Shown here piece after piece: positions 1 through 47,157 of a stretch of DNA of 47,157 bases. The stretch's first letter is position 1; every line of letters starts with the position of its first letter. Location: the IMG/VR virus record IMGVR_UViG_3300022187_000056, positions 1 through 47,157 of that record; one strand, written 5' to 3'. Under the pieces are notes generated by a model. The model ran no database searches. It was not told the DNA's origin and was given only the letters and a program-made list of their open reading frames with translations. A program made the position numbers and the translations under genes. Source of the DNA: a virus.

Positions 1-36
1 AAATTATATTTATTAAACATTCACCAAGGGATTGGT

Positions 37-258
37 TTAATATTCACAAATAAATTCGTAATCTTTCATTACTTTATTTATGTATGACTTCATGAAAAAT
101 TCTTGAGTTGATGGGAACCATTCATTTGCATATTTACAAAACCAGTATTTACCACGGTGAATAACCCATCTATTTTTACCGTAATTAAACCACACTATTG
201 CGGTTCCCTTTTCTGGATGAAACCAGATACCTTCTTTAATCTTTACATCTTCTTCCAT
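37..258 (-). CDS. small hypothetical protein
   Basis: This 73-residue protein has many aromatic residues (WFHPEKG, WVIHRGKYWF) and no family I recognise. I chose the ATG at 258 over an in-frame TTG at 285 because AAGGAGA lies about seven bases before the ATG. It is the last gene of the leftward unit that starts near 1561. Read leftward past base 1, the next gene would be the small terminase subunit at the right end of the window. No function is assigned; it is compact and probably soluble. Confidence 0.6.
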   Translation of the reverse strand: MEEDVKIKEGIWFHPEKGTAIVWFNYGKNRWVIHRGKYWFCKYANEWFPSTQEFFMKSYINKVMKDYEFICEY

Positions 259-343
259 TAAGTCTCTCCTTGGTGGACGATCCAAATAGTGACCGCCCCC
301 TTAAATTTTTTTTCAGTCTCTAGAAAAGAAGGGGCCTACCCTT

Positions 344-694
344 TTACTCATGAGCATCTACGAAATGATCGAAGTCATGGTAAACAGGAGAGTTCATATC
401 TAATTTTCTCCTGTCGTAATGACCTATACGTTCACATATTCTCATCCATTGATTAGGTCTGTTCATCTTCTCCATCATTATCATAGCTCCAGCACAATGT
501 TTCACACCTTTGTCCATGTTACTCTTTCCCTGACATGTTGAAGTCTTGTGACAACTGAAAGATTCATCACAGTCTAAAGCTAACGCAATCTCATTAGCTC
601 TTTCGTAACTCAAATAAGGTGTTACGTCTGTTCTAAATGGACAATTATCACAAGGACGAGTGAGTGTTAAATCCACTACAACATTCCTACCCAC
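344..694 (-). CDS. DUF6283-like cysteine-rich phage protein
   Basis: The N-terminal half carries CDNCPFR, the middle FSCHKT, and then CAGAMIMMEK. This cysteine/histidine spacing resembles the small DUF6283 family of phage proteins, which may bind a metal; the function is unknown. The 116-residue frame opens with GTG and overlaps the end of the upstream gene by about 19 bases, which suggests translational coupling. Family assignment is from memory of the motif pattern. The start is uncertain because the ribosome-binding site is weak. Confidence 0.6.
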   Translation of the reverse strand: MGRNVVVDLTLTRPCDNCPFRTDVTPYLSYERANEIALALDCDESFSCHKTSTCQGKSNMDKGVKHCAGAMIMMEKMNRPNQWMRICERIGHYDRRKLDMNSPVYHDFDHFVDAHE

Positions 695-897
695 TCTTTA
701 TGTACTCTCTTCCAAACCTTAGCGTTTGGAGTAACCTTCTCCCAATTGAACGCTCTCATCACCCATCCATTGTTAGGTTCACTTTTACAAAACTCTTCAG
801 GTGCTTTGTTGTGATACTGTTTAACATTATCTGCGTATTGCTTGGTTAGGTTGTACTTCTTTAATAACTCTTCAAACTTTTTAAATAGATCACTCAT
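676..897 (-). CDS. small hypothetical protein
   Basis: A 73-residue charged protein with a predicted N-terminal helix (MSDLFKKFEELLKKY) and a tryptophan-containing C-terminus. The ATG at 897 is preferred over an upstream TTG at 927 because AAGGAAG precedes it at good spacing and it begins one base after the stop of the HNH gene, as expected in a tight operon. No recognisable family. Confidence 0.6.
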   Translation of the reverse strand: MSDLFKKFEELLKKYNLTKQYADNVKQYHNKAPEEFCKSEPNNGWVMRAFNWEKVTPNAKVWKRVHKEWVGML

Positions 898-898
898 A

Positions 899-1300
899 TT
901 ACTTAACTTCCTTTGGTAACTTAACAATTTTTACCTTGATGTTAATATTAAACTTTTCTCTTTGTTCTTTTATCCACTCACTCTTCTCTGCACATAACGG
1001 TACTTTATGTTTATCAAACTTTCCAGTCACGTAGTTGTGACAATACTGACACATAGGACAAAAGTTTTGCTCATTCCAAAAATACTTTTCCTTATCTACT
1101 TTCCACGCTACGTAATGATCCACCACCGTTGATTTAGCACCACACACATAACACTTTGGATTGTGATGTAGGAACCTGAAGCGATACTTATCCCAATTTG
1201 AATCGTAACCTTTCTCTCTAGCCGAGAGTTGTCCTGGTCTTCTATACTTCTTATTCGATACGTGTCGATTGGGTTTAAATTGCTTTGGTTTTTTAGGCAT
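899..1300 (-). CDS. HNH endonuclease
   Basis: 133 residues with the HNH/zinc layout: KCYVCG near residue 49, the catalytic-type VVDHYVAWK near 60, NFCPMCQYCHN near 80. The basic N-terminus fits DNA binding. In HK97-like cos phages a small HNH protein next to the terminase assists cohesive-end cleavage and packaging; that is family knowledge. Here it lies about 900 bases from the left end and would precede the terminase genes (47090 leftward) if the ends are joined, which supports a packaging role over a homing role. ATG start; stop and next ATG are one base apart. Confidence 0.85.
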   Translation of the reverse strand: MPKKPKQFKPNRHVSNKKYRRPGQLSAREKGYDSNWDKYRFRFLHHNPKCYVCGAKSTVVDHYVAWKVDKEKYFWNEQNFCPMCQYCHNYVTGKFDKHKVPLCAEKSEWIKEQREKFNINIKVKIVKLPKEVK

Positions 1301-1303
1301 ATC

Positions 1304-1561
1304 TTATGGTACAGGTAATCCCGCTGGAATGGGTAACTTTTTACTACCTCTTGCGGTGGTTTTAACTACAGCGGGTTTATCAAAGTCCCACATCAAATCT
1401 AACTCATCTTTTATATGGCCAAGGTTATCAGAATGGAAGTGGTGAACTTTTCCGGTTGGATCAGCAACGGCCAGATTGTAGAACTTATAACCCGCCCTGC
1501 TTTGAAAACAAAAGAATATCTCACGTTCTGTTAAACTCTTTAATGCATCAAATATCGTCAT
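1304..1561 (-). CDS. hypothetical protein, first gene of the leftward unit
   Basis: 85 residues. The frame is open upstream to 1678, but the ATG at 1561 follows a GGAGAG ribosome-binding site inside one of three AGTAAACGGAG repeats, and the upstream part reads through operator-like palindromes, so the short form is chosen. The sequence (MTIFDALKSL, DPTGKVHHFH) matches no family I know. As first gene after the control region it may be expressed directly from a promoter around 1600-1750. Confidence 0.6.
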   Translation of the reverse strand: MTIFDALKSLTEREIFFCFQSRAGYKFYNLAVADPTGKVHHFHSDNLGHIKDELDLMWDFDKPAVVKTTARGSKKLPIPAGLPVP

Positions 1562-1626
1562 TATCACTCTCCGTTTACTTAACATTACTATCCACTCCCA
1601 CGTTATATGACAATAGATTAATTTTG

Positions 1627-1637
1627 GAACACTGTTC
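1627..1637. promoter_or_regulatory. operator-like palindrome 1 (GAACACTGTTC)
   Basis: An 11-bp palindrome with GAAC and GTTC arms and a 3-bp centre. An identical copy lies 46 bp away. On the minus strand it sits just upstream of TTAATC and a TATAAC-like element near 1601, so it could overlap a promoter for the leftward unit. Confidence 0.55.
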
Positions 1638-1672
1638 TTTAATACTATCAACTCTCCACCCCCTAACATTTG

Positions 1673-1683
1673 GAACACTGTTC
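1673..1683. promoter_or_regulatory. operator-like palindrome 2 (GAACACTGTTC)
   Basis: Identical to palindrome 1 over 11 bp and sharing the flanking TTTGG/TTC context. It abuts the second CTTCGTTTACT repeat at 1683. Confidence 0.55.
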
Positions 1684-1725
1684 TTCGTTTACTTTTACGT
1701 TTATATTACCCTTCTACACCTTGAA

Positions 1726-1736
1726 GAACTCTGTTC
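1726..1736. promoter_or_regulatory. operator-like palindrome 3 (GAACTCTGTTC)
   Basis: Differs from copies 1 and 2 at one position; the GAAC/GTTC arms are kept. It is 53 bp from copy 2. Confidence 0.5.
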
Positions 1737-2023
1737 TAATTTTTACATTAGTTATTTATAACGCTCCGTTTACTATTTATTAGCGTTGCATTATTTAACG
1801 TAACCAAGGATAACTGTAAGTGTATGATTTTAAAGAGTTTTACATAGTGTAATTTATATGATATTTTTGGAGAGTCCCACCCAAGGGTGTAAATTAGGAA
1901 GCAAATATAGTGCAACATTTGTTTTCTATATTTACTCCCTAACAAAAGGGTGATTAGGCACTTTCCAAAAACCACGCCCGCCCCTTTACATACATAAACC
2001 ATTTTTATTTATTCATTAGTTTA

Positions 2024-2034
2024 GAACATAGTTC
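2024..2034. promoter_or_regulatory. operator-like palindrome 4 (GAACATAGTTC)
   Basis: Same arms with centre ATA, and flanking T/A extends the symmetry to TAGAACATAGTTCTA. It lies 100 bp upstream of the first rightward early gene, so one protein could control both directions. Confidence 0.5.
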
Positions 2035-2073
2035 TATATCTTATCGCATATTATCACACTCTGTTTTCGTCAT

Positions 2074-2103
2074 TTGACTTTCAATTTACTAACGGTGTAC
2101 GGT
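2074..2103 (+). promoter_or_regulatory. candidate early rightward promoter
   Basis: TTGACT at 2074-2079 and TACGGT at 2098-2103 with an 18-bp spacer, about 30 bases before the ATG at 2134. The -10 match is poor, so this is a weak call; operator 4 lies about 40 bp upstream. Confidence 0.3.
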
Positions 2104-2133
2104 TGGGGAAATTTTAAAAAGGAGATAAAACCC

Positions 2134-2610
2134 ATGCCATTTAGAAAGCTAACGACTTACGTTTCTGAACACCACTATAAAGAACTCTATAAGTATGCTG
2201 AAAACAAGAAAATACCTAAGAGTCGTTTATTGGCCATAGCTTTAGATAATGAAATGTCGAATAAGAACCCTTTCGACTACAACCTTGGTGTTGTATCAGC
2301 TAAATCAAATGAGTCAGATCAAGCAAAGATCATCAATTATGTTAAAACTGCTAAAGGTCACTTAGGTAAAGATTTATTATGTTTGTCTCGCCAAGATATA
2401 GGTATCGATGATAAGGCCGATCTTTTAAAAGCTTTAGAAGACCTCATTAAATCTGGTGTTATCGCCACTTATAAAAAACCTAAATTGGCCAATAGGCCTG
2501 AAGAAGCTCCTGGTTATCTTTGCTACAAACTTAAAAGTGACATGTTACCTGACGATAAAGAGAAACGTCGTAAACAGTACGAAAAATTAAAAAAAGAATT
2601 TGAAAATTAA
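2134..2610 (+). CDS. putative DNA-binding early regulator
   Basis: 158 residues from the ATG at 2134, which follows AAGGAGA at ideal spacing; the frame extends upstream to 2074 but without a ribosome-binding site. Residues 1-45 (RKLTTYVSEHHYKELYKYA, then KKIPKSRLLAIALDNEM) look like a strand plus two helices, reminiscent of ribbon-helix-helix proteins. The middle (LSRQDIGIDDKADLLKALED) could be a winged-helix segment, and the C-terminus is a highly charged helix. As the first rightward gene beside the palindrome array it is a candidate binder of those sites; this is inference from position and fold impression only. Confidence 0.55.
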   Translation: MPFRKLTTYVSEHHYKELYKYAENKKIPKSRLLAIALDNEMSNKNPFDYNLGVVSAKSNESDQAKIINYVKTAKGHLGKDLLCLSRQDIGIDDKADLLKALEDLIKSGVIATYKKPKLANRPEEAPGYLCYKLKSDMLPDDKEKRRKQYEKLKKEFEN

Positions 2611-2613
2611 TTA

Positions 2614-2641
2614 TTGACGTACCCTGATTTGGGGTTATATG
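2614..2641 (+). promoter_or_regulatory. sigma70-type promoter
   Basis: TTGACG at 2614-2619 and TATATG at 2636-2641, spacer 16 bp, immediately after the stop of the first early gene and about 45 bases before the next start. This would separate transcription of 2685 onward from the first gene. Confidence 0.5.
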
Positions 2642-2684
2642 CTTTCTAAACATTGAGACTTATTCTTTTGGAGACTTAAAACAA

Positions 2685-2936
2685 ATGAACGATTTAGTAA
2701 CGAGTGCTAATTACCACTATAAAGGTAGCGCACATGTGTCGCACGACATGGAAGTTTATAATATCCTTGGTTTCGTTAAACTTAAAGAACCTGTAACAGG
2801 TGAATGGGTTGAAGCGGTATCTTACGTTAAATACTACGACCCGCATGTGATATTCGTAAGAGAATTAGACGACTTTAAAAATAAATTTACGATCTCTCAC
2901 GAATTGGTCCCTAGTAGGGAAGGAGTTGAATTATGA
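2685..2936 (+). CDS. DUF1653-like small protein
   Basis: 83 residues with a GEWVEAVSYVKYYDP core followed by IFVRELDDFKNKF, the pattern of the small DUF1653 fold (a compact beta domain found in phages and bacteria; no reaction known). The start is ATG with GGAGA upstream. The TGA stop overlaps the ATG of the HTH gene (ATGA), so the two are probably translated together. Assignment is from motif memory and moderate. Confidence 0.55.
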   Translation: MNDLVTSANYHYKGSAHVSHDMEVYNILGFVKLKEPVTGEWVEAVSYVKYYDPHVIFVRELDDFKNKFTISHELVPSREGVEL

Positions 2937-3202
2937 CTAACACACTACCAAGGATTGATAACACCCCTTTAAGAGGTGATAACACCCCTTTAACAAAGAA
3001 CACCCACACCCCTTTAACAGGTGATGAAGTACATTCGTTTATGAAACGCTTCTCCCTCGACATTAACCAATTTGCAAAATTATTAGGTGTATCGCCCCAA
3101 GCGGTTAGACTCTGGATCACAGGTTCCCGCCCCTTTAATGAAACAAACTCGCGACTATTGAGAATGTTTGAACGTAGGCCTTCGCTTATGGGAGAGTTTT
3201 AA
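2933..3202 (+). CDS. Xre-type helix-turn-helix protein
   Basis: 89 residues. Residues 32-70 form a clear HTH: FMKRFSLDINQFAKLLGVSP, then AVRLWITGSRPF. Residues 8-30 are low complexity (NTPL repeated), encoded by three ACACCCCTTTAA repeats, so this stretch may matter as DNA more than as protein. ATGA overlap with the upstream gene; the ParB-like gene follows 20 bases on. Probably a small DNA-binding protein, possibly autoregulatory. Confidence 0.75.
   Translation: MTNTLPRIDNTPLRGDNTPLTKNTHTPLTGDEVHSFMKRFSLDINQFAKLLGVSPQAVRLWITGSRPFNETNSRLLRMFERRPSLMGEF
2961..3017. repeat. three iteron-like ACACCCCTTTAA repeats
   Basis: Exact 12-bp copies at 2961-2972, 2982-2993 and 3006-3017, at 21- and 24-bp intervals, that is about two helical turns. 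Copies 1 and 3 continue into AGGTGAT. They lie inside the 5' end of the HTH gene and 200 bp before the ParB-like gene, so they could be an operator, a partition site or part of an origin. Confidence 0.7.
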
Positions 3203-3222
3203 TAATAACTAAGGAGACTAAA

Positions 3223-4038
3223 ATGTTATTGAAAAAAGTAAAGTTAAGTGATGTAGCTCTTATTGAAAACTCAAGAGCTAATGAAGAAGATTGTTCCGAG
3301 CTTATGGAGTCAATTAAAGAATCCGGTTTGATTCAGCCAGTTGTTGTGACTAAAGCTTTTAATGGTAGAGGTAAAAAACCTTATGTATTGGTGGCGGGCA
3401 ATCGTCGTTTTAGGGCCGTTAAAAATTTAGGTGAAGCATCGGTTGACGCTGTTATTAACGACAATATTAAGGATATGGCCGACCTCTTGGTTTTTAATAT
3501 GTCTGAAAACTTGCAACGTAAAGATGTTTCAGCTTTTGAACAAGGTAGACTTCTCAAACTTCTTATTACTAAACATTTCCTAACGAAAAAAGAGTGTTCC
3601 GTTCGTTTAGGTATTACTGAAGCAAGAGTAGAATCGTTACTCAATGCTTTTGGTGCTTTCCCTCAAAAATACACTGAGAAGATTACCACCGATACCAATG
3701 CCGTTAGAAAAAAAGGTTTAGTTGGTTTAAGTACCGCTACAACCGTTGCGAATCTTCAAAAATCTAACCTTATTAGTAGGTCAGAAGGACAAGAAATTTT
3801 AGACGGCGTTCTAAATGGAAAGTATAACTCTACAACTGTTAGAGCAATGGCCGGAACCATAAGAAAAGGTGCATCTTTTAGACAGTTTAAAAATGGTTCT
3901 AAAAGTATTGGTTACACCACTGTTAGGGTTCCTCTTTACGTATCGGAAAAAGAAGACATTGAAGGTGGTATAACAGAATATCTAATGCAGTTGATTTATG
4001 GTGAGAGTAAAGATCATTTTACTCGACCGAGGTTTTAA
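3223..4038 (+). CDS. parB: ParB-like partition/nuclease-domain protein
   Basis: 271 residues. The N-terminal ParB/sulfiredoxin-type domain is clear: SIKESGLIQPVVVTKA near 30-45, VLVAGNRRFRAVKNLGEA near 55-72, and the conserved SENLQRKDVSAFEQGR near 93-108. A helical DNA-binding segment follows (KKECSVRLGITEARVESLL). In ParB proteins these regions form the nucleotide pocket and the centromere-binding HTH. The start is ATG after AAGGAGA. I see no ParA ATPase nearby, so the protein may act alone as regulator or DNA organiser, as in many phages. The next gene begins right after its stop. Confidence 0.85.
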   Translation: MLLKKVKLSDVALIENSRANEEDCSELMESIKESGLIQPVVVTKAFNGRGKKPYVLVAGNRRFRAVKNLGEASVDAVINDNIKDMADLLVFNMSENLQRKDVSAFEQGRLLKLLITKHFLTKKECSVRLGITEARVESLLNAFGAFPQKYTEKITTDTNAVRKKGLVGLSTATTVANLQKSNLISRSEGQEILDGVLNGKYNSTTVRAMAGTIRKGASFRQFKNGSKSIGYTTVRVPLYVSEKEDIEGGITEYLMQLIYGESKDHFTRPRF

Positions 4039-4293
4039 ATGATAACAGTAACAGCAGGTAAGGTGAGCGTTACAGGTAGAAACTTTACAAGTATCTCTCC
4101 CGACTTCCTAAGTGAATTAAGAAAGAGTGCAGGTCTTAGTCATAGGGCGGTGGCTAGTTTAGTAGGTTACAAAAGTTCAACAGGATATAGCGGTTATGAG
4201 TATGGTGAAGCGACTCCTTCAATTGATACGTTCACCAAGATAGTTAAGGCAATTGTGCCTGGTAAAGAGTTAAAGATAAAGGTGGGGTTGTAG
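4039..4293 (+). CDS. Xre/Cro-type HTH protein
   Basis: 84 residues with a lambda-repressor-like HTH: FLSELRKSAGLSHRAVASLV near 24-43, then GYEYGEATPSIDTFTKIVKA. No effector or cleavage domain. The ATG follows the ParB-like stop with no gap, implying coupled translation. A second small HTH protein in the same early unit suggests a two-protein switch, but the palindromes near 1627-2034 cannot be assigned to either from sequence. Confidence 0.75.
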   Translation: MITVTAGKVSVTGRNFTSISPDFLSELRKSAGLSHRAVASLVGYKSSTGYSGYEYGEATPSIDTFTKIVKAIVPGKELKIKVGL

Positions 4294-4345
4294 ATGCCTA
4301 GATATAGAGGAATTAGTAGTAAGGTTATCGTAAGAGGTTAAAATA

Positions 4346-4594
4346 ATGAGTTTAGAATTTATAGTAGGGTCATCAATTGTTGGAGGAATATCTGCACTCT
4401 TGGCGATACTAGGTTTTATTTATTATAAGTATAAAGATAACGAAGACGTTAAGAATATAGTTGATTTCGCCATAACTTTTATAGTCGGCACAGTGTTTTT
4501 AGTATTTTTCATACTGTTTCTCTACAGTGTAGTTATCCCTTTCGTAGGCGCAACGGCCATAGAATGGTGGAACGTAATTGTGAGTTGGTTTTAA
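4346..4594 (+). CDS. small membrane protein, two to three helices
   Basis: 82 residues: hydrophobic segments at about 4-26 (FIVGSSIVGGISALLAILGF) and 40-68 (DFAITFIVGTVFLVFFILFL), with a charged KYKDNEDVK loop between. Such early-expressed small membrane proteins are often involved in superinfection exclusion or host takeover, but nothing here proves a role. It is remote from the lysis genes, so a holin function is less likely. Confidence 0.6.
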   Translation: MSLEFIVGSSIVGGISALLAILGFIYYKYKDNEDVKNIVDFAITFIVGTVFLVFFILFLYSVVIPFVGATAIEWWNVIVSWF

Positions 4595-4612
4595 ACTTAA
4601 AGGGTATTGGTT

Positions 4613-4843
4613 ATGACACCGTTAAACATGTTATTAGTTAGTAATTTTATTTTCACTCTTCACAAACTGGATCGTTTTGAAAGAAAGTCTTTAAATGTTT
4701 GTACTTTATATAGTCGCACAGTTGAAGACTATACTCCATTGTTATGCGGTTGTTCTAAGCAACTTGGTGTACGTAAAAAGTCCAAGAGACTATTTAAGAT
4801 TTGTCAGTTATTGAAAAAAGAAAGAGGTGAGTATGACTTGTGA
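4613..4843 (+). CDS. small basic cysteine-containing protein
   Basis: 76 residues from the ATG at 4613, preceded by AAGGG; an in-frame TTG lies six bases upstream. It contains NVCTLYSR, LLCGCSKQ and FKICQLLKK, with basic residues concentrated at the C-terminus. No family recognised. It overlaps the start of the next small gene by 11 bases. Confidence 0.5.
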   Translation: MTPLNMLLVSNFIFTLHKLDRFERKSLNVCTLYSRTVEDYTPLLCGCSKQLGVRKKSKRLFKICQLLKKERGEYDL

Positions 4844-4964
4844 AATGAAAAAAGAACGCGACGAGCTTGCAAAAGCATTGCTGCAATCGCACGAACAATA
4901 CTATGGTGGTGATGATTACGAGAGAGCAATCCAACTCGCCAAGAGGATAAAGGGGGGAGAGTGA
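4833..4964 (+). CDS. 43-residue hypothetical protein
   Basis: A short frame too small for most gene callers: ATG at 4833 preceded by AAAGAGGTG and stopping at 4964. It is helical and charged (MTCEMKKERDELAKALLQ, then YERAIQLAKRI). Its TGA overlaps the ATG of the following gene (TGATG), the usual coupling in this operon, which is the main support. Confidence 0.55.
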   Translation: MTCEMKKERDELAKALLQSHEQYYGGDDYERAIQLAKRIKGGE

Positions 4965-5167
4965 TGAGTGACATAACATACTTAGATAAAATACATAAAG
5001 ATTTAGAACGTATTTCCCATCAACGTAAGAATGTTACTAGCGATGGTTTAACCGTTTACGAAAGAGAAAATCTTGAACTCTTGGCGTTCATGGCAAAACG
5101 GTTAATTAATATAGAAATAAGAATTGACGAGTTAAACGAAACAGTTTGGAAAAATACGGAACATTAA
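4964..5167 (+). CDS. small helical hypothetical protein
   Basis: 67 residues from the ATG at 4964, preceded by a strong GGGGGGAGAG purine run. The sequence is predicted helical with heptad-like spacing (LAFMAKRLINIEIRIDELNE), so it may form a coiled coil. Its TAA overlaps the ATG of the next gene (TAATG). No family recognised. Confidence 0.55.
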   Translation: MSDITYLDKIHKDLERISHQRKNVTSDGLTVYERENLELLAFMAKRLINIEIRIDELNETVWKNTEH

Positions 5168-5424
5168 TGAACGATAAAATATTTAAACCCGGTGTTTATT
5201 TAAAACCTAATGGTGACTTAGTTGCAATCTTTACTGAATTGAGTGACGACGGTGTTTACTGGAAAGTGATGGACGGTAGAAAGTGTACCAACAAAGTGTT
5301 AAATTCTTTTTACAAAATGCAAGGTTTACCTAGACCTTATATGGAATGGACTTCCAATTCACCTCGATTAGGGTGGGGTGGAACTGAGTTCTTATTAAAG
5401 TGCGAATACTTAGGTGAGCTTTAA
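5167..5424 (+). CDS. hypothetical protein, last gene of the early rightward unit
   Basis: 85 residues from the ATG at 5167, which overlaps the previous stop; an upstream in-frame ATG at 5146 is less likely because it lies inside the previous gene without a ribosome-binding site. It has KPGVYLKPNGDLVAIF at the start and WTSNSPRLGWGG later. The stop at 5422-5424 interlocks with the stop of a convergent gene through the palindrome TTAA. Confidence 0.6.
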   Translation: MNDKIFKPGVYLKPNGDLVAIFTELSDDGVYWKVMDGRKCTNKVLNSFYKMQGLPRPYMEWTSNSPRLGWGGTEFLLKCEYLGEL

Positions 5425-5585
5425 TTGTTCGCCTTCGCTTTTTTCAATCTGTCCCGCAACTCTTTGGGCATGGGCCATTTTCCCCACATTTTATAGGACT
5501 CATCGATCCAATCGTTGATGAAACGAAGAGTGTATTCTAAGTAATCCAAACGTTTTTTCATGTCGCGTATTTCTTTTTCAGTCAC
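5421..5585 (-). CDS. 54-residue hypothetical protein
   Basis: This frame begins with GTG overlapping the TGA of the upstream gene (GTGA) and ends at a TAA whose complement overlaps the convergent gene's stop. The product is charged and probably helical (TEKEIRDMKKRLDYLEYTL, then MWGKWPMPKELRDRLKKAK). The start/stop overlap and protein-like composition support it, although it is short. No family recognised. Confidence 0.6.
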   Translation of the reverse strand: MTEKEIRDMKKRLDYLEYTLRFINDWIDESYKMWGKWPMPKELRDRLKKAKANN

Positions 5586-5770
5586 CCTTCACTCTCCAAT
5601 AATCTTTTCTTTTTCAAGTAAACCGATCCGTTGAATTTTGTTTCAACTTTAAACTTTGGTTTAGTCGGTCGCCTGTTAAGTCTATTTTTATCTCTAACAG
5701 TATTACAAAACTCTTTTTCACCGTCAGATAATTTAATGTTTTTCAACGCTTCTTTAGTGGTGTTTTTCAT
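5582..5770 (-). CDS. small basic hypothetical protein
   Basis: 62 residues, strongly basic (NRLNRRPTKPKFK, LKKKRLLESEG), so nucleic-acid contact is possible. The ATG overlaps the preceding stop as ATGA and the stop overlaps the next GTG. No known family. Confidence 0.55.
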   Translation of the reverse strand: MKNTTKEALKNIKLSDGEKEFCNTVRDKNRLNRRPTKPKFKVETKFNGSVYLKKKRLLESEG

Positions 5771-6024
5771 TCTATCCTCGCTCGTTCAACAGTTAACTTA
5801 GCTTCTACCAATACTCTCGCTCTATTCAAGCAATCTTGGTAATCCATTATCTTTTTATTTCTTCGCCACATGACAGATGCTAAACAACCAACGCAAGTTA
5901 TCTTCTCTTGATCCAGAGTTGATTCAAACCCCCACAAAGCTTTCGAGTTGCAAAAGTTCTGTTCATGGTGAACTATTGTTTCATCGTATTTACGTTTAAC
6001 GGTCTTGTGGTATTTACTGTTCAT
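5767..6024 (-). CDS. small hypothetical protein with possible zinc site
   Basis: 85 residues, basic N-terminus (MNSKYHKTVKRKYDE), then HHEQNFCNSKALWGF and ITCVGCLASVMWRRNKK. The CxxC at about residues 44-47 plus the upstream cysteine and histidines could bind a metal. It overlaps the upstream zinc-finger gene by 11 bases. No family recognised. Confidence 0.55.
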   Translation of the reverse strand: MNSKYHKTVKRKYDETIVHHEQNFCNSKALWGFESTLDQEKITCVGCLASVMWRRNKKIMDYQDCLNRARVLVEAKLTVERARIE

Positions 6025-6307
6025 TATGTTCCAGCTTGCATTTAGGACAGATCATTCCTCTACTTCTCGCCCATATATAACAGCAATCATCGTTATCGCA
6101 TTGAGCGTAAAGCGTGGGGAATTGCTCTATTTTATTTTCCATTTTTCGCGCCCACTGTATTTTATTTCTACAAACGTTACAGTAACTTCTAGGTGTTCCT
6201 TTCCAACTAGACATTGAAAAACGACTAAAAGGTAAAACCTCTTTACAACCGTTACACTCTTTTATCTTTCGTTCGTGACAAGTGAACGAAGCTACACCTT
6301 TAGGCAT
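6014..6307 (-). CDS. zinc-ribbon protein
   Basis: 97 residues with two cysteine clusters: KECNGCKEVLPFSRF pairing with SYCNVCRNKIQWARK (residues about 17-50), and QCDNDDCCYIW pairing with MICPKCKLEH near the C-terminus. The first cluster resembles the zinc-binding half of endonuclease VII/HNH-type phage proteins, but I see no catalytic histidine motif, so a DNA- or RNA-binding adaptor is as likely. Its start overlaps the end of the primase-helicase gene by eight bases, suggesting coupled expression with replication proteins. Confidence 0.65.
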   Translation of the reverse strand: MPKGVASFTCHERKIKECNGCKEVLPFSRFSMSSWKGTPRSYCNVCRNKIQWARKMENKIEQFPTLYAQCDNDDCCYIWARSRGMICPKCKLEHNEQ

Positions 6308-8240
6308 TTTTCACCTCTTTACCGTCCATATCCGTTATCATATAAACTTTTCCACCTGCCTCAATGTCAGGGTTAAGTATCGTTTTAACCATCTCGCCCA
6401 TGTGTCCTTCATAACAAAGAAGTGCTAGAGCTTGATTCGTTCTCTCTTTGCTTATCTTATCTGCTTGAGCGTTGAAGTGTGCTGTGATTATTTCTTTATT
6501 TGGGTATCGTCCAGCGTTTCGTTGAGTTTTAATATAACCAAAAACTCTTTCAGTATCGCTCGCTTTGTCTAACTCTTCTTTAATCTTCTCAGCAACGACA
6601 GTTACTTTAGAAAATAAGAAACCTTCTCTAACAATTAAAAACGGTTCATTAAAAAGCGGACTACCATCTGAAAACTTATTCACGTTGCACATCATTGCTG
6701 ATTGGTTCTCAGTCAAGTCGTTTCCGGTTAACTGTTTGTACTCTTCATGATCGACAAGACGAAGGACGCGACTCACTCTTGAATGAGAAGGTAACGCTGT
6801 TCCACCACGACCTGCAAATTGAGTCATGTCCTTGGTAGATGAAGAAGCTTTACCCATGTGATTAATCATCTCAACACACGCATTACTTTTAACAACTAAA
6901 CGTCCCATAAATTTCGCGACGATTTTAGACATGTCGTTAAGTGCGCTTTCACTTCCCCAAAACGAAGCAATTGGATCAAATACAATCATATCGGGTTTTA
7001 AATCTTCGATTGCTTCACATACTTTACTATACGCCTCGGTGTTTAACGTTATAAAACCATTACGAGCTTTATCGATTAAACAAAGGTCTTCATCTTTTTT
7101 AATTAGAATATTGTTTTTTATTTTTGCTACTTTCTCACGATCTTTATGAATGTCCATTTGTTTTAAAATAGAACCTATCATCGCCGCTAATTTTTCAGCG
7201 GTGTCTTCACCTGTGACAAATAGAGTACGACCACCACCTTCTAACAAACACTCATGGCCAAGGAAAGGTTCACCTAGAGCAAGACATACTGCCTCGTAAA
7301 GTTTCAATGTTGTTTTACCTGTACCACCATCGGCGGTTGTTAAGTGAATATCTTGAGTTGACCAATCTTTAAAAATCTGTGGTCTTTTTAATTTGGAGAA
7401 ATTCATTAAATCGTATGTTGTAAAAAACGATGGTGTCCAACGTTCTGGTGGCGTTGCTTCAAAAGTCGGAACAAGTAGTTCAGGTTGTCGATTACCGAAG
7501 GGACTTATAACAGGGTTTGAGGCACCACCTTTAAGTCCTGATTCAATTGTTGCCCTTGCTTCTTGATCTGGTTTACCGCGCTCTTTAGCAGCGTTAAATA
7601 ACTCGTTATAAGCATGTTCACGATCAACGCTTCCGCTCGTTACTAATTGGCCTATTTTATATGCTTCAGTGTTGAGAACGTTGTTAGATTCTCCTTCGGG
7701 AGCGTTGCGTATATTTTCACACGATTCATCTAATTTTTGCTTGACAATTTCCGGGTCGATTTTAACCACATCTTCTAGATTGACAGCTTCTTTTTCAACC
7801 GCTAGGGCGTGGGATTTAAACCAATCAGGAGCTTCACAAATTGGAGTGTTATCAACGCCATAAAAAATTACATACCCATCTGCCCCACGAATATCTAAAC
7901 CTTGATCGAAACCAGCGCGGTTCCCATATCGTTTTCCATCTTTAGGATATTTGAAAAAATAATGAACACCACCTGAACGAGTTCGTTGACTCATTGTAAT
8001 TGGGATATTGTATTTTTTAATTGTTTCAAGACCGCCACTTTTAACATCAACGTCGAGAACGAGCAGGTCGTTATCAGGGCCAGTCGGGAGTCCGTAGAAT
8101 TTTAGTTGAGGGTATTGAGTTGACCAAGAATTAATAACGCCTTGGTCGCTTGAACAATCTTCGCGCCATTTAAAACCCTTGACTGGTACTTTACGTCCAT
8201 CGGGCGTGAGAGTAGCTGGAAAGAACTTCCAAATGCTCAA
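6300..8240 (-). CDS. prim-pol / RepA-like helicase fusion
   Basis: 646 residues. The N-terminal 160 residues match the bifunctional primase-polymerase fold: LLVLDVDVKSGG (metal-binding DxD), RSGGVHYFFKYP, GLDIRGADGYVIF. The C-terminal part is a RecA-fold ATPase like RepA hexameric helicases: Walker A ADGGTGKTT, Walker B-like MIVFDPIASFWG, then MINHMGKASSS. It should prime and unwind DNA at the fork. The frame begins with TTG eight bases after AGGAT; no ATG or GTG is well placed. It stands downstream of a structured 135-bp intergenic interval. Confidence 0.85.
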   Translation of the reverse strand: MSIWKFFPATLTPDGRKVPVKGFKWREDCSSDQGVINSWSTQYPQLKFYGLPTGPDNDLLVLDVDVKSGGLETIKKYNIPITMSQRTRSGGVHYFFKYPKDGKRYGNRAGFDQGLDIRGADGYVIFYGVDNTPICEAPDWFKSHALAVEKEAVNLEDVVKIDPEIVKQKLDESCENIRNAPEGESNNVLNTEAYKIGQLVTSGSVDREHAYNELFNAAKERGKPDQEARATIESGLKGGASNPVISPFGNRQPELLVPTFEATPPERWTPSFFTTYDLMNFSKLKRPQIFKDWSTQDIHLTTADGGTGKTTLKLYEAVCLALGEPFLGHECLLEGGGRTLFVTGEDTAEKLAAMIGSILKQMDIHKDREKVAKIKNNILIKKDEDLCLIDKARNGFITLNTEAYSKVCEAIEDLKPDMIVFDPIASFWGSESALNDMSKIVAKFMGRLVVKSNACVEMINHMGKASSSTKDMTQFAGRGGTALPSHSRVSRVLRLVDHEEYKQLTGNDLTENQSAMMCNVNKFSDGSPLFNEPFLIVREGFLFSKVTVVAEKIKEELDKASDTERVFGYIKTQRNAGRYPNKEIITAHFNAQADKISKERTNQALALLCYEGHMGEMVKTILNPDIEAGGKVYMITDMDGKEVKNA

Positions 8241-8287
8241 AGTGTTTTATCCTGGTTTAATTTCATATTGTTTTTAAGCCTCATTAA

Positions 8288-8368
8288 AAGTCTCTTAGAA
8301 ACCTAGTGGAAAAGTGGAGACTTAATTCACTCTTTCAATTGACGGATCAGGAAAATCTATCCACTAGG
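8288..8368. repeat. nested inverted repeats in an intergenic region
   Basis: Perfect 9-bp arms CCTAGTGGA (8302-8310) and TCCACTAGG (8360-8368) are 49 bp apart. A second pair, AAGTCTC (8288-8294) and GAGACTT (8317-8323), interlocks with the first. The 135-bp interval (8241-8375) between the VRR-NUC gene and the primase-helicase gene has no frame of its own. It may be an operator, an RNA switch or an origin element. Confidence 0.5.
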
Positions 8369-8375
8369 TAGAAGT

Positions 8376-8768
8376 TTATTTTGGTAGAATATTACCGAAA
8401 CTGTCAACAGAATTAATAAATCCTGCGTAGCCTCCATTCATAACCACCCAATTAATGAAGTTAAGTTGCGCTCTTTCTCGTTTGTCAAATTTTTTATCAG
8501 GGTTCCAAGCTTCTTTTTTACATTCAGCAGCGGTGAAAACCGCTAAGGTTTTACCAACCATGTCAGGGGTAATAAGTATACGAGTGAAACCGATAAGGTC
8601 GCTAGAAGCTGAGTTTTCTTGGTGTTGTTTAGAAATGTTTCCAAGACCGTAACGGACCATACGACCTGTTTCGTCTTTGAAGGCCCCGCAATTATTTCTC
8701 ATTAAAAAACAATCTTTGGAACGAGCGTAAAGTTGCGCTTCCTGCTGTACTGTTGATTCATCTTTCAT
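8376..8768 (-). CDS. VRR-NUC domain nuclease
   Basis: 130 residues with the VRR-NUC signature: STVQQEAQLYAR at the start (E near 11), CFLMRNNCGAF, then SSDLIGF near 55 and AAECKKEAW near 80, giving the PD-(D/E)XK-type D...ExK residues. Phage VRR-NUC proteins cut branched or flap DNA, likely resolving replication or recombination intermediates. The ATG overlaps the upstream stop (ATGA). Confidence 0.85.
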   Translation of the reverse strand: MKDESTVQQEAQLYARSKDCFLMRNNCGAFKDETGRMVRYGLGNISKQHQENSASSDLIGFTRILITPDMVGKTLAVFTAAECKKEAWNPDKKFDKRERAQLNFINWVVMNGGYAGFINSVDSFGNILPK

Positions 8769-9163
8769 ACATGTAGACTCGGATTAAGTTCTTTAGCAAA
8801 TTCTTTTTCTAAAGCTTGCGAATGTTGTTTTTGAAGGTCTTCTCTAATCTTTTTTAATTTTTCGTTAATCTGTTTTTCTGGTACTGACGGTGAAGGTATC
8901 TTCGGTAGCTTTGGTAGACAGTCACCATCATAGAGTGATCTACCAGGGACTTTGACACCTTCTTCTTCCTCAATCAACATCTCAATGTAATGTTTCGCTT
9001 TCTTTAAATCTTCAACACCGTTTTTAAGTTTGTAACGACAGATGTATTTGATCGCATTACCTTCACAAAAGCCAAGGTTGTTGGCGATGATAAACTCCGC
9101 TGGTTGAAATTTAAAATTCTTGTAGTGGTTTCCACCTACTTGTTTGTCTAACGCTTTGGTCAT
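8765..9163 (-). CDS. DUF3310 family protein
   Basis: 132 residues. Residues 6-65 carry the family pattern: KQVGGNHYKNFKFQPAEFI, GNAIKYICRYKLKNG, EDLKKAKHYIEMLIEEE. DUF3310 proteins are common near phage replication genes and are sometimes labelled nucleotide-kinase-like without biochemical proof. The C-terminal half is a proline-rich linker (PKLPKIPSPSVPEK) and a charged helix. AAGGAGACTT precedes the ATG. Confidence 0.85.
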   Translation of the reverse strand: MTKALDKQVGGNHYKNFKFQPAEFIIANNLGFCEGNAIKYICRYKLKNGVEDLKKAKHYIEMLIEEEEGVKVPGRSLYDGDCLPKLPKIPSPSVPEKQINEKLKKIREDLQKQHSQALEKEFAKELNPSLHV

Positions 9164-9174
9164 TTTAAGTCTCC

Positions 9175-9243
9175 TTATTTGATTATGAATAAAAATATTA
9201 TTACTGCTACAATAATTGCTTCAAGTGTTATTTGATCTACCAT
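9175..9243 (-). CDS. 22-residue membrane peptide
   Basis: A very short frame whose product is almost all hydrophobic after MVDQITLEA (IIVAVIIFLFIIK), a single membrane helix. It starts within the last codons of the preceding 27-residue frame and stops just inside the AAGGAGA of the DUF3310 gene. Position and composition support it; expression is unproven. Confidence 0.4.
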   Translation of the reverse strand: MVDQITLEAIIVAVIIFLFIIK

Positions 9244-9320
9244 GGTGTGTATCCGTGCAACGTTAAAAAAGCATTGTAGTAAGCTTCGCAACCTTTAATG
9301 TTTTTCCATTTTTCTTTCAT
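9237..9320 (-). CDS. 27-residue hypothetical peptide
   Basis: ATG overlapping the stop of the helicase gene (ATGA). The product starts MKEKWKNIKGCEAYYNAF and ends GYTPW, with no known relatives in my memory. The overlap mirrors other genes of this operon, which is the main argument for it. Confidence 0.4.
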   Translation of the reverse strand: MKEKWKNIKGCEAYYNAFLTLHGYTPW

Positions 9321-10978
9321 AACATCTCGTTGTTTTCTAACTTCACTATTAACTTTTCCATGTCAACTTTCTTTTCACCCAACGCTTCGGTTATCGTCAT
9401 ACCAAAACAAATATAAAACTTTTTATGTATTGATCTATCGCTATAACCGTAATGAGTTTTAAGGACACCAGCAGCTTTAGCGATTGCTTCACCTAACTTG
9501 CCTTGAGTTTCTATTCTGTCGTTTTGATTTTTCATGGCCCGTAACGCTGCCCCCGCACCCGCCGCATGTCCTACCCTTTCTGCCATGTGAGCGGGACTTT
9601 CAAGTACAGCACCTTCCTCAATTTCCCTCAATGTTTCAGGGTCGATTAAAAACAAATCACCATCTACTTGTTCTGGTAACACTCTCTCACTTGGACCATT
9701 GGTGCGTGAAGATTTTAGTGCTTCTGTTCCACACCAGGGACACTCGGTTAACGCTCTATCATAAGGTGAGTTGCACATAACGTCTGAACAGATACGAAGG
9801 AAGTTTATTTTCTGCCCGGTCTTTTTAATTCTATCAAGGGTCCATTCTCTTTTTTTGCAAGGTAGACCGTGACCGTTCGGACCTGCTATATTACCTACGT
9901 GATCAATGATTATAAGGTGATCTTTACCTTCAGCTACTCTTAACCCGCGTCCCTGCATTTGGAGAACCTTACCCAAACTCTTAGTAGGTCTACACATTGA
10001 AACGCACTCAATACCGGGAACGTCCAGGCCTTCGTCAAAGAGGTCAACATTGATTAAAACTTTTATTTTTTTCTCTTCAAACTTTAATATCCCTTCTAAT
10101 CTTTCCCTGTCGTTAGTAGTACCGTTTAACTCTTTAGCGGGTATGCCAGCTTCTATAAATTTAGCTTGCATGTCTTTAGCTGTCTCAATGTCGGTAGTAA
10201 AAACTATTGTCTGCTTACCCTTGGCAAATTTTAAATAATTTTCAACAACGTCACCGACAATTTGCGATTTCTTTGAAGCTTGTTTCATTGCTTGTTTTGA
10301 GAAGTCTGATTTGTCTGAAGCTTCTTTTAAAAAGTTTTTATAATCGGATCGAGGTATGACGATTTTATATTTACTAAGATAACCATTGTCGATAAACCAT
10401 CTTATAGGCGGTCCTTCAACCATTGTATCGAATACACCATCTGCATGTGAACCTAAACCTTTACGATCAAGTCTTTCAGGTGTTGCAGTTACACCAAGTC
10501 CTCTAGCGTTTTCAAAATACGCAGCGGCTTTACCCCATTTGTTTTCTTTTAAAACGTGAGCGGCTTCATCAATGAACCATTGGTTAACACCTTTCGCCCA
10601 ATTCTTATATAAATCGTAACGAGCTATTAAGGTGTCAACAGATATTACAGTCACCAAGGAATCAGGATCGTAAAATTGCCTACCGTAAAGTCTACGTTGA
10701 GCGGCGATAATACCTCTAACATCTTTTCTTGAAGCTATAATATTATGTTTTATATCGAACTTAGCTAGAGTTAATGAGATTTGTTGAACGAGTTCTTTAC
10801 GATGAACAATCATAGCTGTTGAAATGTTTTGCTCTAAACACTCTTTAACGATTGCGCACATGAGGATAGTTTTACCAGACCCCGTTGCGCTACGTGCCAT
10901 AACATTTTTATAACCAGCGTCCCAGGCATTATAAATATCTGTTTTCAGATTCTCTTGGTAAGGTCTAAGGTTGATCAT
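9317..10978 (-). CDS. superfamily 2 DEAH-like helicase
   Basis: 553 residues from the ATG at 10978 (a GTG at 10987 is also in frame). The motifs are in order: Q-like LRPYQENL, Walker A SATGSGKT, motif II WFIDEAAH, motif III GVTATPERLD, motif V NVDLFDEGLDVPG, motif VI QMQGRGLRV. A CxxxxC...CPWC zinc cluster follows near residue 400 (CSDVMCNSPY, ECPWCG). It should translocate on DNA or unwind branched DNA in replication and recombination, like UvsW-type phage helicases. It is transcribed divergently from 11066. Confidence 0.9.
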   Translation of the reverse strand: MINLRPYQENLKTDIYNAWDAGYKNVMARSATGSGKTILMCAIVKECLEQNISTAMIVHRKELVQQISLTLAKFDIKHNIIASRKDVRGIIAAQRRLYGRQFYDPDSLVTVISVDTLIARYDLYKNWAKGVNQWFIDEAAHVLKENKWGKAAAYFENARGLGVTATPERLDRKGLGSHADGVFDTMVEGPPIRWFIDNGYLSKYKIVIPRSDYKNFLKEASDKSDFSKQAMKQASKKSQIVGDVVENYLKFAKGKQTIVFTTDIETAKDMQAKFIEAGIPAKELNGTTNDRERLEGILKFEEKKIKVLINVDLFDEGLDVPGIECVSMCRPTKSLGKVLQMQGRGLRVAEGKDHLIIIDHVGNIAGPNGHGLPCKKREWTLDRIKKTGQKINFLRICSDVMCNSPYDRALTECPWCGTEALKSSRTNGPSERVLPEQVDGDLFLIDPETLREIEEGAVLESPAHMAERVGHAAGAGAALRAMKNQNDRIETQGKLGEAIAKAAGVLKTHYGYSDRSIHKKFYICFGMTITEALGEKKVDMEKLIVKLENNEML

Positions 10979-11001
10979 ATTGATCACTATGAAATATTTT
11001 C

Positions 11002-11030
11002 TTGACGATTGGCAAGCGTTTATTTATTTA
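11002..11030 (+). promoter_or_regulatory. candidate rightward promoter
   Basis: TTGACG at 11002-11007, 17-bp spacer, TATTTA at 11025-11030, within a very AT-rich divergent gap and about 35 bases before the ATG at 11066. It would drive the recombination/polymerase unit. Confidence 0.45.
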
Positions 11031-11065
11031 TTTAATACTGAGATTTTTTCTAAAGGAGACTGAAA

Positions 11066-11722
11066 ATGAGTGTACATACTATTACACTAAAGGCCGACAC
11101 ATTACCCGCGTTAGCACGTAAAGTATCGAGTCTTAAAAACGAACTCGATGGGTTTCTAGGTGAGGCACCTGCTCCCGCTTTAACAACGCCTCAAGGTGAA
11201 GATGTTTTTGAAAACCCTAAAGCAGATGAAATTAAATTAGAATTGGATACAACACCAGCGGGACAATTCAAAGCTCCTGAAACTGTAGAAAGTTCAACAA
11301 CAGAAGAAGTAGATGCTGAAGGTTTACCGTGGGATAAAAGGATTCACGCAAGTTCTAAAACTCAAACTACTAAAGGTGTTTGGAAGAAAAGAAAAGGTGT
11401 TGATAAAGATTTATTTAATCAAGTCAAAGCTGAGTTGTTGAATGGTAATGTAGTAAATGGAACAACTGAACCTGTACCAACAACCGCCGCACCACCATCA
11501 CCTTCAATGCCTGTGGCGAACGCTCATACACTTGATACATTCACGAATCAATTTCCCATGGTCGTTGCACAGTTAATCAGCGCGAACAAACTTCAACAAT
11601 CTTATATCAACGAACTTAAAACGTATTTTAAAGTTGAAGAGATTTGGTCAATCACTAATGAGAGTAAACAAGTTCTTTTTGATGATTGGACGACTAGAGG
11701 GATTATCACTAAGGTTCAATAA
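11066..11722 (+). CDS. conserved phage protein with LPWDKRIH motif
   Basis: 218 residues. An N-terminal helix is followed by an acidic proline-rich linker, then the motif LPWDKRIHASSKTQTTKG at about 92-109 leading into VWKKRKGVDKDLF. I have seen this motif in many phage proteins beside recombination nucleases, but no activity is known to me. The C-terminal 60 residues form a separate helical domain. AAGGAGACTG precedes the ATG, and the stop overlaps the nuclease ATG (TAATG). A role in loading or regulating the nuclease is inferred from context. Confidence 0.65.
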   Translation: MSVHTITLKADTLPALARKVSSLKNELDGFLGEAPAPALTTPQGEDVFENPKADEIKLELDTTPAGQFKAPETVESSTTEEVDAEGLPWDKRIHASSKTQTTKGVWKKRKGVDKDLFNQVKAELLNGNVVNGTTEPVPTTAAPPSPSMPVANAHTLDTFTNQFPMVVAQLISANKLQQSYINELKTYFKVEEIWSITNESKQVLFDDWTTRGIITKVQ

Positions 11723-12834
11723 TGAAAATATCATGTTCAAAACTAGCACGACCAATGGTGTGCGCTGGTTTCATGCACTTGCAATTTCCTGAAGTCGATA
11801 CGGATACTGTATTCAACAAAGAAGGAACAGCAGCGGGTGAATATTTTGAAAAGAAGTTACTTGGTGAAGAGATACCTGTTATCGCCAACAATGGAGTTCA
11901 CATCGATGACGACATGAAGTTTTACATCGATCCAATTGTACAAGATGTTATGTCGAGAAACGCTGTAGATTCAGCAATTCTCTGTGAAGTGAAGATCAAT
12001 TGGCAAACTCAAGTTGGTGTTTGGATTAAGGGAAGACCAGATGTTTCTTTCGTTGATCATGAAGGTACTCTTTGTGTTGAAGATTTGAAATATGGTTTTG
12101 GTATTGTTGAAGTTGAAGAGAATTGGCAGCTTATCGGTTATGCTATTGGGGAAGTCATAAGACGAGGGCGAGCGTTCGATAAAATTTCATTGACGATACA
12201 TCAACCAAGGGCGCATCATGAAGACGGTTCAAGTCGTACATGGGTGATTACTTATCAACAATTGTGTGATTACAAAAAACAAATTGAAGATAGAATGAAT
12301 GAGATTGTTAACGGTAATAAAGAGTTAACAACCTCTAAACATTGTAAGTATTGCCCCGGTGCTGCTGAAGCTTGCCCCGCTTTTAATCGTTTGTTTCATC
12401 GTGCTTTAGAAGTTTCAACTGACTTCCATCAAGACTCGATTAACAACGATGAATTGTCGAAACAACTTGATCACATTAAACGTGCTGAAGAAGTTTTAAA
12501 AATTAAACAAGACTCCTTGGTTGAATTAGCAACAATGAGAATCAAGCAAGGCGGTATCATTCCTGGTTATGTTCAAACGCAAAGGTTTAGTAATCGGAAA
12601 TGGAAAAGTGGTGTTACTCCTGAAGCTATTAAGTTAATGACAGGAAAGGACATTACAGAAAGAACTATTATGACACCAGGGAAGGCGCAAAAGGCTGGCG
12701 TACATAAAGATTTAATTAATCAACTAGCAGAGAAACATTTCATCGGTGTTAAGCTAGAGAAGAAAAGCGCAAAAGAATTAGCAGATAATGTTTTCGGAAA
12801 AGAAGAACCAAAAATGGAGGTAGTAAATGTCTGA
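11722..12834 (+). CDS. DUF2800 / PD-(D/E)XK exonuclease
   Basis: 370 residues. Core nuclease motifs are KGRPDVSFV and LCVEDLKYGFG near residues 102-127 (D, then ExxLK), followed by WQLIGYAIGEV, which resembles the QxxxY motif of RecB/Cas4-like nucleases. A cysteine cluster, HCKYCPGAAEACPA near 208-221, may hold a metal. DUF2800 enzymes are thought to resect DNA ends for phage recombination. It overlaps the ssDNA-binding gene by eight bases, a typical exonuclease-SSB pairing. Confidence 0.8.
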   Translation: MKISCSKLARPMVCAGFMHLQFPEVDTDTVFNKEGTAAGEYFEKKLLGEEIPVIANNGVHIDDDMKFYIDPIVQDVMSRNAVDSAILCEVKINWQTQVGVWIKGRPDVSFVDHEGTLCVEDLKYGFGIVEVEENWQLIGYAIGEVIRRGRAFDKISLTIHQPRAHHEDGSSRTWVITYQQLCDYKKQIEDRMNEIVNGNKELTTSKHCKYCPGAAEACPAFNRLFHRALEVSTDFHQDSINNDELSKQLDHIKRAEEVLKIKQDSLVELATMRIKQGGIIPGYVQTQRFSNRKWKSGVTPEAIKLMTGKDITERTIMTPGKAQKAGVHKDLINQLAEKHFIGVKLEKKSAKELADNVFGKEEPKMEVVNV

Positions 12835-13813
12835 AGGAAACGGAACAAATCTATTAACTCAAGGTAGAATCGTTTGGGTTGGTGGATCACTATTTGAAGG
12901 CAAACAAAAAAAGAATTTTCAAACGAATCAACCAGAGTTTAACGCTGACGGTACACCAGTTGTTGAATACGGTTTTGGGTTGGCAATCCCTAAACTTGAT
13001 CCGGCAACGAATCAAAACACTCAACAGTACACAACCGCTTATCAAACTCTTTATAACGAGGCAATGACACTTTTTAACGGTGCTACTCAACTTCCTAACG
13101 GTTTCCCTCTTAAAATTAAAGATGGTGACGTTGATGTAGATAGGAACGGTAATCCCTTGGCCAACAAAGAAGGTTACAAGAACCATATTGTTATTGCTTG
13201 TACAACTCGTATCCCGCCAAAGTTTTACGTTTGGCAAAACGGCGAGAACGTTTTAACGAACCAAGGAATTAAGTGTGGTGACTACGTTAATGTTCAACTT
13301 AACGTGAAAGCTCATCCTGCTAAAGGGCAAGGTAAAGCAGGTCTTTACGTTAACCCTGTATTCGTTCAACTTGTTGCCGCTGGTAAAGCGATTATTAATG
13401 CTCCTTCAGGTGATGAAGTTTTCGGTAATACAGCACCGTCTTACGCTGGGCAGATGGAAGTTGATACAGGTGTACAAGCTCCTGGTGCAGCAGCATTACC
13501 ACCACAAGGTCTTCCACAACAGGGACTACCGCAACAAGGTCAAGCACCTGCACAAGGTTTCCCCGCTGCTGACCCGAACTATAACGTATTGCCAGGTCAC
13601 ATCATGAACCCACAACAAGGTCAAGCACCTGCACAAGGTCTTCCACAAACTAATAATCAATTACCACAACAGGGATTACCAGGGACACACACACCCACTC
13701 CTGGTGCGCAAATGCCAGCAGTTGATCCAAACCTCCAACAAGCGAATGTGATTGGCGGTCCTCAACTGGGCGCACCGGGAGCCTTACCTCAACACGGTAT
13801 GCCTACACCTTAG
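12827..13813 (+). CDS. gp2.5-like ssDNA-binding protein with Gln/Pro-rich tail
   Basis: 328 residues. Residues 1-190 resemble the DUF2815 single-strand DNA-binding OB-fold (GRIVWVGGSLFEGK, YGFGLAIPKLD, GDYVNVQLNVKAH, GLYVNPVFVQLV). Residues 205-328 are low complexity, rich in Q, P, G and A with repeats of QQGLPQQG and QAPAQG. The usual acidic tail of T7 gp2.5 is missing, so partner binding may differ. ATG with GGAGG upstream. It should coat ssDNA during replication and recombination. An intrinsic terminator follows. Confidence 0.75.
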   Translation: MSEGNGTNLLTQGRIVWVGGSLFEGKQKKNFQTNQPEFNADGTPVVEYGFGLAIPKLDPATNQNTQQYTTAYQTLYNEAMTLFNGATQLPNGFPLKIKDGDVDVDRNGNPLANKEGYKNHIVIACTTRIPPKFYVWQNGENVLTNQGIKCGDYVNVQLNVKAHPAKGQGKAGLYVNPVFVQLVAAGKAIINAPSGDEVFGNTAPSYAGQMEVDTGVQAPGAAALPPQGLPQQGLPQQGQAPAQGFPAADPNYNVLPGHIMNPQQGQAPAQGLPQTNNQLPQQGLPGTHTPTPGAQMPAVDPNLQQANVIGGPQLGAPGALPQHGMPTP

Positions 13814-13843
13814 TTAATACTCTAGGCGCAGAGTTTTAATATC

Positions 13844-13901
13844 GCCTCTCCCTCACTCCTTGAAAGAGTAATGTAGCAGTTATTGAGGGAGGGGCATTTT
13901 T
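13844..13901 (+). terminator. intrinsic terminator after the SSB gene
   Basis: GCCTCTCCCTCA (13844-13855) pairs over 12 bp with TGAGGGAGGGGC (13884-13895, one G-T pair), with a 28-nt loop that can form a smaller ACTC/GAGT stem, followed by ATTTTT. It probably reduces read-through from the abundant SSB transcript into the polymerase. Confidence 0.7.
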
Positions 13902-13913
13902 AAAGAAGTGGTG

Positions 13914-15869
13914 ATGGAACGACAATATTATACTTATGACTTAGAAACCTTTCCTAACATTTTTACGTTTTGTGGGAAGTTTACAAATTCAACAGACGTA
14001 CAATTGTATGAGATTTCAGATAGAGTTAATCAAAAGACAGAGCTTTTTAATTTCCTTGGTTACTTAAAAAATCTCAACATTGAAATGGTTGGTTATAATA
14101 ATGTTGGTTTCGATTACAATATTCTTCACGATTTTTTAGTTAATTCGCACCCTTTCACATTTCAAAGAGCTAGTGAAATCGCTAATAGAATTATTAAGTC
14201 TCAGAGTTATGGAGCGAGAGTTAAGAACATAGGTGTCTACAATCGTATTATACCGCAAATTGATATTATGAAAGTTTGTCACTTTGATAACAAGATGAAA
14301 GCAACATCGTTAAAAGCGTTACAGTTTGCCATGCGATCCGATTCGTTACAAGACTTACCGTATGATATAAGATCACTCAATGACCAAGAGAAAGATCATC
14401 TTCGTGAATACAACGTTCACGATGTTATAGAGACTGAAAAGTTTTTCTTGTATAACAAACATCACATCGATCTTAGAAGAGAGTACGTGGACGATGGTAT
14501 TTTAAAAGGTGATGTTTTAAATTATTCAGACGTAAAAATTGGTACGTCTTATCTTATTAATAGAATCGGTAAAGACAAGTGTTACGCTGGTGGAAAACCT
14601 AGACAGTCGATCAGAACTGTCGTTGAGTTGAAAGATATTATTTTACCGAAGATTTATTTTAGAACTGAAATATTTGAAAAAGTTTTGACATGGTTTAAAA
14701 GACAAGTTGTATATTTTGGTTCAAGCGAGAAACCTGCTATAGAACATAGCTTGTCTGGTTTACGTTTTCATTTTGGTATAGGTGGTGTACATGCTTCAGC
14801 AGAAAATAAAATATTTTATACAGATGAAACCCATCAAATCATTGATATTGACGTTGCTGCAATGTATCCGAGTGTCGCTATTGCTAATGGTTTCGGTCCT
14901 GAACATCTTGGTGAGTCTTTTACAATGGCCTATGCGCAAGTTAAGAAGGATAGAGGTCAATATGCAAAGGGAACAAGTCGTAACAAAGCTTTAAAGCTCG
15001 CAGGTAACGGTGCGTATGGTAACTTCAATAACACCTATTCACCGCTCTATGATCCAAAGACTATGTTGCAGATTACTTGTAATGGTCAACTTCAGATTCT
15101 TCAATTGGTAGAAATGATGGACTTGTTACCTGACTGTGAGTTGATCCAAGGGAATACTGACGGTATCACAATACGTATCAATAAAGAGTATATTTGGTTA
15201 TTTGAGATATGGTGTAAAGAGTGGGAGAACATGACAGGTCTTGAATTAGAACGTGTCGATTACTCTCGTATGTGGATTCGTGACGTTAACAATTACATGG
15301 CCGAGACAATGGACGGTAAGCTAAAACGTAAAGGAGCTTATCAGTACCCAACATGTATTGAAGACTACGATGGTTTTTGGAACAAAGATTATTCAAATTT
15401 AGCAAGTAAGAAAGCTGTTGAGAAAGTTCATACCGAGTCTTGGCCGGTAGAAGTTGCAATAAGGCTTATCACCGATCCGTTTGATTTCATGTTACGTTAC
15501 AAAACGCCTGGTGGCAGTAAATTATTTATAGGCGATGAACAACAACAAAAGACCTGTAGATATTATGTATCGATAGCGGGACAACCTATGAAAAAGATTT
15601 CACCCCCTAAAGGTGAAGAAGGTCAATACAAAAGAAAGAATAAATTAAAAGATGAATATTTCAATGAGGTAATGAAGGAAATTGGTAAAGATGTTTGGGA
15701 TGCTCGCGTTCATACAGGGAACAAGAGTAAGTACACTACAAGAGAAACATCTATTCAATCTGGTCGTAAAGTAAAACAGTGTAATGTAGCTTCTGATTTT
15801 GATTGGAATGATGTTGACTGGGATTACTACACTGAAGAAACCAAGAAACTTATTATCGGGAGCAATTAA
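13914..15869 (+). CDS. family B DNA polymerase
   Basis: 651 residues from the ATG at 13914 (a GTG lies at 13908). Exonuclease motifs: YTYDLETF (Exo I), GYNNVGFDYNIL (Exo II), YNVHDVIET (Exo III). Polymerase motifs: A in IDIDVAAMYPS, B in KLAGNGAYGNF, C in QGNTDGITI, where the first aspartate of the usual DTD is asparagine. It is shorter than host PolB enzymes but of normal phage size. It is the replicative polymerase, working with the prim-pol helicase. Its stop overlaps the next ATG. Confidence 0.9.
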   Translation: MERQYYTYDLETFPNIFTFCGKFTNSTDVQLYEISDRVNQKTELFNFLGYLKNLNIEMVGYNNVGFDYNILHDFLVNSHPFTFQRASEIANRIIKSQSYGARVKNIGVYNRIIPQIDIMKVCHFDNKMKATSLKALQFAMRSDSLQDLPYDIRSLNDQEKDHLREYNVHDVIETEKFFLYNKHHIDLRREYVDDGILKGDVLNYSDVKIGTSYLINRIGKDKCYAGGKPRQSIRTVVELKDIILPKIYFRTEIFEKVLTWFKRQVVYFGSSEKPAIEHSLSGLRFHFGIGGVHASAENKIFYTDETHQIIDIDVAAMYPSVAIANGFGPEHLGESFTMAYAQVKKDRGQYAKGTSRNKALKLAGNGAYGNFNNTYSPLYDPKTMLQITCNGQLQILQLVEMMDLLPDCELIQGNTDGITIRINKEYIWLFEIWCKEWENMTGLELERVDYSRMWIRDVNNYMAETMDGKLKRKGAYQYPTCIEDYDGFWNKDYSNLASKKAVEKVHTESWPVEVAIRLITDPFDFMLRYKTPGGSKLFIGDEQQQKTCRYYVSIAGQPMKKISPPKGEEGQYKRKNKLKDEYFNEVMKEIGKDVWDARVHTGNKSKYTTRETSIQSGRKVKQCNVASDFDWNDVDWDYYTEETKKLIIGSN

Positions 15870-16111
15870 TGAACAATTTTAGTGAGAGAGAATGGAAGAT
15901 TATTAAAGCTATCGGTAAGAAACGAATGAGCTTGCGACAGATAAGTAAAGTAGTATTTACCAAAGAAGATGACAAACCTTTCGATGATACTATCAGTATT
16001 GGAAATAGTGTTAGGCGTATTATAGATAAGTGCAAGCATTACAACTTAGCGTGGACTTTAAAGAAAGAGACAGTTAACGGTAAGGTTATTGTTAACAAGG
16101 TTAAACTGTAA
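15869..16111 (+). CDS. small winged-helix-like protein
   Basis: 80 residues; FSEREWKIIKAIGKKRMSLR then SIGNSVRRIIDKCKHYNLAW and a beta-rich tail (GKVIVNKVKL). The pattern of helices followed by a strand pair suggests a winged-helix fold. The ATG overlaps the polymerase stop (TAATG). Probably DNA-binding; no target can be inferred. Confidence 0.6.
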   Translation: MNNFSEREWKIIKAIGKKRMSLRQISKVVFTKEDDKPFDDTISIGNSVRRIIDKCKHYNLAWTLKKETVNGKVIVNKVKL

Positions 16112-16182
16112 CGTACTCACTGTATTGAATAAGGAAAGTCATTTCGTATAAGTACCAACAATACCAACAATCAATCATAAAC

Positions 16183-16203
16183 GCCTCATTGTAATAGTGA
16201 GGC
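16183..16203 (-). terminator. weak hairpin at the end of the convergent nuclease gene
   Basis: GCCTCA (16183-16188) and TGAGGC (16198-16203) form a 6-bp stem overlapping the stop of the minus-strand nuclease gene; minus-strand sequence after it is T-rich but not a clean T-run. Confidence 0.3.
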
Positions 16204-16569
16204 CCAATCTTCCCTATACTTGTTCCACTTTGAATCACCGAAAGGTAATAGTGTAATTTTCTTAATGGTGAGAAGTTCCTCAACAGGTATAAAAAACCAG
16301 ATTAAATGTTTAGCAATAAATATAATTATTATGTCACAATCGTCTTTAGTGTACGATTTCTTAACTGATTTACCTTTACATACATTTGTTCCAAATCGTG
16401 GACCGTTTAGGAAACATGACTTGATTTGAAGCTTCAACATCTTCTTACCGTTGTCAACAATGTAATCGTAAACGCTATAGGATGATTGAGGTTTAGATAT
16501 TAGTAGTCCTTTCTTAGTAGCTTCAAGCAAGAATTGAATCTCAGCTATATTTCCGTTTATATAGGACAT
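16186..16569 (-). CDS. PD-(D/E)XK endonuclease-like protein
   Basis: 127 residues. NGNIAEIQFLLEATKKG places a conserved glutamate near residue 10, SSYSVYDYIVDNG the aspartate near 35, and KLQIKSCF the QxK near 46-50; TKDDCDIIIIFI and WFFIPVEEL follow, as in the PDDEXK_5/intron-endonuclease-like family. It is the only minus-strand gene inside the rightward unit, so it may be an independently acquired nuclease with its own promoter. Confidence 0.7.
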   Translation of the reverse strand: MSYINGNIAEIQFLLEATKKGLLISKPQSSYSVYDYIVDNGKKMLKLQIKSCFLNGPRFGTNVCKGKSVKKSYTKDDCDIIIIFIAKHLIWFFIPVEELLTIKKITLLPFGDSKWNKYREDWASLLQ

Positions 16570-16696
16570 ATCTAATTATACGCACTTGAAAGATTACTTA
16601 ACAAACAAGTAAACCACTCTACTATATACCTGACTTAAACTCCCTATAGAACCGACACATCTCACCTTGGTATCATTAAGGTACGGAGGAATTACG

Positions 16697-17005
16697 ATGT
16701 CCTACAATATCCCCAGACAGGTCAAACTCGGTGGCCAAACTATCAAAGTAAAAATAGTCCAGAATATCCCTAAAGAAGGTTGTACAGGCCTTTACAGGTG
16801 TTACTCCAATGAAATATTTGTACAAACGCAAGTCAATGGTAATGAGATAGCTGTTGAACAGGTCGAGCAAACGTTTTGGCATGAATATGCCCACGCTTTG
16901 TTAGATCACGCTCGGCAAGAAGAACTATGTGATAATGAACCTTTTATCGATTTAATCGGTGAACTTCTCTATATGTCGATAGGGAAGTCTGTGAAATGGA
17001 GATAG
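16697..17005 (+). CDS. HExxH zinc metallopeptidase-like protein
   Basis: 102 residues from the ATG at 16697, preceded by GGAGGA; a TTG at 16667 is less likely. The motif FWHEYAHALLDHA at about 64-76 gives the HExxH zinc site, and the downstream ELCDNEPFIDLIGELL could supply the third ligand, as in ImmA/IrrE-like proteins. Targets may be host regulators or the phage repressor; that is inference. Its stop overlaps the next ATG. Confidence 0.75.
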   Translation: MSYNIPRQVKLGGQTIKVKIVQNIPKEGCTGLYRCYSNEIFVQTQVNGNEIAVEQVEQTFWHEYAHALLDHARQEELCDNEPFIDLIGELLYMSIGKSVKWR

Positions 17006-17223
17006 GATACACCATTAATCGTTGCGGTAGAAAAAGGCTTTTACAGTTTTTTAAAAAAGTCAAAAATAGATGGGTTAAAATTGGTGAGTACAAAACTTAT
17101 CCTTACGATGTTAAGGGTTATCTCTCGACACTGAGGGAGGGTTCTTCACTTGTTTTGCTAGGTGAGGTTTGTGAAAAAACTTCAGATAGACTGGGATTAA
17201 AAACGTCAACAACGCCAAAATAG
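16996..17223 (+). CDS. small hypothetical protein
   Basis: 75 residues, basic and mixed strand/helix (KVKNRWVKIGEYKTYPYDV, REGSSLVLLGEV). The ATG lies inside the last codons of the metallopeptidase gene. The last 113 bases run antisense to the 3' end of the convergent lysis-region gene at 17111-17365. Both frames look protein-like, so I keep both. Confidence 0.5.
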   Translation: MEIGYTINRCGRKRLLQFFKKVKNRWVKIGEYKTYPYDVKGYLSTLREGSSLVLLGEVCEKTSDRLGLKTSTTPK

Positions 17224-17365
17224 AATTTACTTTAAAGCGGTGCTTAGTATTCTTTTTAACATCGCTTTTAATTTCAGGTAAGTTATTACTAATCCCTTCA
17301 ACCTTTGTTTTAATCGTCGCTATATCAGCTACAATTTGTCGTGTCTCTTCAGGTGTGAAGCTCAT
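17111..17365 (-). CDS. XhlA-like small membrane protein
   Basis: 84 residues: a helical, coiled-coil-like N-terminus (EETRQIVADIATIKTKVEGI), a membrane helix at about 48-64 (SILALLTFLIPVYLKFF) and a short basic tail. This layout matches XhlA/hemolysin-type lysis accessory proteins. The ATG overlaps the stop of the spanin-like gene (TAATG), so it belongs to the lysis block. The tail overlaps a rightward gene. Confidence 0.6.
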   Translation of the reverse strand: MSFTPEETRQIVADIATIKTKVEGISNNLPEIKSDVKKNTKHRFKVNSILALLTFLIPVYLKFFHKPHLAKQVKNPPSVSRDNP

Positions 17366-17862
17366 TAGAAACTAATCCCTATTCCTACAAATGGTTCGAA
17401 CTTATTAATCTTAGCACCAATTACGCCATGAATATTCAAAAAAAACTCATGTTGATACATAATTCCAAAGTTTCTATTTACTTCCCTGAAATCACGTAAC
17501 GACTCTGGTGCGAATTTTAACAGAGTGATTCGATTACGAGCGCGGTTCTCAACTAATTTACTCTCTCGTTTCTCGCTACTTAAATCTTTTGATTTCGTTT
17601 TGTACTTTTTAGTTTGATCTTTATTGACGATTCGAGTTTTAGTTCTGGTAATCTTTGTCCCATCTTTCTTCTCGATCACTTCAGTTGTTATCTCTTTCGT
17701 TTCGTCTTTTTTAATTGCTTCTTTTAGGTCTTCACGTTCTACAAGTTTAACAACTTCAACTTTCTCGATCTTTACTTTTTCAGGTGTAGAAAATCGGCCA
17801 GCTAGAAAAGCAACTGTTAAACCTATACCAATGTAAATACCTAAAGTAGCTTTATTTGTCAT
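17365..17862 (-). CDS. spanin-like membrane-anchored coiled-coil protein
   Basis: 165 residues from the ATG at 17862, preceded by AGAAGG. One N-terminal helix (IYIGIGLTVAFLAGRF), a long charged segment rich in K, E and V (residues 28-110), then a beta-like C-terminus ending in aromatic F (NKFEPFVGIGISF). The layout suits an inner-membrane protein spanning the periplasm during lysis, but there is no lipobox partner, so spanin is only the best guess. The start is 11 bases inside the holin-like gene. Confidence 0.5.
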   Translation of the reverse strand: MTNKATLGIYIGIGLTVAFLAGRFSTPEKVKIEKVEVVKLVEREDLKEAIKKDETKEITTEVIEKKDGTKITRTKTRIVNKDQTKKYKTKSKDLSSEKRESKLVENRARNRITLLKFAPESLRDFREVNRNFGIMYQHEFFLNIHGVIGAKINKFEPFVGIGISF

Positions 17863-18022
17863 TAGCACCCTTCTTTTGATAAGCGTTCGCAGCACCTAAC
17901 CCGATACAGATGGTAGATAACGGAACGCCTACGTCAGTACCCTTGGTATAACCAAGGAACACTAAACCTATTATACCTAGAATACACGCCGAGTACCTTC
18001 TGTCTTGCCATAAATGTTTCAT
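17852..18022 (-). CDS. holin-like protein, two membrane helices
   Basis: 56 residues, too short for common gene filters. Two hydrophobic segments, at about 11-25 (SACILGIIGLVFLGY) and 31-47 (VGVPLSTICIGLGAANA), with a basic N-terminus and C-terminus, as in class II holins. The ATG overlaps the endopeptidase stop (ATGA), and it overlaps the next gene by 11 bases. Adjacent to the endolysin, it is the best holin candidate here. Confidence 0.65.
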   Translation of the reverse strand: MKHLWQDRRYSACILGIIGLVFLGYTKGTDVGVPLSTICIGLGAANAYQKKGANDK

Positions 18023-18441
18023 ACTTCCACCAATTCTACATGAGGTAAATCATTAAATTTTTGATCATCTAAATCGTCGTCCATATCCCAGTCACCACCG
18101 AAACGAAGTTTATGTTCTATCAAACCTTCAGCGTAAAGCATCTCCGCTGTAGCAATTAAAATACCACCAAGGTAATAGAACCTTTTGTAGTTACTCCAAT
18201 CAGCTTGCGCAAATGGGTAAGGTAGAACGTCAGCCGCTTCTGATGGTTTCTTATTGTGTTTACTTAAAGGCCATTTAAGTTTTGACTTACCTGCATGAAA
18301 GTATTCATTTTGAGTATCTTTATCTCTATGACCTTCGAGTATTGAAAAATCAACGTGCTTGATTGCCGTTAGTAAAATTAACTGGAGGTCTTCGTGAAGC
18401 TCCTCCAGTCTACGTTGTGATCTTGAACCGAAACTTGGCAT
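18019..18441 (-). CDS. M15-type L-alanyl-D-glutamate endopeptidase (endolysin)
   Basis: 140 residues. Zinc-peptidase motifs: EGHRDKDTQNEYFHAGKSK at about 36-54, SEAADVLPY near 68 (zinc-binding D), and the terminal DLPHVEL supplying the last histidine. LRFGGDWDMDDD precedes it. Members cleave the L-Ala-D-Glu bond of peptidoglycan stem peptides (T5-type endolysin). No signal sequence, so export depends on a holin. It follows a 44-residue membrane protein and a terminator-like hairpin. Confidence 0.85.
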   Translation of the reverse strand: MPSFGSRSQRRLEELHEDLQLILLTAIKHVDFSILEGHRDKDTQNEYFHAGKSKLKWPLSKHNKKPSEAADVLPYPFAQADWSNYKRFYYLGGILIATAEMLYAEGLIEHKLRFGGDWDMDDDLDDQKFNDLPHVELVEV

Positions 18442-18458
18442 TGTCGTTAACCTTTAAA

Positions 18459-18477
18459 GAGGGGCTTTACACCCCTC
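18459..18477 (-). terminator. hairpin between the small membrane gene and the endolysin
   Basis: GAGGGG (18459-18464) and CCCCTC (18472-18477) with a 7-nt loop; on the minus strand TTTAAAGG follows. The short T-run suggests partial termination, which would lower endolysin expression relative to the fibre gene. Confidence 0.55.
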
Positions 18478-18479
18478 GT

Positions 18480-18614
18480 TTATTTTTTATGTATATAGGT
18501 CTTATGAAGCTCTAGCTTTGTGGCCCTAGACTCTAGCTCTACTATAGTGTTACCCGCCCAAGCGAGTAACCCTGTTAGCATTGTAGTTAAGATACCAAAA
18601 GCTATTGTCTTCAT
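18480..18614 (-). CDS. 44-residue membrane protein
   Basis: ATG at 18614 after AGGAC. The first 25 residues form a membrane helix (MKTIAFGILTTMLTGLLAW), followed by a short charged helix (ELESRATKLELHK). It sits between the fibre gene and the endolysin gene, so it may be a holin or antiholin subunit, but it could also be an unrelated small membrane protein. Confidence 0.55.
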   Translation of the reverse strand: MKTIAFGILTTMLTGLLAWAGNTIVELESRATKLELHKTYIHKK

Positions 18615-18622
18615 AATTAGTC

Positions 18623-21600
18623 CTATGTATATGCGGCTGAACTAAATGTAGTACCACCGAATCTAAACTTATGTTTCTTATCGGTACTGTTAATCCAAGA
18701 TTCTCCGTTGGTGGGAGATACAGGGTCAGAAGAAATAACACCAAGGAAACCGTTACCATCGCTTACTGTTTTAGTACCGGGGTTACTTGCGTATACCCAA
18801 AAGTTTGTACTTGTACTGTTAGATGAGTCACCTGTATCACTATGATAAACTAGGTAGTCTCCTGCATCTGCAAAACCGACCATGTTACCTGCTGAAACAC
18901 CATTAGCACCCCTATCAACACCTCTCCATTTAAGTACATCACCACTAGTGTAAAGCTCAGGTCCGGCAAATTGACCTACTGCTTGGTTAGACCCTTCATA
19001 ACTTGTACCAGTACTAAACCTACAAGCACTATCGAATGTGAATCTAGTGTAGGAGCCTGTTTCAGACTTTGTAACTAATCCACCCGCGGTATCTACGATC
19101 TGATTCTGTAACAAGTATCGGCTTGAGTTATAACCATCATTATCACTAAACATCATTAAGTGAGTTGTTCTAGCGGTATCGCTAACAGGATAAGCGTTGA
19201 CATGAAAACTTGTTCTTAAATTATCATCAGGGTTAGCACTCATATTTACAATTATGTAATCACCTACTGCTGCCCTTCCTGCTAATTGAGTACATCCGTT
19301 AGGTTGACCGTCTTGCGCTCTAGCTATTTCAACATCGGAAGAGTTCTTCCATATAAGCGCGACGGTTGTACTAGTTACCACTTGTGTTGAAGCCATAACC
19401 TCAAAGTCACAAATTTGTGTGAATTCGTAACGAGTGTGATCTGTCGCTGAATCACTAACTTTAAGAGAACCTGAATCTTGAACCAATGTTTTAAATAGAA
19501 CGTCACCGCCACCGTTTCTTGAAGTGAACCCATTGTAACCTATGGATTCAACATTAGAATCTAATGCGGTATCTAAAGCTTTCAGAGAGAAGTTAACATC
19601 TGTGGCACTATCAGCAGGACTTACTAAGGAAACTGCAACTAAATAATCACCTACATCAGCTTGACCCACTAAGGCCTTACAAGTTTTATCGCCTGTGCTG
19701 TTTACACTGTCAGAAGAACTAGAAATTAAACTATCACTTGAGTTATACCATTCAATGAACTGTGAGTTGTCTGCACCAGTAGTTGAGAAAGAACAATGGA
19801 AAGATGCAGCTTCAACAAAAGTAAATCGAGAATGATCTCCACCCGGTTCAGTGTAAGTAAATAAAGTCGGAGAATTATTATCCTCAACTGTTTTAAGTAA
19901 ACATTGATTACTTCCGTTTTTAGAAACAAAACCTGATTGCCTATAGTAATCTTCTACTACGTTAACTACAGTAGTTCCACCACCACTAGGGATTATATAA
20001 TCAGAAGCTTGACGGATGGCACTCAATGTAAAGTCTTGATCGAATTGCGCACTATCAGCAGTTGTTTCACAAGTACAGCCGGAAGTAGTTATGTTGTAGA
20101 TGAATAAACCTTCATCGCCATTGGTAGCTGTTTGCTCTATGGCACCAGTAAGTGAAGGTATGGCAGTAAAGAAACCAGGAGTAAAAGTTACGTCAGTTAC
20201 ACCTAAGCCTGTTCTACTGACACTTTGTATGAACGTGCGACCTTGAGAGGTTATAGTAGACGTTCCATTGTTTTGAATCTTGGCAGCAAAACAACTCTCT
20301 TCATTGGTTAGGTTTCCCTGTAAGTCCGCGCCTTGTCTGGCCACATGAATGGTTATAGGTACATCGTGTGCAATACTGTCTGCTGTAGTTCTATACGTTA
20401 AACCCGCCGCCGTTACAGATTGAAAGAATACACCTTCATCACCTTGCAATGCCAAGTTATTAATTGACCCGTAAACCGCAGGTACTTGACCAAAGAAAGA
20501 AGTATTAAATACAACATCTACTGTACCTGTAGCGGTCCTAGTAACAGACTGTATAAACGACTGAGACTGAGAGGTGACACTAGCTGTTGCTCCGTTGTTA
20601 TCAATAACGGCACCGTAGAAGTTAGTGTTAGAAGCTGAAGTATCATAATCAGTCCCTTGTCTCATACACTCAAAAGAGAAGTCTTGGTCAAAGGCGGCAC
20701 TATCAGCAGTTGTATTCAGAGTGAAACCCGAAGTAGTTATAGCTGATATAAAGCAACCTTCGTCACCATTCGAATCTTGCTCGTTAATAGTAGCGTGAAC
20801 TGTAGGTATTTGAGAAAAAAAGCCTGGAGTGAAAACTACATCCACCACACCCAAAGCAGTTCTGTTTACTGATTGAACAAATGTTTGCGATTGAGTTGTT
20901 ATAGCGGCTGTACCGTTATTTGTGACTACGGCCGAGTACAAGTTAAAATGCTCTGCCAGGTTTATACTACCGCCGCCGCCAGGGATATTAATTTGAACTA
21001 CCCCAGGAGAAGATTGAACCGCCGTAGCACCACCACCTGTTACATTAATTTCTGTAACCGCAGCATCAACAGTGACACCTTCATCTTTAATCTCTAAAGC
21101 AGAACCGCCACCACCGCCTACTTGCGCTTCGGTTCCGGCACTGTCGAGTTTATAAAGATTCCCATCACTCTTGAAATATAGTTTAAATCTTCCCGCTGCT
21201 GGATTGGCAGGAGTCGTCTGTTGAACCATTTCCAGTAGATCGTAAACCCCGCCGTTAATGGTTTTATTCGTTAACGTTTGAGTGTGTGAAACAGTTGTTA
21301 CTTCAGCTTCAGAACCTTGTTCACCTGCTTGCCATTTTGAAGCAAGAGCGGTGTTGTGTTCAATAACTACATCTGTAGCATCACTCATCTCTACAGTGAT
21401 ACCAGCATCTACACCACTCGCAGCGTTTCCTCCCTTATTGAGAGTCACATTGGAATCTGTCACATCCAAGGTTGTAGAATTAACTGTAGTAGTGGTTCCA
21501 TCGACCTGAAGATCACCTGAGATTGTAACTTTACCTGCGTTGTCGATTGATAATCTTGCGACTAGTGCAGTTGCTCCGTTTGCTACAGTTTGAATCTCAT

Positions 21601-22432
21601 AAGTACCACCATGTTGAGTATCGGTACTGTTCTCAGCAGCTACGGACTTGACTCTAGCAACGACTACTTCAGCACCGTTTTGATCAGTACCAAGGAAATC
21701 AACGTTACCTAGCTCATCACTTGTTTGAGTCTGTCCACTTCCAGCAATACGACTTTTCTTTAACGCAACTTTCGGTGCTGTTGTAGAGTCTTCAGTGTTT
21801 TGAATTTTAGCGTTAGTGTTACTTGAAGCTCCGTTAACATGAAGTCTCTCGCCAGGTGTAGAAGTACCTAGGCCAACTTTACCATCGCCCTTCACTCTAA
21901 TAATCTCAGACATTGTAGCACCACCGTCAGGAGTACCTTCAATTGTCATGTCTGAACCATGCGCTCCGACTGTAGCGTTATCGGTAGCTACGACTCGAAC
22001 TCGCATCGATAACTCTTCACCAGCAGCATCGTTAGTCGCTGTGAACTCAATGTCACCAATCGAATCACCGTCTTGAGTTTGATCGCCAGTTGTACGAGCT
22101 TTTAAAAACTTTAATACTGGCCCTAAAGCATCGTCGGAAATTTTAGTAATAGTTGATTGTTCACCAGATGATGAAATAGTAACTGCACCAGTTGTGGTGT
22201 TAAGTTGAAATATTTCTCTATCGGTTGTACCGTCAAACATTTTGTAAGACCAGATCGGATCGTTTTGTTGGTCGATCCAATAACCACCAGTACCTAAATT
22301 AGTAGGTCTTGACCCACCATTGGTACAAAATCCTGCACGTACAGCATCTTTAAAATCATTTAGAATTGTCGCTAATTGTGTACCCGACGTTGTTGCCGGG
22401 TTAATGTCTGAAAAGATTGATCCGCTTGCCAT
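18623..22432 (-). CDS. tail fibre / receptor-binding protein
   Basis: 1269 residues immediately downstream of J. The N-terminal 480 residues contain fibre-type beta segments (IFQLNTTTGAVTIS, VGLGTSTPGERLHVNG). Three copies of an about 107-residue module follow at about 496-815 (each with FIQSV-RT, GDEG and TTADS motifs), then three copies of a second, about 125-residue module at about 836-1215 (each with TRFTF/TRYEF and VGDYL/AGDYL motifs). The end (SPTNGESWINSTDKKHKFRF) is a common phage fibre terminus. It likely contacts the host surface; the modules may vary between relatives. ATG with GGAG upstream. Confidence 0.8.
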   Translation of the reverse strand: MASGSIFSDINPATTSGTQLATILNDFKDAVRAGFCTNGGSRPTNLGTGGYWIDQQNDPIWSYKMFDGTTDREIFQLNTTTGAVTISSSGEQSTITKISDDALGPVLKFLKARTTGDQTQDGDSIGDIEFTATNDAAGEELSMRVRVVATDNATVGAHGSDMTIEGTPDGGATMSEIIRVKGDGKVGLGTSTPGERLHVNGASSNTNAKIQNTEDSTTAPKVALKKSRIAGSGQTQTSDELGNVDFLGTDQNGAEVVVARVKSVAAENSTDTQHGGTYEIQTVANGATALVARLSIDNAGKVTISGDLQVDGTTTTVNSTTLDVTDSNVTLNKGGNAASGVDAGITVEMSDATDVVIEHNTALASKWQAGEQGSEAEVTTVSHTQTLTNKTINGGVYDLLEMVQQTTPANPAAGRFKLYFKSDGNLYKLDSAGTEAQVGGGGGSALEIKDEGVTVDAAVTEINVTGGGATAVQSSPGVVQINIPGGGGSINLAEHFNLYSAVVTNNGTAAITTQSQTFVQSVNRTALGVVDVVFTPGFFSQIPTVHATINEQDSNGDEGCFISAITTSGFTLNTTADSAAFDQDFSFECMRQGTDYDTSASNTNFYGAVIDNNGATASVTSQSQSFIQSVTRTATGTVDVVFNTSFFGQVPAVYGSINNLALQGDEGVFFQSVTAAGLTYRTTADSIAHDVPITIHVARQGADLQGNLTNEESCFAAKIQNNGTSTITSQGRTFIQSVSRTGLGVTDVTFTPGFFTAIPSLTGAIEQTATNGDEGLFIYNITTSGCTCETTADSAQFDQDFTLSAIRQASDYIIPSGGGTTVVNVVEDYYRQSGFVSKNGSNQCLLKTVEDNNSPTLFTYTEPGGDHSRFTFVEAASFHCSFSTTGADNSQFIEWYNSSDSLISSSSDSVNSTGDKTCKALVGQADVGDYLVAVSLVSPADSATDVNFSLKALDTALDSNVESIGYNGFTSRNGGGDVLFKTLVQDSGSLKVSDSATDHTRYEFTQICDFEVMASTQVVTSTTVALIWKNSSDVEIARAQDGQPNGCTQLAGRAAVGDYIIVNMSANPDDNLRTSFHVNAYPVSDTARTTHLMMFSDNDGYNSSRYLLQNQIVDTAGGLVTKSETGSYTRFTFDSACRFSTGTSYEGSNQAVGQFAGPELYTSGDVLKWRGVDRGANGVSAGNMVGFADAGDYLVYHSDTGDSSNSTSTNFWVYASNPGTKTVSDGNGFLGVISSDPVSPTNGESWINSTDKKHKFRFGGTTFSSAAYT

Positions 22433-22450
22433 GTATATAACTCCGTTTAA

Positions 22451-25400
22451 TTAAATTGTAGCGCCTGATTTAAACCCAAATCCCTTGGCCAATACGTCAA
22501 ACTGTCTCACAACTTTAACATCATTTTTGTCGAAGAAATCAATATCAAAGTCGTCTAACGTTTTGTTACTAATTACATAGTAATCACCCTGACTTGCATT
22601 GTCTTGTGTTATCTGAATTGCAGGTGTTGTGCCTGGTCCCTTAAAGCCTGGTGAGTACGTTACAGTAGTAGAACCTGGAATGACCGATGTTAAGTTCTCG
22701 AAACTTACGTCCCTATCGGGCATGTCAGATCGAATAACAGCGTCAAAGACACGCGGCGTAACCACTGGATTGTTACTGATTAATCTGACACGAAACTGGA
22801 AGATGCGGCCTGTGAAATCTCCGATAGTGAAAGGTATCCATGCTGTAAAATCATCAGGGTCGCCTTCACTTATCGGATCGATTATATCAAGTGAAGTCCA
22901 GTTCGCCATTGCAAAAGGCGTGTCTCTAGCTCGATATTCTGTTACAACGTCCCAGTCCGCGACAGTTGTGGTAGCAAGTTGAGCTACCGTATCGAGTGTC
23001 ACCCAATTAACCATTAAGTCAGCATCACTAAAACCTTCAGCAGTTACCAAGGACTGAAGACGAACGGTGAAAATATCACCTAAGTCTAAAAAGTCTTCGT
23101 AAAAATAGAACCCTTCAGGTTCGTAAATAGTTGGTGCAGTTTCAGCAAGTAATAAAGTTCCACCGAAGTCAACAGTTCGATCTAAACTTCCAGGTAGTGT
23201 TGGAAAGTCGTCTGTCTCTTCGATAACGTTAAGGTCGAAAAGTTCTGGAATAGATGTAATGGCTATCGCTTCGTTAGTTGATTCGTTCCCATTAAAGTCA
23301 ATCACTTTTATGAAGTATGAACCTGTACGAGCTTGAACGTTTGCGGTATTTGTATTTTTATCAATGTCCACTAAGAAAACTGATTGTTCCCATATAGCTG
23401 TCAGAGATGGAGCGTATCTTAGCTGATATTTTTGAACATCACAGTCTGCTACAAGCGACCACGTTAACTGCATAGTTTGGTTAGTGATGTTAATGAATAA
23501 ACCGTCAACGTCACTAGGCGGTGTACTCTTGGCGGTTGGAGTTGATGTAACAGCACTTACGTTACCTAATTGAAGTTTAGAACCTGTAGGACTTACGGCG
23601 AGAACTTTAAATGAATGAACATCACCAAGGAAAGTTTGATCTACGGTATGACGGTAATTAAGTGTTGTACTTGTTCCATCTAAGTAAAAACCTTGACCTG
23701 AGTTTACATATATTTCAAACGCTTCAAACGTCCCGCTTGTTGGAGCTTCCCATTCAAGATCGATGAAGTAAACATAGTCGTTACCATCGCAATCAAAAGT
23801 GTTACCTGTTACAGCGAGGTTAACCACTTCCGTAGGAGGTGTTAAGTTCTCGTCTTGAATTGTAGATAATTGCGGGTTGTAATCTGGAATGTTAACAGAT
23901 GATTCAGCATCAAAGATCGCATCGTTCTTTTCAACTAATGTAAGAGTAGCGGTTAAATTTCTATTAGGTGAAACAGTCTTTACAATACAATCGTAAGTTA
24001 CTTGAGATATTTCCCCCCATATTATTAAGTCGCCTACGTTTGGTATAAGGCCATCGAGAGTAGCAGTTACTTCATCTGTAATAGTCATTGTTGCTACCGC
24101 TGTTACACCTGAAGTAGCATTTCTAAACCTGTAACCGTAACTAGTAGCTGGTTCAGTTGCGAAGGGAGCGTCAATAGTTACGACATTACCTGCTACATTA
24201 ATTACTCTAGCGGGTACACCTCCTACTCTCATTGCATCTTGAGTGATGACTACGTAGTCACCTCTAGTACAAACCAAGTGTTCAAAGTCAACATCTATAG
24301 TTATAGTCTCTTGTCTCAACTTCAACTGAGCTAACATATAACGACCAAACCTAAACGCTTGTTCTGAGTTTGTTACAGCGAAGGTGTCTAACTCGTCAAA
24401 GTCCACCGCTGTTGTAGCATCGAACCCATCGTTGAAAACAGTTTCTTGTCTTATCTCAAAACCACTACCAGCATCTACATAATTTATTCTTAGTCCGTCA
24501 GGTATCTCACTGTAGACTCTTGTAGAAGAAAAATTGTTAGAGTTACGAGGTGTAAAAACTTGTACAGGTGTTGTCTTGGCTCTATCTATAAGCACACCGT
24601 ATCTACCATCTACTACAGTAAGTCTAGCTTGTGCGGCGTTTGTAACTCTATCTATTAGTTGAGTTAAAGTTGTGTTGAAGTCTAATACGAAGTTACACTG
24701 AAACCTTGGTTGTGAGAAAGTTGATATATTAGGCGGTGCTGTTGGTATCTCGTCACAAAAATCTGCCCATTCTTTTAATAAGTCCGCATCTAATCTATTT
24801 TGTGCGATAGCTCTTTTATTTACTTCACCTGTTAAAAGGTCTGCTAAGACCCATGCAGGGTTTTGGGTGATTTGTTTAGACCAATTGGCTCCGTCATAAA
24901 CATCTAAAACAGATGTAGCAATGGCCGACAAGTTTTCAATAACTCCGTTCAATTGATCTGTCGCCTTGATTCGCACTTCCATAAAAACGTGACGTTTAGT
25001 TGTAACTATGGGGTTGGTGTCAAAACGAGTTGTTAATATCGACCACGTTAAAGCATCGTTTCTCTGGAAGGTAAAATTATGGTTTGTGTTTTTTCTAGTT
25101 AATCTTACCTTAACATCGTTTAGAGTTTTTGGTTTAAAAATGACAGTTACATTAGAGTTGGGTGTCTGTAAGTTATCGATTGTTATTATTCCGTTTTCGG
25201 AACTCTTAACTTTCATAACCGAAGTCGAACCACCGTCTTCAAGTATGTTGTTTGTGTGAACTCTTTGAGTTGCTGTAGCTGTGAATATTGCAGCAGGGTC
25301 ATTAGGTGTACGAACTAAATCATAAGCTATGGTCACAGTAAATTTAGCAGGTGTAGTTATTATATTCCAAGCGTTTTGTGTACCGTTAAAGTTAATAAAT

Positions 25401-26797
25401 GTGATCGTGAACATTTCTTGACCGTTAATGTAAATAAGTTCACCTACGGTAGGTACATGTATGTCAGCACTTATGTTGAAAGAGTATATGTTACCTTTTA
25501 ATATCCCTATACTCTGTTCTGCTATATCATAATAAGAAGCTTCAGGGTTTTCTAAACCTTCAGGAAAAATAAAAGCGTTTCCTACTATACTTGCTTGAAG
25601 GTTTTTGTCCGCTGGAAAAGTACTAAGTAAAGTAAAAGAGTTATTAGAAAATGAGTTAGCTAAAATTTCTTTATTAAAAGCTTGTAAGCTACTATTGAAA
25701 TCGTTAACAAAAACAAGATCATCAAAATTTCTATAGTCTTCCGTACCTACTTCAGCAAATTCAACCTTTAAATCTATTTGACTATTTCTAATCGCACCTG
25801 TTTCAAAGACTGAGAACAAACCGTTAGGCAGATTAAGAATTAAACTTATTTCTTGTTCTTCACTGTTCGTATTAGGTGTAGCGTTTCTTACAACTTGATA
25901 ATCGTCTACTGGCGGTGGACCTGGATTGTTTTCGTTAGCGTTAATAGCAACACCAATTGATTGTTGTGTTACATCACCTTTATAAAGTTGAAAATTATTA
26001 CTTAAAGCTTGATCCCATATACCTTCTTCTACTCCAGGTTTGTTTAAATCCACCAACCTAAAATCAACTTGAGAAAATTCAGATAAAAGCGTTTCACCTA
26101 TTCTAAATTGATCGAGTGCCAAGGGTCCGAGTCCGAAGTCATAAATAGCGTAAAAGTAGTTAGACAAAGCACCGTTGTTGTCAGGGTCAGCTTCGGAACT
26201 TAAATAAAAGTTTGCAGCAAGGACAGGGAATATTCTATGTGTCCCATAAACTTTAGGTACTGTTCTTAGTTTTCTACTCTGATTGTTTTGATTCGTAATA
26301 GAGAAACTTTGTGAATTAGAAAAACCATCTGCCTCAGAAGCGTTGAAACCCAAAGCGTTGTTGAGAGGTGGTATTAGAGCATTAAATAAAAGCGTGGAAC
26401 CGATTGCCGCACCAGCGGTGGCAAGTGCTGAACCGAAGGCCGCACCTGTACCTGTACCGAAGGCCGCGCCACCAGCAGGGGAAGTTATGACAGCAACAAC
26501 AGCGGTGATAGTTATAATGGCAACTTGCTTAAATATTTGACCACCTTCACCACCTCTAGGTGTTACGGCGAATAATACTGACTTACCTTGTAAAGGTTTA
26601 GAGGTTTTCCAATACCTTCTATATACTTCATGACCTCCAATATAAACTTTGAAGTATTTGTCGTATCCTTCCCTTGGTAATTTATTAGCTTTTAAAACCT
26701 CTTCATACATTTCTTCGATTGTTGCATCATCTTTCACAACCAAGACTTTGCTATCGGTACTTAAAGGGTTTTTCCTAACTACTATTTCTTTCGACAT
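22451..26797 (-). CDS. tail tip / host specificity protein J
   Basis: 1448 residues. A beta-grasp-like N-terminus (about 1-85, which may include the lambda I function) precedes a glycine/alanine-rich hydrophobic segment (QVAIITITAVVAVITSPAGG and onward), then the large tip body. Fibronectin-type III-like domains begin near 981 (PPTEVVNLAV) and 1091 (PPSDVDGLFI). It closes the tail tube and carries or forms the receptor-binding tip. It overlaps the K-like gene by 16 bases and precedes the fibre gene, as in lambda-like tails. Confidence 0.85.
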   Translation of the reverse strand: MSKEIVVRKNPLSTDSKVLVVKDDATIEEMYEEVLKANKLPREGYDKYFKVYIGGHEVYRRYWKTSKPLQGKSVLFAVTPRGGEGGQIFKQVAIITITAVVAVITSPAGGAAFGTGTGAAFGSALATAGAAIGSTLLFNALIPPLNNALGFNASEADGFSNSQSFSITNQNNQSRKLRTVPKVYGTHRIFPVLAANFYLSSEADPDNNGALSNYFYAIYDFGLGPLALDQFRIGETLLSEFSQVDFRLVDLNKPGVEEGIWDQALSNNFQLYKGDVTQQSIGVAINANENNPGPPPVDDYQVVRNATPNTNSEEQEISLILNLPNGLFSVFETGAIRNSQIDLKVEFAEVGTEDYRNFDDLVFVNDFNSSLQAFNKEILANSFSNNSFTLLSTFPADKNLQASIVGNAFIFPEGLENPEASYYDIAEQSIGILKGNIYSFNISADIHVPTVGELIYINGQEMFTITFINFNGTQNAWNIITTPAKFTVTIAYDLVRTPNDPAAIFTATATQRVHTNNILEDGGSTSVMKVKSSENGIITIDNLQTPNSNVTVIFKPKTLNDVKVRLTRKNTNHNFTFQRNDALTWSILTTRFDTNPIVTTKRHVFMEVRIKATDQLNGVIENLSAIATSVLDVYDGANWSKQITQNPAWVLADLLTGEVNKRAIAQNRLDADLLKEWADFCDEIPTAPPNISTFSQPRFQCNFVLDFNTTLTQLIDRVTNAAQARLTVVDGRYGVLIDRAKTTPVQVFTPRNSNNFSSTRVYSEIPDGLRINYVDAGSGFEIRQETVFNDGFDATTAVDFDELDTFAVTNSEQAFRFGRYMLAQLKLRQETITIDVDFEHLVCTRGDYVVITQDAMRVGGVPARVINVAGNVVTIDAPFATEPATSYGYRFRNATSGVTAVATMTITDEVTATLDGLIPNVGDLIIWGEISQVTYDCIVKTVSPNRNLTATLTLVEKNDAIFDAESSVNIPDYNPQLSTIQDENLTPPTEVVNLAVTGNTFDCDGNDYVYFIDLEWEAPTSGTFEAFEIYVNSGQGFYLDGTSTTLNYRHTVDQTFLGDVHSFKVLAVSPTGSKLQLGNVSAVTSTPTAKSTPPSDVDGLFINITNQTMQLTWSLVADCDVQKYQLRYAPSLTAIWEQSVFLVDIDKNTNTANVQARTGSYFIKVIDFNGNESTNEAIAITSIPELFDLNVIEETDDFPTLPGSLDRTVDFGGTLLLAETAPTIYEPEGFYFYEDFLDLGDIFTVRLQSLVTAEGFSDADLMVNWVTLDTVAQLATTTVADWDVVTEYRARDTPFAMANWTSLDIIDPISEGDPDDFTAWIPFTIGDFTGRIFQFRVRLISNNPVVTPRVFDAVIRSDMPDRDVSFENLTSVIPGSTTVTYSPGFKGPGTTPAIQITQDNASQGDYYVISNKTLDDFDIDFFDKNDVKVVRQFDVLAKGFGFKSGATI

Positions 26798-27171
26798 CTG
26801 TAATAACCTTCAATTCTTTTAGTCCATTTATCGAAACGTTCTAGACTACTACCAACACCTTGCCTAGAATGAAGGAAACGATTCTCGTCAATATAAACTC
26901 CGATATGACAAGTAAGACCTACGATTCTGATTAACATTATGTCACCCATCCTAGGTGTTGTAACTTCTTCAAAACCTTCTAGCTGATCGTTCACTAATTG
27001 TTCTGTTTCTTTTTTTGTAGGTCTAATACTACCGTAAAGTTTTTCTAATTTGATACCAAATATATCATCGTAAAAATATTGAACCAATTCGTAACAGTCT
27101 TTATCTTCGTAAGGTATTCCTACAAACTTACGTAAATAACCCTGGGTAAATTGTTGGTGTGTATCGTTCAC
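26782..27171 (-). CDS. NlpC/P60 tail tip assembly protein (lambda K-like)
   Basis: 129 residues with the NlpC/P60 layout: catalytic cysteine in DKDCYELVQYFYDD near 26, then GDIMLIRIVGLTCHIGVYI (histidine near 89) and RFLHSRQG. Family members cut peptidoglycan crosslinks and help the tail cross the wall. The frame opens with GTG at 27171 and overlaps the L-like gene by 44 bases; the exact start is uncertain. Confidence 0.8.
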   Translation of the reverse strand: MNDTHQQFTQGYLRKFVGIPYEDKDCYELVQYFYDDIFGIKLEKLYGSIRPTKKETEQLVNDQLEGFEEVTTPRMGDIMLIRIVGLTCHIGVYIDENRFLHSRQGVGSSLERFDKWTKRIEGYYRCRKK

Positions 27172-27598
27172 TTGTTAACTCAGTATGTAAAAAATCATCT
27201 AAAAATAAGTCGGCGTTGATGGTCCTGCTGTCGTACCTAACATTACTTATCTTAAATTCATTAAAAGATATTTCTACAGTGTCAGGGTCACTCGCAAGAA
27301 CTAATTCAATTGTTGTATCTATAGGTGTTGTCACCGATCTTATTTCATCTATTAAATCTAATGAAACATTATCGAATTGTATTTGTGACTTTAAAACATT
27401 AACACCGTCTTCAGCAGGTAGATTGATTCTCATAGGGAAAGCGATGTGAGTGTTACCTCTACTGATAACATCTTCAGTATTGTTAACTAACCTAAGAGTT
27501 GTAAAAGAAGTGTGAGTAAGAGTGACAAGCATTAAAAGCGGGTCGTCACTTCTTTCTCCGTATAATTGCGCTAATAGATTATTAGTTAAACTTCTCAC
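27128..27598 (-). CDS. DUF1833 / lambda L-like minor tail protein
   Basis: 156 residues from the GTG at 27598, which overlaps the TGA of the M-like gene (GTGA) and follows GGAGG; a TTG at 27613 is in frame but less plausible. The pattern LMLVTLTHTSFTTLRLVNNT is typical of DUF1833 tail proteins. It sits between M-like and K-like genes, consistent with a distal tail or tip component. No cysteine cluster like that of lambda L. Confidence 0.75.
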   Translation of the reverse strand: MRSLTNNLLAQLYGERSDDPLLMLVTLTHTSFTTLRLVNNTEDVISRGNTHIAFPMRINLPAEDGVNVLKSQIQFDNVSLDLIDEIRSVTTPIDTTIELVLASDPDTVEISFNEFKISNVRYDSRTINADLFLDDFLHTELTSERYTPTIYPGLFT

Positions 27599-27948
27599 GC
27601 AATCTGCCTCCAAACAAAAGATATTCTAAAATATGTTCCACCTAGAGTTGTTATGGAAGGTCTACCTTTAAATTGATATTCGCCTGTGACACCGCTTATA
27701 GGGTGGTCATAATTAAAAGTTAATGTTCCACCTGCCAAGGTGGTCTTGAAGAATGTTTCAAAGTCAGCGTAATCAGTTCTTTCAAGTTCTATAGTACCTC
27801 TAAGATCATCGAACTCTTTGGTATAACGTTGACGTTTCTTAGGTGGGCCAACTTCATTAGGTGTCTCGATTGCACTATCACCGAAAGTAAGTTGAAAACC
27901 TGCCTGGTTAAATTTCTGCTGTAAAGAAGCTGGGAATGATTCTGCCAT
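27595..27948 (-). CDS. lambda M-like distal tail protein
   Basis: 117 residues, FEDL-type beta-rich protein with GGTLTFNYDHPISG and a TYFRISFVWRQIA end, as in minor tail protein M family members. The ATG overlaps the tape measure stop (TAATG). Position directly after the tape measure fits the distal tail ring. Confidence 0.7.
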   Translation of the reverse strand: MAESFPASLQQKFNQAGFQLTFGDSAIETPNEVGPPKKRQRYTKEFDDLRGTIELERTDYADFETFFKTTLAGGTLTFNYDHPISGVTGEYQFKGRPSITTLGGTYFRISFVWRQIA

Positions 27949-30500
27949 TATCTACCTTGTCGTTGAAGTCCGAATATCTCACCGAAGCTTTGATCAAACT
28001 CACCGTTAGCTAAACCATCTCTAACGGTGTTTCCGATAACAATGTCTAATATCTTGCTTCCGTCAGAGCTTATTCTTTCCTGAGTGTCTACGTCACTTCC
28101 GGTATTGTTGATTACATTTACTTGAACGTTGCTTGCACCTGAAGCATCAACACCTAAACGTCCACCACGACCCCTTCTCAAAGGAACGATTGCCTCGGCA
28201 CCCGCCTCACCCATGACACCTGTGCGTCCACCGTTAAGCGGGAATAATGTCGGACCTGTTACGATACCGCCAGTAGCGAAAGGTATTATGTTACCACCCC
28301 TGAGCGCCATACCGTTAGCGGCAAAAGCGGTGTTACTTGGTGCTGAAGGTCCAACGTTGTTTTGTATTGTTTGAGGTGAACCTGCACTTGCAGAGAACAA
28401 ACCTCTACCTAAAGCATTGGCCAATGGTCCTATAATTGCGGCCCTAATAATAATTCTGTTTATGTCACTCAATATATCTTGAGTAAATTTAGAGAACTCA
28501 AATCTCCCAGTCTTGGTAAACTCAACTATCGAGTCTTCTAATCTAGAGAAAGCTTGTTGGATACCGTTAGATACTTGTTTCGCTACGTTACCTGCATCTC
28601 TAGCGACTCTGTTTAACCCATCTTGAACACCAAGGAAAGCTGATTCTAAATTAAACGCTTCGCCTTTTAATTCGATTAAACCTTGTCTGTATTGATCTAC
28701 TGTTATGATACCTTCTCTGAAGTCTTGATTTAATTTTTCTAAGTTTATGGCCCGTATAGATTCGTTGTAACTATCAATGTCACCAGTCAAACTGAACTGT
28801 TGATTCAATTGTTTTAAAGTTAAACCTAATTTGTTCTTTCTAATTTCATCGGCTAATTTTTTAAGACCTTTGTTTAATTTAGTTAGTCTTATTTCACCTC
28901 TGTCAAACGAGTCATTGAGTTGATCAGTGTCTAATCTTAGCAACGCTTTATTGTACTTATCTACGTCACCAGTTTTCCTAAACTCGGCATTAATGTCCGT
29001 AAGAGTTTTAGTGACTTCACTTTTGTTTAATTCGTCAGCTAGTTTTTTAAGACCTTTTACAAGGTCTTTACGATCTATAGTGCCTTTCTTGAAGGACTCG
29101 TTGAGTTTGTCTATTTGAAGTTTGTTTAAAGCTTTGTCGTATTCTTCAACGCTGATCCTGTTAGCGATGAATAAAGTATTTAATTCTTTAAGTGTCGGTA
29201 CACCTTTCTCGAAGTTTAAAGTTGCTTTGTCTAAATCGGCGGCGGCGTTTTTTAGAATATCGGTTGGGCTACCTTTGAAAGTTTTAGGGTCAACTGTTAA
29301 ACCTTGATCTAGTAATTGCCTAGTTTCTTTTAATTGTCTTCTTAAAAGCGTAAGATTTTTTTCACCTTTTTTAATTTGCTCATCGCTACCTATAAACTCA
29401 CCAGTGTTAGGTAATTTCCTAATATTCGCTATTAACTCACTTTGAGTTTTAATCTCTTTAGTTAGTCTAGTCGATCTTTGCAATAATGTTTCAGAAGCTA
29501 ACGCCTCGTTACTTGCTTTATTTGCCTTGGCAGCAGCGAAACCTAAACCTACTAAAGCAGCGGTTAAAGCGTTCGCGGAACTAAGGAATTTGGCCGAAGC
29601 TGAAGCAAGTGTAAAAGTTTGGAGTTGTTCACCTAATCTAACCAATGCTTTACTTGCTACAAACCCTGCAATTATACCGAACAACTCTTTTAAATTATCA
29701 ACAGTAAACTCAACACCTTTGGCGAATTTAGAAGCAATCCCAAACTCTTGGTTAAGTTCATTAACCGCTTGCTTTAATCTATCCAAGCCTAAAGTAGCAG
29801 CTTGCTCGAAAGTAATTCTTAATTGTCCAGCTTTTTTGTTTATTTCATCAAAGTTCTTGGCCAATGCTTGAAGGACTCTTTCACTTGTGATCCCGCCTGT
29901 TTCAGCGAATTTAATTAAGTCACCTCTAGCAACGTTTAACTCTTCAGAAAGTATTCCTGCAAATACAGCATTGGATTCTAACACCGAGCGTAATTCTTGA
30001 CCACGCAGTGCGCCAGCACTTAAACCCTGCGTCAATTGGATTGTTGAGGCGGTACTTTCCGCTATGGTAGAACCTGATAACCTAAAGGTTTGCTGTAAAG
30101 CTGTTGTAACCGCTACGACTTGTTCACTACTTAAACCAAGTTCCTCAGTTGATAAAGCTACCCTGTTGTAGATTTCACCAAGGGATGCGACTGAAGTTCT
30201 GGTAGCAGCGGCGGCGGCACGTATCTGTCCAAATACATCTCTAGCTTTTTCACTAGAACCCGTAAAAACTGCAATTCTATCTTCTAATAATTGAAACTCG
30301 TCTGCGGCCTTTGCAATCTCTCTCACACCGAAAGCAGCGATGAAACCTCTAAAGGCGTTCTGAAGTCTCCCTAGGCCTTGTGAAGCTCGCTTAACGTTAC
30401 GATTAAGCTTCCCCATTTCGCTTGATATTTTTCTGAGTGTTCCATCTCCAGTAGAGATGACTTTAATATCAATTACTCTTGTTTGCTTTGGAGGGGCCAT
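27948..30500 (-). CDS. tail tape measure protein
   Basis: 850 residues. The N-terminus shows the tape measure domain (KAADEFQLLEDRIAVFTGSS, SEELNVARGDLIKFAETG). Three helical repeats of about 61 residues lie at about 435-615 (GLKKLADE and LNxxF motifs). The C-terminus has FATGGIVTGPTLFPLN and GVMGEAGAEAIVPL, as in lambda H-like proteins. By the usual 0.15 nm per residue, the tail would be about 125 nm. The ATG lies inside the T reading frame of the frameshift product. Confidence 0.9.
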   Translation of the reverse strand: MAPPKQTRVIDIKVISTGDGTLRKISSEMGKLNRNVKRASQGLGRLQNAFRGFIAAFGVREIAKAADEFQLLEDRIAVFTGSSEKARDVFGQIRAAAAATRTSVASLGEIYNRVALSTEELGLSSEQVVAVTTALQQTFRLSGSTIAESTASTIQLTQGLSAGALRGQELRSVLESNAVFAGILSEELNVARGDLIKFAETGGITSERVLQALAKNFDEINKKAGQLRITFEQAATLGLDRLKQAVNELNQEFGIASKFAKGVEFTVDNLKELFGIIAGFVASKALVRLGEQLQTFTLASASAKFLSSANALTAALVGLGFAAAKANKASNEALASETLLQRSTRLTKEIKTQSELIANIRKLPNTGEFIGSDEQIKKGEKNLTLLRRQLKETRQLLDQGLTVDPKTFKGSPTDILKNAAADLDKATLNFEKGVPTLKELNTLFIANRISVEEYDKALNKLQIDKLNESFKKGTIDRKDLVKGLKKLADELNKSEVTKTLTDINAEFRKTGDVDKYNKALLRLDTDQLNDSFDRGEIRLTKLNKGLKKLADEIRKNKLGLTLKQLNQQFSLTGDIDSYNESIRAINLEKLNQDFREGIITVDQYRQGLIELKGEAFNLESAFLGVQDGLNRVARDAGNVAKQVSNGIQQAFSRLEDSIVEFTKTGRFEFSKFTQDILSDINRIIIRAAIIGPLANALGRGLFSASAGSPQTIQNNVGPSAPSNTAFAANGMALRGGNIIPFATGGIVTGPTLFPLNGGRTGVMGEAGAEAIVPLRRGRGGRLGVDASGASNVQVNVINNTGSDVDTQERISSDGSKILDIVIGNTVRDGLANGEFDQSFGEIFGLQRQGR

Positions 30501-31193
30501 TATCTTTATCTCGATGTTTTATAATAATATCGTCGAGTTTTCGCACTAAGTAAAGAAACTCGTCAAAGTCTTGAATCCCTTTAATCGTAGCAAAGTTATG
30601 TATGTCAGTAAAAGGAATTGGCCCATTAGACATACCGTTTCTACAGGTATCTAGCTCAAAGAAATACTCTAGGTAAATACTAAAAGGTCCTATATTAGGT
30701 TCTTCGGCCCCTTCCTTTATTTTCCCACGTTGAAGTAGACTATAATAGAACTCTAGTTTATTTCCCCACTTGAGTTGCCACTCTAAGTAGGTCGCTAAGA
30801 GTTTCCCAATTCTACTTTGTAGTTGTCTATTTTTTGTGCGTGAGCGATTAATTCATTTGTCAATTCTGGAAGTTCGATTAAAAGTTCAATCGCCTTTTCA
30901 GTTGAAAATTCTTGAGGTTCACCGTCAATTTCTACACCTTTCCAATCAGTCAAACACGACTCGACAAAAGCTTTCGTCATTAGTTCTGTTTCTAGGTCAG
31001 GGTCTAGAGTTCCTTTTTGAATTTGAAGGGTATATGGTTTGTTATATTTTGCGATGGCCTGTCTAACTTTGTCCGAGTTCTTGCCACCGAATCGACGTAC
31101 TCTAAATTGTAATTCTTCAGAAATTCTAAACCAGATTCCAGAAGATTCCATGTCACCATTTGTTGCGTAAAAACTGTGAAGATTTGATTTCAT
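30469..31193 (-). CDS. gpGT tail assembly chaperone (programmed -1 frameshift)
   Basis: Ribosomes reading gene G meet GGGAAAC at 30807-30801 (minus strand), positioned as G GGA AAC in the zero frame, two codons before the G stop. A -1 slip continues through 110 further codons with no stop to TGA at 30471-30469, giving 241 residues. The T part begins LLATYLEWQLKWGNKLEFYY and ends near KHRDKDNGPSKANKSN. It has no start codon of its own, so simple gene finding misses it. In lambda the G:GT ratio controls tail assembly on the tape measure. Confidence 0.85.
30795..31193 (-). CDS. gpG-like tail assembly chaperone
   Basis: 132 residues between the tube gene and the tape measure, the fixed place of gpG in siphoviruses. 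The sequence is acidic and helical in the second half (STEKAIELLIELPELTNELI). ATG after AAAGGAAA. The C-terminus (VELGNS) contains the slippery codons. It binds the tape measure and the tube subunits during assembly, by analogy with lambda. Confidence 0.8.
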   Translation of the reverse strand: MKSNLHSFYATNGDMESSGIWFRISEELQFRVRRFGGKNSDKVRQAIAKYNKPYTLQIQKGTLDPDLETELMTKAFVESCLTDWKGVEIDGEPQEFSTEKAIELLIELPELTNELIAHAQKIDNYKVELGNS

Positions 31194-31225
31194 TTAACTT
31201 TCCTTTAACAATAACGTAAATAATG

Positions 31226-31291
31226 AGGGAGGGTTTCAGAGAAGTCGTAGACGAAGATCGAGCAGATGTTAGGGCCGACCTCCCTGAAACC
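31226..31291 (-). promoter_or_regulatory. alternative stem structures between tube and chaperone genes
   Basis: Two overlapping pairings are possible: GGTTTCAG (31232-31239) with CTGAAACC (31284-31291), or AGGGAGG (31226-31232) with CCTCCCT (31279-31285). They share bases, so only one can form. No minus-strand T-run follows. It may attenuate transcription or stabilise the tube mRNA. Confidence 0.4.
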
Positions 31292-31303
31292 TTTTCTTAT
31301 AAA

Positions 31304-32488
31304 TTAACTTCTAAACATTTTAAGCGATTTCTCGTTACTTGCGCCAACTTTGGCTACACCTGTCATATTTAAAAATACATCTTGGTTGATCCCAGTTGAC
31401 GCAGGGTCTTCAAACGATAGCTGCACCGCAGGAAGAAAGAATCCGTAGAAACCATCTGAATTTTTTACAATGAACCCTAGAGAAATAGGGTCTTGAGTTA
31501 GTTTCTTTGCTAACATGGCCCAGTTCTCGTTGGCAAGATAAGCTGTCAAAGATACTTCAATTTGTGCAGTACCCGCGTTATATGAATCTGGGGCAGCTTG
31601 TCCCACACATGTCTGGGCTGTTGCGTTATTATTGAGGTTTAAGTCAACTGACTGAATACAAAAATCTGAAGTATCTAAAGTTCCACTTGCATTATTGATC
31701 AAAAAAGGCATATCAACGGAACCGTTGAGTGAGTTACTTGTGGCAGGGCTATCGATTGTCCTACCGTCTGTTATGAAATTGGCAGCAGCTTCTACAGGTT
31801 GATAGTCGTTGCCCTGGAAACCAAATGTACTGTTTACGATTTCACCGTAAGTCACACTATGGTTCATTGTCGAAACAATCATACCTCGATAATTGATGGC
31901 CTTGTCAGTAAGGTCTAAAAATGCTTTTTCCATTGAGAAAGATTTTTGAGTAATACCAATCTCAATCTCGTCAGCGATTTGATATGAAGTACCTACGCCG
32001 ACTTCATCAACCATTGTGTCAGGTCCAGAGAATCTAATAGTCGTAGCGTTTTGAACTTCAGTAACCATTACTTCGGTGTTGTTATTGGAGTCAGCAAAAG
32101 CAGTAAGTGTTAAAACATCTCCTACTTCAACATCAACAGTCCAGTCACCTGCGGCCCTAACAATAGTTTTTGCTGTGGTATCGATTGTTAAATCAACCGC
32201 GACAGGAGCTTTAGCATCCCATGATGAATACATTGCTGATTCGATGAAGTCGTCTGTAATATCTTCCTTGGCAAGTTCAGAGTTTACATCACCGCCAACG
32301 GTTAAGCCTACTACAACTTGTCCTGAAGAGAGCCGATCCGTCCTGATACTTTGAGATTCACTCGTATCAGGTGTACCCGATAGAGCTTCTGAAGTGAATC
32401 TTGCTGTTTTAAAATTTCCAGCCACAGGTGTTTCACCGTAAACTGTTTCTTCGATTGCTGTTAATCGCACTAAATTTGCTGACGACAT
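31304..32488 (-). CDS. major tail tube protein
   Basis: 394 residues with the tube-protein start VRLTAIEETVYGETPVAGNF, common among phage tube proteins. It is larger than most, and the C-terminal half (SVDLNLNNNATAQTC and on) may include extra surface beta domains. It polymerises as rings around the tape measure. ATG with AAGGGAG upstream; the preceding gene is the tail terminator. Confidence 0.85.
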   Translation of the reverse strand: MSSANLVRLTAIEETVYGETPVAGNFKTARFTSEALSGTPDTSESQSIRTDRLSSGQVVVGLTVGGDVNSELAKEDITDDFIESAMYSSWDAKAPVAVDLTIDTTAKTIVRAAGDWTVDVEVGDVLTLTAFADSNNNTEVMVTEVQNATTIRFSGPDTMVDEVGVGTSYQIADEIEIGITQKSFSMEKAFLDLTDKAINYRGMIVSTMNHSVTYGEIVNSTFGFQGNDYQPVEAAANFITDGRTIDSPATSNSLNGSVDMPFLINNASGTLDTSDFCIQSVDLNLNNNATAQTCVGQAAPDSYNAGTAQIEVSLTAYLANENWAMLAKKLTQDPISLGFIVKNSDGFYGFFLPAVQLSFEDPASTGINQDVFLNMTGVAKVGASNEKSLKMFRS

Positions 32489-32505
32489 ATAAACTCCCTT
32501 TTATT

Positions 32506-32964
32506 CTACAAATTCAAATCGCTATAATAATCAATGATCACTGAAGCCGAAGTATATCCACCTTCCATATCAAGTGTAGCACCGAGTTCAAAATTAGGAG
32601 GTGAAACAGACTCAATGACTATACTGTTTATTCTACTTCCTCTTAATAAGTTTCGTAAAGTCTCGCACCGGGCCAATATATCATCTGCCAAGGTTCCATT
32701 TACGCTTACTCTAGCGACGACATGGAGAAAAACTGACCCTTCTTCTCTGTAACACCCTGTGGTATTGTTGGACGATATTGTTTGAGGTATTTCCGTTGCG
32801 CCAATGAATTGGATACCTACCCATGGGTCGTCAACACCTAAACCTTCATCGCTTATCATATCATCGATAGTATCGTATTTAGCTGTTAGATCGATGTAAT
32901 TCTCAGCAGGTAGATTAGTTGACAAAAAGTTTTTTATTTCAGTTCTTACGTTTGAACTACTCAA
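32506..32964 (-). CDS. tail terminator protein
   Basis: 152 residues; VRTEIKNFLSTNLPAENYI and DPWVGIQFIGATE at the start, then LHVVARVSVNG with a helix of CETLRNLLRGSR, resembling the lambda U/phage terminator fold. TTG is the likely start: it lies seven bases after AAGGGAG and overlaps the upstream stop. It caps the tube at the head-proximal end. Confidence 0.7.
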   Translation of the reverse strand: MSSSNVRTEIKNFLSTNLPAENYIDLTAKYDTIDDMISDEGLGVDDPWVGIQFIGATEIPQTISSNNTTGCYREEGSVFLHVVARVSVNGTLADDILARCETLRNLLRGSRINSIVIESVSPPNFELGATLDMEGGYTSASVIIDYYSDLNL

Positions 32965-33784
32965 GGTCTTGCTCCCTTCTCAGTATTCCTTCACCTGATA
33001 ATCTTAATACTATTGACGGATATAGATATGGTCTACCATTTTTACCTGCAAATTTAGCAGGTTCCCCATCTGGTCCTAGTATGGTTATTCCTCTAGTACC
33101 GTTAACCATATAAACAAATTTTAAAAATTCACCTACAGCAGAAAACTTGCGCTTTATTGCTCTAAATGAAAAAGCATAAGCACCTGAAGGTCTAGTAATA
33201 AATTTACCCGGTCTTCGCTTGCTCTCTCTAGATTTTCTATCTCTAGGAGTATTGGTTCCTTTGTTCTTACCTCTAGTTTCTCTTCGTACACCGAAGGTTT
33301 CTAGTTTACGAGCGTAAGGAGTGACGTTAATAAATCTTATCTCATCACCTGAATTAAAACCTTCTCTTGCCTTGAAACCTAGATAAGCTTGCAGGGTCGT
33401 CATTGATCTAGCTACTTCAAGACCGTTTACATAAACTATATTATGTCGTTTATACGTACCTGTATCAACAGGGCTATTCTTTTCTATGATCGCATACATT
33501 CCAAGCAATGCTTCAGTAACGTCTACTTTAGCAAAATATTGAATTCGACCTAAAGGTTTAACAGCTTCTACAGGTTTATTAAATCTATTATCGACTTTAA
33601 CTCTAGGGTCGTCGTCGAAACCTTGTGCTTGTTCTTCCTTTAGCACTGTTTGTGCTGTGGATATTAAAAGGTCTTTAGTAAATTCTAAGAGTTCACCTAA
33701 CGTTTGCTCACCTTTTAAGTCAGCATTGATGTTATATGCAGGTGTGTTTTTACCTCTTTCTTCTACTTTAATACTTACTGTCAT
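32957..33784 (-). CDS. HK97 gp10-like tail completion protein
   Basis: 275 residues. The middle shows NSPVDTGTYKRHNIVYVNG and INVTPYARKLETFG, hallmarks of the HK97 gp10 / minor neck family. A basic region (RRETRGKNKG, RESKRRPGKFITR) may contact DNA at the neck. It overlaps the stopper gene as TAATG. Longer than typical members by about 100 residues. Confidence 0.75.
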   Translation of the reverse strand: MTVSIKVEERGKNTPAYNINADLKGEQTLGELLEFTKDLLISTAQTVLKEEQAQGFDDDPRVKVDNRFNKPVEAVKPLGRIQYFAKVDVTEALLGMYAIIEKNSPVDTGTYKRHNIVYVNGLEVARSMTTLQAYLGFKAREGFNSGDEIRFINVTPYARKLETFGVRRETRGKNKGTNTPRDRKSRESKRRPGKFITRPSGAYAFSFRAIKRKFSAVGEFLKFVYMVNGTRGITILGPDGEPAKFAGKNGRPYLYPSIVLRLSGEGILRREQDLE

Positions 33785-34104
33785 TACCCTGTCCTAACTC
33801 TGTAACCTAATAGTTCACCAAGGGATCGCATTTCAACAACTCTTTTAATTGTTAAAACACCTGAGTCATTGTCTATAATCGTGTCGCCTCTTCTAGGTTT
33901 AGGGAAACTTAATGTGTCTAAATCATCTTTGCTTATTACGTACTCGTTACCTTTTACGTTTAACTCTTCGACTGTTTCAGTGAACCTAAAGTAGTTAGAA
34001 GGTGCCATTTTTATAGTCACATCTAAACCGTCCTTGGTTCGTTGAAGTCGCACTTCATGTCCTTGAAGGTTTATCACAAATTTAAAGGCAGCTTTAAGAG
34101 ACAT
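33784..34104 (-). CDS. head closure / stopper-like protein
   Basis: 106 residues with KPRRGDTIIDNDSGVLTIKR, then LGELLGYRVRTG, the pattern of small beta-barrel head-tail joining proteins. It stands between the connector and the gp10-like gene, the usual place. ATG after AAGGGAG; 11-base overlap with the connector gene. Confidence 0.65.
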   Translation of the reverse strand: MSLKAAFKFVINLQGHEVRLQRTKDGLDVTIKMAPSNYFRFTETVEELNVKGNEYVISKDDLDTLSFPKPRRGDTIIDNDSGVLTIKRVVEMRSLGELLGYRVRTG

Positions 34105-34795
34105 AGTTCTCCCTTATCTCACCTAACCCGCCTAATGATCTTTCGCTTGCGTATTGATCTAATACGTTTCCGTGATCACCGAGAATCATTCCGAATTTAG
34201 ATTTTCTTTCGTTAGATGTAAGAGTGTAGTCAAAGTCGAGAGACATTACCCCTGGTACTGATATTCTTTGAACACCTTTACCGAAGTTAATCGCTACTCC
34301 CGCTTTCTTTTTGTTGTATTGTTGCTCCACTAAATCGTAAACAACTTGTTCAACAGGTGTTGGAGTTGTAGCAAAACCAGCATTATAAGAAACTTCTATT
34401 CTTGAATTTGTAGCTCTACATTGAAACCAGTTTAATCTAGTTCCGTTCGCTTCAGTTTTATAAATTTTACCAGTTTCAGGTTTGAATAAAAATTCATTTG
34501 CTGTTAAAGTTGCTGTTACTGTATCGTTTCCATCGTCGTCTTTTTCAATCTCTTGTATTTGAGTTATCGCTGTTAAAGGATAATGAAAAGAGTATAGATA
34601 ACGACGAGCAAAATCATCTGTATAATCTTGATAATAATAGGTCTGAACATAAGCCGTACTCGCAAAAACTCTAGCGGTATAACCTTCAATCGCATCACTG
34701 ACCACGGTTATCTGCTGAGTAAGAAAGGCATCGAATGTGGCACCAGTCTCGCCTAAGTAAGTTTTCATATCTCCTAAACTAACTAACATTGCCAT
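34094..34795 (-). CDS. gp6-like head-tail connector
   Basis: 233 residues. LGDMKTYLGETGATFDAFLT and ITVVSDAIEGYTAR at the start are typical for the gp6-like connector helix bundle; RIEVSYNAGF follows, and PVEQVVYDLVEQQYNKK near 165. It attaches below the portal. ATG with CGGAGA upstream. The N-terminal segment is a clear match; the C-terminal 60 residues are divergent. Confidence 0.8.
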   Translation of the reverse strand: MAMLVSLGDMKTYLGETGATFDAFLTQQITVVSDAIEGYTARVFASTAYVQTYYYQDYTDDFARRYLYSFHYPLTAITQIQEIEKDDDGNDTVTATLTANEFLFKPETGKIYKTEANGTRLNWFQCRATNSRIEVSYNAGFATTPTPVEQVVYDLVEQQYNKKKAGVAINFGKGVQRISVPGVMSLDFDYTLTSNERKSKFGMILGDHGNVLDQYASERSLGGLGEIRENYVS

Positions 34796-34807
34796 TTTTA
34801 TCTCCGA

Positions 34808-35317
34808 TTAGATTTCAATTACCTTGAAACCTTTTTCTTTTAATATTCTTTCAAATTCTAAAGGGTCTACGTAGTCGGTATGTTTTCTTTGTCCTGAGAA
34901 GTCTTCGTGAAAAGCGACCTCCATCATGCGGGCCATATACTCAGAACAAATGTATTCACTGTCACCGTTTCTCCCGATACCTAACTTTCTTAGAAGTTTA
35001 AAAGTAGCAGCAAGAGCGGTCCATTCACCGTAACCTTTTCCTGTCTGTTCTTCTAAGAATACTATCGCACGTTTATATTGATCTTCAGTCATTTCAACAA
35101 CGCACTTCTTAATTAGTTTACATTTAGCAAAAAAGTTTGAAAACTTAATAGTGTTTATGTCACCTCTGGAAGCTTGATAAACCCTTGAAAAGTTAAACTC
35201 AGGTTCTTCAACCGTTCCCATTACATGACTGTAAACTGTACCTAATCGCCAAGAGATTAATGCTGAAAACAATTTCCATTTTCTTGGTTTTGTAAAATAA
35301 AGAGTTACAGTTCTCAT
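34808..35317 (-). CDS. permuted NlpC/P60-like cysteine peptidase
   Basis: 169 residues. GTVYSHVMGTVEEPEF carries the early histidine near 31 and EYICSEYMARMM the late cysteine near 123, the circularly permuted papain-like order of YiiX/YaeF-type enzymes. The substrate could be peptidoglycan peptide, amide or lipid; this cannot be decided. It is expressed with virion genes, ATGA-coupled to the upstream gene. It is a second such enzyme besides the K-like protein. Confidence 0.65.
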   Translation of the reverse strand: MRTVTLYFTKPRKWKLFSALISWRLGTVYSHVMGTVEEPEFNFSRVYQASRGDINTIKFSNFFAKCKLIKKCVVEMTEDQYKRAIVFLEEQTGKGYGEWTALAATFKLLRKLGIGRNGDSEYICSEYMARMMEVAFHEDFSGQRKHTDYVDPLEFERILKEKGFKVIEI

Positions 35318-35874
35318 GCGTCCATCCCTCTCATATTACAAAGAACTGTCACATCGTTGACCGTACCCTTTGAGGTGTACTCAACTCTTAGGTAGAAGTC
35401 CTTTAAGTTTAATACTGTTTTCTTATTTGTGGGGAACTCATAGTATCCATTAGTAGGTATATTGATATTGTGAACGTACTGTTTAAGCACGGTTCCTGCA
35501 GGATAGGCAATCCCATCAACGTCAACGATCTTAAAAGAAACAGAATCACAAGCGACGTTATTGACACACTCAATATCGCCGTTTCTGAGATGAAAATCCA
35601 CAGGAATTTTAAAATCCTGCGTAGTCGTAGTATCTTTTGTGGCCGTAAATTGAAATCCAACGAACTCATTAGATGCGCCTCCAGCGGGTATCTCTTCTTC
35701 AACCTTACTAACTGTTTTAAATAATTCATCTACTGCCGTTACAGAGTCAGCGGTAATAATGTGTGTCGGGTTCGTTGGACAAGTTGTCGGTGCTGCATCG
35801 TCTTCTTCTAGTATGACGTACTCATACTTAGAATCTGTTTCGCAATATAGTCTGTATTTAATTACTTTTTCCAT
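35314..35874 (-). CDS. virion accessory protein with CETD/CPTNP N-terminal domain
   Basis: 186 residues. The N-terminus YRLYCETDSKYEYVI then TTCPTNPTHIITADSV is a short cysteine-containing domain seen in several phage appendage proteins; the rest is beta-rich (NIPTNGYYEFPTNKKTVLN). It likely sits on the virion surface. TAATG coupling to the upstream gene. Name is by resemblance only. Confidence 0.5.
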   Translation of the reverse strand: MEKVIKYRLYCETDSKYEYVILEEDDAAPTTCPTNPTHIITADSVTAVDELFKTVSKVEEEIPAGGASNEFVGFQFTATKDTTTTQDFKIPVDFHLRNGDIECVNNVACDSVSFKIVDVDGIAYPAGTVLKQYVHNINIPTNGYYEFPTNKKTVLNLKDFYLRVEYTSKGTVNDVTVLCNMRGMDA

Positions 35875-36440
35875 TAATTCACCAAAAGTATAGTTGATAT
35901 TCTAGCTTCGCCACCTGATACGTTACGTTTAGCTTGTACTTCCCAAACGGCAACTCCGCTTGTGGGAGTATTAAGTATCGCACCCATATCGCTGGGCATA
36001 AAATCAGTGTTATTGAATGATGTTATCTCGGTAATCACTTGATTGTTTGTCACATCGTACACTCTAACAGCGCAATCTTTTACTGCATTTTTAACTGCTT
36101 TGTTTAAATATATCTGAGATAGATCGCCGAACATATCACTACCCGGCCATACAAATTTTGAAACTGTTGTGTAGTTATTGCTGTCAGTAAATAAATACGG
36201 GAAAGATTTTCCGTCAGTCCACGAATATCCTAAAGCCCCGATGAGACTTGAACCCATTGAAATCCAATCGTTCGCCGAAGGTCCAACGAATTTGTATTTG
36301 GTTCCATCTGTATCGAAACAAACAGAACCAATAGGAGCAATGAAGTTAGGAACTCCTGCACCACTAAATAGTTTCGGGTTGTCAGGGCCTCCTGGCCCTA
36401 ACCCCGAATCTACATCAAAACTTTTATTAGAATCTATCAT
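35874..36440 (-). CDS. putative virion appendage protein
   Basis: 188 residues. Starts with a glycine/proline-rich linker (SGLGPGGPDNPKLFSGAG), then IGSVCFDTDGTKYKFVGPS, a pattern common in fibre-like and particle-decorating proteins where a short strand motif precedes a beta domain. No enzymatic motif. Belongs to a run of tightly packed structural genes. Confidence 0.5.
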   Translation of the reverse strand: MIDSNKSFDVDSGLGPGGPDNPKLFSGAGVPNFIAPIGSVCFDTDGTKYKFVGPSANDWISMGSSLIGALGYSWTDGKSFPYLFTDSNNYTTVSKFVWPGSDMFGDLSQIYLNKAVKNAVKDCAVRVYDVTNNQVITEITSFNNTDFMPSDMGAILNTPTSGVAVWEVQAKRNVSGGEARISTILLVN

Positions 36441-36441
36441 T

Positions 36442-37143
36442 CTAGAATAATACCTGTCCTACTTTTCTAGCGCGAACGTCTACTCCGTTTGTCTCAGTTG
36501 AAGCAACTCTTAATTGCATCTCCTGAGCAGCACCAGTACCAGAAAGCTCCACAGTTAAACTATAGTCAAATGTGGCACCATGCTTGTTTTTAGAATAAAC
36601 ATTGTCATCAATATTAGCAGCGTCAGCAGAAGCCGTTCCATCATGCATAGCATGTACGAAGAAAGATTGTCTTCGTGCAGGGTCATCGGCCAAGGATACG
36701 CAAACAAAATAGTGAACAGCGCATACGTTATCTACCAATTCTTCATCAATAGTCGTGACAGTAGTTACACCGTCTTCACTAAGGTCTTCAACAATATTAC
36801 CAGTAATATAATCAATTAAGTCTTGGATTACCGTTCGTACATCAGAATTATCAGTAACAATTCCACCAGTAAAAGTTCCTAAGTCTACATCGCCCTTAGA
36901 GATTCCAAGAACAGTATAAAGAGAGCCGTAGCTGTACCAGTCAGCGGCGGCACCTGCATTTGCGAGTTTTTGATAAAACTCAAAGTTGTCAGTTCTAAGA
37001 TACCCTGACCCCAGTTCGGCAGCATCCTGAGCATTTGTATCTCCACCTGGCGCACCTGAACCGAAAAGAAGGGTTGCCCCTGAATCTCCGTTCTCAGATA
37101 CCATCTGCAAAAATTTTTCAATTGTAAATCCTGTTCTTGCCAT
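36442..37143 (-). CDS. putative virion structural protein
   Basis: 233 residues. GDSGATLLFGSGAPGG and LGSGYLRTDNFEFYQKLA near the start are similar in style to the neighbouring appendage proteins; SLADDPARRQSFFVHAMHDG lies later. A strong AGGAGGA site precedes the ATG, suggesting high expression. Function not recognised. Confidence 0.5.
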   Translation of the reverse strand: MARTGFTIEKFLQMVSENGDSGATLLFGSGAPGGDTNAQDAAELGSGYLRTDNFEFYQKLANAGAAADWYSYGSLYTVLGISKGDVDLGTFTGGIVTDNSDVRTVIQDLIDYITGNIVEDLSEDGVTTVTTIDEELVDNVCAVHYFVCVSLADDPARRQSFFVHAMHDGTASADAANIDDNVYSKNKHGATFDYSLTVELSGTGAAQEMQLRVASTETNGVDVRARKVGQVLF

Positions 37144-37144
37144 T

Positions 37145-37627
37145 TTATCCTCCTAGTTGAAGTCTTGCGACCTCTACGTTTACATTAAAAGTTTCGTTGT
37201 TAGTAACTTGTAATTGTGCTTGGCCAGCAACCACATTCACATTAACATTTACGTTTAACATTCCCACTCTTAACCTACCGTGTACCGAGTCCTTGGTATC
37301 TGTAGCTGAAGTTCTTATAACTCTCATGTATCCCGATCTTACTTTAGTTTTATCATCTGTCCAAATTGTAAATATATAATCTAGCCCGATAAAATCACTT
37401 ATTGCTGTTGTATCAATAACTGTAATACTTGTTGCAGTAGCCGTTCCCTCAACTTTTGTCCATAACAACCCTAACATAGTAGGGTCAATTTCTCCGTCAC
37501 TGTTTAGAACTACAGGTTTACCAGCATCGGGCGCACCTGTAGAAACATCAACATGATCGGTGGTTTCAAAACCAGTAGATTCACCGTAAGCGCCTGAAGT
37601 TTCGGCATACAAAAATTTTTTCGTCAT
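37145..37627 (-). CDS. putative virion structural protein
   Basis: 160 residues. KPVVLNSDGEIDPTMLG resembles short connector motifs in fibre proteins; the C-terminus alternates N and V (LNVNVNVNVVAGQ, FNVNVEVARLQLGG), a regular beta pattern. AGAGGTAGG precedes the ATG. No family assigned. Confidence 0.5.
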   Translation of the reverse strand: MTKKFLYAETSGAYGESTGFETTDHVDVSTGAPDAGKPVVLNSDGEIDPTMLGLLWTKVEGTATATSITVIDTTAISDFIGLDYIFTIWTDDKTKVRSGYMRVIRTSATDTKDSVHGRLRVGMLNVNVNVNVVAGQAQLQVTNNETFNVNVEVARLQLGG

Positions 37628-37630
37628 TGC

Positions 37631-37714
37631 CTACCTCTTCATCTCACCAGATGTTTTTCCAAGTCTCATATTAACAAGGTTTAATCGATAATTAAAACCT
37701 TTCTGTTTAACCAT
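37631..37714 (-). CDS. 27-residue basic peptide
   Basis: A frame too short for gene callers: ATG at 37714 with AGGAGAT upstream overlapping the preceding stop, and TAG at 37631-37633. The product is basic (MVKQKGFNYRL, RLGKTSGEMKR). The good ribosome-binding site and the exact fit into an otherwise empty 90-base gap support it. Confidence 0.45.
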   Translation of the reverse strand: MVKQKGFNYRLNLVNMRLGKTSGEMKR

Positions 37715-37726
37715 TACAATAATCTC

Positions 37727-37936
37727 CTAATATGCTAGGTCTTTTAACTCTTCCATTGTCTGTTTTATCTTACTTAAATCGTGTTGAAAAAATTTAAGCT
37801 TTAATTCATTGTAACGTTCATCAGTAATATTAAAGTAAAACTTAGCTTTACCTCTAGAAATAACCTCAAACTTTACAAGTTTTTCACCCTCATTAATCAT
37901 AAAAGCAGCTATCCATAAGTCTCTAGTTTGTATCAT
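37727..37936 (-). CDS. DUF5659-like small protein
   Basis: 69 residues: IQTRDLWIAAFMINEGEKLV followed by FYFNITDERYNELKLKF, similar to DUF5659 proteins found near phage structural genes. Function unknown. The ATG overlaps the upstream stop (ATGA). Confidence 0.5.
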   Translation of the reverse strand: MIQTRDLWIAAFMINEGEKLVKFEVISRGKAKFYFNITDERYNELKLKFFQHDLSKIKQTMEELKDLAY

Positions 37937-38370
37937 TCTCTCACCAACATTTGACCTTTAAGAACAACCATCGATGTCGCGCTAAACGGTTGACCTATTT
38001 TAACTGCAACTTCACCTGTATTAGTCGGTATAGTCGTTTGTATTCCGCCAGGGACAGTTGGACTTAGAAAATACTCTTTGGTTACGTCAAGACCTACAAA
38101 AATATCTTCTGATTTACCAAGGACTCTAATATTACAAAGTGTTGCCGAAGCTTTACTTTCACACACGCCTAAAACATTGGCGTTAGCTTGAGAATCGGCC
38201 AATGCGTTTTTAGCTTCACCATTAGATTTCATCACAACAACTGCACCAACGTAAACACTTGATTCACAAGGAACGTTAGTTAAAACAACATTGGAACCAC
38301 CAATATTTACAGCATTAGTTAACCCTTCTTTTCCATCTGCTGTTTTCTGTACCTTAACTAAGAAACTCAT
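37933..38370 (-). CDS. virion protein made of a domain shared with the collagen-like protein
   Basis: 145 residues. SSVYVGAVVVMKSNGEAKNA, NVLGVCESKASATLCNIRVL, and GEVAVKIGQPFSATSMVVL align in order with the C-terminal 130 residues of the upstream collagen-like protein (AVNKFVRIGAGQECFIATN, VRGIALNAGAIGENIEVLL, GEFVVELGESLGTGAIF). The domain type is frequent at the ends of phage appendage proteins. TAATG coupling; probably co-assembled with its neighbour. Confidence 0.6.
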   Translation of the reverse strand: MSFLVKVQKTADGKEGLTNAVNIGGSNVVLTNVPCESSVYVGAVVVMKSNGEAKNALADSQANANVLGVCESKASATLCNIRVLGKSEDIFVGLDVTKEYFLSPTVPGGIQTTIPTNTGEVAVKIGQPFSATSMVVLKGQMLVRE

Positions 38371-40151
38371 TACAGAATCTCCACCGGAGTTTTAAGATCG
38401 GTGAATATAGCACCAGTACCTAAAGACTCACCTAACTCGACAACAAATTCACCAACTGTAACAGGTGGTGTTTGTACCGCATCTCCATTAGTACCAAGGA
38501 AGAAAGGGTCGTTTAAAATAAAATTAAAAGCAGGGTCTTCAAGTAACCCAAATAATAACACTTCAATATTTTCACCAATTGCACCAGCGTTAAGAGCTAT
38601 ACCTCTAACCTTGGCATCTGAGAAAGTTCCGTTGTTTGTAGCAATAAAGCACTCTTGTCCAGCACCTATACGTACAAACTTATTAACTGCAATCGCTTCA
38701 CCTGCGACAAATGTTTTACTTAATCGTTGAGCGTCACTGGTTACAACAACTTTTGCCCTTCTAGGATTGCCCCCAAAACCTGCCATTGTCGTAACAACAT
38801 CTAACGAAGGCCAATCAGAAATGACAGTAGAAGAACTAACCGTTATGTTGTCACCACAAAAATCAATCTCATCGAAACAATCACCGACTTCCACACCTTC
38901 TTCGTAAAGTGTAAGTTTCGTTTCAGGTGTAATATTTATTTGTGTTGGATCGGTTCCATCAACTTCTACAGTAGCGTTTGAAAAATTTAATGATTGAGCA
39001 TTACCGACTAATACGCCATCGAGTAGTACAGGTATCTCGGATAATCCACCACCACCGCTACCGCTTCCACCACCGCCCATAACGGAATAATAAATATTGT
39101 GAAGTAGAGGTAATGAAATAATATTGGTGGTGATTTCGGTTCCATCTGAAAACTGGAACGCCATATAGAATTTATCTCTACCACTTTTTCGTAAATCAAT
39201 ATTGGTTACTACAGGTGCGTCTTGTCCATCACGACCTTGAAAACCGCGTTCACCTCTTTCACCTTTTGCCCCTATAGGACCAGCGACACCTCTAGGGCCA
39301 CGCTCACCAATTAGAGAAGCTTTATAATCTTCTTCACTTCCATCGTTATCTTCTAACCATAGTTGATAGGCTGAAAGTCCTGGTACGCCTGGTTTACCTC
39401 GTTGACCTCTCGGACCTCGTTCACCATCTTCACCTTTTTCACCAGTATCGCCTTTCTCACCTTGATCACCTTTTAGAGTTGCCAAGAAATCAAGCTGAGT
39501 ACCTTCGTTATCTTCTGCCCATAAATCAAACGCTGACTTACCGTCTTGTCCAGGTTTACCTTTCTGTCCTCGCATACCTCTAGGGCCACGCAACAATTCT
39601 AGAAACTCTTCTTCAGTTCCTTCGTTGTTCTCAGACCATATTTCGTAAGCTGACTTACCGTCTAATCCTGGCTCACCTTGTTTACCTTTCTGCCCTCTCG
39701 GACCACGACCACCTTTTAAAGATTCAACATCTTCATCGGATAGATCGGAGAACTTTAATTTTAATTTATCTATTTGGTTATCGATAAAACCAAGGACTTG
39801 ATTGTAAACTTTATCTTTGTGTTCTTCGAAATCGAAGTCAGCACCGTCTTTACCTTTCTGTCCTTTCGGACCTCTTGGACCGCGAATAGATTTTAAATCT
39901 TCATCAGATAAATCAGAAAAGTTTAATTTTAGTTCGCGTTTTTCTTGATCGGTAAGTCTGAATAATTCTTTATTTTCAACAATAGATTTTCGGACAAGCT
40001 CTAGAATTTCAATCTTGTGAGACTCAAAATCAAAGTCCTCACCGTTTTTACCTGGGAACCCTCTTGGTCCTCTTGCTCCCCTGATATTCTGAGAGTCCAG
40101 CTTATTATTAATGATAGCGTCGATCAACGCTAAAATAGCTATCTTATCCAC
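38370..40151 (-). CDS. collagen-like virion protein
   Basis: 593 residues. Six collagen G-X-Y blocks lie at about 25-38, 91-104, 147-165, 188-205, 228-258 and 282-311. They are separated by two DFDF...SDLSDED helical modules and three SAYxxW...NEG modules of about 22 residues. A glycine-rich linker near 360 precedes a beta region and the C-terminal domain shared with the next gene. Collagen blocks form trimers, so this is probably a flexible trimeric fibre on head or neck. GTG start; 29 bases after the portal stop. Confidence 0.8.
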   Translation of the reverse strand: MDKIAILALIDAIINNKLDSQNIRGARGPRGFPGKNGEDFDFESHKIEILELVRKSIVENKELFRLTDQEKRELKLNFSDLSDEDLKSIRGPRGPKGQKGKDGADFDFEEHKDKVYNQVLGFIDNQIDKLKLKFSDLSDEDVESLKGGRGPRGQKGKQGEPGLDGKSAYEIWSENNEGTEEEFLELLRGPRGMRGQKGKPGQDGKSAFDLWAEDNEGTQLDFLATLKGDQGEKGDTGEKGEDGERGPRGQRGKPGVPGLSAYQLWLEDNDGSEEDYKASLIGERGPRGVAGPIGAKGERGERGFQGRDGQDAPVVTNIDLRKSGRDKFYMAFQFSDGTEITTNIISLPLLHNIYYSVMGGGGSGSGGGGLSEIPVLLDGVLVGNAQSLNFSNATVEVDGTDPTQINITPETKLTLYEEGVEVGDCFDEIDFCGDNITVSSSTVISDWPSLDVVTTMAGFGGNPRRAKVVVTSDAQRLSKTFVAGEAIAVNKFVRIGAGQECFIATNNGTFSDAKVRGIALNAGAIGENIEVLLFGLLEDPAFNFILNDPFFLGTNGDAVQTPPVTVGEFVVELGESLGTGAIFTDLKTPVEIL

Positions 40152-40180
40152 TATAAAAACCTACTGCGTGTATAACGAGT

Positions 40181-41461
40181 TTAGTTTTGTGATCTTTTCA
40201 AATAATTTAAAACCGCTCCATTTAATTCTTCTTCTCTAGGGTCTGGTGCAGGTTCTTTAGTTTGTGACTCAATCACTTCATCAAGTTTATCTACAGGTGT
40301 GTAGTTATTCGTAGCAATAAAATATCGATCACCGCCTTCATAAGGTGCTTTACCTTCAGAAACACGAATCTGGTTTGGTGTAATCGCGCCAGCTTGCATG
40401 AGTCTTGTAAAGTATTGTGAACGAGTTTCCATATCTCCGCGAAAAACTGCCTGAAGATCGATTTCACTTTTTAATCCATTAAAACTATTAGACAGCAATT
40501 TAACATCTGCCTCGATTTCTAAAGCTCTCGCCCATGCATCTAAAGTATCCGTTGCAACTTCTAAGTTAGAGTTTTCAACGTTATTAAATGTAGCTGCTTT
40601 AATATCGAAAAGTTTTGTTGGAGGTATACGTAAGAATCTAGCAATTTCCAAGACTGAAAATTCTCTTGATTCTAAAAATTGTAATACTTGAGGGTCGTGA
40701 GAAATAGCACTGTATTTCAGACCTTGTTCTAAGATTGCTGTTCCACCAACTTTACGACCACTATGGGCGCTATCCCAACTCTCTTTCAGTCTTTCCATAG
40801 CGTCAGGACTAAGAGTTGATTCTGTACTTAACGTACCCGATGGCATACCACCGTTTGAGAATAAAGAGTTAGCGAACTTATCTGCACCCTTGGCAGTACC
40901 AAGAGTCTCGGCAGCATATTCTAAAATACCTAGACCGTGAATACCGTCTTTAGTATGAAAATTTGAAACTTTGTAAATATCTCTTTTCTGCAAGTAAGCG
41001 TCAGGGTCGCGACTTGTTAAGCCACCACCGACAATTCTATAAACCAATTCGTTGGTGTCACCTCTTCTCATAGGTTGAACATGACTTGAAGGAATTGGCC
41101 AAAGAGCAACAACTCTACCTGCTAGGTCGCGCTCTATTTCAGCATACCCGTTTCCATAAATTAACGCTTGCTGAATTAAGAAAATACGAAACATCATACT
41201 GTTTGTTTCGCCATTTGGAGACAAACGTAAAAGCTTGTCTACCGTATTATTCATTTGTACTTCGTTGTCTTTATCTTTCACTCGCCAAGGTAACTTAGCT
41301 ACTTGAGTAGAGATATAGACGACACCGCTGTAGAAGGCGCTAACCTGCATAGCAGAGTCGTCATTTACGTAAGTACCACCAGAAAAATAAGACAACCTAC
41401 TGTTTAGTTTAGGTTGAGTCTCTACATATTTCTTTCTATTGAAAAAAGAAAAGATTCCCAT
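40181..41461 (-). CDS. HK97-type portal protein
   Basis: 426 residues: MGIFSFFNRKK start, then SAFYSGVVYISTQVAKLPWR, the portal family core, GNGYAEIERDLAGRVVALWP, FSVLEIARFLRIPPTKLF, and TPNQIRVSEGKAPYEGGDRY at the end. The 12-subunit ring forms the packaging channel at the special vertex. ATG; weak ribosome-binding site. It lies downstream of the capsid genes instead of next to TerL, which is unusual. Confidence 0.9.
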   Translation of the reverse strand: MGIFSFFNRKKYVETQPKLNSRLSYFSGGTYVNDDSAMQVSAFYSGVVYISTQVAKLPWRVKDKDNEVQMNNTVDKLLRLSPNGETNSMMFRIFLIQQALIYGNGYAEIERDLAGRVVALWPIPSSHVQPMRRGDTNELVYRIVGGGLTSRDPDAYLQKRDIYKVSNFHTKDGIHGLGILEYAAETLGTAKGADKFANSLFSNGGMPSGTLSTESTLSPDAMERLKESWDSAHSGRKVGGTAILEQGLKYSAISHDPQVLQFLESREFSVLEIARFLRIPPTKLFDIKAATFNNVENSNLEVATDTLDAWARALEIEADVKLLSNSFNGLKSEIDLQAVFRGDMETRSQYFTRLMQAGAITPNQIRVSEGKAPYEGGDRYFIATNNYTPVDKLDEVIESQTKEPAPDPREEELNGAVLNYLKRSQN

Positions 41462-41466
41462 GAATA

Positions 41467-41802
41467 TTACCTATTACTGTTTTTTGGTTTTCTGCGTGAA
41501 TTTCTTTTTGGAGCTTCAGGCGCAGATTCTTCTTCAGGTTCAACAGGTTTCTCTTCTTCTGAAGATTCTTCCTCTTGTTCTGGCTCACTAGGTTTCTCTA
41601 CAACTGGTGCAGGTTCTTCACTCAAAGCTTTTTTGATTCTCTCAGGTACATCTTCAGGTAGAAGACAACCTCTACGGAACCATCGACCAATAGAACCTTC
41701 GTTAAGAAGTTCAACTTCGTGGTATTGACCAGCTACATAGGTCTTAGCTTTAGTAGGTACATCTCTAGTGAAATACAATTTAACTTTTTTAACTTCGCTC
41801 AC
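41467..41802 (-). CDS. hypothetical protein with acidic Pro/Glu-rich tail
   Basis: 111 residues. Residues 1-60 form a small domain (VKLYFTRDVPTKAKTYVAGQ, GRWFRRGCLLPEDVPERI); residues 63-100 are mostly E, P and S; the end is basic (RNSRRKPKNSNR). GTG start with AGGAGA at ideal spacing. The intrinsic terminator of the capsid block lies just upstream, so it may be transcribed by read-through. Role unknown. Confidence 0.55.
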   Translation of the reverse strand: MSEVKKVKLYFTRDVPTKAKTYVAGQYHEVELLNEGSIGRWFRRGCLLPEDVPERIKKALSEEPAPVVEKPSEPEQEEESSEEEKPVEPEEESAPEAPKRNSRRKPKNSNR

Positions 41803-41826
41803 GAATCATCTCCTAATTAAACTTAA

Positions 41827-41852
41827 AGAAAAAAGGGGCCGTAGCCCCTTTA
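41827..41852 (-). terminator. intrinsic terminator after the decoration gene
   Basis: AAGGGGC (41833-41839) and GCCCCTT (41844-41850) form a tight stem with a four-base loop; on the minus strand it is followed by TTTTTTC. It ends the capsid transcription block. Confidence 0.8.
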
Positions 41853-41857
41853 TATTT

Positions 41858-42358
41858 TTAGAGGTCAACTTCCCAAGCAAGTCCATTTTTAACGTCACGT
41901 ACTTGATAGATACCTGACATAACTTTAGCTGCTGTAGAGTCAGCTACGTTAACTGAAAGATGAGAGAACCCATTCTCAGCATCAAGATGCTCTGGTAAAA
42001 ATTCAAATACTACGATACCACCATCGTTAGCAAACTGAGCAGCAAGGTCAACACTGTCAGAAAGACCTGAATCATCAGGACGAATCTCAACTTTAGTGTA
42101 AGCAGTTTGACCATCAATTTTGTGATAGTAGTTAGTTTGTACGTTTAGAGCTTTTGAGTTACCACCAGCGGCAGCATCATGTTGCTCAAAAGATACTGTA
42201 CAAGCAGCAGCAGTAGAATCACCAAAAGAAAGCTCAACAGCAATCTTATATCCTTCACCAGCAGAAACTCTAGCACCTGTAACAGCAGCACCGTTTAGGT
42301 CCGCTGGTGCAGCTACTTGCTTTCCTGCAATCATTTCTGAAAATAGAACGTTTTTCAT
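41858..42358 (-). CDS. putative capsid decoration protein
   Basis: 166 residues, beta-rich and alanine-rich (AAACTVSFEQHDAAAGG, GIVVFEFLPEHLDAENGF). It follows the capsid gene with AGGGG before its ATG, where decoration or head-stabilising proteins usually are. The framing by two hairpin terminators suggests high and controlled expression. No family motif recognised, so the role is by position. Confidence 0.55.
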   Translation of the reverse strand: MKNVLFSEMIAGKQVAAPADLNGAAVTGARVSAGEGYKIAVELSFGDSTAAACTVSFEQHDAAAGGNSKALNVQTNYYHKIDGQTAYTKVEIRPDDSGLSDSVDLAAQFANDGGIVVFEFLPEHLDAENGFSHLSVNVADSTAAKVMSGIYQVRDVKNGLAWEVDL

Positions 42359-42385
42359 TTTAAATTCCCCTTTTTAATTCCTTCT

Positions 42386-42422
42386 AAAAATTGTGAGTCG
42401 GCCACCATAAGGTCACCGACTC
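42386..42422 (-). terminator. hairpin between capsid and decoration genes
   Basis: GAGTCGG (42395-42401) and CCGACTC (42416-42422) with an inner ACC/GGT pair; on the minus strand ACAATTTTT follows. Probably partial termination that sets the capsid-to-decoration ratio. Confidence 0.6.
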
Positions 42423-42438
42423 GATTTAGGTTATGTTA

Positions 42439-43725
42439 TTAAGCTCTTTCAGCTAGAGTAACGAAACCTGACATTTGGTAATTACCTTTTTGAGTAGTTA
42501 CCGGAGCACTAAATGGACAATGACCATCAACTCTCATAGTAAATTTGAAAGCAGTGATGTCGCGATCAAAGTGTAAGTGAGTTGAAACAGCTTGTCTCAC
42601 ACCACCAGTTTTAAGAACTGAGTAGTAGTAGCTCAAGTCCGCAAGGATAAGATCACCTGCATCACCTAATTCTGGCATTGCTCCCATCATATACATGATC
42701 GGCTTACCAAGAAGAGTATCAAAACCAGCAGCAGCAGCGTTAGGGAATTGACTTCCGTTCAAGTAGATGAAGTTACCATTGTCATCTGTTAAAAGACGTA
42801 ATTGCTCTCTACAAGCAGGGTTAGCTAACCAAACCGCGTTTGAGTTAGGAAGAAGTCGAGACTCCATCTTAACAAGGTTTCGGTAAACGATTGAATCAGC
42901 GGCCTGACCACTTTCTTTAGCAACTTCAAAAGCGAAACCACTACCAAGGATACCTTTAGGTTTAGCAACACCGTCACCAGTAACGATAGCATCGTTAATT
43001 TTGTGAACGATTGAATCAGGAGCTTTACGTCTAATGTAAGACTCAAGAGCGCCAGCATCTTCAAGAAGTTCGTCAGTACACTTAACAAGCGCACCAAGCT
43101 TTTGAAGTTTGAAATCAGCATTTTTCAACTGAGGCTTAGTTTCAGTATATTGTTGAGCTTCACCAAGCCATGAAGCTTGAATACCACCTGTCCAAGGTTC
43201 AGTTTCATCAACTGGAACAGACATGTGATTACTTGAAGAAGTAAAATCAGATGTTCTTGGAATAAGTGACTGGTCGCCTTGTACTTTCTCTTGGATTTCA
43301 GTCATGAAATCAGTAGGTATCAAGATACCTCCATCTTCCCCAACTGACTCAAGTGCAGTAGAGTTCGTAAAGTTACTGTGAACATTTCCTTTTGAATATC
43401 CTTCAACAGCTTTGCAAAATTCACCCATACTTTTGAAACCGTAACTCTTATCGTAATGATTGTGAGTTCTTGCACCAGTACCAGCAGGTACTTTGTTAGC
43501 AACAGGTTCAACAGGTTGAGTTTGTCTGTTAGAAGTAGAAATCGCGTTGTTCATTGACTCAAGTTTTTCAAGAGCTTCGATTTCAGTGTTGATGTCTTGA
43601 AATTCAGCGTGATAAGCATTAACTGATTCAAGTTGCTCAGGCGTATAGTCTTCAAGACCATCGAACGCTTTCAATTCATTTTGAATCTCGCCTAAACGCG
43701 CTCTAAGTTTTTCTAGTTTTTTCAT
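42439..43725 (-). CDS. HK97-fold major capsid protein
   Basis: 428 residues. The N-terminal 60 residues form a coiled coil (KKLEKLRARLGEIQNELKAF), the delta scaffold domain removed by the protease. The body has GILIPTDFMTEIQEKVQGDQ, IVTGDGVAKPKGIL, VWLANPACREQLRLL, LLGKPIMYMMGAMPELGDAG, the usual HK97 order. A strong AAGGAGA site precedes the ATG. It forms the shell; the cleavage site near residue 100 is only inferred. Confidence 0.9.
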   Translation of the reverse strand: MKKLEKLRARLGEIQNELKAFDGLEDYTPEQLESVNAYHAEFQDINTEIEALEKLESMNNAISTSNRQTQPVEPVANKVPAGTGARTHNHYDKSYGFKSMGEFCKAVEGYSKGNVHSNFTNSTALESVGEDGGILIPTDFMTEIQEKVQGDQSLIPRTSDFTSSSNHMSVPVDETEPWTGGIQASWLGEAQQYTETKPQLKNADFKLQKLGALVKCTDELLEDAGALESYIRRKAPDSIVHKINDAIVTGDGVAKPKGILGSGFAFEVAKESGQAADSIVYRNLVKMESRLLPNSNAVWLANPACREQLRLLTDDNGNFIYLNGSQFPNAAAAGFDTLLGKPIMYMMGAMPELGDAGDLILADLSYYYSVLKTGGVRQAVSTHLHFDRDITAFKFTMRVDGHCPFSAPVTTQKGNYQMSGFVTLAERA

Positions 43726-43774
43726 TTTTCCATCTCCTTATGGTTTCTAAAAATTCAAAAAAACTCAAAAGTCG

Positions 43775-44485
43775 CTACGTTTTGGAACGAGCTAATACCT
43801 TTTGAATATCGTTTTGAAATTGACTAATTTTTTCCTTGGCAATTACGTTGCCGTCTTTAATATTAGGTCTTCGCTTAATCCACTTCTTATCTACCGCTGA
43901 AGCAGCAATAGACTCTTCGCTTTGGAAAAGCTCCGTTACGAAACCTTTTTCTAGTGCTTGATCACCGTCCATCCAAGTTTCCGATGCAAGCATAGCTTTA
44001 AGTTCCGATCTATCAAGACCAGTTTTCTTCTTATAAGTGTTGACTAATTGTTCCTCGATGTCTAGTAGTCGCTCAATCGTTGATTCTAATTCGTTTGAAT
44101 CGCCTCGCGCCCATGTCCAAGGTTTGTGAATCATCATTAGAGCGCCTTCACCCATAACGATTTTGTCACCTGCCATCGCGATTATTGAGGCAATGGAAGC
44201 CGCAAGACCATCGATATAGACAGTGACTTCAGCTTTGTGTTGCTTCAAACGATTGAAAATCGTATATCCTTCAAACACATCACCACCACCAGAATTAATT
44301 CTGACATCGAGTTCATTAACTGTTTCAGGTAGCTTTTTTAATTCTCTGTCAACTAGATTTGCAGAAATATCGCCCCAATCTTCCCATGGCCCGATGTCTC
44401 CATAAAATACCATTTCAGCTTTTGTTTGACTTTTGTTTTTGACTTTAAAAGCATCTTTGCTTCTAATATTAATTAAACCTTCCAT
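43775..44485 (-). CDS. ClpP-like prohead protease
   Basis: 236 residues from the ATG at 44485, preceded by AGGGG; the frame extends upstream to 44581 without a ribosome-binding site. S14 motifs: VRINSGGGDVFEGYTIFNRL near 61-80, nucleophile serine in DGLAASIASIIAMAG (about 97), histidine in ALMMIHKPWTW (about 120). It should cleave the capsid scaffold domain and itself. It lies directly before the capsid gene. Confidence 0.9.
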   Translation of the reverse strand: MEGLINIRSKDAFKVKNKSQTKAEMVFYGDIGPWEDWGDISANLVDRELKKLPETVNELDVRINSGGGDVFEGYTIFNRLKQHKAEVTVYIDGLAASIASIIAMAGDKIVMGEGALMMIHKPWTWARGDSNELESTIERLLDIEEQLVNTYKKKTGLDRSELKAMLASETWMDGDQALEKGFVTELFQSEESIAASAVDKKWIKRRPNIKDGNVIAKEKISQFQNDIQKVLARSKT

Positions 44486-44520
44486 GTGTTTTTCCCCTAT
44501 AATATCTTTAATTCTAAACG

Positions 44521-46200
44521 TCAAAGAACGATAATGCCACGTTTTTCGTAGACTGACTCTTCCTCTTGTTCTCCGATCCAACCAGCAATGGCCATAGTCG
44601 CGGCTACAGCAAGGTCAATTTTAAATTTTGCGTGTGCTTTACGAAAATAAATATTACCATTATGGTCTTCTTTTACAACAACGTTAGAAAAGCACCAACG
44701 TAACACAGGGCAGCCATTATGCCTCAATCTCCTTTCTCTAATGACAGCATCTAGATATTTTAAAGGTTCCGAAACATTTCCGGTATTCATTTTGAACTCA
44801 GTCATTTCCACACCTTCGGCACTCATGTTCTGTGCGAACTGATTGGCCGACCAAGGGTCGTAGAAATTATCCCTCATCATAAATTGATCTACTTGATCTA
44901 AATAATAGTCTTCTAAAACACTATAATTTATCGCTTCACCTTTTGTTGAAATTAAATGGCCTTGATCCACCCATGCAGGATATGAAGCATTATTACTTTT
45001 CTCAATTGCAGCTTCAGGTAAAAAAGCATCGGTAAACAAATAATAAATATCTTCTTTTTTAAAGATGTAAGCAAAACCAGTAAGGTCAATTTTTGAAGCT
45101 AAATCGATACCAGCATAGCAAGGTTGATTAACAAACTGTTCACGTTTCAAACTCGTATCAGCGCAATCATCATACGCCAACATATCAAAAAGGTTTTCAC
45201 TAGCAGTACACCATTGGTTAAAGTGTTTCGTTAAAACGTTGTTTTTATTTCCTGGTTGTCGAATAGCTTTATCAACCATACCCTGAATATATTCTTCAGA
45301 TACAGATACACCTAAATTAGGGTTAGCTTTTACCCAACAACTCTTATCGCGAAAATCATCACCTTTATCGATTGTATAAATCATACCGAACTGTGATTCA
45401 TCATCGTATTCACGCTTTAATACTTTTTCTAAGTCAGTTTGAAGTTCGTAACAAATACCAGTATCATCGAAACCAGCAGTTGAGATGGCCCACAAAATAG
45501 GTTGTTTTCTAGCACCTACAGCGGTTTCCATAACTCCGTATAAGTTTCTATCCTTAAAACTGTGAACTTCATCAAAAATAGTACAACTTGGGCCTAAACC
45601 GTCCAAAGAGTTAGAATCACTAGCAAGCGGTCTATAAACCGAAGCTGTTTTATCATTCTCTATATGATGTCTAAAAAGTTGAGTACCAGTTTTCTTGGCA
45701 AACGATGGAAGCCTTTTCAATTGGTCGCGAGATGTATCGAAAACAATTCTAGCTTGATCTTTTTTAGAGGCCAAGGAATAAACTTCAGCACCAGACTCAC
45801 CATCTAGTGACAACATATAAAGACCTACAGGGGATGAAAGCGCGGTTTTACCGTTTTTCCTGGCACATAAAATAAAAACTTTTGTAAAACGCCTATTACC
45901 TTTCGATTTACCTTCTGCCCACATGAAACCAAAAACATTACAGTGAATAAACAACTGCCATGGTCCAAGAATCATATCCTTACCAGCAAGCGGACCTTTT
46001 ATATGTGGAAACTTTTGAAGTAACCTACAAGCTCTTTCTGCTTTATCAAAGTCAAAATAAAATTTAGGATTTTTTAAGTCTCTTTTAAATCTTTCACATG
46101 AAGCGAACACCTGCCAGCAAGACGCAATCTCACCACTTAATATATCTTCAGCATATTGAAACGCTTTCGCGCAATTAGGATATTTTTTATCATTTAACAT
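44521..46200 (-). CDS. terL: terminase large subunit
   Basis: 559 residues. ATPase: Walker A ARKNGKT at 113-119, Walker B CTIFDEVHSF with D210 and E211. Nuclease: AGIDLASKIDLTG with catalytic D near 366, and a final KIDLAVAATMAIAGW. Terminase_1 type (YAEDILSGEIASCWQ near the start). It packages DNA through the portal and cuts it. Its start overlaps the end of the inserted NUMOD4-HNH gene by 11 bases. Confidence 0.95.
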   Translation of the reverse strand: MLNDKKYPNCAKAFQYAEDILSGEIASCWQVFASCERFKRDLKNPKFYFDFDKAERACRLLQKFPHIKGPLAGKDMILGPWQLFIHCNVFGFMWAEGKSKGNRRFTKVFILCARKNGKTALSSPVGLYMLSLDGESGAEVYSLASKKDQARIVFDTSRDQLKRLPSFAKKTGTQLFRHHIENDKTASVYRPLASDSNSLDGLGPSCTIFDEVHSFKDRNLYGVMETAVGARKQPILWAISTAGFDDTGICYELQTDLEKVLKREYDDESQFGMIYTIDKGDDFRDKSCWVKANPNLGVSVSEEYIQGMVDKAIRQPGNKNNVLTKHFNQWCTASENLFDMLAYDDCADTSLKREQFVNQPCYAGIDLASKIDLTGFAYIFKKEDIYYLFTDAFLPEAAIEKSNNASYPAWVDQGHLISTKGEAINYSVLEDYYLDQVDQFMMRDNFYDPWSANQFAQNMSAEGVEMTEFKMNTGNVSEPLKYLDAVIRERRLRHNGCPVLRWCFSNVVVKEDHNGNIYFRKAHAKFKIDLAVAATMAIAGWIGEQEEESVYEKRGIIVL

Positions 46201-46765
46201 CTAAGTGTTTCCAATTTTCCCTAACACAAATTCTTCTAGCTTGAGTATGTGAGATACCGTACTTCTTACCCATCTCTCTATAACTCATTCCTTGCTTTTT
46301 CAGTTCAGTCATTTCTTCAACTTGTTCTTCTGTCACTTTTGCACTTGAACAATCTTCACCTTCAGCATAGTAATAGCGACCAGCTTCGTAAGAATACAAA
46401 CAATTCTCTCTGTGAGTTACATATTCTAAATTTTCAAGACGGTTATTTAGAGGGTTGAAGTCTTTATGGTTAACTTCTTTACCTTCAGGTACAGGACCAA
46501 CGAAAGCTAACATAACTAAACGATGAACCATAAAATGTTTTGCTTTCCCACCCATGCAAAGTTGAACAACTTCATAACCACCTGTTTTAGAAATACTAGT
46601 TCTTAAAATTTTATTTTTAACTTTTCTCTTAGATGGTCTACCTAATCTGTCTTTTCTAGCAACTTCCCTTTCTACACTGGCCACAACACCTGTATCGGAA
46701 ACTCTATAGTAATCTTCGTAACCTGGAATGAATCTCCATCTAAGATTATGACCACTCATTATCAT
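46190..46765 (-). CDS. NUMOD4-HNH homing endonuclease
   Basis: 191 residues. NUMOD4 motif WRFIPGYEDYYRVSDTGVV at 10-28; HNH core MVHRLVMLAFVGPVPEGKEV then NHKDFNPLNNRLENLEYVTH at about 79-118; C-terminal HTH (GMSYREMGKKYGISHTQARR). It is a free-standing mobile endonuclease placed between small and large terminase genes, a typical homing site. ATG at 46765 or 46759. It overlaps both neighbours, so it would be translated with them. Confidence 0.9.
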   Translation of the reverse strand: MIMSGHNLRWRFIPGYEDYYRVSDTGVVASVEREVARKDRLGRPSKRKVKNKILRTSISKTGGYEVVQLCMGGKAKHFMVHRLVMLAFVGPVPEGKEVNHKDFNPLNNRLENLEYVTHRENCLYSYEAGRYYYAEGEDCSSAKVTEEQVEEMTELKKQGMSYREMGKKYGISHTQARRICVRENWKHLDVK

Positions 46766-47090
46766 CGTCTTCAGGAACGTATTTGCCTTCGGCTGTTATA
46801 CCTAACATTTTTGAATACATTCTAATGTCTGATAAAACTTTATTTCGTTGATCTACTTCAGGGTACTTTTTCATTTGAGTACCATTACGTGTTTCAGATT
46901 CGTAAGAATACCCATTCTCTTTGATAAACTTTGAAAGATCATGATACTCTTGGTATAAGTCACATAAAATTGATAATTGCTCGAATAAATTATCATGTAC
47001 ATTTTCTTTATTTAAGATTATATCAATTAGACTTTTCCACTGTTTTCTGAATATCGCATCCTTACCTGAAGGCATCTTTGGCTTTTTCAA
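46746..47090 (-). CDS. terS: P27-family terminase small subunit
   Basis: 114 residues. The helical core QWKSLIDIILNKENVHDNLF, LSILCDLYQEYHDL and the C-terminal EVDQRNKVLSDIRMYSKMLG match the P27/Terminase_4 small subunit. It recognises packaging DNA and recruits TerL. The likely start is TTG at 47090 after AGGGTGAG; an ATG six codons in is the alternative. Sixty-seven bases lie between its start and the window end. Confidence 0.8.
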   Translation of the reverse strand: MKKPKMPSGKDAIFRKQWKSLIDIILNKENVHDNLFEQLSILCDLYQEYHDLSKFIKENGYSYESETRNGTQMKKYPEVDQRNKVLSDIRMYSKMLGITAEGKYVPEDDDNEWS

Positions 47091-47157
47091 TTCTCACCCT
47101 TTTTTTATAATAGGGTAAGAAACGTTCCACGTTCCGTAAACCTTTAATATATTGGGT
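47091..47157. other. possible cos-proximal leader at the right end
   Basis: This short stretch contains the tandem repeat GGAACGTGGAACG (read on the minus strand) and an AT-rich end. With the 36 bases at the left end it forms the only gap between the last left-end gene and TerS. This is where a cohesive end or packaging start is expected, but no overhang is visible from one strand. Confidence 0.35.

Follow-up and report, generated by a model that had tools for sequence, protein, structure and literature searches.

The closest described system to the locus analysed here is the neck fibre of the Anabaena myophage A-1(L), in whose record gp80, gp81 and gp82 bear the annotation neck fibre. There, gp82 forms the base of five roughly 100-nm bead-chain fibres set on a 15-mer ring, its C-terminal part (gp82C) being a trimeric bead that is followed by about 14 gp81 trimers, with gp80 placed at the tip; N-terminal beta-hairpins of gp81 are said to join the beads, and gp80 bears a carbohydrate module, for which the authors found no binding to the host (PMC10966104). 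gp82C was too flexible for the virion map and is not resolved in PDB 8KEG; it was modelled with AlphaFold2 and placed in a 6 A map obtained for the recombinant fibre. The gp80-82 genes lie far from the other structural genes (PMC10966104). Concerning collagen, the EPclA-D proteins of E. coli prophages join a collagen rod to helical trimerising segments; a prophage collagen protein melts near 42 C, is trimerised by its coil and C-terminal domains, and shows in electron micrographs a bend between coiled coil and collagen (PMC3368898). For SPP1 gp12, PMC7602432 lists a predicted collagen-like trimer located at the hexon centres of the capsid. The lactococcal neck passage structure is an elongated collar trimer that combines a helical stalk with a variable binding part; its N-terminal domain is BppU-like and its gene follows that of the receptor-binding protein; the accessible sections of PMC9692632 describe no collagen stem for it. 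Among the titles listed in a literature search, none concerned a collagen-like neck fibre of the kind considered below; one listed article, PMC3741392, contains both "collagen" and "neck fiber".

The stretch studied here (the window, 47,157 bases in all) is a virus record of an uncultured tailed phage. Its minus strand carries, in this order, TerL, protease, MCP, two small genes, the portal, a gene for a collagen-like protein that starts 29 bases past the portal gene end, several small genes, a head-tail adaptor, a tail terminator (weak match, 8.8e-4), a minor tail protein, a tail assembly chaperone, the tape measure and J, so that the collagen gene occupies the head-to-neck part of a siphophage-like genome. 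As in A-1(L), the stem gene comes first and bead genes come after, the first bead being homologous to gp82C and the later genes encoding bead domains and a putative gp81-like hook. Unlike A-1(L), the stem is interrupted collagen following a 24-aa helix, in place of the 125-residue gp82N, and its gene adjoins the portal in a siphophage-like gene set, whereas A-1(L) is a myophage; since gp80-82 are remote from other structural genes there, gene order is not conserved between the two. The features of the locus, in window coordinates, are:

40181-41461, minus strand: HK97-type portal gene (Pfam Phage_portal, 2e-83)
38370-40151, minus strand: whole collagen-stem gene (593 aa, GTG start; Pfam Collagen, 2.9e-18)
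40080-40151, minus strand: N-terminal 24 aa, candidate anchor (helix predicted at residues 3-19, low confidence)
40035-40079, minus strand: G-X-Y block 1 (5 triplets)
39882-40034, minus strand: DFDF-type helical module H1 (51 aa)
39837-39881, minus strand: G-X-Y block 2 (5 triplets)
39714-39836, minus strand: DFDF-type helical module H2 (41 aa, the family's most frequent length)
39651-39713, minus strand: G-X-Y block 3 (7 triplets)
39588-39650, minus strand: SAY module S1 (21 aa)
39534-39587, minus strand: G-X-Y block 4 (6 triplets)
39471-39533, minus strand: SAY module S2 (21 aa)
39372-39470, minus strand: G-X-Y block 5 (11 triplets)
39309-39371, minus strand: SAY module S3 (21 aa)
39219-39308, minus strand: G-X-Y block 6 (10 triplets, with the family's DGxDAP junction at its end)
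39081-39218, minus strand: conserved linker domain (consensus APxIxDI...FxFSDG..IETN.I.LP; modelled as beta strands with low confidence)
39045-39080, minus strand: Gly-rich stretch
38373-38744, minus strand: C-terminal domain "bead A" (homologous to A-1(L) gp82 residues 128-238; PHROG 4368 and 30025)
37933-38370, minus strand: "bead B" protein, the next gene after the collagen gene (145 aa)
37145-37627, minus strand: 160-aa hook protein, candidate chain or tip component (N-terminal ~60 aa similar to the start of A-1(L) gp81)

The product belongs to the Pfam Collagen family (PF01391), the profile scoring 65.8 bits against a cut-off of 27.2. Residues 25-311 (39219-40079) make up the G-X-Y region, whose 44 triplets are distributed over six blocks and are interrupted by two DFDF-type segments followed by three SAY-type ones. 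The 44 triplets in runs of at least 5 compare with a maximum of 10 in 10,000 residue shuffles, and a scan of all other open stretches of at least 60 aa in the window gave a single run of 4 triplets, in the tape-measure ORF. The first-pass annotation had described these same six blocks, with two DFDF...SDLSDED and three SAYxxW...NEG segments between them, at 39215-40090, which agrees with our limits within 11 bases and is borne out by the ORF anatomy, the Pfam match and the shuffles; its extent is that of the G-X-Y region, and the N-terminal helix, the linker, the Gly-rich stretch, the bead and the portal neighbour complete the picture. The N-terminal segment has the consensus MxKxVLLALIxxxVxxK among 14 proteins. 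In the Pfam scan of the protein (E up to 1) only Collagen lies above its cut-off, the PfN, Pf2 and PfC domains were not recognised, and no BppU-like family is listed.

Charged residues occupy 55% of the X and Y positions, and Pro accounts for 18% of X and 11% of Y. This composition is in keeping with the proposal, also made from the sequence beforehand, that the blocks would be stabilised by charge; the absence of prolyl hydroxylation in the host is an assumption. With a rise of 2.9 A per collagen residue (PMC3368898), the 132 collagen residues would span ~38 nm. The two AlphaFold models obtained are poor, with mean pLDDT of 44.9 and 49.4.

The place of the gene is constant among relatives (numbered L below). 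A portal search yielded 22 loci, of which 18 were examined, L007, L009 and L010 being contigs of L003-L005 that bear the identical collagen ORF and L027 stopping inside the portal. One of the 18, L023, ends 10 bases after the portal; in 17 of the 17 others (14 distinct, since L015, L016 and L025 are near copies of L014) the first plus-strand ORF of at least 60 aa past the portal is an interrupted-collagen ORF. A search with the helical module only gave 13 viral loci and one genome contig. Four of these 14 are contigs already in the portal set (L032, L033 and L040, equal to L019, L018 and L012, and L017), and in all ten remaining ones the ORF immediately upstream belongs to the portal family, the gap being -11 to +33 bases. 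The interrupted-collagen architecture is thus fixed beside the portal in 22 lineages, i.e. 21 uncultured relatives and the window. The closest relative found to bear the gene is 61% identical over the protein.

Cultured phages are more distant. Among 50,697 phage records the whole collagen protein has no match at 1e-5, while its C-terminal part gives six weak matches at up to 0.01, four of them in Nostoc/Anabaena phages. At the DNA level, 51 bases of block 5 match a tail-fibre gene of an Acinetobacter phage. Portal matches in cultured phages are all below 60% identity, and at most 34% among the 40 matches listed. One relative, L031 (RXKB01000049.1, 1-16442), carries the phage structural cluster of the family within a metagenome-assembled genome (MAG) binned as Candidatus Dependentiae. 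Matches to its protein were found in 20 of 101 genomes of that phylum; those listed, apart from its own gene, cover query residues 234 to 384, centred on the long G-X-Y block. No host is claimed from this possible hint, since the MAG, at 2.4 Mb, exceeds the 0.7-1.8 Mb of the other genomes listed, which makes mis-binning likely.

The interruptions of the stems are quantised. In 24 ORFs, which include the partial L017, L038 and L043 and the first half of L041, we counted 72 non-SAY interruptions, taking as such any segment above 2 aa other than the SAY type and leaving out breaks of 2 aa and, in L022 and L024, the long N-terminal parts; the class thereby takes in an 18-aa and a 54-aa segment unlike the module, and an 88-aa one holding two modules. 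Lengths of 33 aa (16 cases), 41 aa (22), 56 aa (7) and 59 aa (9) recur, and the 51-aa length of H1 is found in the window, L006 and L008. A core of the LKLKFxxL type is present in 55 of the 72 segments, with 86 copies in total. Of the 31 distances between successive cores, 28 measure exactly 15 residues, two 30 and one 47, and the last core lies 17 residues before the next Gly in 48 of the 55. The helical modules carry a tandem unit of 15, unlike the coils of EPclA-D, which vary by multiples of 7 residues (PMC3368898). The best match of the module among the cultured-phage records has an E of 0.3, with nothing convincing. The comparison of block numbers among relatives, proposed in the first-pass annotation, shows that they do vary. 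Triplet numbers range from 26 to 49 per stem in the 19 stems with a recognised linker. In 9 of these 19 the distance from N-terminus to linker is 304-311 aa despite differing module mixes (232-347 aa in the others), which may be a coincidence.

The SAY segments, SA(Y/F)xxW...N(E/D)G, share 9-10 of 21 residues pairwise in the window, and are 21 aa long in 9 of 11 cases in the family. With E up to 10, a 27-aa SAY query finds matches in 299 of the 50,697 phage records, the best at 2e-4; 14 among the best 20 of these are annotated as tail fibre, tail spike or tail protein. The insert thus resembles stretches in tail fibres of cultured phages. The first-pass annotation had read both kinds of segment as hinges between rigid triple helices, which would give a jointed fibre. 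Such a fibre is plausible, and a bend has been observed in a prophage collagen protein, but its hinges are unproven. The SAY segments appear in a low-confidence model as two short helices and are tail-fibre-like, so that a hinge role was not adopted for them; for the DFDF segments, there called helices, a better description is that of helical modules in which a 15-residue unit repeats exactly. A repeat of 15 has been described for right-handed coiled coils (PMC3368898), so the modules may be matched to the collagen superhelix, itself right-handed, and act as stiff, in-register splices rather than as hinges. A pentadecad right-handed coil as such was kept as an idea only, the poor model interrupting the helix around LKLKF.

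The C-terminal end of the protein relates the stem to the neck fibre of A-1(L). Residues 476-589 align to residues 127-238 of the gp82 sequence in PDB 8KEG, with an E of 7.2e-6 for the whole protein, 5.7e-7 for the C-terminal part (phmmer) and 1.1e-9 for a four-sequence profile, the next-best matches being at 0.46 (phmmer) and 0.38 (profile). hhalign gives a probability of 96% for bead A against gp82C of cyanophages N1 and YongM2 and only 52% against their gp81; N1 gp82 and the 8KEG chain belong to the same family (1.5e-122), and PHROG 4368 and 30025 are common to bead A and the gp82 family. These alignments establish bead A as a homologue of gp82C, the first bead of the A-1(L) neck fibre. No counterpart of the gp82N neck anchor was found by sequence, the whole collagen protein aligning only to gp82 residues 127-238. 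It should be noted that Acidovorax phage ACP17 has a similar bead directly behind genes labelled as tail fibre; hence, bead A alone does not mean neck.

Beads are also encoded beyond the collagen gene. Profiles of bead A, bead B and the hook were built from the window, L006, L008 and L012 (for the hook also L011) and run against the 830 ORFs of 25 loci at E up to 1e-3; besides three reference phages, their matches fall only in the collagen gene and the genes shortly after it. For the count per lineage we left out near copies (L015, L016 and L025 of L014; L042 and L043 of L041 and L036), loci of the same contigs (L007, L009, L010) and truncated ones (L027, L023, L038), which leaves 22 lineages. 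Bead A is on the collagen protein and bead B on the next gene in six of them, four of the six being the profile training set; in L041, bead A sits on the second of two collagen ORFs. The arrangement is reversed in three (L014, L024, L031), and a single bead is found on the collagen protein in two, only B in L011 and only A in L037, so a bead B homologue forms the C-terminal domain of the collagen protein itself in L011, L014, L024 and L031. Pairwise blastp gave E of 3e-21, 2e-20, 1e-29, 5e-25 and 2e-42, each for a single comparison. This trading of places between neighbouring genes suggests that both products would belong to one shared fibre. In 11 of the 22 lineages, the partial L017 among them, neither bead was detected by these profiles, so a bead chain cannot be general.

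In the A-1(L) locus, bead A matches gp82 (2.8e-14) and gp81 (1e-8), and bead B and the hook both match gp81 (2e-7 each), these being E-values for one small locus with a handful of ORFs. hhalign relates bead B to gp81 of N1/YongM2 at 47%, to gp82C at 1.1% and to bead A at 27%; the last value is weak, and bead A and bead B were not merged into one family. Bead B has no match in PHROGs. The downstream proteins share their N-terminal segment with gp81. Hook and bead profiles both match the next gene of L014, whereas two different genes encode hook and bead B in the window. In L012 the hook protein (9271-10635), encoded a few genes past the collagen gene, has 454 aa and a DUF2793 domain (4.3e-14), as compared with 160 aa in the window, and could be an exchangeable tip.

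Taking these data together, a modular collagen rod encoded right after the portal and ending in a domain related to a neck fibre is probably the stem of a head or neck fibre. To this reading, in which the gene product would be the stem of a trimeric collagen/coiled-coil fibre carrying bead proteins, we assign a probability of roughly 55%. Each of the three chains would begin with the short N-terminal helix, the candidate anchor; together they would form a rod of short collagen triple helices with helical modules between them, continuing through the conserved linker domain into a globular trimeric bead that would serve as trimer cap. Bead A could then take up the proteins encoded next, bead B and after it those with the gp81-like hook, as further beads or as a tip, in the way gp82C docks gp81 in A-1(L). 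Without hydroxyproline, the register of the three chains would depend on the helical modules and the beads. As the stem is encoded with the portal, the fibre is probably mounted at the neck or head, be it at the portal vertex, the neck or the capsid, and it would likely serve as a long accessory arm towards the cell surface, or control other fibres. Such an organisation would resemble the rods with helical trimerising segments of EPclA-D, and would share with the lactococcal neck passage structure the elongated trimer with helical stalk and variable binding part.

A related proposal keeps the fibre on the head but distributes many trimers over the capsid lattice in the manner of SPP1 gp12, a short protein of about 64 aa, with the beads as cement-type domains. 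The collagen gene does lie in the head module, the gp82 and gp81 homologues of YongM2 are annotated "head decoration protein D", and Phage_cement_2 is matched below cut-off by the N1 gp82 homologue (0.0022) and by the L031 bead (1.7e-4); gp12 itself is likewise predicted to be a collagen-like trimer on the head. On the other side, Phage_cement_2 is not matched by the window protein at E up to 1, the bead finds its best match in a neck-fibre protein, the neighbour that stays constant is the portal and not the capsid gene, and gp12 binds capsid hexons whereas the present protein is a multi-module stem of 593 aa with a bead. We consider capsid decoration unlikely, though a serious contender. Portal adjacency would also suit an internal or assembly protein, such as a scaffold or a portal chaperone, a role that is highly improbable given the collagen stem, the neck-fibre bead homology and the variable C-termini, all of which suit an external fibre.

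The other location to be weighed is the tail, the gene coding for a side or tip fibre and merely being located in the head module. The best PHROG matches are called "tail fiber protein" (phrog_15437 at 1e-29), but they cover the collagen, SAY and helical stretches and not the bead. The tail-protein matches of the SAY query point the same way, as do the Phage Tail Collar domain in the gene following the L021 collagen gene and the 19 weak cultured-phage matches of the L019 protein (best E 7e-5), 18 of them in staphylococcal phage records. Against these stand the distance to the tail genes, with the tape measure ~8 kb and J ~12 kb away, and the portal neighbour, constant in the loci examined; a tail fibre is accordingly rather improbable. 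The stem of a head or neck fibre hence remains our preferred reading. More tentatively, the family may represent a class of portal-linked neck fibres in which units of fixed size (Gly-X-Y triplets, SAY inserts of 21 aa, and helical modules growing by 15 residues) determine the reach, and exchangeable beads polymerise or dock partners. If this is true, stem length would be tunable by adding or removing units, and beads could be exchanged. Countable modules and homology to a neck fibre of known make-up render a little-understood virion part directly testable, and the stems are natural Pro-poor, highly charged collagen spliced to helical modules, and might be used as building elements in the design of jointed or stiff collagen rods.

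Three further observations concern single loci. In L041 the collagen protein is spread over two ORFs, 3929-4870 (stem) and 5237-5932 (collagen and bead A), for which a real split, a frameshift or an assembly error are all possible. In the window, a 1269-aa ORF at 18623-22432 adjoins J and shows an H-type lectin match (0.0018, below cut-off), which makes it a candidate receptor-binding protein. Finally, six relatives without a bead have, soon after the collagen gene, ORFs whose start looks by eye like a Sec signal peptide, which is odd for a virion cluster; that of L021 is the one with the Phage Tail Collar domain:

L013: 5277-6113
L021: 4211-7525
L026: 3020-4459 and 4469-5005
L034: 7305-9257
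L035: 6953-8878
L036: 8007-8906
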